A stretch of 37,288 nucleotides of DNA from Phycisphaerales bacterium UBA1845 (GTDB lineage Bacteria; Planctomycetota; Phycisphaerae; UBA1845): the NCBI GenBank assembly GCA_002338715.1, contig DDIR01000073.1, forward strand, positions 42,526 to 79,813, written 5' to 3'. Positions 1-37,288 of the stretch are shown piece by piece (positions within the stretch are counted from its first letter, which is position 1; the number at the start of each line of letters is the position of its first letter). Made by a program: the position numbers and the translations under genes. A model generated the notes under the pieces. The model saw nothing but the letters and a program-made list of their open reading frames with translations. It was not told where the DNA came from and ran no database searches.

Positions 1-453
1 TACGAACAGCCCAAGCCTGGGAGGGAGAGAGAGATCTATGAAATCAACCGAATACGGCGTACTCGATTGAAATGTGTTGTGCTCTATCTACCTGAGCCGA
101 ATCGACCAACGGGCAAACCCTTCAGCGTTTCGACCCAACTTTGGAGGGAAATATCAAGACTGGAAATGGCGGCATATGCCGATGGCTTCAGTCTCTTTCC
201 CGCTCCTGCCTCATTCTCAGCCAAGATCGCCGAAGTTATCGGCAACTGGATGAACCTGAAGCTACTTCTCTCTCCCAACGGTGCCGAGTCTAATGGGCGG
301 GCCAAATCGTTGCAAGCACAATTTGGAAATATTTTCCACACCTTAAAGGCGTCAAAGCCGCAACGAACGGGGGCGCACCGGTGCGGGCGACGCGGGCCTT
401 CGTCGCTTGGGTTCCGCATGTAACCTGTTTCAAGGGCTTGGCTTAAATGCAGA
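1..453. other. Window-edge region without a supported gene
   Basis: The forward frame from base 1 stays open to about 423, but its translation has no recognisable motif and no clear ribosome binding site. A reverse frame over 84-527 is equally uninformative and overlaps the protease gene that ends at 454. The stretch around 370-420 is GC-rich and could hold 3' flanking structure of that gene. A 3' fragment of a gene starting outside the window cannot be excluded. Confidence 0.4.
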
Positions 454-1995
454 CTACGGTATCCGTACAGTCTTGGCGTCCGCAGCGTACTTGCCGGTCC
501 CGGCGATGCGCTCGAGGGCTTCGTCAATCTGTGGAATGAACCATGGGTCTGCCAACTGGCTGGCTTGGGCTTTACGCTTCAACGCGCGAAGTCGCTCTGG
601 GGCGATCGGATTTTTCGTCAGCCCCATGCCCATGACGCAGATGCGGGCAAGCGAGTCGTCGAGGCTGATCCGCCGCCCATCCTCCAAAACGAGGAACAGA
701 TCGCGGTTCGCCCAAAACGCCGGATCGCTTGCAGCAAAAAGCAGGTCGGTGGTCTGGTTGGTTTCGTCCACATCGGCGATGCGGCTTAGGGCGATGATCT
801 GCTCGACGAGTTCATCAAGTTCATCGATGAACAAATCGCCGGAAATCGATTCGCAAGAACCGACCAAAGACTCGCAAGCGGCTAACTCGCGGGCGAGCCC
901 GAGCGCGCGGGTGATGTTGGCTCGGACGCGGGCGGATGGTTCGCGCTGCAACCGGTCAATCAACTCGCCGGTGCGGATGCGAAGGTTGTGGCGGTTGAAC
1001 AATGTGTTTGGCAGACCAGCCAGGTAGCGCTGGGCGAAGATGTCGTCGGTCGGTTTGGATGCGATTTCGCTTTCGTCCACTTCTGGCGTTTCGACCGCGG
1101 GTGATGCGTTTTCTTCGACGATGGCCTTGAACGCGAGGAAGCTTTGACCCGGGGTGGGTGAGAGGAACGCGTCGCGCTCGGTGGTGTTGACCGCATTGGT
1201 TTCAAGTTCAAATGCATGCATCAGGTTGCGATCGCAATCGTTGCGATGGGGCAGACCCTGCACGTGTCCCCATTCGTGGGCCCACACGTCGGGCGGTGCA
1301 TCCTGAACGAGGACGGCTGTCCCTCCGGTGAACGCACATCCCAACACCAGCGACACATCGTCAGCCGACGGAGAACCGCACACGCCCACCATCAGGCTGA
1401 CGATTTTGATGTCGGCTCGCACGTCGAATACGGCATCGAGTTGGGCTTCGGTGGTAACGATGGCAGGGCTGACGTCGAACGTGTCGATCGATCCGTCGCG
1501 CTCAAAGGTGACCGGGCAGGAAACGTCCGGACATTCCTCGTCGTCGGACAGCAGCAACTCGTTGGCCGTGCTGAAGACGCGATTAACCCGCTGATCGGAA
1601 AGCGGCTGATCTTCGTGGCGGGCGACGCTGATCTGAAACGAAAACGGTTTGGCCTCATTACCCGACCCGCCGTCACCGCCATTGTTGCCGATGTTGGTGA
1701 CGCCGCAGCCGACACTCAGGCAACCCGCGATGATCGCGCAGGCAGCCAACCGTTGGAATCCCCAGGGCCATAAGCGCCCGAAGCGGAGGTTATGTCGAGA
1801 TGCCAAGTGTCTGTCGCAGGCGGATTTATGGGGATTTTCCGCCTGATCTTCCAATCGCCAGTTCAAATCGATTCGCACGCGCCGGGTCTCCATGGATGCG
1901 ATCCCCACGCGCAATGGATGAGCCGTAGGGAGCTTGGGGCAACGGGTTTTGTCACAGCGTAATCGACCCAAAGGGTCCGAAGAAAACCACTCCAT
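454..1995 (-). CDS. Matrixin-like zinc metalloprotease, probable lipoprotein
   Basis: Residues 240-250 read HEWGHVQGLPH, an exact HExxHxxGxxH metzincin zinc site (His240, Glu241, His244, His250). A nearby NLMH with Met259 fits the Met-turn of matrixin-type peptidases, so a secreted or surface zinc endopeptidase is likely. A hydrophobic segment at about residues 82-97 ends in SVGC, a lipobox (Cys97), followed by a Gly/Asn/Asp-rich linker. The C-terminal 200 residues are helical with no named domain seen. The ATG at 1995 has an AAGG a few bases upstream, but it leaves about 80 residues before the signal-like segment; Met35 at 1893 is an alternative and the real start is uncertain. It is a single gene on the minus strand. 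The peptidase call is firm; the substrate is unknown. Confidence 0.75.
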   Translation of the reverse strand: MEWFSSDPLGRLRCDKTRCPKLPTAHPLRVGIASMETRRVRIDLNWRLEDQAENPHKSACDRHLASRHNLRFGRLWPWGFQRLAACAIIAGCLSVGCGVTNIGNNGGDGGSGNEAKPFSFQISVARHEDQPLSDQRVNRVFSTANELLLSDDEECPDVSCPVTFERDGSIDTFDVSPAIVTTEAQLDAVFDVRADIKIVSLMVGVCGSPSADDVSLVLGCAFTGGTAVLVQDAPPDVWAHEWGHVQGLPHRNDCDRNLMHAFELETNAVNTTERDAFLSPTPGQSFLAFKAIVEENASPAVETPEVDESEIASKPTDDIFAQRYLAGLPNTLFNRHNLRIRTGELIDRLQREPSARVRANITRALGLARELAACESLVGSCESISGDLFIDELDELVEQIIALSRIADVDETNQTTDLLFAASDPAFWANRDLFLVLEDGRRISLDDSLARICVMGMGLTKNPIAPERLRALKRKAQASQLADPWFIPQIDEALERIAGTGKYAADAKTVRIP

Positions 1996-2173
1996 TATAC
2001 CTTCGCAAAAGTGGTCGGGGGAGATGCCAGTTTCTGCTTAGAAATCATATCGGCGATTCGGGTCCGACAAGCTTAACGGGATTGGCCGAGGCGGCTGGCG
2101 CGTGGCGTAAACCGCTGTGCGGCAAGGAGGTAGCGAGCCTAGGCATGGAGAGGTGTGAGCGCGCGGGTCAGGC

Positions 2174-2209
2174 CCCCACTCTTCCGCTTCGTTCAAGAGC
2201 GGGGCACCC
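2174..2209. repeat. Hairpin repeat family B, copy 1
   Basis: A CCCCAC(T/C)CTTCCGCT...CAAG...GGGGCACCC block that recurs at 3386-3424 and 31385-31424. The CCCCAC side pairs with the GGGG side to form a stem around a CCGCTTCG-type loop. This copy is the most diverged. It lies in the 266-bp gap between the protease gene and the secreted-protein gene, where I see no gene. Confidence 0.7.
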
Positions 2210-2261
2210 AAAACGATGGTCGGAATGCGTCCATCATCCATCACCGGCGCAGCCAAACTAG

Positions 2262-3308
2262 TCAGATGAACACGTTTGGTCCAAAGAGTGCGTATAGCGA
2301 CAGCAAGGAATGCGCCTTTTCGCGTTGATCGTCCATGACAACGATCTCGGCTTCAAATCCTGTGGCATCAAAGGTTGTCTTCCAGCGGTATTCATCCTGA
2401 CTAAGCAGAAGGTCATTGAAGAAAGCGACAACCTTCTGCGGCTCGTTCGAAATACAATTCATTCGGAGCGACACTTGCCGAGCGGATGGCAGAACCAGTG
2501 CCACCGAATCAACGCTCACACAGTTGGAGGGGCAGTGGCTCGGGTTTGTCGGAGAATACGCGTCCAATTCGTTCTTGAGGTCATAACATCTAAGTAGAAC
2601 GATGGGGGATTCCAGGTCCAGGTTGGAAGCTGCCGCCTGCCATTTTCGAGGCAGTTCTGCGGCGCTGGATTTCAAGCCCGCCAGAATCTGCTCCATCTCG
2701 CGCGCATCTTCGGTGATGACCACACAGCGGTCAGATGGAAGCGCAACAAGCAGCGATTCCTCAATCGGCACGACCTCCTCGCCGTTCATGCCGTACTTGG
2801 AAACCTTGGTCTGGTAGACCGTTACATCTCCCAAGACAGAATTGGTAACGCCTTCTGTCAAATCCCGATTCTCGGCGAGGCGCTTTTTCAACGCATCAAG
2901 CGGCTGCTCGACATACCAGATCGATCGGCTTTTGTAATTCCCGACACCAATATCGGCGCCATTTGTTCCGACAAGGTACGTGAACTCGGATCCGCCTTCA
3001 GCGAATACCACTGGATTTGCCTTTGCCACGTACTCCTGAACCACGCCCAATAGGTCGTTGCGCTCTCTTTCGTAACGAACGTTTCCGAGACTATCGATAC
3101 CCGATTTGATATCCTTCTGCAAAGCCGACTCGTCCGACGCCAAAACCTTGATACGTTGAACGAGTACGCTCTCAGTCGCTGCAGGCATCGCGGCGATCAG
3201 CTGTGTGTTGGTGGGAGTTTCCGCCCGAGCCGGCAACGTCGCGATTAGCAGGCACGCTGTCAAGCATTCCCAAGACAATCTTCCGCGCTGATGAGTAAAG
3301 AGATTCAT
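2262..3308 (-). CDS. Secreted protein of unknown function
   Basis: A 348-residue protein with a typical signal peptide: a short polar N-terminus, a hydrophobic stretch CLTACLLIATL, and a PARA-ETP cleavage-like site near residue 29. The mature part is mixed alpha/beta with no domain I recognise; it has a few Cys (for example CPSNC) and many acidic residues. The ATG at 3308 is preceded by AAAGGGG at suitable distance and begins just before the signal peptide. An upstream start near 3392 would begin inside a repeat element and add a non-signal extension, so it is rejected. It follows the NagB/PIG-L gene on the same strand after about 180 bp that contain repeat B. No function is claimed. Confidence 0.75.
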   Translation of the reverse strand: MNLFTHQRGRLSWECLTACLLIATLPARAETPTNTQLIAAMPAATESVLVQRIKVLASDESALQKDIKSGIDSLGNVRYERERNDLLGVVQEYVAKANPVVFAEGGSEFTYLVGTNGADIGVGNYKSRSIWYVEQPLDALKKRLAENRDLTEGVTNSVLGDVTVYQTKVSKYGMNGEEVVPIEESLLVALPSDRCVVITEDAREMEQILAGLKSSAAELPRKWQAAASNLDLESPIVLLRCYDLKNELDAYSPTNPSHCPSNCVSVDSVALVLPSARQVSLRMNCISNEPQKVVAFFNDLLLSQDEYRWKTTFDATGFEAEIVVMDDQREKAHSLLSLYALFGPNVFI

Positions 3309-3385
3309 CGCTTTAACCCCTTTGCGACTCGGCATCTGTGTTGAACTTGCATTCGCGCTGACAACATCTGCGGCACGGGCATCGT

Positions 3386-3424
3386 CCCCCACCCTTCCGC
3401 TACGCTCAAGGGCGGGGCACCCGG
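3386..3424. repeat. Hairpin repeat family B, copy 2
   Basis: CCCCCACCCTTCCGCT, ACGCTCAAGGGCGGGG and CACCCGG form a stem-loop. It matches copies at 2174 and 31385 with few changes. It lies between the stop of the NagB/PIG-L gene and the start of the secreted-protein gene. Confidence 0.8.
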
Positions 3425-3485
3425 TTCATGAAAACCTCATCCATAGCTATTGAATTATACGGTGGATGCGGCGCGATTTCTCTTG

Positions 3486-5897
3486 TTACATCGCTTCGGC
3501 GACGTTCTTCAGTTCTTCTGATGCTGCGTAGAACTCGGGAAGGGCCATGTCGCTCAGGTAGACGATGCCTCTGCACGCCCGCATGCCGTGGTCCTTGCTG
3601 TTGACGAAGAAATCTTCGCCGAGCATGGTCTTGATCTGGTCGAACTGCTTGACCTGGATCTTGCGGGCGAGGCGCGAGAACGGGCCATCCATCTCGTAGC
3701 TCGGGAAGGAGGCTGTCTTCTGCGTGTTGAAGCAACTGTCGAAGCAGTTGTCCATGTCGGTCAGGTGCGTCAGCGACGTCGGCACGAACAGGTTCGATTC
3801 GGATGGGTGGAATTTGAACCACACGTTTCGGTAACCGAGCACGCGGATGTCGTGACGGCCCGATTCCTTCTCGTATTCCTTCAGCGCCTGCGAGACGGCT
3901 TGCAGAACCTTGTAGTGCGTGTCGGGTCCGCTGCCTTCGGGGTCGAATGCGACGGTGACGATGTCGGGGTTCACCTCGCGCAGCAGGTCGTGGATCGGCG
4001 GAACGTCGCGGTCGATGCGCGGCGGTTCGGTGAACAGATCGCCCTTGTAGAAACCGAGTCGCAGGTGGCGGACAGCTTCTCCGAGGAACCCATAGTACGC
4101 CCACTTGAGTTCCGATTCGTACTCTCGAACGCGGCCTTTGAGCTGCTGAACGATGGCGATGTCTTTCTTACCGGGATATTGCGTCGCGAAGTAGTTGAGC
4201 AGTTCGGCACAACGCTCTTTGATGTTGTCAGCCCGGTCTTCTTCGTATACCTCAAACAGGTTGCGGAGCAGGCGGCGCGAGACGGCTTCGGTCTTCTTGT
4301 CTTCGTGGTTGCGGGCCGCTCCCTCGTGGTAGTACGACACGTCGATTTTGCGGGCCTGCGTGCTGTTCGGATCGAAGTAATGGTTGGCCAGCAGTTCATC
4401 GAACTCGCCGCGATTCATCCGCTTGAGCACGTCTTCGATGGCGTTGTGCATGTAGCTGTTGGTCACTGCGTTGAACCCGGAGGTCATGTACGCGAAGTGG
4501 TGCACCGTGCTGCTGCGACGGACAAGGTTCGTCACATACGGCAGGTAGGCCAGGATGATGTCATCGTGGTGTGGAGCCGTGTGCAGGAAGCTCTTCTGCT
4601 CGATCGGGCGATTGCCTTTGATCAGGTTGTCGAGAATCTGCTTGTGCGTCAGTTCCTTCAAAGCCTGCGGGGTCTGCTTGGTTTTCGTGAGCAGTTCCGC
4701 GCCGAAGCGGTTGGCTTTGAAGTCGGCTTCGGTGAGCGTCTCGATCGCCTTGTTGTTGTCGAGCGAAAGGTCCATCACGATCTTGTGGACTTGTCGATCG
4801 GACACGGTTTCGCAACGCTGCAAGTCAATGAACGAACGATTCGTCAATCGTTTCGCCGCCCCCTTCGTCAGGTAGAAGCGTGCATGCGGCAGCACCGAAA
4901 GCGCCGAACCGGGGAAGCGGTTGATCGCCTCGGACTGAATCGTGTTGGCCACCACTTTGGCTTTTGCTTCACCGGCAGCGATGATGATGGCCACCGCGTT
5001 TTTGTTGTACGTGATCGTCTGCAAGCCGATGGTGATGACGTGCTTCGATCGTGCGACTTCCATACCGCCCAAGTCGCTGGCAGCCGCGGCCCTTGTTTCA
5101 TAGTTGGGCTCGAAGAGTCGCGTGGTGGAATAGAAGTCGGCCCCGCGCACGTTAAAGGCGATGTGTCCGTCCGGTCCGATCCCGCCTAGGAAGAATCCGA
5201 TGCCGCCCATGCCGCGAATCTTGCGTTCGTATTCGGTGCAGAACTGGTCGACCTGTTCGAGGACGGCTTGCTGGCGCTTTTCGAGAAGCGACTTGGCTTT
5301 TCGCACACGCAGCGTCAAGTCGACGGTCATCTCCGGGAAGACATCGGTGATGCGCAGACCGCGCGGTATACCGATGTGGCTCGGATCGATCAGCATGGCC
5401 TTAGCCGGGTCGAGCCCGAATTCGCCAAGGTAATATTTGTTGACGTAATAGCGGAAGCTGTTGTGCTGCCGCGTGTCGATTGGGTAGAACTCGTCGATCT
5501 GCACGAACCGCAGGTCGCCCATGACCGGTTTGCGATCGGTCGAGAGGCCCATCGATTCCAACTCAGCCCGCACGTCTTTGCGGTTCCAGTTGCGCAGGTA
5601 GTGCATCACGTACTTGATGAAGTATTCAGGCGTCTTGCCTGTGGGAAGCGCGACCGAACCGGTTGGGTTTTGCAGAACCCATTCCAGGAAGCGGACAGCC
5701 GTCAATCGACCGAGGCGCGGAAAGTTGTCAACGATGACCGAACCGATGCGCTCCAGCGGCCCATAGCGAAGATCGTATCCGCTGGCTTTGAGTGCGATCT
5801 GCTCGACGGGACTCATCGTTTGAGATTCGCGCGACTTTTTGTTTTCAGATTTTGGTTGGTCGGTTGAAACAGTTTTGGCCGTCACTTGACTCGCCAT
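3486..5897 (-). CDS. Fused glucosamine-6-phosphate deaminase-like / PIG-L deacetylase-like enzyme
   Basis: An 803-residue protein of two halves. Residues about 50-350 are NagB-like: VALPTGKTP near 83-90, QIDEFYP near 133-139, and GGIGPDGHIAFNV at 238-250, the sugar-phosphate isomerase/deaminase active-site loop. Residues about 435-800 begin with HTAPHHDDI, which matches the metal-binding AHPDD-type motif that opens PIG-L/LmbE de-N-acetylases. NagB converts glucosamine-6-phosphate to fructose-6-phosphate and ammonia, while PIG-L proteins remove N-acetyl groups, so a combined amino-sugar role is plausible. A single NagB is about 260 residues. The ATG at 5897 has AAAGGA 8 bases upstream. No signal peptide is seen, so it is cytoplasmic. 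A ROK regulator gene lies just upstream on the same strand. Both substrates are inferred. Confidence 0.88.
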   Translation of the reverse strand: MASQVTAKTVSTDQPKSENKKSRESQTMSPVEQIALKASGYDLRYGPLERIGSVIVDNFPRLGRLTAVRFLEWVLQNPTGSVALPTGKTPEYFIKYVMHYLRNWNRKDVRAELESMGLSTDRKPVMGDLRFVQIDEFYPIDTRQHNSFRYYVNKYYLGEFGLDPAKAMLIDPSHIGIPRGLRITDVFPEMTVDLTLRVRKAKSLLEKRQQAVLEQVDQFCTEYERKIRGMGGIGFFLGGIGPDGHIAFNVRGADFYSTTRLFEPNYETRAAAASDLGGMEVARSKHVITIGLQTITYNKNAVAIIIAAGEAKAKVVANTIQSEAINRFPGSALSVLPHARFYLTKGAAKRLTNRSFIDLQRCETVSDRQVHKIVMDLSLDNNKAIETLTEADFKANRFGAELLTKTKQTPQALKELTHKQILDNLIKGNRPIEQKSFLHTAPHHDDIILAYLPYVTNLVRRSSTVHHFAYMTSGFNAVTNSYMHNAIEDVLKRMNRGEFDELLANHYFDPNSTQARKIDVSYYHEGAARNHEDKKTEAVSRRLLRNLFEVYEEDRADNIKERCAELLNYFATQYPGKKDIAIVQQLKGRVREYESELKWAYYGFLGEAVRHLRLGFYKGDLFTEPPRIDRDVPPIHDLLREVNPDIVTVAFDPEGSGPDTHYKVLQAVSQALKEYEKESGRHDIRVLGYRNVWFKFHPSESNLFVPTSLTHLTDMDNCFDSCFNTQKTASFPSYEMDGPFSRLARKIQVKQFDQIKTMLGEDFFVNSKDHGMRACRGIVYLSDMALPEFYAASEELKNVAEAM

Positions 5898-5985
5898 CGG
5901 TCATTCCTTTCGGTGCCTGCCAGGTTGCTGCGATTTTGCCGAGGCCCTTCCCCTGGCGAACACGCAAACTCAATCCTGTCTGCTC

Positions 5986-6082
5986 TCTTGTCTCGTTGCT
6001 TTCTTGTCTCAGGCTTCCAATCGACTCGTGCGTTTACCCATGCATCGACCGTTTGGGGCCAATCGGATCACCCGGAGACAAG
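5986..6082. promoter_or_regulatory. Repeated 9-mer in the promoter region of the NagB/PIG-L gene
   Basis: TCTTGTCTC occurs at 5986-5994 and again at 6002-6010 (16 bp apart), and the inverted form GAGACAAG lies at 6075-6082. All three are in the 210-bp gap between the ROK gene and the NagB/PIG-L start at 5897. The spacing and proximity to a regulator gene suggest operator sites, but the binding protein is not known and chance cannot be excluded. Confidence 0.35.
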
Positions 6083-6107
6083 TTGAGACTCGTGCACCGA
6101 ATGAAAC

Positions 6108-7325
6108 TTAATCGTGTGCGACAACGCCGCGTGGATTTGCCCAAAACCGCTGGCAAACCTCAGCCGCTCCGCCAACCGCACGGTCCTGCGTGATGACTTC
6201 TCCTTCGACAACTTTGAGGTTGCGAAGATCCCAGTCCAAAACCATCTCCCGAAGTCGCCGGTGCACGCCATCGCGCAACGCGTGGTTGTTTTCAAACAGA
6301 TACCCACCGAGTACCAGGACTTCCGGGTCGTATGCCGCTACCACCATCGCAGCGCCCAGCGCGATGAAATTCATCTTGCGATACAGCAGCGTCGAGAATG
6401 GCTTTGTATCGATCTCCTTGTAATGATCGAAGCACGCATGAACGATTTCCTGCGTTGGCAGTTTTTCGTCAATCGCTTTCAAAACGCGCTTCGGTATGTC
6501 GTTGCGATCAAGCTCTTTCACGCCGGCGACGATGCCCGGACCCGAGGCGACGGATTCAAGGCAACCGCGGTTACCGCAAGGACACTTCCGACCGCCCGGT
6601 TCCACAACGACGTGACCAAGTTCACCCGCACGCTGCGTTGCGCCTGCAAGGGGGCGTCCTTGCTGAACGAATCGTGCGCTGATGCCTTGCCCCGCACGAT
6701 AGTAGGCGAGGCTTGACGCGTCGCGCCCGGCTCCCATGAGGGATTCAGCCGCTGCATTCATCGCGGTGGCTGCACCCTGCACGAGCACGTTGGTTTCATA
6801 TTTCTCGGTGAGCAGTTTACCGAGCGGTTCGTTATGCCATCCCAACGATGCACACGTGACGACGTTGCCGAGGCGATCGACCGCTCCGTTGATTCCTGCC
6901 CACAATCCGAGAATGTTCTTCAGACCGAGATCGATCTGCGAAAGCAATCCGCGTAACGCAAGATCGATTTGTTCGAGCACCATGTCGAGCGTTCGGTCTT
7001 CACCGAGGACGACGGTGGCGCGACCCATCGGATGACCGTCAGCCGCAACCAACGCCAAGTGCAACTCGTCGGCTGCGATGTCGATGCCTGCAAAGCACCC
7101 GATCGCGCGGTTCACCGCGAGAAGAATGGCGGGTCGGCCTCGGCCTTGACCGGACTGACCTACCTTTTGCAACCAACCCGAAGCCATCAGCCGCTGCGTC
7201 GCCCCGTTGACGGTGGACCGTTGTCGGCCCAGGTGGTCAGCGAGTTTATGTTGCGGTAAGGGCCCGAGGCGATGCACCACTTGAAGAACCTGCCAATCCA
7301 TGGGTCTGATCGTCGCGAAATTCAT
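6108..7325 (-). CDS. ROK-family transcriptional regulator
   Basis: A 405-residue protein with an N-terminal winged-helix DNA-binding region (about residues 8-70; LPQHKLADHLGRQRSTVNG looks like the helix-turn-helix). It continues into a ROK domain. The ROK zinc site is present: His238 in GELGHVVVEPGG and Cys248, Cys250 and Cys255 in CPCGNRGCLE. In sugar kinases of this family the catalytic Asp sits in an NDAN-like motif. Here the matching stretch reads VQGAATA, so Asp is absent and kinase activity is unlikely, as in NagC/Mlc-type repressors. It sits directly upstream of the NagB/PIG-L gene and probably controls it in response to an amino-sugar derivative (inferred). The ATG at 7325 is preferred; a TTG at 7361 would add 12 residues. 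Confidence 0.88.
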   Translation of the reverse strand: MNFATIRPMDWQVLQVVHRLGPLPQHKLADHLGRQRSTVNGATQRLMASGWLQKVGQSGQGRGRPAILLAVNRAIGCFAGIDIAADELHLALVAADGHPMGRATVVLGEDRTLDMVLEQIDLALRGLLSQIDLGLKNILGLWAGINGAVDRLGNVVTCASLGWHNEPLGKLLTEKYETNVLVQGAATAMNAAAESLMGAGRDASSLAYYRAGQGISARFVQQGRPLAGATQRAGELGHVVVEPGGRKCPCGNRGCLESVASGPGIVAGVKELDRNDIPKRVLKAIDEKLPTQEIVHACFDHYKEIDTKPFSTLLYRKMNFIALGAAMVVAAYDPEVLVLGGYLFENNHALRDGVHRRLREMVLDWDLRNLKVVEGEVITQDRAVGGAAEVCQRFWANPRGVVAHD

Positions 7326-7602
7326 AAGATCGGAATCCGTATCTATTCCCGATCTCCGCAAAACCTATCTTATTAATGTTCTAGCGGAGATTCAATGAAA
7401 TTGATACAATTAAATTCAGTCAAGGTATTAAATTGCCGCCAGCAGCGATTTGGCTTGATTGGTTGATGACGGCCACGAGAATTGTTGGGGAGCCGTTCAT
7501 GGACAACGTCGAAGCCGGAAATCATCATTCGTTCGGCCCAAATATGTCTTTGTAGGTCGCATTCTAGCACAAAAACCGCTCTTAGTAGATGGGAGATCAC
7601 GC

Positions 7603-10047
7603 ATGATTGGCATACTTTATGCCCGCCATCCATTGGCTTCATTGGGTCATATGGCGATTGTGGCTGCATTGGTCATTCAAGCCGGTTGTCATAGGGTTTC
7701 CACCCCAAAGACGCCCACGCCGGATACCTTCGAAAATCAGAAAAAAGCAACCCCCAATCTGGATTGGGCGGAGGGGCGACAGCTTTACACCTTCACCGAA
7801 AACGAGCTCGGTCAGTACATCGGAGGCATCAAGTCGACCCATCCGAACCTGACGGAGCGCGTGATTCATCTTGGACGCAAGAACATTGGGCAGCCCTACG
7901 ACATCTACCTGCTCGGTGAGTATCCCTTTGAGACGTACGATCCCGATCCGCTTTACTGTCTTTCGCGCAGCGATTGTCTGACGTTTTGCGAGCACATCTA
8001 TTCGATGGCGTTGTCGGATGACTTCCCTTCGTTTCTGCAAACGCTTCAGCGACTGCGCTACAAAGGCGGGCGCATCGGCATGCTTACCCGCAACCATTAC
8101 ACCGCAGCCGACTGGAATCGAAACAATGCCGACTTGTTTGTTGACCTGACGACGCAGCTCGGCGAAGGCAAAGTGCAAGTGCCTTTTACGCAGGTGTGTC
8201 GACGCGCGCGCTACTTCAAGAAGTTTGGCATCGGGCAAGACATTCCCGACGAACCGATCACCGACTCGTACATTCCGAAAGAACGCGTCCCCGAGATTCT
8301 CGACGAGTTGCAAGCCGGCGATTTCGTCAACATCGTGCGCGGCAGCGAAGCGTCGCAGTGGGTTGGTCATACCGGGCTTGTCGCGATCGCCGACGATGGA
8401 ACGGTGGATTTTCTGCACTCGGCTGGGAAAGCGGTTCGTGAACAGGAACTGGTTGGTTATCTCAATGGCGACAAGAAGTGTGTGGGCGCGCGCTTCATGC
8501 GCCTTCGCGACAACGCCGAAACGCTGATCAAGAAACTGCTTGACGACGACAGCGTGACGGACGTGTCGCCAGACGCATTGCAACGCGCGTGGAACCAGCA
8601 GCAGGCCAAGCGCATCGACGCGATCAAGCAACCGCCGCTTACGTGGATGGAAGCGCAGCGCCTGCAAGGTTATCGCCTGGATTACGATTCAAAGACCGAC
8701 GCATCACTCCAAACCGCGCTGGAGCGAATCGATCAGGACGTGCGAAAAACCCTTGAAATCAAGGCTGATGATCGGTCGTTCGGGGTGCTGTCGCTCAACG
8801 ATCAAAAGCTGGCGATGATCGAGCCCGACCGCATGTTCTACGGAGCCAGCGTGCCGAAGATCGCGATTTTGCTGGCGTATTTCGAAACCCATCCCGATGC
8901 CGCGACGAATCTTCCCGACGACGTGCGCGACGAGTTGGGACGGATGATCAAGAATTCCGACAACGTGTTAGCTGCCAAGTACGGTGCGATGATCGGGATC
9001 GAAAAGGTGCAGGAGATTGCACAGTCCAAACGCTATCAATTCTTCGACAAGGATCACGGCGGCGGGTTGTGGTACGGCAAGCACTACGGCAAAGATTCGC
9101 CGCGCATCGGTGATCCGATTCACGATCATTCGCACGGCGCGACGGTTCGGCAGTGTCTGCGCTACTACCTGCTGATGGAGCAATTGAAGTTGGTCAATGC
9201 AGAAGCGTCGATCACCATGCTGGAGATATTCGCGTCCGAGCAACTCGAGCACGGTCAATCCAAGTTCGTCAAAGGTTTGTCATCCAAAGCCGATTCGATT
9301 CTGCGAAAGAGCGGTACCTGGCGCGATTGGCATTTGGACACTGCACGGGTGCGACATGGCGATCACTTCTATCTCATCGCGGGAATGGTCAATCATCCGA
9401 GGGGCGCAGAGTATTTGTCTGAGATGGCCAGCCGCATCGATGAGTTGATTTGCAACAACGCATCGCCTTCAAACGTTGTCGCGCAAGTCGATGGACAACA
9501 ACCGCTTGTCAAAGTCGCCGACGTCGTACCGGGCATCGTGCTCGATCTTCGGTACGCGACCACCGACAATTTCACGGGCGAGCAGTTGTATCCGCAGGCC
9601 ACCTGCCTGTTGCGCAAGAACGCGGCTGACCGGTTGGCCCGGGTGCAGGCGGGTCTTCGCGAACGTGGATTGGGGCTGAAAATCTACGACGGATATCGCC
9701 CGCTCTCGGTGCAGAAGAAAATGTGGAAGCTGGTCCCCGATCCGCGCTACGTCGCCGACCCCAAGGACGGGTCGAGACACAACCGCGGATGCGCTGTTGA
9801 TGTGACGCTGGTTGATGCGGACGGACATGAGTTGGAAATGCCCACGGGCTATGACGACTTCACGGAAGCCGCCCACCAGGACTATGAGGGCGGGTCGCCA
9901 GCCTCCCGTCGCAATCGCAACCTCTTGCGGGCGGCGATGGAATCGGAAGGCTTCGTCGCGCTCGACACGGAATGGTGGCATTTTGATGCGCCCGATTGGC
10001 AGGCGCATCCCGTGATGGATGTGCCGCTTGCAAGCGTGGGGAATTGA
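7603..10047 (+). CDS. Three-domain peptidoglycan-active lipoprotein: DUF1460 + class A beta-lactamase-like + VanX-type dipeptidase
   Basis: An 814-residue lipoprotein. The signal peptide ends in IQAGC (Cys29). Residues about 55-310 match the DUF1460 N-acetylmuramoyl-L-alanine amidase-like (NlpC/P60-fold) family: Cys125 in RSDCLTF and His256 in GHTGLV. Residues about 365-620 look like a class A beta-lactamase/penicillin-interacting serine hydrolase: S416-VP-K419 (SxxK), S452-D-N, and K569-S-G. Residues about 635-805 are a VanX/DdpX-like D-alanyl-D-alanine dipeptidase: His726 and Asp733 in SRHNRGCAVDV, and Glu790 and His793 in EWWHF. All key catalytic motifs are visible in each domain, so it may act outside the cytoplasm on muropeptide stems and D-Ala-D-Ala. 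The ATG at 7603 has GGGAG 7 bases upstream; an earlier in-frame start at 7459 would put 48 residues before the signal peptide. Confidence 0.9.
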   Translation: MIGILYARHPLASLGHMAIVAALVIQAGCHRVSTPKTPTPDTFENQKKATPNLDWAEGRQLYTFTENELGQYIGGIKSTHPNLTERVIHLGRKNIGQPYDIYLLGEYPFETYDPDPLYCLSRSDCLTFCEHIYSMALSDDFPSFLQTLQRLRYKGGRIGMLTRNHYTAADWNRNNADLFVDLTTQLGEGKVQVPFTQVCRRARYFKKFGIGQDIPDEPITDSYIPKERVPEILDELQAGDFVNIVRGSEASQWVGHTGLVAIADDGTVDFLHSAGKAVREQELVGYLNGDKKCVGARFMRLRDNAETLIKKLLDDDSVTDVSPDALQRAWNQQQAKRIDAIKQPPLTWMEAQRLQGYRLDYDSKTDASLQTALERIDQDVRKTLEIKADDRSFGVLSLNDQKLAMIEPDRMFYGASVPKIAILLAYFETHPDAATNLPDDVRDELGRMIKNSDNVLAAKYGAMIGIEKVQEIAQSKRYQFFDKDHGGGLWYGKHYGKDSPRIGDPIHDHSHGATVRQCLRYYLLMEQLKLVNAEASITMLEIFASEQLEHGQSKFVKGLSSKADSILRKSGTWRDWHLDTARVRHGDHFYLIAGMVNHPRGAEYLSEMASRIDELICNNASPSNVVAQVDGQQPLVKVADVVPGIVLDLRYATTDNFTGEQLYPQATCLLRKNAADRLARVQAGLRERGLGLKIYDGYRPLSVQKKMWKLVPDPRYVADPKDGSRHNRGCAVDVTLVDADGHELEMPTGYDDFTEAAHQDYEGGSPASRRNRNLLRAAMESEGFVALDTEWWHFDAPDWQAHPVMDVPLASVGN

Positions 10048-10145
10048 CCGCAAATCTTTGATCGGGCGCGTGACGTCCACTTGGTTTGGCATACAATCAC
10101 GGCGTCGTTGTTGAGTCACCCTATTCAGCACAGGAGCCGTACAAC

Positions 10146-10301
10146 ATGCGTTTCAGTAAGACCCGCCTTTGGATTGCAGGAGCCGTCGCATTCATGTTTG
10201 GCTTTCCGCTCAGCGAGAAGGCGTTTGCCGGATTTTTTAACGTCGTCGATACGTCGATCGGTTTGGGATTGGCGATTGCCGATTCTGCCGGTAACAGCTA
10301 A
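10146..10301 (+). CDS. Small exported peptide, 51 residues
   Basis: The ATG at 10146 follows AGGAG at 9 bases. The N-terminus (MRFSKTRLWIAGAVAFMF) is basic then hydrophobic and ends with a KAFA-like cleavage site, leaving a mature peptide of roughly 23 residues rich in Gly, Asp and Ile/Val (GFFNVVDTSIGLG...). No Cys is present, so it is not a lipoprotein. It starts about 100 bp after the three-domain peptidoglycan gene on the same strand. Its stop overlaps by four bases the stop of the convergent acyltransferase gene. I do not recognise a family. The real-gene call rests on the signal peptide and binding site. Confidence 0.6.
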   Translation: MRFSKTRLWIAGAVAFMFGFPLSEKAFAGFFNVVDTSIGLGLAIADSAGNS

Positions 10302-11320
10302 GCCGTATTTTCCTCCGATTCTGGCTTGGTGCGGCTGGTGATCTGCCTGGCATGGGCTTCTCCCCAGCGTGCGTATCCCCATAGATAGTGCGCAGGCTCG
10401 CGCAGTATCAACTGCTCAATTCCCTTCATATAGCGACGCGTCACCCACTCGACCGGATTCGGTTCGTCCTTCCAGTCGTCGGGCATGATCGTGTCTTCGA
10501 TTTCAAACTGAAAGCGAAAGTCGGTCCCCACCCGACGCAAGCCAGCCGTCACCACTTCGGCGCCGTGTCGACAGGCCAATATCCCAACCGTCGACATCGC
10601 CCGCGTGGGGATGCCCAGAAACTCGACTTCGATCCCGCGGCGTGATGCGTGGTGGTCCGCGACCAGTGCGACGGTGCCGCCATCTTCCAGCACCTGCTCA
10701 AGCCGCGTGGTAGCGCTTTGCACGGGTATGAGTTCGCAACCGCTTTGGCCGCGGATGCGTTTGCGGTATTCGTCGAAACCGCGATTGGGGTGGGGGAGGT
10801 AGACGGCTGACGTCTTGACGCCGTTGTAACCGAGAAAAATCGGGAGCATGTCGAAGGAACCATAGTATCCCGTGACAAGTATCACGGGGCGTCGTTCGCG
10901 CTGAGCCGCCAGCATGCAGCTTAAGAATGGTTCCGGCAGCTTTCCGCCGACGCGCTCGTAATTGCCTTGATTCAAGCGGTGAGCGGCTAACATCAGGTCG
11001 GTGAGGTTGCGCGATCGATTGATGAACGACTGTCTGGCGATGGCTGGTATGTCGCCTTCGGGAACACGACCGGCCAGCGCCGCACCGCACAATGCTTCGC
11101 TTCGTTCTTTGAGTGGGACAAGCAGCCAATACATCACGCGGGCGCCGTATCCGGTCAGTGTGTACGAGATCTTGGGACCGATTAGCGCAAAGACAAACCC
11201 GAGACATCGTCGATGAAGATTGCCCAGCGCCAGGATGAATCGAACAAGCGGCTTGGCTTTCGGCGCGATGACGTCGGGTTGAGCATCAGGCGGGATGTTG
11301 TCGGCTGCTTCTCGATTCAT
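10298..11320 (-). CDS. LpxL/HtrB-like lysophospholipid acyltransferase with altered active site
   Basis: A 340-residue protein with the overall pattern of the lipid A acyltransferase family (COG1560 type). It has a membrane-anchoring hydrophobic N-terminal third, then RPVILVTGYYGSFDML at 144-159, VALVADHH near 215, and an RRGIEVEFLG...TRAMSTVG segment. Members add an acyl chain to a lipid A precursor at the inner membrane. Their catalytic motif is H-x4-D/E, usually GHFGNWE. Here it reads GYYGSFD, so His is replaced by Tyr152 while Asp157 is kept. I checked the codon (TAC) on the reverse strand. The protein may be inactive, or may use another acceptor or mechanism. It starts with ATG at 11320, divergent from the metallo-hydrolase gene. 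Confidence 0.83.
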   Translation of the reverse strand: MNREAADNIPPDAQPDVIAPKAKPLVRFILALGNLHRRCLGFVFALIGPKISYTLTGYGARVMYWLLVPLKERSEALCGAALAGRVPEGDIPAIARQSFINRSRNLTDLMLAAHRLNQGNYERVGGKLPEPFLSCMLAAQRERRPVILVTGYYGSFDMLPIFLGYNGVKTSAVYLPHPNRGFDEYRKRIRGQSGCELIPVQSATTRLEQVLEDGGTVALVADHHASRRGIEVEFLGIPTRAMSTVGILACRHGAEVVTAGLRRVGTDFRFQFEIEDTIMPDDWKDEPNPVEWVTRRYMKGIEQLILREPAHYLWGYARWGEAHARQITSRTKPESEENTA

Positions 11321-11399
11321 AACGATTCTGGCGGGTTAATGCTGGGCGTTTGGTTTGCGTCGACTTTACGACACGTTCAATCGCGCGTACAACCGGGGC

Positions 11400-12269
11400 A
11401 TGTTACAGCTTGGCAACTGGCAATTCGAGTCGGTGGTAAACGGGACGATTCGTCTCGACGGTGGGGCGATGTTTGGCGTTGTGCCCAAGGTGCTTTGGTC
11501 GAAGTCGCAAAACATCGATTTGAAGAACCGCATTTTGCTCGCGACGCGAACGCTGATCGCGCGTCACCTTCCAACCGGGCGTATCGTGCTCGTGGATACG
11601 GGAACGGGGTCGAAGTGGAGCGACGAAGAGGCTGAACGCTATGGTGTCGAGTCCACTCCGGAAGCGATCGACAAGGCGCTCAGCGCGATGGATGCATCGG
11701 CTTCGGATGTGACCGATGTGATCGCGACGCATCTGCACTTTGATCACTGTGGCGGGATGGTTGATTGGGAGGATGCAGCGGGCGGTTCCGTTCGCGTGCG
11801 TTTTGCCAATGCGAAGCACTGGGTTCATCGCGAACATTTCAATCACGCGTGTGCTCCGACACTGCGCGACCGGGCGTCGTTTCTCTCGGTCGATTTTGAA
11901 TGGATGGGCCGCGACGAACGGGCGCAGTTCGTTGAAGGGATTTCGCCGACGAGCGATCTCGCCGATTTGAAATTTGAGCTGTCGCACGGGCACACGCCGT
12001 ATCAACTGCTTCCGGTATTCGATCTGGGCGGTGGGGCGGAATTGTTCTTTGTCGGCGACATGGCGCCAACCGGCGCTCACATTCTTCCAGCCTGGGTGAT
12101 GGCCTACGACCTTTTTCCCCTTAAATCCGTGGACGAGCGGGTTGCACTGGTCAATCGCTGCAAGGAGCATGATACGATCATTGCGTTCCCGCACGACGTG
12201 CGGCGCGGTATCGTGCGATTGGATGTGACCGGTAAGAAGCCCAAAGTTGGCGAGGTGCTTTGCCCATGA
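11400..12269 (+). CDS. Metallo-beta-lactamase-fold hydrolase
   Basis: A 289-residue protein with the MBL signature HLHFDHCGG (His111, His113, Asp115, His116), a downstream His in a SHGHTPYQ segment, and GDM near the C-terminal third, which together bind two metal ions. The family includes lactonases, glyoxalases and related hydrolases; the substrate here is not deducible. No signal peptide is seen, so it is likely cytoplasmic. The ATG at 11400 begins a fold-typical N-terminus. A TTG at 11355 would add 15 residues. Its stop overlaps the start of the next gene as ATGA, indicating translational coupling to the thioredoxin-like lipoprotein. Confidence 0.88.
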   Translation: MLQLGNWQFESVVNGTIRLDGGAMFGVVPKVLWSKSQNIDLKNRILLATRTLIARHLPTGRIVLVDTGTGSKWSDEEAERYGVESTPEAIDKALSAMDASASDVTDVIATHLHFDHCGGMVDWEDAAGGSVRVRFANAKHWVHREHFNHACAPTLRDRASFLSVDFEWMGRDERAQFVEGISPTSDLADLKFELSHGHTPYQLLPVFDLGGGAELFFVGDMAPTGAHILPAWVMAYDLFPLKSVDERVALVNRCKEHDTIIAFPHDVRRGIVRLDVTGKKPKVGEVLCP

Positions 12270-12655
12270 TTCGAATGCTTGTCGTATGCGGTTTGTTGAT
12301 GTTAACTGGATGCAGCCAGATTCCGTGGCGGCCCGACTTGGGCGGAGCGCTGCGGCAGGCATCGCGGACGAATCGTCTGGTGGTGGTGGCGTATTGGTCG
12401 GCATTCGATTCGCAGTGCCAGGAAATGGAACGGGATGTCTTTTCGCTTCAGGAGGTGCGCGACTCGCTGGCCGAGACGATTCCGGTGCGCATCGCGTCGT
12501 GGGCGGATCGAAAGTTCGCCGAGAGCTACGGGATCAGCAAGGTGCCGGCATTCGTGGTGTTGGGCCCCGACGGGCGGCTGCTGCGGATGTTGCAGGGGTA
12601 CGTGGACGAGGGGCGGTTTCGCGGGATGATTGAAGCCGCGAGGCTCAATCAGTAA
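12266..12655 (+). CDS. Thioredoxin-fold lipoprotein
   Basis: A 129-residue protein. A signal peptide ends in LMLTGC with lipobox Cys16. The body follows a thioredoxin-like pattern: LVVVAYWSAFDSQCQEMERDVF, then YGISKVPAFVVLGPDGR with the cis-Pro loop near residues 88-95. The usual CxxC is reduced to a single cysteine (Cys51). This is seen in thioredoxin-like proteins that do not act as simple disulfide oxidoreductases. It is coupled to the upstream MBL-fold gene by an ATGA overlap at 12266-12269. It is probably anchored facing the periplasm. Function is unknown beyond the fold. Confidence 0.78.
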   Translation: MIRMLVVCGLLMLTGCSQIPWRPDLGGALRQASRTNRLVVVAYWSAFDSQCQEMERDVFSLQEVRDSLAETIPVRIASWADRKFAESYGISKVPAFVVLGPDGRLLRMLQGYVDEGRFRGMIEAARLNQ

Positions 12656-12704
12656 TCCGTGCGAAGCGTCGGAGCTTGTATCCACCGATATTGAATTTGC
12701 ATTC

Positions 12705-12867
12705 CCCTGGATTCCCGCCTGCGCGGGACTGCTGTCGCCCGTGGTGCCCTTTGGCGATCCTTATCCAAGCGTAGCGTTTTGCTCGTCCACCCTGAAACGC
12801 GCGGGCGCCAGTACCCACGTGGATTGACTTCGTTTTGCCCCTGGATACCCGCCTGCGCGGGAATGAC
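12705..12867. repeat. Two direct copies of a CCCGCCTGCGCGGG-type repeat
   Basis: CCCCTGGATTCCCGCCTGCG followed by CGGGA starts at about 12704, and a near copy (CCCCTGGATACCCGCCTG, then CGCGGGAATGACGA) starts at about 12837. Each holds the palindrome CCCGCCTGCGCGGG. The family resembles the widespread dRS3-like ATTCCC...GGGAAT repeats. The 12656-12968 stretch is otherwise gene-free. Confidence 0.75.
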
Positions 12868-12968
12868 GATGGTGTCGCGCCGCGATGTTTGGATTCAAGG
12901 TGTTCCAGCCTGTTTCGTGAATCGTTCCCGGCAACAGGCCGCCCGATGAAAGCTGGAAGCGGGTGGGT

Positions 12969-13015
12969 AAAAAAGAAAAGAGCGGGCAAGGACGCGAACG
13001 TCCTTACCCGCTCTT
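12969..13015 (-). terminator. Rho-independent terminator for the small lipoprotein gene
   Basis: AAGAGCGGG (12978-12986) and AAGGACG (12988-12994) pair with CGTCCTT (12999-13005) and CCCGCTCTT (13007-13015) around a CGAA tetraloop, with one mismatch. On the minus strand a T-rich run follows. It sits about 20 bp after the stop of the gene at 13038-13250. Confidence 0.9.
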
Positions 13016-13037
13016 TAGTTAACTACAAAGGTACGGC

Positions 13038-13250
13038 TTACGGATTGGCGGCGGTGGCGCCATCTTCGAACAGATCGAAGATGCCATCGTTGTCGGTGAG
13101 GAACTCACCGGCGATGTAGGGGACGAGGCCGGTAGCGAAGCTACCAACCCAACGTCCGAGTCCACCAAAGTTGCAGCCAATCGAGTGGAAGCAGGTGCCG
13201 AGTACGGCGACCGTTGCCGCACACTTCAGGGCTTTGTTTGTCTTCTTCAT
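13038..13250 (-). CDS. Small lipoprotein, paralogue of the next gene (FDLFEDGAT family)
   Basis: A 70-residue protein. The N-terminus MKKTNKALKCAATVAVLG is a signal peptide that leads to HSIGC, a plausible lipobox (Cys27). The mature part ends in EFLTDNDGIFDLFEDGAT and then AANP. The last 22 residues match 17 of 22 in the protein encoded at 13445-13642, so the two genes are tandem paralogues. The ATG at 13250 is preceded by GGAG 9 bases upstream. A strong terminator follows and a possible promoter lies at 13362-13390. I know of no named family with this C-terminal motif. Confidence 0.75.
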   Translation of the reverse strand: MKKTNKALKCAATVAVLGTCFHSIGCNFGGLGRWVGSFATGLVPYIAGEFLTDNDGIFDLFEDGATAANP

Positions 13251-13361
13251 GTCCTTAGTCTCCAATTCAAGAAACAACATCAAAACGTTTTGATTCTTTT
13301 GAACCAGGTCACTCCCCGTGATCCAGTGTTGGACCTTTTACTCAAGGTAATGACCAACCAA

Positions 13362-13390
13362 TAAACAACCAGCATAAAACTCTATGTCAA
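13362..13390 (-). promoter_or_regulatory. Possible sigma-70 promoter for the small lipoprotein gene
   Basis: On the minus strand TTGACA (complement of 13385-13390) is followed after 17 bp by TGTTTA (complement of 13362-13367). The -35 is perfect and the -10 weak. It lies between the two tandem paralogues and about 110 bp upstream of the ATG at 13250. Confidence 0.4.
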
Positions 13391-13444
13391 TACGCCATAG
13401 TCCGAGGCGGTTTTTCGGATCTCGCGATGACCGCCCCATCAAGC

Positions 13445-13642
13445 CTATGGGTTCAATGTCGTCGCTCCATCCTCAAACAGATCAAATACGGAGTCGTTGT
13501 CAATCAGGAATTCAATGGCCGTGTGAGTCACTGCGGCTTCCAGCGTCCGCTTGAAGAAGTCGGCGCTGAGGCATCCGTTGAATGCCATTGTGGAGCCCAG
13601 CAAAGTCACGGCGATCAAAGACCGCGTCATTTTTTTCTTCAT
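13445..13642 (-). CDS. Small exported protein, FDLFEDGAT family, upstream paralogue
   Basis: A 65-residue protein. The N-terminus MKKKMTRSLIAVTLLGS is a signal peptide, ending in FNGC, which only loosely fits a lipobox (Cys24). The C-terminus is EFLIDNDSVFDLFEDGAT and then TLNP, nearly the same as in the gene at 13038-13250. The rest differs (ADFFKRTLEAAVTHTAI here), so the conserved tail is probably the functional part. ATG 13642 has GAGG 9 bases upstream; Met at 13630 is an alternative. Function unknown. Confidence 0.7.
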   Translation of the reverse strand: MKKKMTRSLIAVTLLGSTMAFNGCLSADFFKRTLEAAVTHTAIEFLIDNDSVFDLFEDGATTLNP

Positions 13643-14416
13643 CTTCCAAAGCCTCGTCGAAATCAAACTGATTTTCGAAGTGCCCTGAGTGCGTTCGGAT
13701 CCGCGGCATTGTTCTCACCGCGTTTGCTTCGATCCGATTGGTCCGTCAGGGCAGTTCCAGTCTCGCGAATTTTTAATTTCGCGACTTCATTGACCGAATG
13801 TTTCGAGGGTCATTTAAGCGACGTTTGATACTTGATACGTGCTGACTGGCCCTCGACCACAGAACCATTCGATCTGAACTCTGCTTCATTGTCGAACGTA
13901 GATTCTGTGAAAACTCGTCCAATTGCCCTTGGACTATTTCAGTGGGCTACCGCGCCGCAGCCTCATCTGAAAGCGACCATTTACTGTCTGGTCGACTCGG
14001 GCGATCATTATGGCAATCCCGATTTACGCTGCAACCCCTAAAACCGGCTGAAGCTCAGATTTTTTTGACCCACGCCCTAAACCTCACAAAAGCGATTGGG
14101 CCTGCCACATGAAAGCAAAGTATCGGTCTGCAACCCTGCATAGCATTAGCATTTAGCGTAATTTTCGCCGATCTGCCCCTGTTTCAGCATGAACGGCCCA
14201 TTTGGGTGTTCAAATGGGTATTTTGTGGGATATGGGGCCAAAAACTGTCCCTTCATCATGCTGATAATCGCACTGAAAAAAATCTCGGCTGACCTTTGTC
14301 CCGTAACAAAATCAGCCCCAATCGGGGTCCATCGTACCGCACGTTTGGGGTTTTTTCTGAAGTTCGATTTGGATGGCCGGAGCCGGGGTTTTCCAGATTC
14401 GGTCGGACGCGAGGCC
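13643..14416. other. Gene-free stretch upstream of the small lipoprotein genes
   Basis: Short open frames on both strands (for example 13832-14041) lack motifs, signal peptides and binding sites, so none is called. The region is less GC-rich than its neighbours. A clean hairpin, CCCATTTG / CAAATGGG with a 6-base loop, lies at 14197-14218. A longer-looped CCCCAA / TTGGGG pair lies near 14322-14358 downstream of trkH. Either could be 3' flanking structure of trkH; neither is a convincing terminator. Confidence 0.5.
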
Positions 14417-15958
14417 TCATGTGGTGCGCCAGAATCTTGGCGAGAACAGCACGAGGATGGCAAACACTTCCAGGCGACCGAGGGCCATCAGAATGATCAT
14501 CACGCACTTACTCGGCGCCGTGAACCATGCATAATTTTCAACGGCGCCGACTTTCGCCAACCCCGGTCCGATGTTGCATAGCGTCGCAACGCTTGCGCTG
14601 GCAGCCGTCGTCATATCGATCGTACCATTTGGTTCAAACAGTTTGAGCAATCCGGTTCCCGCGCCAAACAAAAGGATCAACCCGAATACATATGCAAGGG
14701 TGGCCAATCGAAGCTCCGGTCCGATCGTGGCTTTGCCAACCTTGAGCGGGCGCACAACGTTGGGCCGAAACACGCGCTCGAGTTCCGCGACCATTACCTT
14801 GAACGCAATCAATACGCGAATGACTTTGATGCCGCCGCCCGTCGAACCGGCGCATCCGCCGACGAACATCACCAACAGCAGAAGCGCCTTGGCGAGGAAA
14901 GGCCAGAGGTTGAAGTCCGACGTGCAGAAACCGGTGGTGGTTTGTACCGAGACCGTGGTCAGTGCGCTTTGCCGCGCCGCTTCAATCCATGACGGCTGAA
15001 GCGTCTCGCCGGTGGTCAGCTTGATGGGTTGATTGGCGATCGTGAATGTGACGATGGCGGTGACGACGAACATGATCGTCAGGTAGAGGCGCAGTTCCGA
15101 ATCCTGATAGACAGCGCGGAAGCGTCCGCGGATCAGGTGGTAATAGAGTCCGAAGTTGACGCCGGCGCAAATCATGAAAAACAGCACGATGATATCGATG
15201 GCGATGTTGTTATGGAATCCGCCGAGGCTGGCGTTGTGCGTGCTGAAGCCACCGGTGGCAAGCGTCGCAAACGTGTGGCACACCGAATTGAAGACATCCA
15301 TCCCGGCGATGCGGAGGGCGAGGATCTGCAGGATGGTGATACCGACGTAGATCAGCCAGAGTGTGCGGGCTGTCTCGCGAATGTGCGGGTGAACGCCTTC
15401 GGGTTCGGGGCCGGGGGCTTCGACCCGAAACAAGCGCTTGCCTTCGACGCCCATCGAAGGAAGGACAGCCACAAACAGCACGACGATGCCCAATCCGCCA
15501 AGCCAATGGGTCAGTGCCCGCCACAGCAGGATGCTGCGGGGCATGCGGTCGATCTTGGTCAGGACGGTCGCCCCGGTGGTGGTTAGCCCGCTCATCGACT
15601 CAAAAACGCAGCTCACCGGCTCGCGAAAGGGGTGTTCGGTGCCTGGGACTTCACCGATGTGGGCGTAGACGAGGTAGGGGATCGCCGACAACATCGCCCC
15701 GCCAAACCAGGTGGCGGCTACGAGGAGCAGAGCCTCCTTGCGACCGAAGCGGGTGTGGGCATTGCGGGTCACAAGCCACATCAATCCGCCAGTGAAGAGC
15801 CCGAGCCCGCCGGCGATGAGGAAGGCGCGGAGCGGATGCTTTTCAGCCGCCTCTCCAAACGCCAGTTGGATTCCCGACCATGCCGCGATCGCCAAGAGCA
15901 GCGAACTGAGGACGATGAAGAGAAGGCCTAATTGTTTGACGACAAATCGATAGTTCAC
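14417..15958 (-). CDS. trkH: TrkH-type potassium uptake channel subunit
   Basis: A 513-residue, strongly hydrophobic protein with the repeated pore pattern of the Trk/Ktr/HKT family: SMSGLTTTGATVL, HTFATLATGGFST, VQTTTGFCTSDF and CNIGPGLAKVG. Each contains the conserved filter glycine, and the length is usual for TrkH (about 480-510). It forms the membrane channel for K+ uptake and works with the TrkA ring. It lies 6 bp downstream of trkA on the same strand, so they are co-transcribed and coupled. The start is ATG at 15958. Confidence 0.95.
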   Translation of the reverse strand: MNYRFVVKQLGLLFIVLSSLLLAIAAWSGIQLAFGEAAEKHPLRAFLIAGGLGLFTGGLMWLVTRNAHTRFGRKEALLLVAATWFGGAMLSAIPYLVYAHIGEVPGTEHPFREPVSCVFESMSGLTTTGATVLTKIDRMPRSILLWRALTHWLGGLGIVVLFVAVLPSMGVEGKRLFRVEAPGPEPEGVHPHIRETARTLWLIYVGITILQILALRIAGMDVFNSVCHTFATLATGGFSTHNASLGGFHNNIAIDIIVLFFMICAGVNFGLYYHLIRGRFRAVYQDSELRLYLTIMFVVTAIVTFTIANQPIKLTTGETLQPSWIEAARQSALTTVSVQTTTGFCTSDFNLWPFLAKALLLLVMFVGGCAGSTGGGIKVIRVLIAFKVMVAELERVFRPNVVRPLKVGKATIGPELRLATLAYVFGLILLFGAGTGLLKLFEPNGTIDMTTAASASVATLCNIGPGLAKVGAVENYAWFTAPSKCVMIILMALGRLEVFAILVLFSPRFWRTT

Positions 15959-15964
15959 GTCAGC

Positions 15965-17305
15965 CTATTTCGTGCCAAACATTTTGCGGAGCCGACTTTC
16001 CAGACCGGGCGGGCCAATGACGAGCAGCAGGTCGCCTTCACGTAGCACATAATCGGCGCTGGGGACTTCGACGTGTTCGCCATGTTGGACAGCCGCCACC
16101 CCGCCTTGGGGTGCGAGTTTTATTTCGCTAAGCGACTTTCCCAGGCAATTGGCTTTGGGACCGACGCGAAATCGATAAACGTCGATGCTTCCGTCGGCGA
16201 GCGATGCGATTCGTTGAAGTGAGTCGCCCGCAATGAATCGCACCAATTCGCGAACGGCGACGCGCCTGGGGCTGAACGCCCGATCGATTCCAACGCTCGA
16301 CAGCAAGTGAAGATAATCCGCCCGCTGAATCACAGCAATAGATTGCTTGACCCCTTTGCTCTTGGCCCAGGCGCTACCGAGGATGTTGTGCTCATCGTCG
16401 TCAAGCAATGATACGAACGCATTGAGTTGCTCGAGGTTTTCCTCTTCAAAGGTGGCCAGGTCCGACGGGTCGGCTGCGATGACGGTGATCCAATCGAGTT
16501 TCTGGGCGAGTTCTTCCGCCCGCTCCGGTTTGCGTTCAAAGAGTCGGATGGAAAAGTCGCTGGTCTTCAGGGCGCGGCAGAGCCAGACGGCCATCGGAGG
16601 TCCGCCCATGATCGCCACCTTGCGGCGTCGCACCTTGTCATCGTGAAAGAGTTTGCGGGCTTGCTGGAACACGCTCGCATTCCCGACGAGCACGACGCGG
16701 TCGCCCGGTTGAATCACGCTGGCACCGTCTGGAATAAACATCCGGTCCTCTCGCCCGATGGCTGCCAACCGCGATCCGCGGGGTAATCCGAGGTTGGAAA
16801 GCGCCAAACCGGCGGCGGCTGCCTTCTCTGAAACCGGGATTTCATGCATTTCGACCTGTCCACGGGCGAAATTCTCGATGGCATGGGCACCGGGGTTGCG
16901 GATGGTCTGGGCGATGGCTTGAGCCGTTGAATACTCGGGGCAAATCAATTGGTCGATGCCAAGGTGCTTCTGGTAATCGAGCCCCCGCTGGGTGAAATAG
17001 GTGCTGTGGTGGACACGGACGACGGTTTTTTTCGCACCGACGGCTTTGGCGACAGCGGCTGTGAGCAGGTTGATTTCGTCACTGCTGGTGGCTGCGACGA
17101 CCAGGTCGGCGGACTTGCACCCAGCTTCGGTGAGGATTTCAGCGGCTGCACAATTTCCGCGGAGGGTGCGGACGTCGAGGGTGTCCTCGATCTTGCGGAT
17201 TCTGGAGGGGCTTTTGTCGATGACGGTGACGTTGTGGGCTCTGGCTTCCAGGACTTCGGCTGCATGAAGTCCCACTTCACCGGCGCCGCAGATAATGATG
17301 TTCAT
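15965..17305 (-). CDS. trkA: TrkA potassium channel regulatory subunit (two RCK domains)
   Basis: A 446-residue cytoplasmic protein. It starts with the Rossmann motif MNIIICGAGEVGLHAA, which binds NAD(H) or nucleotides. A second RCK repeat begins near residue 225 (RRKVAIMGGPPMAVWLC), where the GxGxxG signature is degenerate (GGPPMA). TrkA_C-type segments follow each repeat. It gates TrkH. The ATG at 17305 directly precedes the Rossmann strand and fits family length (E. coli TrkA is 458). A longer open frame to 17389 has no good start. The following gene on the strand is trkH. Confidence 0.95.
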   Translation of the reverse strand: MNIIICGAGEVGLHAAEVLEARAHNVTVIDKSPSRIRKIEDTLDVRTLRGNCAAAEILTEAGCKSADLVVAATSSDEINLLTAAVAKAVGAKKTVVRVHHSTYFTQRGLDYQKHLGIDQLICPEYSTAQAIAQTIRNPGAHAIENFARGQVEMHEIPVSEKAAAAGLALSNLGLPRGSRLAAIGREDRMFIPDGASVIQPGDRVVLVGNASVFQQARKLFHDDKVRRRKVAIMGGPPMAVWLCRALKTSDFSIRLFERKPERAEELAQKLDWITVIAADPSDLATFEEENLEQLNAFVSLLDDDEHNILGSAWAKSKGVKQSIAVIQRADYLHLLSSVGIDRAFSPRRVAVRELVRFIAGDSLQRIASLADGSIDVYRFRVGPKANCLGKSLSEIKLAPQGGVAAVQHGEHVEVPSADYVLREGDLLLVIGPPGLESRLRKMFGTK

Positions 17306-17687
17306 GCTCGTTGCGTCCGCGTCAGGAATTCGAGTGAAGATTTCGGGTTTGCATGGCCACCATGATACCGGTGGGCAGGCACGTGACAATTAAAGACTTG
17401 AAGTTCGGTGATCGCGAAGGGGATTGCCGGGTTGGGTTGTGAATATCCGACCTGTGGATGGCGAAAACGGGCATTTTCGGGGTGCGGATGGGGATTCCTG
17501 GTGAGGCAATCGTTTGTTTGCATGTGGGGATAAAGTCAGTAGAGTTTAGGCCTTGGAACGCCCGGGGTGCAGTGCCTGGCAACGATGAGTTTGGACGTTG
17601 CGATCGGCTTTGATCAGGTGCCGGCACCATCGGAAGCGCGATTGTAGAGATTTGTGAAATCAAAGCCCTCGCCACGGAGTCAATCCA
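17306..17687. other. Divergent intergenic region between trkA and rpsO
   Basis: It should hold the promoters of trkA (minus) and rpsO (plus). I see no strong consensus promoter, only a 10-bp palindrome GTGCCGGCAC near 17621. No gene is supported. Confidence 0.5.
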
Positions 17688-17951
17688 TTGGACGCAAAAT
17701 CAAAGCAGGACGCAGTAACGACATATCGTACCCACGATAAGGACACGGGTTCACCAGAGGTTCAGGTGGCGTTGTTGACCGGCCGCATCGTGGAGCTGAC
17801 CGAGCACCTCAAGACGCACAAGAAGGACTTTGCATCGCGTCGCGGGTTGTTGAAGTTGGTTGGTCGGCGTACGCGACTTCTGCGTTATCTGAATCACAAG
17901 GACCACGCGCGTTACCTCAGCGTCATTCAGCGATTGGGGCTGCGTAAGTAA
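17688..17951 (+). CDS. rpsO: 30S ribosomal protein S15
   Basis: An 87-residue protein with the full S15 pattern: [55 protein letters not shown] and [13 protein letters not shown]15 binds the central domain of 16S rRNA early in 30S assembly. The start codon is TTG (17688), with GGAG 8 bases upstream. pnp follows on the same strand, a widely conserved order. Confidence 0.98.
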
Positions 17952-18379
17952 GTACGTGGGAAAGCAATACGCAGGATAGCAGCACGCGGAATCGGTCCGG
18001 CGGTTGTCTTGGCGGGCCAATTGATGTTGATGAGTCGGTGGGGCTGGCGATGCAAGTCCAGTCCAGAACCCGTTGCAGGTTGCCCGGGTGTCGCGGTGGC
18101 GCTGATTTGCAGTGTCACCAAGTGGCATTTGAGTATGGCGGCCATTCGGCGGTGGTGTTGGATTGATGGCTTGGATTGTCGCTCGGAAAATCTTGAGAGA
18201 TGGCGAGGGTGAGTTGCGTTCGCGCGACCCATCCTTTTTTTGTAAATATTCTGCTCGATTGATTGTCGTCGTGAAGTTGCGGATGGCGGATCGGGCGCAT
18301 CGGTAAAGACGGTTGTCGTGTAGGCAGGCGGACACAGCAAACTAAGACATTGTGACGGAAACGGAAAAGAGTGACGGTA
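17952..18379. other. rpsO-pnp intergenic region
   Basis: About 430 bp without a supported gene; the short open frames inside have no family match. In many bacteria the pnp leader carries an RNase III / PNPase autoregulatory hairpin. I do not see an unambiguous hairpin here. A T-rich tract (TTTTTTTGTAAATATT) lies at about 18235. Confidence 0.5.
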
Positions 18380-20497
18380 ATGAAGAAATACACTTCAGAG
18401 TGCAAGATCGGCGGTAAGACGCTGACGTTGGAATCGGGCTGGCTGGCGAAGCAGGCGGCAGGCACCGTGATGGTGACCTACGGTGAAACGGTGGTGATGG
18501 TGGCGGTGGTGACGTCGGACCCGCGGCCCGGGATCGATTTTTTTCCGCTGACCTGCGACTATCGCGAGAAAGCTTACGCGGCAGGTAAGTTTCCCGGTGG
18601 TTTCTTCAAGCGTGAATCGCGCCCGACGACCAAGGAAATTCTCACGATGCGTTTGATGGATCGCCCGATTCGTCCGCTGTTTCCCAAGGGGTTCATCAAT
18701 GAAGTCATGATTCAGGCAATGGTGCTCGCGACGGATCAAGAGCATGATCCGGATATGCTCGCGATGATCGGTGCGTCGGCGGCGCTTTCGATTTCGGAAA
18801 TTCCGTTTGAAGGTCCGACCGGTGCGGTGCGCGTTGGCCGCGTCGACGGCAAGTTTGTCGTGATGCCGACCCTTGAGCAGATGGACCAAAGCGACATGGA
18901 ACTGGTCGTATCTGGTCACTCCGAAGCCGTCAACATGATCGAACTCGGTGGCTTTGAGATCGCCGAACCCGATGTCGTCAGTGCAGTGGAAGTCGCGCAC
19001 AAGGAAATCAGAACAATCTGCGATTGCGTGAACGATCTGGTCAAGCAGTGCGGCAAGGAAAAGAACTGGACGCCGCCACCGTCAACCGACGGCCTCAAGG
19101 ATCGGTTGCGCGAGAAGGTTGCGGGTCCGCTGCGCAAGGCCAAGGAAATCGCTTCAAAGCAGGATCGCTACGAAGCCGTCAAAAACATCTACAACGAAAC
19201 GCTCGATCAGGAATGTCCAGATGGTGCGGAAAATCTCGAATTCGATCGCAACACCGTTCGCAACGTCATCGATGAAATCGAGGGCGAAGTCGTCGCCGCG
19301 ATGGTGCTCGATACGGGCATTCGCGCGGACGGCCGCGGTCTGACCGACATCCGTCCGCTGACCTGCGAAGTTGGCGTTTTGCCGCGTACACATGGGTCGG
19401 CAGTCTTCACCCGTGGTGAAACGCAATCGATGGCCGTCGTCACGCTGGGCACGGTTCGCGACGAACAGTTCATCGACGGGTTGATGCCCGAATACAGCAA
19501 GAAGTTCATGCTGCACTACAATTTCCCGCCGTTCTGCGTGGGTGAAGTTCGTCGCCTCGGTGCGGTGTCGCGTCGTGAAATTGGTCACGGTAACCTGGCT
19601 GAGAAGGCGATCGAAATGGTCCTGCCTTCACCGGAAGACTTCCCCTACACCGTTCGCGTTGTGTCGGAAATTCTCGAGTCGAACGGTTCAAGCTCGATGG
19701 CATCGGTTTGTGGTGGAACGCTGGCGCTGATGGATGCCGGCGTGCCGCTGACTCAGCCGGTGGCGGGTATTTCGGTCGGTGGTTTCCACGACGACAAGCG
19801 TCGCAAGTTGATTGTCGACATCCTCGGTGAGGAAGATCACTTTGGCGACATGGACTTCAAGGTTGCGGGCACGCAGCGCGGTATCACCGCGATCCAGGTC
19901 GACTTGAAGGATCGTTCGCTGAGCATCGACATCGTGAAAGAAGCGTTGGAGATCGCAAAGGGCGCCCGATTGGAGATCCTCGCCAAGATGTTGGAAACCC
20001 TTCCCGAACCGCGCAGCGAAACCAGCAAGTACGCCCCCAGAATCCTGTCGATCAAGATCAATCCGGACCGCATCGGAAAGGTCATTGGACCAGGCGGAAA
20101 AGGGATCAAGGCGATCGAAGCCGGCACCGGTGCGAAGGTCGAAATCGACGACGATGGAACGATCACGATCTCGTGCATGGACCTTGCGGGTGCGGAGTCG
20201 GCTCGCAGCATGATCGAAGCCGTCACCGAAAGCATCAAGGTCGGTACGGTGTATTCGGGTACGGTCACGAGCGTGAAAGACTTCGGCGCGTTTGTTGAAA
20301 TCGCACCGGGTCAGGATGGTTTGTGCCACGTGAGCGAGCTGTCCACCGATTATGTCCGCAACGTCGCCGACGTCTGCAAGGTTGGCGATCCGCTGAAGGT
20401 CAAAGTGATCGCGGTCGACAACCAGGGACGCATCAAGCTTTCGCACAAAGCCGTTCAGCTTGAGGAAAAGCAGGAGACGGCTGACAGCGCGTCGTAG
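18380..20497 (+). CDS. pnp: Polynucleotide phosphorylase
   Basis: A 705-residue protein with all PNPase parts in order. First RNase PH domain: GTVMVTYGETVVMVAVV, FFPLTCDYREKAYAAGKFPGG. A linker helical domain follows. Second RNase PH domain: RADGRGLTDIRPL, GGTLALMDAGVPL, DILGEEDHFGDMDFKVAGT. Then a KH domain (RIGKVIGPGGKGIKAI) and an S1 domain (GTVTSVKDFGAFVEI). It degrades RNA 3'-5' by phosphorolysis in the cytoplasm. ATG at 18380 is used; a GTG at 18371 has a GGAAAA about 5 bases before it and is equally possible. A terminator lies at 20637-20678. Confidence 0.97.
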   Translation: MKKYTSECKIGGKTLTLESGWLAKQAAGTVMVTYGETVVMVAVVTSDPRPGIDFFPLTCDYREKAYAAGKFPGGFFKRESRPTTKEILTMRLMDRPIRPLFPKGFINEVMIQAMVLATDQEHDPDMLAMIGASAALSISEIPFEGPTGAVRVGRVDGKFVVMPTLEQMDQSDMELVVSGHSEAVNMIELGGFEIAEPDVVSAVEVAHKEIRTICDCVNDLVKQCGKEKNWTPPPSTDGLKDRLREKVAGPLRKAKEIASKQDRYEAVKNIYNETLDQECPDGAENLEFDRNTVRNVIDEIEGEVVAAMVLDTGIRADGRGLTDIRPLTCEVGVLPRTHGSAVFTRGETQSMAVVTLGTVRDEQFIDGLMPEYSKKFMLHYNFPPFCVGEVRRLGAVSRREIGHGNLAEKAIEMVLPSPEDFPYTVRVVSEILESNGSSSMASVCGGTLALMDAGVPLTQPVAGISVGGFHDDKRRKLIVDILGEEDHFGDMDFKVAGTQRGITAIQVDLKDRSLSIDIVKEALEIAKGARLEILAKMLETLPEPRSETSKYAPRILSIKINPDRIGKVIGPGGKGIKAIEAGTGAKVEIDDDGTITISCMDLAGAESARSMIEAVTESIKVGTVYSGTVTSVKDFGAFVEIAPGQDGLCHVSELSTDYVRNVADVCKVGDPLKVKVIAVDNQGRIKLSHKAVQLEEKQETADSAS

Positions 20498-20527
20498 TTG
20501 ATCGGGCGGGTTGGACGTTTGGTCGTT

Positions 20528-20591
20528 GTAGGGTGGGCCATGCCCACCGCAGTTTGAACAACAACGACATGGTGGGCACGGCCCACCCTAC
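20528..20591. repeat. Inverted-repeat element of GTAGGGTGGGC type
   Basis: GTAGGGTGGGCCATGCCCAC (20528-20547) pairs across a 22-bp centre with GTGGGCACGGCCCACCCTAC (20572-20591). Each arm also contains its own GTGGGC/GCCCAC palindrome. The motif is common as a REP-like intergenic repeat in many bacteria. It lies between the pnp stop and its terminator. Confidence 0.8.
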
Positions 20592-20636
20592 ATGATCACC
20601 GAATCGTTGTTTCGATTGCGATGTGATTGCAAAATC

Positions 20637-20678
20637 AAAACGGTGGTCCTACCTTGAAACGTAGGGCCACCGTTTTTT
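20637..20678 (+). terminator. Rho-independent terminator of pnp
   Basis: CGGTGGTCCTAC (20641-20652) pairs with GTAGGGCCACCG (20661-20672; one G-T pair) over an 8-base loop, followed by TTTTTT and preceded by AAAA. Confidence 0.9.
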
Positions 20679-20717
20679 CGTTCGTGGTCCCTGGGTGCAT
20701 CGAATCGATTTCGAATC

Positions 20718-20791
20718 GTGCCACTGCTCTGTGAGCAGTGCTGGACCAAAAGGTTTATCGCCAATCTGCACTGCTCACAGAGCAGTGGCAC
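20718..20791. repeat. 74-bp REPIN-like element, copy 1
   Basis: Two 24-bp arms in inverted orientation flank a 26-bp centre. Each arm contains the palindrome CACTGCTCTGTGAGCAGTG, so each arm can fold alone or pair with the other. Identical arms occur at 31452-31525 and 33275-33348, with different 26-bp centres. This copy ends 35 bp before the histidine kinase start. Confidence 0.93.
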
Positions 20792-20826
20792 ACCTTTGGT
20801 AAGTTGACGTTCTTGAGGCGGCTGCG

Positions 20827-21555
20827 ATGGTTGACGATCGTGTCATTGAGATTTCGATGATTGCCGGCGGACTCGCCCACGAGATTCGCAATCCGCTGTC
20901 GACGCTGCTTTTGAACCTCAAGCTCTTGGAAGAGGACTTGTCTGAAGATGCAGCGCCTTCCGCGGACACGCTGCGCCGCGCACGGCAGCGCATCGCCATG
21001 ACGCGCGGGGAAGCCGAACGCCTGCAACGCATGCTCGATGAGTTTCTGCTTCTCGTGAAGCCGGTGACGTTAAAGCGGACGGTGGCTGACCTGAATGGTA
21101 TCGTGTCGCGCCTCGTCGAATTCTACGCGCCGGAAACCGATCGCGATGACATCCGCCTGGTCGCTTACGAACATCCGCAGCCGCTACTCGTGTCAGTGGA
21201 CTCGGCGATCTTTCGGCAGGCGCTTTTGAACCTGCTGATCAACGCTCGCCAAGCCACGCCCAAAGGCGGCGAAATTTCGATCCATCTTGCCGTGGAGGAA
21301 CTCGGGCGCGATGGCACCTGGGCGACGGTCGAAGTCAGCGACGACGGCGAGGGGATGAGCGAAGACGTCTTGTCGAAGGCAATGCAGGCGTTCTATTCGA
21401 CCAAACCGAGCGGGAGCGGACTGGGGCTGTCGACGACGAGCCGTATCGTCGCTGCACACGGTGGTACCATCGCGGTCAAGTCAAAGTCCGGTTCGGGGAC
21501 GACCTTTACGATCAGGTTGCCCTTGGTGGCTGAGAAGCTTGGGGCGATGGGGTGA
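20827..21555 (+). CDS. Cytoplasmic sensor histidine kinase, NtrB-like, no sensor domain
   Basis: A 242-residue protein consisting only of the transmitter. The H-box is GGLAHEIRNPLSTLL (His18), followed by dimerisation helices, N-box NLLINARQA, G1 box VSDDGEGM, F-like FYSTKPSGSG and G2 GLGLSTTSRI. It phosphorylates a partner response regulator, which is most likely the next gene 33 bp downstream. There is no membrane segment and no PAS domain, so the signal must come from another protein. The start is ATG 20827, with GAGG upstream; an in-frame stop at 20800-20802 prevents a longer version. Confidence 0.93.
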   Translation: MVDDRVIEISMIAGGLAHEIRNPLSTLLLNLKLLEEDLSEDAAPSADTLRRARQRIAMTRGEAERLQRMLDEFLLLVKPVTLKRTVADLNGIVSRLVEFYAPETDRDDIRLVAYEHPQPLLVSVDSAIFRQALLNLLINARQATPKGGEISIHLAVEELGRDGTWATVEVSDDGEGMSEDVLSKAMQAFYSTKPSGSGLGLSTTSRIVAAHGGTIAVKSKSGSGTTFTIRLPLVAEKLGAMG

Positions 21556-21588
21556 CGATCCTCGTCCGCGCGATAGAATAGATCCATT

Positions 21589-22965
21589 ATGGCCTCCACT
21601 GCTTTTGTACTCATTGTTGAAGATGATGCCGCCCACGGCGAAGCGATCGCCGAAGGGTTGAAGCGCGAGGGGCACGCCTGCAAGGTTGTCTCCAGCGGGG
21701 CGGATGCGATCGCGAGCGTCAGCGCCCGTCCGCCCGACGTGGTCATCACCGACTACAAACTCGGCGGGGCGCTCAACGGGATGGACGTCCTCAGGCAGAC
21801 GAAGGAAATCTCGCCGCATACGCAGGTGATTTTGATCACGGCGTTTGGCAGCGAGCAACTGGTTCGCGATGCCCTCGGTCCCGAAAACCCCACGCCCGCA
21901 TACGACTATCTGATCAAACCCATCGACATTGATGTCGTCCGTCGCAAGGTCAACGAAGCGGCAGAGCAGGCGACCGCGGCCCGCGACTCGAAGACGATGC
22001 GCGACCAGATCGAGCAGGCGTTTAACTACGAGGGGATCATCGGGACGAGCGCGGCGCTGGCGAAGGAGATTCGCCGCATACAGAAGCTGGCCAAGAGCAA
22101 GAGCACGGTCTTGATCTTCGGCGAATCGGGGACGGGTAAGGAACTCGTCGCCCAGGCGCTTCATGCGAATTCCAAACGTGCGGGTAAGACGTTTAAGGTG
22201 ATCAACTGCGCGGCGCTGAGCGAATCGCTGCTCGAAAGCGAATTGTTCGGACACGTGAAGGGCGCGTTTACCGGGGCGATTTCCGACAAGAAGGGTATCC
22301 TCGAAGCGGCTGATGGTGGGACGCTGTTTCTCGATGAGATTGGCGACATGCCGCTGGGGATGCAGGCCAAGTTGTTGCGGACGTTGGAGTCGGGCGAAGT
22401 TCAGCCGGTGGGCAGCACGGATACGTTGTTTGTCGATGTGCGGTTTGTCGCGGCGACCCATCGAAACCTGCGGGCGATGGTTGAAGAGCAGACCTTTCGC
22501 GAGGATTTGTTCTATCGCCTGCACGCACAGGGAGCGATTCGCCTGCCGCCGCTTCGACAGCGACGCGAAGACATTCCGATATTGGCCAAGCACTTCGTCG
22601 ATGAATTTTGCCGCGAGAACGACTTCGATCCGAAAGAGATTTCGACGGAGGTGATGCGCCGCCTGACGAATCATACGTGGCGGGGCAACGTGCGCGAACT
22701 GCGCAGCGTGATTGAGCAGATGGTGATCGAAGCCGAGGGCGACACGCTGGAATCAGGCGACCTGCCCGAATCGCTTCGCACGACCACCGACATCGTCCCG
22801 GTCAACAACCCAAGCCTGCTCGGCATGAGCATGGCCGACGTCGAACGCCTTCACATCCTAAACACGCTGAAACTCACCGGCGGCAACCGAGAAAAAGCCG
22901 CGAAGATTCTAAAGATCGGTGCAAGAACGCTGTATCGAAAGCTCAAAGATTACGGCGTGACGTAG
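21589..22965 (+). CDS. NtrC-type sigma-54-dependent response regulator
   Basis: A 458-residue protein. Receiver domain residues 1-125: acidic pair at Glu11/Asp12, phospho-acceptor Asp55 (VVITDYKL), Thr84 and Lys110. AAA+ domain about 145-385: Walker A GESGTGKE at 178-185, GAFTGA at 225-230 (contacts sigma-54), [13 protein letters not shown]alker B. The C-terminal Fis-type helix-turn-helix is about 425-456 ([22 protein letters not shown]). It activates sigma-54 promoters. It pairs with the upstream kinase. Target genes are not evident in this window. Confidence 0.96.
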
Positions 22966-23006
22966 TTCTCCATGCGTTGCAATTGTGCTTTCGAGCGGAG
23001 TGACAC

Positions 23007-23483
23007 ATGTTTGGCAAGCGCAAGAGTGGCGATTTGCGGAAATCTCGATTCTATTATTTCAACTTGCTCCTTGGGTATCCGCCAACCGGAGTACCTCTTG
23101 CGTATTGGGAATTTTCAAGCAGAAAGCAAAAGAAGTTAAGGGTTATCGCTTCTGTCGTGCTGGTGGCTGCCCTTGCTTTGCTATTGTCGCTGGTGACATA
23201 CCCTGGGGCGACGTTAAATGCACCGCCAGCAATCAAGTTCGGCTTCGGCGCCATGGGTATTGCTTGCAGTTGGATGACGATCAACACTATTCGTCGAACC
23301 TTGAGGCAGTTTTCGGACCACCTGATTGAACGCGAGTTCATGGTTTGTTTCGGATGTGGTTACGATTTGCGCAATCTCACATCTGATCGTTGTCCGGAAT
23401 GTGGTGACGAATGCGATCACGAGAAACTACATTCACGTTGGAATGACTGGTTGGACCTAAACAAGACCGGAGCATCTGGCTAG
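23007..23483 (+). CDS. Membrane protein with C-terminal zinc ribbon
   Basis: A 158-residue protein with two hydrophobic segments (about 45-63 and 75-93). The C-terminal domain has Cys114, Cys117, Cys129 and Cys132 in CFGCGYDLRNLTSDRCPECG, a four-cysteine zinc ribbon. The CGYDLR...CPECG ribbon is typical of many planctomycete membrane proteins. It begins 41 bp after the response regulator. Function unknown. Confidence 0.8.
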   Translation: MFGKRKSGDLRKSRFYYFNLLLGYPPTGVPLAYWEFSSRKQKKLRVIASVVLVAALALLLSLVTYPGATLNAPPAIKFGFGAMGIACSWMTINTIRRTLRQFSDHLIEREFMVCFGCGYDLRNLTSDRCPECGDECDHEKLHSRWNDWLDLNKTGASG

Positions 23484-23539
23484 GTATCAATGCTACATCT
23501 TGGTGGGCGCGAACCATATTGCGGAGTGTACATGGGTCG

Positions 23540-23770
23540 CTACATCTTTCGCAGTGCGGTCAGCAGCGTTTCGAATTCCTCTTTGCATTCGGCGCAGATT
23601 TCGAGGTGGTCTTCGATGGCTTTGAGGCTTTCGGGGATGGTTTTGCCGGCAAGGTGCGTTTCGGCGAACTCGGCCATCGCGGCTAGGCAATCGTCGCAGG
23701 TCGCTTCGCGATCCTTGGTCTGCTTCAGGAAGCCGAGCAGTGCGTCCATGTTTTCTTTGGAAAGGTCCAT
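23540..23770 (-). CDS. ZAS-like zinc-finger protein, putative anti-sigma factor
   Basis: A 76-residue soluble protein. Its C-terminal part has His55, Cys59 and Cys62 (HLEICAEC), the Hx3Cx2C pattern of zinc-binding anti-sigma domains. A second Cys pair (CDDC, 25-28) is present. No membrane segment is seen, so it would act in the cytoplasm, possibly redox-responsive. It lies 100 bp downstream of a sigma factor gene on the same strand. The ATG at 23770 has AAAGG upstream. Confidence 0.75.
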   Translation of the reverse strand: MDLSKENMDALLGFLKQTKDREATCDDCLAAMAEFAETHLAGKTIPESLKAIEDHLEICAECKEEFETLLTALRKM

Positions 23771-23870
23771 GTTTGCCTTTGTTGTGACATCAATCCAACT
23801 GTAACCTGAAATTCGGTATTATTCCCGGACAAAATAGCAACGCGACTGTTCAACTTAGATAGAGCTTGCT

Positions 23871-24530
23871 CTAGTCCGTGCTCAGGTCTTCCTGCGAAAA
23901 TCCGCGGCGTTCCAATTCCTTCTTGAGCTTCTTGCGGGCGTCGTACGTCAGTTTGTAAATCGCGTTTCGATTCATGCCGAGACGCCGGCCTATCTCTTCC
24001 TGCGGCATGCCGGCTAACTCCGCCTGCAACACGTCGCGCTGTTTCTGCGTCAAGTTCTCATCGATGATCGTGTGAACGGCTTCCACCAGTTGCTTGCGGG
24101 CAGCCGACGCCGCTGGCTCGTTTTGCGAATCGACCCGACCCGCATCAACGCTTGCGGAGTTTTCGGTCACCTGTTCGAGCGAGACATCCTTCCAGCGCAT
24201 TCGACGCAGTTCGGTATAACCGACGCGGACGGCGATGGTCAGCGCCCAGGTCGTGAACTTGCTGCGACCCTCGAACGCATCCAGTTGGCTATGGATCTTC
24301 AAGAGCGCGTCCTGGGTGATGTCTTCAATGAAGTCGTCTCCCGACGATGCGAATGCGTGACGCAGTTTGGCCCGAAGCAATTCGCGCAGGTCGGCGAGCG
24401 CCGCATCGCGTGCGGATGATTCACCCGACAGCCTTTCGATCCAATCCGTTTCAACCGCCAATGTCGACGACTCCGATCCCCGACAATCCTTAGACGCCCC
24501 AAGCGGGCCAAACCTTACGCCGCAGCCCAT
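23871..24530 (-). CDS. ECF-type RNA polymerase sigma factor
   Basis: A 219-residue protein. Region 2: DFIEDITQDALLKIHSQLDAF, FTTWALTIAVRVGYTELRR. Region 4: LTQKQRDVLQAELAGMPQEEIGRRLGMNRNAIYKLTYDARKKLKKEL, a clear helix-turn-helix. ECF sigma factors direct RNA polymerase to stress or envelope promoters under an anti-sigma factor. The zinc-finger gene just downstream is the likely partner. ATG 24530 is preferred; a longer frame starts only with TTG at 24626. It is divergent from the YHS gene. Confidence 0.9.
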   Translation of the reverse strand: MGCGVRFGPLGASKDCRGSESSTLAVETDWIERLSGESSARDAALADLRELLRAKLRHAFASSGDDFIEDITQDALLKIHSQLDAFEGRSKFTTWALTIAVRVGYTELRRMRWKDVSLEQVTENSASVDAGRVDSQNEPAASAARKQLVEAVHTIIDENLTQKQRDVLQAELAGMPQEEIGRRLGMNRNAIYKLTYDARKKLKKELERRGFSQEDLSTD

Positions 24531-24703
24531 GATATGTCGATTATGACCGCCCAAACCCCGTTTTGACCACCCTTCGATTTTTATTTTTTTCAAGAGGTAA
24601 GACGTTCGCGACCCACCGCGTCTCAACAGGCGAACGGGCGTCGCCGCGTTGGCGATGCGAATAAACGAACGGATGGAAGTGATTTGTAATTAGGAGCAAT
24701 CAG

Positions 24704-25207
24704 ATGAAGCAGCGTATCGTGGCCACCGGTTTTCTTACAGCTTTGAGTGCGGTCTTTGCGGTTTCGGCATTTGCCGACAAACCCATGTCGGACATGCAGC
24801 CGACTTCGCGGGCTTACCTGCACAGCTACAACCTGCCGAGCACCGGCATCGCCCTTGAGGGGTATTGTCCCGTGGCATACTTCGCGGTGAACAAACCGGT
24901 GAAAGGCAAAGCCGAGTTCGCTTCGACGTATGACGGCGTGACGTATCACTTCGTGTCGAACGATGCGAAGATGTTGTTCGAAAAGGAACCGCAAAAGTAC
25001 CTGCCGGCATACGGTGGATGGTGTGCACTCGGGATGGCCATCGAAGACAAGCTGCCGGTTGACCCGACGAGTTTCAAGATCGTCAACGGACGTTTGATGC
25101 TGTTTCTCAAGAACCCGGGCATCGATGCGCTTAAGGTCTGGAATGACGGTAACGAAGCCGAGTTGATCGCCAAAGCCGACGCCCACTGGAAGAAAGTCTC
25201 CAAGTAG
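24704..25207 (+). CDS. Secreted YHS-domain protein
   Basis: A 167-residue protein with a signal peptide (hydrophobic 7-22, SAFA cleavage-like site). The YHS-type domain spans about 45-125: ALEGYCPVAYF, GKAEFASTYDGVTYHFVS, FEKEPQKYLPAYGGWCALG. Cysteines in GYCPV and GGWC could bind metal. The family is associated with metal handling, but the exact job is unknown. It has AGGAG 8 bases before ATG 24704. It is the first of three plus-strand genes divergent from the sigma factor. Confidence 0.88.
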   Translation: MKQRIVATGFLTALSAVFAVSAFADKPMSDMQPTSRAYLHSYNLPSTGIALEGYCPVAYFAVNKPVKGKAEFASTYDGVTYHFVSNDAKMLFEKEPQKYLPAYGGWCALGMAIEDKLPVDPTSFKIVNGRLMLFLKNPGIDALKVWNDGNEAELIAKADAHWKKVSK

Positions 25208-25239
25208 TCTCCGAAATTCCTCCTCCCTCAAAAGCCCCG

Positions 25240-25315
25240 GTGCCACGAGCGGCGGATTGGGACGGTCCCAACCGCCGCGGCACTGGGCTTAAGTCGTTAC
25301 TGGGCTTAAGTCGTT
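25240..25315. repeat. Bulged hairpin plus 17-bp tandem repeat
   Basis: GTGCC, GCGGCGG and TTGGGA pair with TCCCAA, CCGCCGC and GGCAC over a three-base loop (25240-25283), giving a long stem with small bulges. ACTGGGCTTAAGTCGTT then occurs twice back to back (25282-25298, 25299-25315). It may end or attenuate transcription from the YHS gene before the RclC-like gene. Confidence 0.75.
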
Positions 25316-25384
25316 TTGCCCTTTTCGGCGAAGCGTTAACCGATCAATCAATTCTGCTGACGATTTTCAAAAAGGACGTGGGCT

Positions 25385-25951
25385 ATGTGCGCATACGAAG
25401 TTCAATCAACGTCGGATGTTTGTGAAGCCGAAGTTGCGGGAGACGCTGCGATGAGTCGGGCTTGCCTGTCGCACGCGAGTTGGGAGATGGCCAACGAGTT
25501 GGATCGCGTCGGCCGATGGGGGCTTCGGTATGGATTGGTGCTGGTGATCGGCTGGATTGGGGCGATGAAGTTTACCGCTTATGAAGCTGAGGGAATCTCT
25601 GGGTTGGTTTCGAACAGTCCGTTGCTGGGTTGGGTGTATGAAGTTGTAAATATGAGGCAATTCTCAGCCGGGCTCGGTATTGTTGAATTGGCGATTGCAT
25701 TGCTTGTCGGGCTGGGATCGTATCGACCGAAGCTGGGAATCATAGGGTCAGCCGGCGCAATCGGGATGTTCGCGACGACGCTGAGTTTCATGTTCACCAC
25801 GCCGGGTGTCGTGGAGGCGTCGGCTGGCGGATTCCCCGCGATCTCTGCAATGCCTGGACAATTTCTGATCAAGGATGTGGTGCTACTCGCGGTAAGTGTT
25901 TGGCTGCTGGCGAATGCAGTGAAGGCAAATGCCGCACGAACAAATGAATGA
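25385..25951 (+). CDS. DUF417 / RclC-like inner membrane protein
   Basis: A 188-residue protein with about four transmembrane segments. It matches the YkgB/RclC (DUF417) family: GLRYGLVLVIGWIGAMKFTAYEAEGISGLVSNSPLLGW, FSAGLGIVELAIALLVGLG, LSFMFTTPGV, FLIKDVVLLAVSVWLL. In E. coli RclC is part of the reactive chlorine species resistance operon. ATG 25385 has AAAGGA; ATG 25451 is an alternative that removes 22 polar residues. Confidence 0.88.
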   Translation: MCAYEVQSTSDVCEAEVAGDAAMSRACLSHASWEMANELDRVGRWGLRYGLVLVIGWIGAMKFTAYEAEGISGLVSNSPLLGWVYEVVNMRQFSAGLGIVELAIALLVGLGSYRPKLGIIGSAGAIGMFATTLSFMFTTPGVVEASAGGFPAISAMPGQFLIKDVVLLAVSVWLLANAVKANAARTNE

Positions 25952-25999
25952 GCCCATCAACAAACGGTGGGCATGATGAATTTCGCAAAGGAGAAGCGC

Positions 26000-26461
26000 A
26001 TGAAACGTTCCGCAGTTGTCTCGACCGTGTTGCTTTTGGCCGCCTGCGTTGGTGTCACGATCAATGCAGCGATGGGCGATACGGAAAAGTCAGAAGTGCA
26101 GGCTGTCGAACGGGCGGTGCTCGATTACTGCGAAGCGTTTTATGAGGTCAAACCGGAGTACGTCGAACGAAGCGTGCATCGCAACGTCGATAAATTCGGA
26201 TTCTGGCGGCAGGGCGACAGCACCGACTATCACCGCATCCCGATGAACTACGAGCAACTGCACGAGTTGGCCAAGGTCTGGAACGCGAAGGGCGACCAGG
26301 TGAATGCGGACACACCGAAAAAGGTCGAAGTCTTCGACGTTCTCGACAAAACGGCCAGCGCCAAACTCACGGCCCAATGGGGCATCGATTACATGCTGCT
26401 CGTCAAGTACGAAGGCAAATGGATGATCGAACGCGTCGTGTGGCAGTCGCACCCGAAATAG
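26000..26461 (+). CDS. Secreted NTF2-like (lumazine-binding type) protein
   Basis: A 153-residue protein with a signal peptide (VVSTVLLLAACVGVTINAAMG). The mature part follows the SnoaL/NTF2-like pattern: VERAVLDYCEAFYEVKPEYVERSVHRNVDKFGF, AKLTAQWGIDYMLLVKYEGKWMIERVVWQ. These cone folds are often of unclear role. ATG 26000 has AAGGAG 7 bases before it, so longer starts at 25967 or 25976 are rejected. It is the third gene of the YHS-RclC set. Confidence 0.85.
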   Translation: MKRSAVVSTVLLLAACVGVTINAAMGDTEKSEVQAVERAVLDYCEAFYEVKPEYVERSVHRNVDKFGFWRQGDSTDYHRIPMNYEQLHELAKVWNAKGDQVNADTPKKVEVFDVLDKTASAKLTAQWGIDYMLLVKYEGKWMIERVVWQSHPK

Positions 26462-26512
26462 GATCAAGTCCCGTGCGAGGTTGTTTTGCCAAGACCTTCG
26501 GCGATGTGTTGG

Positions 26513-26518
26513 TATAAT
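26513..26518 (+). promoter_or_regulatory. TATAAT -10 box
   Basis: A perfect TATAAT lies 11 bp before the ATG at 26530, with no good -35 at normal spacing and no Shine-Dalgarno between. Transcription from here would start almost at the ATG. Confidence 0.35.
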
Positions 26519-26529
26519 AACCACCTGGC

Positions 26530-27249
26530 ATGGGAATTCTGCAACTTACAACTTGGGAAATCGCCGCGGCTGTCGTTGCGTGCATTGCGCTTGTCTTGCT
26601 GGCGATTGTGTGCCTCTGTGTGATTCAAACATTGTCTATGTGCAGGTTCCGAATGTCGCCTGTCGAAGACGTTGAGATAGACAAGATCATCAAGAAGGAC
26701 TTCATCGTCCAGACCACAAGCGACGAAGAGCCGGTCGAAGCCATGCCCGGCGGAGCGTACAAGGTCAACGATCTCGCGTTTGTCTTTACGGGCCGGTTCG
26801 GAAGTGAATGCAGAGCAATCTGCTCGTGGATTGGCCCCGGTCCGTCAACGAGTCTCATCACACGGTTTTCAGGTGACGTATTGTTGATCACTTCAGACCG
26901 CAATAGCCTGCACGAATTTCCTTCCCCTCCGAAACAGTTCTTTCAGTCGTATCATAAGTCCGATTCTATTTTTGAACATCACCTGGAAGCTGAGGAGTGC
27001 ATTCAAAAATATCTCGGTGTCACGCCGATTGCGTTTGAGGAGCCCGACGACAAATGGGTCGTGGACATGATTAGGGAAAGGGCGCGGCACGTTCGATCAA
27101 TCCCGTTCTGGTACGCCAAAATTGCCTATTGGACCTTCTTCAGGCGCGGGCGCTTGGATGGGCTCTCGATTGAAGAACAGCATCAGCGCGGGATCATCGA
27201 TCTTGTCAAAGCGAAACGAGAATTGAGGATCGGTGCCGATGGCCCTTAG
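26530..27249 (+). CDS. Membrane-anchored protein of unknown function
   Basis: A 239-residue protein with one N-terminal membrane segment (about 10-34). It is followed by a soluble region that is probably cytoplasmic. I do not recognise a domain; the region CIQKYLGVTPIAFEEPDDKW is distinctive, and the C-terminus is basic. It has no clear Shine-Dalgarno but a TATAAT box just upstream. It is convergent with the next gene. Confidence 0.65.
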   Translation: MGILQLTTWEIAAAVVACIALVLLAIVCLCVIQTLSMCRFRMSPVEDVEIDKIIKKDFIVQTTSDEEPVEAMPGGAYKVNDLAFVFTGRFGSECRAICSWIGPGPSTSLITRFSGDVLLITSDRNSLHEFPSPPKQFFQSYHKSDSIFEHHLEAEECIQKYLGVTPIAFEEPDDKWVVDMIRERARHVRSIPFWYAKIAYWTFFRRGRLDGLSIEEQHQRGIIDLVKAKRELRIGADGP

Positions 27250-27285
27250 ATCAGCAGCGTCGATCGATCATGCGGGTTTGTAAAT

Positions 27286-27807
27286 TCAGTCCTTCGGCAA
27301 GTAACTGGGGTGCAATTCCGGATAGAGGAATGGGTCATTGGGTAACGAAGGGCGATTGTCGTCGAGGTAGATGACGAACCCATCTGGAAGTGCCAGTCGC
27401 GCCCATGATGCAATTCTGCTTTCTTCGCGGAACTGAAAACGAAGCTGGTGTTCTGGCTCTTTTAGCGTTCTGGCGATTGTAAGCCGCTCAAGTCCTGTAA
27501 GTACAAGCTCATAAGCAATATCAGGTGCAGCTGCGTATTCGTGCCATTCGCTGCATTCCTTTTCAAATCGCAGCCTTGCGTTGCAGAGCGTTCTGAAAAG
27601 GTCGTTTTCTCTGTCGTGAAACGCATAGATGGTGTCTGCGCGGTTGATCAAGGCTTCAGCTACCAAGGCGCTCATTAGGCGCTTGATATTCTTCTGGGTC
27701 ATGTATCCTTTGCCGTCCTCGACATCTATTTCGATGCGATTCATTTGATTCGCAAGACGCATGATGTCGAGTTCACGACGGTAGATTGATATCAATGATC
27801 TAAACAT
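27286..27807 (-). CDS. Hypothetical protein
   Basis: A 173-residue soluble protein, ATG at 27807, without signal peptide or membrane segments. The start RSLISIYRRELDIMRLANQM is helical, and the middle is rich in charged residues. No domain is recognised. Its codon choice is less GC-rich than neighbouring genes, as in the 26530 gene, which may indicate recent acquisition. Confidence 0.6.
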   Translation of the reverse strand: MFRSLISIYRRELDIMRLANQMNRIEIDVEDGKGYMTQKNIKRLMSALVAEALINRADTIYAFHDRENDLFRTLCNARLRFEKECSEWHEYAAAPDIAYELVLTGLERLTIARTLKEPEHQLRFQFREESRIASWARLALPDGFVIYLDDNRPSLPNDPFLYPELHPSYLPKD

Positions 27808-27911
27808 TTAAACACCACATGTTCCGGGGCAACCCATAGCGCTTGGATGTCAATCATAGCACACCCGCAAGCCGCAAATCCACATCAACCAGACCTCCGT
27901 GGATGCAAAAC

Positions 27912-27949
27912 GTCCCGAAGTCGCCGTACGTGCCAGCGGTTCGGGACGC
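27912..27949 (-). terminator. Possible terminator of the lipoprotein gene
   Basis: CGTCCCGAA (27912-27920) pairs with TTCGGGACG (27941-27949). The minus-strand arm is followed by TTTTGC. It has a long 20-base loop and a short T-run, so it is weak. It lies 33 bp after the stop of the gene at 27982-28368. Confidence 0.4.
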
Positions 27950-27981
27950 GTTCGTCGGTTTTCAATTGGTCGCGTGAATGG

Positions 27982-28368
27982 CTATTTAAACGCGCTTCCG
28001 GTGCAGGTGAAAAAGTTCCCCTCACCGGTGTATATGATTTGGCCGGTAAACGGATTCTCAGAATCAAACTCCTCATCGACGAAGGGGCAGCCCCCGAAAA
28101 CGTCGACCCCCAGATTGTTTTGCGCGGCGACGAACAACGAACCGTTCTGCATGAATCGCGCCGTGACAATTCTGGCAGCGCCCGGTTGAATCTGGTTGCT
28201 CGGCGCTCGGGCTTCGTTTTCCAGAAGAATGTGGATCGGGTCGCTGGCGTCGTTGAAAAGTTCCAATTCGATCGTGTCTTGATCGGTTGATACAAGTTCG
28301 CAGCCGGTATTGGAAATCAGGCACATCGCCAGAACGGCAGACAGGGAAATGCTCGTGCAGATACGCAT
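27982..28368 (-). CDS. Small lipoprotein of unknown function
   Basis: A 128-residue protein with signal peptide MRICTSISLSAVLAMCLIS ending in SNTGC (Cys23), a reasonable lipobox. The mature region is mostly beta-like (IELELFNDASDPIHILL, ARIVTARFMQNGSLFVAAQ). A CPF and a TCTG Cys could pair. ATG 28368 has AGGAG 6 bases upstream, a very good site. No domain is recognised. Confidence 0.75.
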   Translation of the reverse strand: MRICTSISLSAVLAMCLISNTGCELVSTDQDTIELELFNDASDPIHILLENEARAPSNQIQPGAARIVTARFMQNGSLFVAAQNNLGVDVFGGCPFVDEEFDSENPFTGQIIYTGEGNFFTCTGSAFK

Positions 28369-28512
28369 GGCGGCTCCTTTTTTGCAAAGCGTCACAAACG
28401 GGTTCGATTAATTGCGTACGACGCGGGATTCGTTGCTGGCCCACGGATCGGTGCTTTTTGCCTGGCTGGTCGCGATTGATTCCGGCCGATGGCTTTAAGG
28501 TATCCAGCAAGT

Positions 28513-30471
28513 CTAATCAACTGGATATGCACTTGTCCAGCCGGGGACTTGCATCTCGGGGTTGGCGAACGGTGGAAGTTCCGGTTGGTTTGCCGCGTTG
28601 CAGGCTTTTTTTGAGCCGAGTTGGCAGGCTTTTTGGATGCGTTGTTTGACGCGGATTGGGTCTTGGGCGACGCCGTTGCCGGTCAGGTGCATGTAGCCGA
28701 GGTACCAGTTGCTTTCCGCGTCGCTTAGGAGGGCGGCTTTCTCGAGGACGGGGGCGACTTCGCCGAGATCGTAGGTGAGATTTTCGGCGAGGGTGATGCG
28801 AGCGATGCCTTTGACGGCATAGAGGTTGTTGATGCCGCTGCGTTCGTACAGTTCGAGGGCGCGCTGCGCGTCTTTCGGGCGGCTTCTGCCGGTTTCGTAC
28901 GCTGACCCCAATAGATAGCACGACGGCGAGCCGACCATCGCATCGCACGATTCTTCGAGTTTTTCCAATGCGAAGGCGACGTCTTCGTCGGAGAGTCGTT
29001 GGCGCAGATACAGATATTGAATCGCGACGTTGGCGCAGCCTTCGATGCTGCCCATCTCGCACGCCTGGTCAAAATACTTCAGCGCTTTGGCATCGTTGCG
29101 CTCGACGTCGGCGACGGTGCCGTCAATGCAGATCAATCCAAGTTCGTTGAAAGCGTCAGCCGACCCGCTGCCTTCGGCAAGTGCACCGACGGCCATCACG
29201 AAGCTGTGCCCGGCATTGGGCTTGCCCTCGGCCAGTGCGCGTTTCCAGAAAATGATCGTTTCGCCGACGGTCTCATTCTTGGGAAGTGGGGCTTGGATGA
29301 ACCCAGCCCGCCACATGCCGACGAAAAGCAAGATCCAGATGGTCATGTGCACGAGGTTCATGCGAAACGCAAACATGCACGTTTCCCATTTGCTGTTGAG
29401 TCGGCCGACCATGCCCGCGCGGCAAATGCGATCGATCAGCGGAACGCAGAGGTTCAGGATCGGTACGGGCAGGAGTTTGTCCCAGAAAAGCGCCAGTTGA
29501 TAGTGATCGAGCAGGCGGAAGAGTGCGCAGAACCCGAGCCCGTACAGCGAGCCGAACAGCACGCGCCCGAGGTTCGTGCGCGGCGAGGTGGCTGGGTCAG
29601 TGACAAGCAGGTGCAGACCGAGAAAGATCGGCGCGACGATGTTGGCCGTCACGAAGTAGGGCAGGTCGGTGATGCCGGTGTAGATGAGGTTAAAGATGAG
29701 CAGCGTCGCGGTGGCGGCTAGTGTCATCAAAGTGACGTGGAAGAGGTATTGCACGACGAGTCCGCCGAGGAAGATCACGAGCAGCATGTAGGGCGTTTCG
29801 AAGGACGCGGCGATCTCGCGGCCCCAGGTGAGCTGGCTGGACATGCCGGTGGCGATGAGGACGACGGCGAACGTGGATTGTGCGAATGCCGACGGGTTGA
29901 AGATGTGGCGGCGTTGGCCTTCGCGGTCCCAGGTGATGAATTGTTTGGCGAGTGCGCCGGTCGTCAGCAGGAGGAATTGGAAGAAGTACCAATCGTGTTT
30001 GAACCAGAGCAGAAGGTTGGTGCTGATGACGATGGGCATCGGGCCAAACCCGAAGCGCCACACGCGCCCGCGCGACCATGCGAGCAAAGCGTCGAGTGCG
30101 TAGAAGAAGATGAGCTGCGCGGCGATGAGTGGGATTTCGTCGTAAGCCCGCGGCCAATACCAACCCCAATACGCCAGGATGACGATCTGCACGACGGCTT
30201 GCACGTAATGCGGTTTGGCGATGGCGACTTCAACAGCCAGCCGGCGCCCCGATCGCCGATGGAGGAAAAGGAGAATCGCGCCCCAAAGCGACAACCCTGC
30301 AGCGGCTCCAATGATCGAAAAGAAAAGCCGCGCATTAGCCCGTGCGTCAGGCAAAAGCGCAAACGCAAACAGCCCGGCGATGCAAAGCACGGGAAGCATC
30401 GACAAACGCGATCCGCCGGGTGCGGTCGGCTGCGTCGAACGCGATGGATTGTTGTGAGCTGACCCCGCCAT
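28513..30471 (-). CDS. RnfD/NqrB-like membrane protein fused to Sel1-like repeats
   Basis: A 652-residue protein. The first 400 residues hold about 9-10 membrane segments, including RRHIFNPSAFAQS and LLVTDPATSPRTNLGRVLFG, which resemble motifs of the NQR2/RnfD/RnfE family. The covalent-flavin motif usual in NqrB/RnfD (S[GT]AT) is not seen. The C-terminal part (about 430-635) has Sel1-like helix pairs: FDQACEMGSIEGCANVAIQY, CYLLGSAYETGRSRP, ESNWYLGYMHLTGNGVAQDP. Rnf/Nqr complexes move electrons coupled to ion transport, but no other Rnf subunit is in this window. ATG 30471 has AGGA 8 bases upstream; a TTG at 30522 is rejected. Confidence 0.8.
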   Translation of the reverse strand: MAGSAHNNPSRSTQPTAPGGSRLSMLPVLCIAGLFAFALLPDARANARLFFSIIGAAAGLSLWGAILLFLHRRSGRRLAVEVAIAKPHYVQAVVQIVILAYWGWYWPRAYDEIPLIAAQLIFFYALDALLAWSRGRVWRFGFGPMPIVISTNLLLWFKHDWYFFQFLLLTTGALAKQFITWDREGQRRHIFNPSAFAQSTFAVVLIATGMSSQLTWGREIAASFETPYMLLVIFLGGLVVQYLFHVTLMTLAATATLLIFNLIYTGITDLPYFVTANIVAPIFLGLHLLVTDPATSPRTNLGRVLFGSLYGLGFCALFRLLDHYQLALFWDKLLPVPILNLCVPLIDRICRAGMVGRLNSKWETCMFAFRMNLVHMTIWILLFVGMWRAGFIQAPLPKNETVGETIIFWKRALAEGKPNAGHSFVMAVGALAEGSGSADAFNELGLICIDGTVADVERNDAKALKYFDQACEMGSIEGCANVAIQYLYLRQRLSDEDVAFALEKLEESCDAMVGSPSCYLLGSAYETGRSRPKDAQRALELYERSGINNLYAVKGIARITLAENLTYDLGEVAPVLEKAALLSDAESNWYLGYMHLTGNGVAQDPIRVKQRIQKACQLGSKKACNAANQPELPPFANPEMQVPGWTSAYPVD

Positions 30472-30610
30472 TTGCGATTCCTGTATGGCGTCCGTTATCG
30501 ATGATCGGACGGTTTTTGCCAATGCGACGGGAGATTGATTCTTGGCAAAGTGCCTCGACCGAGCCAGCGCGATCGGCCTTTCGGCTGCCGGGAAGGGCTA
30601 TTTTCGCTAA

Positions 30611-30653
30611 CATTTTGAATATTTTGACAAAATGTGGGTCAAAGTCGTATGAT
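30611..30653 (+). promoter_or_regulatory. Promoter and operator-like palindromes of the toxin-antitoxin operon
   Basis: TTGACA (30624-30629) and TATGAT (30648-30653) are 18 bp apart, close to sigma-70 consensus. CATTTTG (30611-30617) is inverted at 30628-30634 (CAAAATG), and TTGAC (30624) is inverted at 30638-30642 (GTCAA). Both cover the -35, as expected for an autoregulated antitoxin. Confidence 0.7.
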
Positions 30654-30732
30654 TGTGATGGGGAACTGAGGCTCAACGGGTTTGGATGGTTGGGCGTCTG
30701 CGTCCTAAGTCGATATTTGCAAGGAGCCAACC

Positions 30733-30999
30733 GTGAGCCGCATCTCAATCGACGTCACGCCTGACGAGCACAAGAAACTCAAAGCGCTCGCCGCGATTCA
30801 GGGCAAGTCCATCAAGGATTTCGTATTGGAGGCTACGCTTGGTTCGCATGGCGGCAGTGTGCAAGCCGACTTGGCCAGGCTTGAAGCCGACTTGGATCAG
30901 CGCATAGCGGAAGCTCGGGTGAAGGGCGGGGTCGAGCAGACCGTCGAGTCGATCTTCCAGCAAGCCCGCGACGAGGCGACATCGAATCGCGATGCTTGA
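30733..30999 (+). CDS. Ribbon-helix-helix antitoxin
   Basis: An 88-residue protein. The N-terminus RISIDVTPDEHKKLKALAAIQGKSIKDFVLEATLG has the beta-strand/helix/helix pattern of RHH DNA-binding proteins. An acidic coiled C-terminus (ADLARLEADLDQRIAEAR) likely binds the toxin. The start is GTG 30733 with AAGGAG upstream. It overlaps the toxin gene by 8 bp, so the two are coupled. Confidence 0.88.
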   Translation: MSRISIDVTPDEHKKLKALAAIQGKSIKDFVLEATLGSHGGSVQADLARLEADLDQRIAEARVKGGVEQTVESIFQQARDEATSNRDA

Positions 31000-31330
31000 G
31001 TACGAACTCGCGCCGGGCGCTGTCCACGATCTGCGGGGCATCGCCCGCTACACGATCAAGACATGGGGACTTGAGCAAGCCGATCGGTATGAAGCCGCCC
31101 TACGAAATCACTTCCAAGAGATTGGGCTCGGGACAAAACGTTCTCGACAGTTTCTGGATCATCGGCCCGATCTGCACGTTTGTCGCTGCGAACATCATTA
31201 CACGTTTTTCCTAAAGAGAGAAAATGCACGCCCGCTCATTCTTGCGGTTCTTCATGAGAAGATGGATTTGATGAATCGGTTGCGCGATCGGTTTGAAGAT
31301 GTTGGTGACACTGGCATGTTTGACGACTAA
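30992..31330 (+). CDS. ParE/RelE-superfamily toxin
   Basis: A 112-residue protein with ParE-like features: YELAPGAVHDLRGIARYTIKTWG at the N-terminus, a middle YEAALRNHFQEIG helix, and the C-terminal HYTFFLKRENARPLILAVLHEKMDL strand region. Relatives are RNA cutters or gyrase poisons; which applies here is unknown. The ATG at 30992 lies within the antitoxin gene. Confidence 0.87.
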   Translation: MLEYELAPGAVHDLRGIARYTIKTWGLEQADRYEAALRNHFQEIGLGTKRSRQFLDHRPDLHVCRCEHHYTFFLKRENARPLILAVLHEKMDLMNRLRDRFEDVGDTGMFDD

Positions 31331-31384
31331 GCGACGCGCAATCGTGTGTGTACAAGTTTGTGATCGTTTGTCTCGTTCTTCAGC

Positions 31385-31424
31385 TCCCCACCCTTCCGCT
31401 TCGCTCAAGGATGGGGCACCCGGT
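31385..31424. repeat. Hairpin repeat family B, copy 3
   Basis: CCCCACCCTTCCGCT, TCGCTCAAGGATGGGG and CACCCGG form a stem (CCCCA / TGGGG, CCTT / AAGG). It matches copies at 2174 and 3386. It sits between the toxin gene and the REPIN-like copy at 31452. Confidence 0.82.
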
Positions 31425-31451
31425 GGCCGGAATCTCTTGAATAAAGAATGT

Positions 31452-31525
31452 GTGCCACTGCTCTGTGAGCAGTGCAGTTCGGCAAATGGCGTTTGGGTCT
31501 GGCACTGCTCACAGAGCAGTGGCAC
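31452..31525. repeat. 74-bp REPIN-like element, copy 2
   Basis: The arms are identical to the copies at 20718 and 33275, with a 26-bp centre of different sequence. It lies 26 bp beyond the stop of phhA. Confidence 0.93.
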
Positions 31526-31551
31526 GTTTGGTTGGTGCTCCTTGACCTTGC

Positions 31552-32490
31552 TCACGCGCCGGCCGTCATGCCTACCTGGGCGTTTAAGAACGACTCGAGG
31601 TCGTCTTCGTTGACGGCTGGCTCGCCTGGGCTGACGTTGCCTAGTTTTCCGACCGGCATCCAGCGTTCTAGTTCGTCGATCTGCTCGAAGAGGTGATCGA
31701 ACGAATCGACGATGAAGAGGAGCGGCTGATAGTGGTCGATCTCGAAGTATTGGTTGACGACCCATTCGAGTTGGAACGGGTAGCGCTGCACGCGGGGCGA
31801 TTCGAGGCAATGCGCGAGTTCTCCGTGCGAACTGAGTAAGCCGCTGCCGTACGCGCAAAGATCGTTCTTGCCACCGCCGGGCTTACGCATCAAACCGAAT
31901 TCGATGGTGAACCAGAAGAAGCGGGCCATCGCCTTAATGACGCTTTCGAGCTTTTGGATGCGCTCGTCGTGGTCTTTGATTTCACCAGCAAATCCGGCGG
32001 CTGACCTTGCGACTTCGCCGAAGCGCACGAGGACGTCGGCGAACTGCTTGTCCGTATGCATGGGCACGTGGCCGGCCACGTCGTGGAAGATGTCTGGCTC
32101 GGGCAAGTAGTCGAGTCTGCCGCCGTCGCGGATGGTGATGGTGGTCGGGAACGCCCGCTCGCGAAGCGAATCAAAGAAGTGATACGCGGGCACATAACCC
32201 GACACGGCTCGAGCGCTGAACCCGCTCAGCGGTTCGAGGAATTTGTTGATGTCGTCGAGATGGGGAATGTGGTCCGGCGGAAGAGCCAACTTCTCGACAC
32301 CTTCCAGGAATTTCGGGTGCGAATATTTTTCCCATCGCGGACGGATTCGTTTGTATAGCTCGCGCCACGTTTCCTGGTTGGCTTCGCTGTAGAGTTCGTA
32401 GGGCTGATCGATGAACGTCTTGCCAGCACTGCGCACTTCTTCGATGAACGGCGCCTGCGTTGTGGTAAGGCCTTCGCCAGGTGTGGACAT
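31552..32490 (-). CDS. phhA: Phenylalanine 4-hydroxylase
   Basis: A 312-residue protein of the biopterin-dependent aromatic amino acid hydroxylase family. Iron ligands are visible: His136 and His141 in PDIFHDVAGHVPM and Glu197 in FFWFTIEFGL. It converts phenylalanine to tyrosine using O2 and a tetrahydropterin. The length fits bacterial PAH. The ATG at 32490 has AAAGG upstream; a longer open frame to 32799 overlaps the flavin reductase gene and lacks PAH homology. It is the third gene in the hmgA-flavin reductase-phhA row. Confidence 0.96.
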   Translation of the reverse strand: MSTPGEGLTTTQAPFIEEVRSAGKTFIDQPYELYSEANQETWRELYKRIRPRWEKYSHPKFLEGVEKLALPPDHIPHLDDINKFLEPLSGFSARAVSGYVPAYHFFDSLRERAFPTTITIRDGGRLDYLPEPDIFHDVAGHVPMHTDKQFADVLVRFGEVARSAAGFAGEIKDHDERIQKLESVIKAMARFFWFTIEFGLMRKPGGGKNDLCAYGSGLLSSHGELAHCLESPRVQRYPFQLEWVVNQYFEIDHYQPLLFIVDSFDHLFEQIDELERWMPVGKLGNVSPGEPAVNEDDLESFLNAQVGMTAGA

Positions 32491-32623
32491 ATAGCGTAAC
32501 CTTTCGAAATGTTGATCGGTGGATTGCGCGCTTTGGGTTTGAAGTGCACTGGGTGGCGAGCACCAAGCAGCACACCCTTCGCGACAATCTGGACGCGACA
32601 ACTGTCGTAACGTCGCTAAGAAA

Positions 32624-33247
32624 TCATATCCGCAATTGGGGCCGCGGCAAATCGAAGCGGTCGGCGGTTGTTGCATATGAGTTACGGCCCAACCGTCCGA
32701 TGGTCTGCAGTTTTTCCGGATCGAGCGCGCCGTCATCGGCAATAAATTCATCCTTCGCATGAATTGCAACGAGGCGGCCAAAGATGACAGCGCCTGCACC
32801 GGGTTCGTCGCCGAATTCGATGATGCGGTCGAGTTTGCACTCGCAATTCACAGGGGATTCGGCCACCAAAGATGGTTTGACGATGCTGGCTGGCGTTGGC
32901 GTTAGAGCGCACTTTTCGAATTCATCGACCTCGGGGGCGTACGGTGCGCTGCTGTCGTTCATGGCATCGGCGATCGAACGCGTGACGGTGGCGACGACGA
33001 ACTCACCGGTGGCTTCGATGTTGACCTGCGTGTCTTTTTTTCCGTGATCGCGCGTGCGCGAGGGGCAAACCATCATGATCGGCGGGTTGGCTGACACCAT
33101 GTTGTAGAAGCTGAATGGTGCGAGGTTGCGCACGCCGTCGGGCGAAATGGATGAGACGAGCGCGATGGGGCGGGGGTTCACAAAGGATACGATGATTTTG
33201 TAAACGTCCTGCCAGGATTGGTCGGTGTTTGCGAGGTCGATGAACAT
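32624..33247 (-). CDS. Flavin reductase family protein
   Basis: A 207-residue protein with the FMN-binding split-barrel pattern: YKIIVSFVNPRPIALVSSIS, LAPFSFYNMVSANPPIMMV, FVVATVTRSIADAMN, ESPVNCECKLDRII. The family reduces flavin with NAD(P)H or holds FMN. Its place between hmgA and phhA suggests a role in aromatic catabolism, but that role is inferred. Confidence 0.93.
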   Translation of the reverse strand: MFIDLANTDQSWQDVYKIIVSFVNPRPIALVSSISPDGVRNLAPFSFYNMVSANPPIMMVCPSRTRDHGKKDTQVNIEATGEFVVATVTRSIADAMNDSSAPYAPEVDEFEKCALTPTPASIVKPSLVAESPVNCECKLDRIIEFGDEPGAGAVIFGRLVAIHAKDEFIADDGALDPEKLQTIGRLGRNSYATTADRFDLPRPQLRI

Positions 33248-33274
33248 GTCGTGCGATCGTTTTCTTCAGTCGTT

Positions 33275-33348
33275 GTGCCACTGCTCTGTGAGCAGTGCAT
33301 TGGGTATTGGAATCATCGCATGCGGCACTGCTCACAGAGCAGTGGCAC
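33275..33348. repeat. 74-bp REPIN-like element, copy 3
   Basis: The arms are identical to those at 20718 and 31452, with a third, unrelated 26-bp centre. It lies between hmgA and the flavin reductase gene, so two copies bracket the flavin reductase and phhA genes. Confidence 0.93.
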
Positions 33349-33387
33349 ACTTTGATGATCGATTAACGTTTCCTTAATCCGACGACC

Positions 33388-34566
33388 TTAGTGTTTCACC
33401 CACGTCAGGTGGTAGTCCTTGTCTTCGAGCGTGTCGGCGAACTTGGTTTTGATGAGCGGTTTGTAGGTGTCGCACATGACAGCCAGTTCGCTGGTTCGCT
33501 TGACGCCGATCGACGCTTCGTACGTTCCGGGGTGCGGGCCGTGCGGGATGCCCATCGGGTGCAGGCTGATCGACTCGGACTCGATGCCCTTGCGCGACGT
33601 GAAGTTGCCCTCGACGTAGTAAAGGATTTCGTCCATGTCGACGCTTGCATGTCCATACGGGCAAGGGATGGCCTTCTCGTGGAAGTCAACCATGCGCGGA
33701 ACGAACGAGCACACCACGAAGTTGTTGCCGGTAAACGTGATGTGAATCGTCGGCGGCAGGTGGATCAATCCCGTCTTCGGTTGATAGTCGAGGATGTTAA
33801 ACGCCACCGGGTAGTTGAATCCGTCCCACCCTTCCAACTCGTAGGGCCAATGCTCGAAAATGTGGGCGGAGAGTTTGTTGCTGAGCTTGGTCACCAGCGG
33901 ATAAGGCGGCTTACCGTGCTTGGCTTCGTCGAATTTCAGCAGTTCCATTGGAATACGAAAATCGCGATGGGTGTACGGGGCGAACATGCTGATCTGCCCG
34001 ACATCGTTGCGGTACTCTTTGGGGATGCCGAGATATTGGCTCCCTTCGAAGACGAGCATCGTTCCCTTGTTGCCTTCGAGGTGAATGCGGTAGGGCGTGC
34101 CCTTGGGAATCATCAGGTAGTCGTACTTGCGGAAAGGCAGAATCCCGTAGACGCTTTCCACGTGACCGTTGCCCTCTTTGACGAAGTACAGTTCGTCGCC
34201 ATCGGCGTTTGAGAAGAAATTCTTCGGTGCTTCACTGGGTTTGATGATGCCGATTTGCACGTCGGCATTGACCATCATCGTGCGCCTGCCCGTGAGGAAG
34301 TCGCCACCGTGGGGCATGTCCTGCGACTTGATGTGGCGGCGGTGGAGCGGCTGATCGTCGACGAGTTCAAACGGGCAGAACCCATTGACGCTGACGGCTT
34401 CGACCGCGTTTTCATCGGTGGGCGGGATCTTGAAGTAGAGAATCGAGTACGCCCCTTCGAATCCACGGCGGGTGACGCACTGTTCCATCAGCAATTTGCC
34501 TGATTCATCATAAAATGCCGTGTGTGGTTTTGGGGGCACTTTGCCGAGTTGGTGACGTTGAATCAT
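33388..34566 (-). CDS. hmgA: Homogentisate 1,2-dioxygenase
   Basis: A 392-residue protein. The likely iron ligands are His306 (PYGHASVD), Glu313 (DMDEILYYVEGNF) and His342 (GIPHGPHPG). It opens the ring of homogentisate, a step in phenylalanine/tyrosine breakdown, producing maleylacetoacetate. Length and motifs fit the family. ATG 34566 has GAAGGA-like bases upstream. It is the first of three genes on this strand. 4-hydroxyphenylpyruvate dioxygenase and fumarylacetoacetase are not in the window. Confidence 0.95.
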   Translation of the reverse strand: MIQRHQLGKVPPKPHTAFYDESGKLLMEQCVTRRGFEGAYSILYFKIPPTDENAVEAVSVNGFCPFELVDDQPLHRRHIKSQDMPHGGDFLTGRRTMMVNADVQIGIIKPSEAPKNFFSNADGDELYFVKEGNGHVESVYGILPFRKYDYLMIPKGTPYRIHLEGNKGTMLVFEGSQYLGIPKEYRNDVGQISMFAPYTHRDFRIPMELLKFDEAKHGKPPYPLVTKLSNKLSAHIFEHWPYELEGWDGFNYPVAFNILDYQPKTGLIHLPPTIHITFTGNNFVVCSFVPRMVDFHEKAIPCPYGHASVDMDEILYYVEGNFTSRKGIESESISLHPMGIPHGPHPGTYEASIGVKRTSELAVMCDTYKPLIKTKFADTLEDKDYHLTWVKH

Positions 34567-34717
34567 GATGGCTTCCTTCTCTTGATGACCTGCGACGATT
34601 TTGAACTGGCGAAGATTTTGGGCTGCCCTGAAGCGTCATAAACGGGATCATATCGATGTCGTTTGGCTTCGACGATGGGGGCAATTCGTTTTTCTTGCGA
34701 ATTCGCCAGCCTTCGAG

Positions 34718-36655
34718 ATGATACCGCAAATGCCGAACCCAATGACCACAACCACACCCGACGGCAACAACCGCAATCGCCCCATGCGCTTCGGGCACTG
34801 GATACTGGCGATCCTCGCGTTCGCTGCCGCCATCGCCTTGAGCCTGGAGTACGGGTTTGACGAGCCGCCGATACCGACCAATGTGCTGTTGATCGTTCAG
34901 TTGGTCGCGATTGCGGGATACGTCTTTTCGCTTGTCCATTCATTTTGGACCGCAACGTCCTGGCGTGCAACTTTGCGGCGGCGGTGCCTCGATCTGCTGT
35001 TCATGGTGGCGGCTGGCTTGCTCTTGAGCTTCGAATTCGGGGAGACCGGGCAACCGCTGCTGCGACTGGGGACGATCTACGTGGTGACGATTCAGATCCT
35101 GATTGTCGCGAGGATCCTGATCGGCGTGGTTCGGTGGAACCTCGAGTTGTCGCAGCGACAGTTGCATCCTTCGCGCTGGGTGGTGGTGACGTTTGCGTGC
35201 GTGATCTTCGTCGGGGGTTGCCTGTTGGCCCTTCCCAAAGCGATGACGCCGGAGGCTCGTTTGCGGGCAGAAGCCGACATTCCGCGCCACCTGGTGGTGT
35301 CGCTGTTCACCTCGACAAGCGCCACCTGCGTGACCGGGCTCGCCATCTATGATACGGCCACGGATTATTCGCGCTTCGGGCAGTTGATCATCCTGGGGCT
35401 GATCCAGCTTGGCGGTCTTGGCATCATGATTTCGTCGACGATGCTGGGGTTGCTCATCGGGCGCAACCTGTCGTTGAAGCAATCGCTGGTGTTGCAGAGC
35501 GACCTTCACCGCGAAACCGTGGGCAGCCTTCGGACGATCGGCCGATTTGTCATCCTCACGACGCTGGTGCTCGAATGCATCGGGGCGCTCTTGTGCTATC
35601 CGATGTTTGCGGCGCAGCTTGATTGCACGTCGGACCGGATTCTTTACTCGGTGTTTCACGCGGTCAGTGCATTCTGCAATGCCGGTTTCGCACTGCAATC
35701 GGACAGCTTTGTATCGATGAGCGATTCGTGGGGGGTTTATGTCTCCATCATGCCGCTGATCGTGTTGGGCGGGTTGGGCTTCCCCGTGCTGCAGGATGTC
35801 TGGAATCGGTGGATGTCGCGGTTTGAACCGTTGCCCGAATCGAATGGCAATGACCCGGTCCTCAAGTGGGCCCGCCCGGTTCGTCGTCGACCCGGTCGTC
35901 TGCAACTTCATTCGCGGATCGTGATCTGGTCGTCTTTGATCTTGATCATTGCACCTGCCGGCATGCTCTTTCTTTTTGAGTCGCTTGATTGGCGGGCGAC
36001 ATCGGTCAAACCGATCGACACCGCACAGGTCAGCGATGCCGCAATCGATACGGATGTCGTGCAGGACTTCGGCGTCATGAAGGAGATGGATTGGTTTGGG
36101 CGGGCGCGCGGGGCGCTGTTTCAATCGGTGACCGCCAGGACGGCTGGGTTTAACACGGTGGCGATGGATGCGGAATCGCTGTCGCCGGGAAGCCGCTTCA
36201 TGCTGATGCTTTTGATGTTCGTTGGTGGTTCGCCCGCATCGACGGCTGGCGGCGTGAAAACGGTGACGGTTGGGATTTTGGTTCTGGGATTGATCGCGAC
36301 GCTGCGCAAGCGCGACCGCATCGAACTGTTTGGTCGAACGATTCCGCGCGACCTGGTCGAACGCGCGGGCGTTCTGGTGGTTTTGATGTTTGCGTTGATA
36401 TCGTCGATCGTGCTGGCGTTGGCATTGACGGAGTCAGCCCCTTTGCGTGACATTCTGTTTGAGGCAGTGTCAGCATGTGGCACTGTCGGGTTGTCGTGCG
36501 GGTTGTCGGCGAAGTTGACGGTGCCCGGTCAGTTGATCATCATGCTGGGAATGTTCGCCGGACGGCTCGGACCGCTGACGCTGATGGTCGCACTGGCCGA
36601 CAAAGCGATGCCCATGCCCTATGAATATCCGGAAGAACGCGTGACGATCGGTTAG
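34718..36655 (+). CDS. KtrB/TrkH-family potassium transporter with N-terminal membrane extension
   Basis: A 645-residue protein. The C-terminal 450 residues have the four pore repeats: TSTSATCVTGLAIYD, HAVSAFCNAGFALQSDS, QSVTARTAGFNTVAM, EAVSACGTVGLSCGLS. An extra about 180-residue N-terminal region with about five membrane segments precedes the usual first segment. KtrB normally has about 450 residues. It takes up K+ and works with the KtrA gene that follows 50 bp later. The start is uncertain (ATG 34718, or ATG 34742; a TTG at 34601 is less likely). Confidence 0.92.
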   Translation: MIPQMPNPMTTTTPDGNNRNRPMRFGHWILAILAFAAAIALSLEYGFDEPPIPTNVLLIVQLVAIAGYVFSLVHSFWTATSWRATLRRRCLDLLFMVAAGLLLSFEFGETGQPLLRLGTIYVVTIQILIVARILIGVVRWNLELSQRQLHPSRWVVVTFACVIFVGGCLLALPKAMTPEARLRAEADIPRHLVVSLFTSTSATCVTGLAIYDTATDYSRFGQLIILGLIQLGGLGIMISSTMLGLLIGRNLSLKQSLVLQSDLHRETVGSLRTIGRFVILTTLVLECIGALLCYPMFAAQLDCTSDRILYSVFHAVSAFCNAGFALQSDSFVSMSDSWGVYVSIMPLIVLGGLGFPVLQDVWNRWMSRFEPLPESNGNDPVLKWARPVRRRPGRLQLHSRIVIWSSLILIIAPAGMLFLFESLDWRATSVKPIDTAQVSDAAIDTDVVQDFGVMKEMDWFGRARGALFQSVTARTAGFNTVAMDAESLSPGSRFMLMLLMFVGGSPASTAGGVKTVTVGILVLGLIATLRKRDRIELFGRTIPRDLVERAGVLVVLMFALISSIVLALALTESAPLRDILFEAVSACGTVGLSCGLSAKLTVPGQLIIMLGMFAGRLGPLTLMVALADKAMPMPYEYPEERVTIG

Positions 36656-36705
36656 ACAGAAGCTGTGCGTCACGAAGTCAGATACTTAAGCGAATTGGAT
36701 TTGCC

Positions 36706-37288
36706 ATGAGAAGGTTTGCGGTCATTGGATTGGGGCGGTTTGGTGAGCATCTTGCACGGGCGCTCGCCCAAGCCGGAGACGAAGTCATCGCCATCGATCG
36801 CGATTCGGACTATGTCGATCGCGTGCGCGACGATGTGACCTTGGCCGTCCGCATGGACTCGACCGACAAGATGGCCCTCGTTGCCCAGGGGATCGCCGAA
36901 GTGGATGCGGCGATCGTGACGATTGGCGAGGCGTTTGAGTCGTCCATATTGACGGTCGTGACGTTGAAGGAACTCGGCGTGCCGCGAATCATCGCGCGGG
37001 CGATGACCGATCTGCAAGGCAAGATTCTTCGCAAAGTCGGTGCCGATGAAATCGCGTCAGCCGAACAGGAATCGGCGATGCGCTGGGCCCATCGTTTGTC
37101 ACTTCCGAACCTGTCGCAGTACATCGAACTCGAAGCCGACCACAGCCTCGTGTACATCGCGGCGCCGGCTGCCTTTGTGGGTAAGACGCTGCTGGAGTTG
37201 CGTTTGCGAGCCGACCATCAGGTGAACCTGGTGGCCATCCGCCGCGACCGCGTGACCAAGACCGCCGGTGATGAGGCGACCCGCCAGT
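36706..37288 (+). CDS. KtrA/TrkA-family regulatory subunit, cut by window end
   Basis: The visible 194 residues start MRRFAVIGLGRFGEHLARALAQ, an RCK_N Rossmann fold with GLGRFG. They continue to ASAEQESAMRWAHRLSLPNLSQYIEL and a TrkA_C-like start (SLVYIAAPAAFVGKTLLEL). A KtrA is about 220 residues, so roughly 25-35 remain beyond the window. It binds nucleotides and gates the KtrB-like channel just upstream. Confidence 0.93.
   Translation, partial: MRRFAVIGLGRFGEHLARALAQAGDEVIAIDRDSDYVDRVRDDVTLAVRMDSTDKMALVAQGIAEVDAAIVTIGEAFESSILTVVTLKELGVPRIIARAMTDLQGKILRKVGADEIASAEQESAMRWAHRLSLPNLSQYIELEADHSLVYIAAPAAFVGKTLLELRLRADHQVNLVAIRRDRVTKTAGDEATRQ

Follow-up and report, generated by a model that had tools for sequence, protein, structure and literature searches.

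A three-domain fusion of predicted peptidoglycan-active enzymes in a planctomycete and its possible role in muropeptide salvage

We herein describe an 814-aa protein, encoded within a 37,288-nucleotide stretch of DNA (hereafter the window), in which three domains from families of peptidoglycan-active enzymes are joined: a DUF1460/AmiA-like amidase, a serine domain of the PBP-A/class A beta-lactamase type and an M15D dipeptidase. The original prediction of this fusion is confirmed, as all three domains were matched (PF07313, class A-like, M15D), their folds were predicted, and the catalytic motifs are visible in each (Cys-His-His, SxxK/SDN/KSG and the M15D residues); its interpretation is partly supported. 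The planctomycete host suggested earlier also holds, given that the named close records are Phycisphaerae metagenome-assembled genomes. We think it rather probable that the protein is a multi-enzyme peptidoglycan hydrolase, which dismantles the peptide stems of muropeptides for nutrition. Muropeptide breakdown is usually presented as the work of separate enzymes acting in series, whereas three or four of its steps appear to be fused here in one protein. On present evidence, the 814-aa protein combines known enzyme families in a new way, its context pointing coherently to salvage, and is not a resistance gene.

The three-enzyme gene (7603..10047, + strand) runs from ATG to stop and is preceded by a Shine-Dalgarno-like GGGAG (7591..7595, +). 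Since its orthologues are intact, a misassembly or frameshift joining separate genes is rejected, and the fusion stands as a single gene. The protein begins with a hydrophobic N-terminus extending to Cys29 (7603..7689, +), for which a low-confidence model gives a helix at residues 12-26. The earlier description of the protein as a lipoprotein stands only in part: Cys29 does follow a hydrophobic stretch, but the strict lipobox [LVI][ASTVI][GAS]C is absent, with Q at position -3 in IQAGC (a strict lipobox is present in 22 of the 85 N-termini examined). Judged from its sequence, the protein is probably exported and possibly membrane-anchored, with lipidation only putative. Comparison with three same-genus orthologues gave dN/dS values of 0.06-0.12 in each of the three domains and 0.32-0.45 in the N-terminus, ratios that are rough because dS exceeds 1 in six of the nine domain comparisons; purifying selection acts on all three domains.

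The amidase domain (residues 63-312; 7789..8538, +) matches PF07313 (DUF1460) at 94.9 bits against a cut-off of 27, and its triad, formed by C125 (7975-7977), H256 (8368-8370) and H272 (8416-8418), aligns with solved members of the family. Among the best 120 of at least 659 homologues, found from 7998 candidates, the triad is kept in 108/108, 111/111 and 112/113 proteins, respectively, that have a letter at the position. The matched solved chains of the DUF1460/AmiA NlpC/P60 amidases (PF07313; 2im9, 2p1g, 4q5k) comprise 240-333 residues, whereas the present domain is fused to two, and in relatives to three, more enzyme domains. The M15D D-Ala-D-Ala dipeptidase domain (DdpX/VanX type, residues 632-810; 9496..10032, +; marked residues R699, H726, D733, E790 and H793) passes the DdpX-type NCBIfam equivalog NF007557 (190.1 bits, cut-off 176). 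Its zinc and catalytic residues align with those of the DdpX/VanX dipeptidases (M15D; 1r44): H726, D733, H793 and E790 correspond to H116, D123, H184 and E181 of VanX, which we take to be the zinc ligands and base. They are kept (H726 23/23, D733 21/22, E790 22/24, H793 23/24) where a letter is present among the best 120 of 659 homologues, in counts whose last columns may include a few aligned C-termini lacking M15D. DdpX/VanX dipeptidases are normally single-domain proteins, whereas the present domain is part of a fusion.

The proposal that the protein serves to strip and reuse muropeptides draws support from its NagC-like and NagB-like neighbours and from its co-occurrence with NamZ. Divergent from the fusion gene lies a gene for a ROK-family regulator with a MarR-type HTH (6108..7361, -), which adjoins some homologues too and whose best NCBIfam match is NagC, below cut-off (104.8 vs 650 bits). 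Beyond it, as seen from the fusion gene, an 803-aa NagB-like and PIG-L-like protein (glucosamine-6-phosphate deaminase-like; 3486..5897, -) is encoded, a conserved neighbour at some loci, with both matches below cut-off (NF002557, 210.5 vs 384 bits; Pfam PIG-L, 23.8 vs 28.2 bits). We compared 13 loci with an AmiA-containing homologue (the window, L003-L006 and L052-L059), scanning part of the neighbouring ORFs; a NagB-type gene lies near seven of them, four of which (the window and L003-L005) represent one genus, and a ROK regulator is present at six. L006 carries a ROK gene together with a NagB that exceeds the nagB cut-off (314.3 vs 236.9), L054 and L056 carry regulators of the GntR/sugar-binding type, and neither NagB-type nor ROK genes occur among the neighbours scanned at L053, L055, L057, L058 and L059. 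Next to the fusion gene, we identified no transporter that would serve the products.

The divergent promoter region between the fusion and ROK genes (7362..7602, no strand assigned) shows 87% mean column identity across the four same-genus loci and is a candidate operator; it contains ATTAAATT-like direct repeats approximately 20 bp apart, which may represent an operator or a leader. An RNA element in this region was rejected, with no Rfam family over cut-off and two chance-level matches, as was an operator shared with the NagB-like gene, because the region upstream of the latter is little conserved. Two further observations concern the compared loci. L052 encodes, at 499-2688, a protein combining a metallophosphatase and a PQQ beta-propeller, whose cluster is found in six of the 22 loci compared, and L004 (JANQQE010000021.1) is syntenic with the window though titled Alphaproteobacteria, and is presumably mislabelled.

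Across a set of 60 genomes (own genome and 59 relatives), the 814-aa protein is matched in 21 and, by our reading of the matches, the joined amidase and middle domains, hereafter the core, in 11 (G000, 001, 003, 004, 010, 011, 043, 044, 051, 054 and 057). NamZ is present in 16 of the 60, namely in 10/11 core carriers vs 6/49 others (Fisher p=1e-6), or, taking one genome per genus, in 7/8 vs 6/46 (Fisher p=7e-5), both tests ignoring relatedness. An orthologue of the NagB-like/PIG-L protein with at least 66% identity occurs in 7/11 carriers vs 0/49 others, and in 25/60 genomes once weaker matches are included. As a control, GH43 is found in 3/11 carriers vs 9/49 others (p=0.68; two of the three lie below the family cut-off), and, counting matches over that cut-off, in 1/11 vs 9/49 (p=0.67); genome size does not differ significantly between carriers and others (medians 5.2 and 4.5 Mb, p=0.17). 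The carrier G043 is without NamZ; conversely, the NamZ genomes G033 and G045 have no match to the 814-aa protein, and G049, G052, G055 and G058 have its domains only separately. In G054, a single contig holds the core gene together with a NagB-like match and a NamZ gene, each no more than about 13 kb away from it. The first NamZ gene of the own genome clusters with NlpC/P60 and DgcN-like genes (L081 8126-13374; DgcN-like 281.7 vs 480 bits, below cut-off), an arrangement that recurs in G001 and G003, the two same-genus genomes compared, but is missing from the remaining NamZ loci that we compared. This cluster probably belongs to the salvage system as well; DgcN is described as acting in D-Glu degradation in PMC12363236. 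The second NamZ adjoins a sodium:solute symporter, and a search for an AmpG-like importer gave 12 MFS matches, none distinguishable as AmpG.

It is possible, though in our view unlikely, that the 814-aa protein recycles or matures the peptidoglycan of the cell itself during growth instead of acting on wall material from outside. As all 60 genomes have matches to the PBP transpeptidase (PF00905) and to Mur ligases, a supply of own muropeptides is to be expected, which would be within reach of a periplasmic protein. PF00912, the class A PBP transglycosylase family, finds no match in the own genome (G000, 91% complete), a gap that raised the possibility that its own peptidoglycan is absent; since PF00905 and Mur ligases occur in all 60 genomes, we rejected it. 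Planctomycetes were long said to lack peptidoglycan (PMC4432595). However, the occurrence of wall genes in all 60 genomes makes the fusion protein unnecessary for wall building, and the restriction of the core to a minority of these genomes, together with its co-occurrence with NamZ and the NagB-like/PIG-L protein, fits a catabolic trait that is optional. Moreover, same-genus G002 (90% complete, 5% contaminated) possesses the wall genes, whereas neither the 814-aa protein nor NamZ was matched in it.

For muropeptide salvage, possibly from foreign wall material, we would propose the following order of steps. The two NamZ exo-muramidases encoded elsewhere in the genome would provide MurNAc units, the N-terminal AmiA domain is predicted to cut the bond between MurNAc and L-Ala, the PBP-A-like serine domain to remove the terminal D-Ala or to open 4-3 cross-links (as a D,D-carboxy/endopeptidase), and the C-terminal M15D domain to split D-Ala-D-Ala into D-Ala. 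Peptide and D-Glu would pass to the NlpC/P60 peptidase and the DgcN-like enzyme, respectively, and the NagB-like/PIG-L neighbour could feed the amino sugar into glycolysis, putatively under the NagC-like ROK regulator. The supply of substrate to the dipeptidase is the weakest step of this scheme. The product of a PBP-type enzyme is D-Ala, so that D-Ala-D-Ala would need to come from another cut or from lysed cells; we may speculate that such a cut is made by an L,D-peptidase, perhaps C39_2 in the relatives. NamZ-dependent peptidoglycan salvage is known from Bacillus subtilis and Tannerella; NamZ, NagB-like and NagC-like parts also co-occur here, but the peptide-stripping steps are fused in one protein. 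Dependence on muropeptides is reported elsewhere, for Fidelibacter multiformis (PMC11652737). The fused protein, the ROK regulator, the NagB-like/PIG-L protein and the two NamZ enzymes would constitute a testable gene set for peptidoglycan consumption by planctomycetes.

The middle serine domain (residues 357-619; 8671..9459, +) possesses, by sequence match and predicted fold, a class A fold with the SxxK (S416 at 8848-8850, K419 at 8857-8859), SDN (452-454 at 8956-8964) and KSG (569-571 at 9307-9315) motifs. Folded alone (16 sequences; pLDDT 90.1, pTM 0.91), it gave PBP-A as the top match in VIA-align (2j9o 25.6, 2j7v 25.4), followed by LRA-5 and a class A-like protein (24.4 each) and a class A enzyme (24.2), so that the lead of PBP-A over class A beta-lactamases, about 1 Z, is a tie; the first nine rows of a Foldseek search were PBP-A (TM 0.65-0.67). 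A search of PDB sequences with the middle-domain profile returned zero matches. The PBP-A D,D-peptidase of Thermosynechococcus, ranked first within this tie, shares with the middle domain the SxxK/SxN/KxG motifs and the absence of an omega-loop Glu, but identity is approximately 18% and the host is not a cyanobacterium. Class A beta-lactamases and LRA-5 (8eo5) have the fold and motifs in common with it as well; active class A enzymes, however, carry a deacylating Glu (Glu166), whereas residues 472-525 of the 814-aa protein include no Glu.

Among the best 120 of 659 homologues, Glu reaches a frequency of at most 0.49 in every column of this region; at least one Glu occurs somewhere in columns 474-514 in 103/118 of them (none in 15/118), and within 497-501 in 68/118, that is, in 17/38 proteins inside the 38-row tree group discussed below and 51/80 outside it. 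Stand-alone relatives have Glu, a possible counterpart of Glu166, at the column of P500 in 97% of cases (119 new ones, of 2232 found). As the presence of Glu in this region varies among homologues, we claim its absence for the 814-aa protein alone and not as a family trait, and other members of the family may differ from it in function. The stand-alone relatives (P0121-P0239) also show invariant columns W490, G492, H494 and Y495 besides the Glu missing from the 814-aa protein; they are often named 'beta-lactamase class A', and their named sources include Verrucomicrobia and Thermoanaerobaculia.

The missing Glu would also fit a middle domain that acts as a binding module, a penicillin-binding-like sensor or anchor that holds on to D-Ala-D-Ala ends and brings the amidase and the dipeptidase into position, with no turnover of its own; since the serine motif is lost in P0074 and the whole middle domain is lacking in P0098, the protein can do without it. 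We regard this as improbable, however. The catalytic positions are kept almost throughout the best 120 of 659 homologues (S416 117/119, K419 115/119, S452 118/119, N454 116/119, K569 117/117, G571 116/117), the domain is under purifying selection, and PBP-A, described in PMC11189452 as both a D,D-carboxypeptidase and a D,D-endopeptidase, turns over peptides without the omega-loop glutamate, the residue that, according to the same source, chiefly sets class A beta-lactamases apart.

Alternatively, the fusion could give resistance to beta-lactams or glycopeptides, with the middle domain hydrolysing beta-lactams and the VanX-type domain removing D-Ala-D-Ala precursors. VanX is cytoplasmic, belongs to van clusters and acts on cytoplasmic precursors. 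The class A beta-lactamase-like fold with its motifs and the VanX fold with its active-site residues speak for resistance, but we consider it very improbable, and a resistance island disfavoured, given the missing Glu, a score of the dipeptidase domain far below the VanX resistance equivalog NF033115 (80.4 vs 320 bits), the hydrophobic export-like N-terminus, the amino-sugar nature of the adjoining conserved genes, the finding that the 20 scanned ORFs of the window include no van-type ligase and no VanH or VanA, and a strongest D-Ala-D-Ala ligase match that, being situated some 2 kb from a Mur ligase on contig C72, looks like an ordinary Ddl. Wild-type LRA-5, likewise without Glu166, conferred MICs equal to those of control strains (PMC12777564). 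Proteins of this kind may nevertheless be annotated automatically as 'beta-lactamase class A' or 'VanX-like' and so enter counts of resistance genes, a warning prompted by the many middle-domain relatives that one source names 'beta-lactamase class A'.

The expectation that the same three domains would recur in conserved order across planctomycetes was not borne out. Exactly these three domains are found in five of the best 120 of 659 homologues, the 814-aa protein and four others at 75-78% identity; four-domain relatives, with C39_2 in addition, are more widespread (14 proteins, P0006-P0019), and many of the same 120 consist of the amidase and middle domain alone, with or without C39_2. Extra modules in this set include a transglutaminase domain in one protein and a PF09992 domain in four. 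Together with the two cases noted above, P0111, which is without the amidase, indicates that the domain set is not rigid. In an even sample of the phylum, the core was matched in 0 of 293 other genomes, and some domain, mostly M15D, is matched in 41 of 294. A quick, midpoint-rooted tree of 109 amidase and middle regions, in which 36 of the 106 inner branches are open, placed all 20 M15D-bearing rows within one 38-row group (SH-aLRT 100), in which the five three-domain proteins form a nested group (SH-aLRT 100). The simplest history is that M15D was gained once and that the lineage of the 814-aa protein lost C39_2 afterwards. Replacement of the lost module by a stand-alone C39_2 was rejected, there being no C39_2 match in the 91%-complete own genome. 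No account of this domain order was found in the literature covered, a scope that leaves most subscription papers outside and in which three papers mention DUF1460.

More tentatively, and with less than even confidence, we suggest that exported 'stem-stripping' proteins may make up a combinatorial family in Phycisphaerae, in which a core of DUF1460 and PBP-A-like domains acquires and sheds C39_2, M15D, transglutaminase and PF09992 modules and which, with NamZ and NagB-like proteins, would form a peptidoglycan-eating system; the middle domain would then be the first known PBP-A-like wall hydrolase of the class A fold outside cyanobacteria. If true, this branch would bear on how class A beta-lactamases arose.

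M15D domains are joined to serine hydrolases elsewhere in the phylum as well. Eleven M15D ORFs of other planctomycete families were chosen for their length and eight were scanned; two of them, L103 and L106, encode proteins of about 1070 aa with a C-terminal M15D and no Pfam match in the first 880 residues. In six of the eight long ORFs scanned (L100-L102, L104, L107 and L110; approximately 760-1740 aa), a PF00144 serine hydrolase lies N-terminal to M15D. As in the 814-aa protein, a penicillin-interacting-type serine fold thus precedes M15D, but these fusions differ from it in their serine family (PF00144) and in the absence of a DUF1460 match. The joining of M15D to two different serine families suggests, at the level of domain composition, that the two activities may share a substrate.
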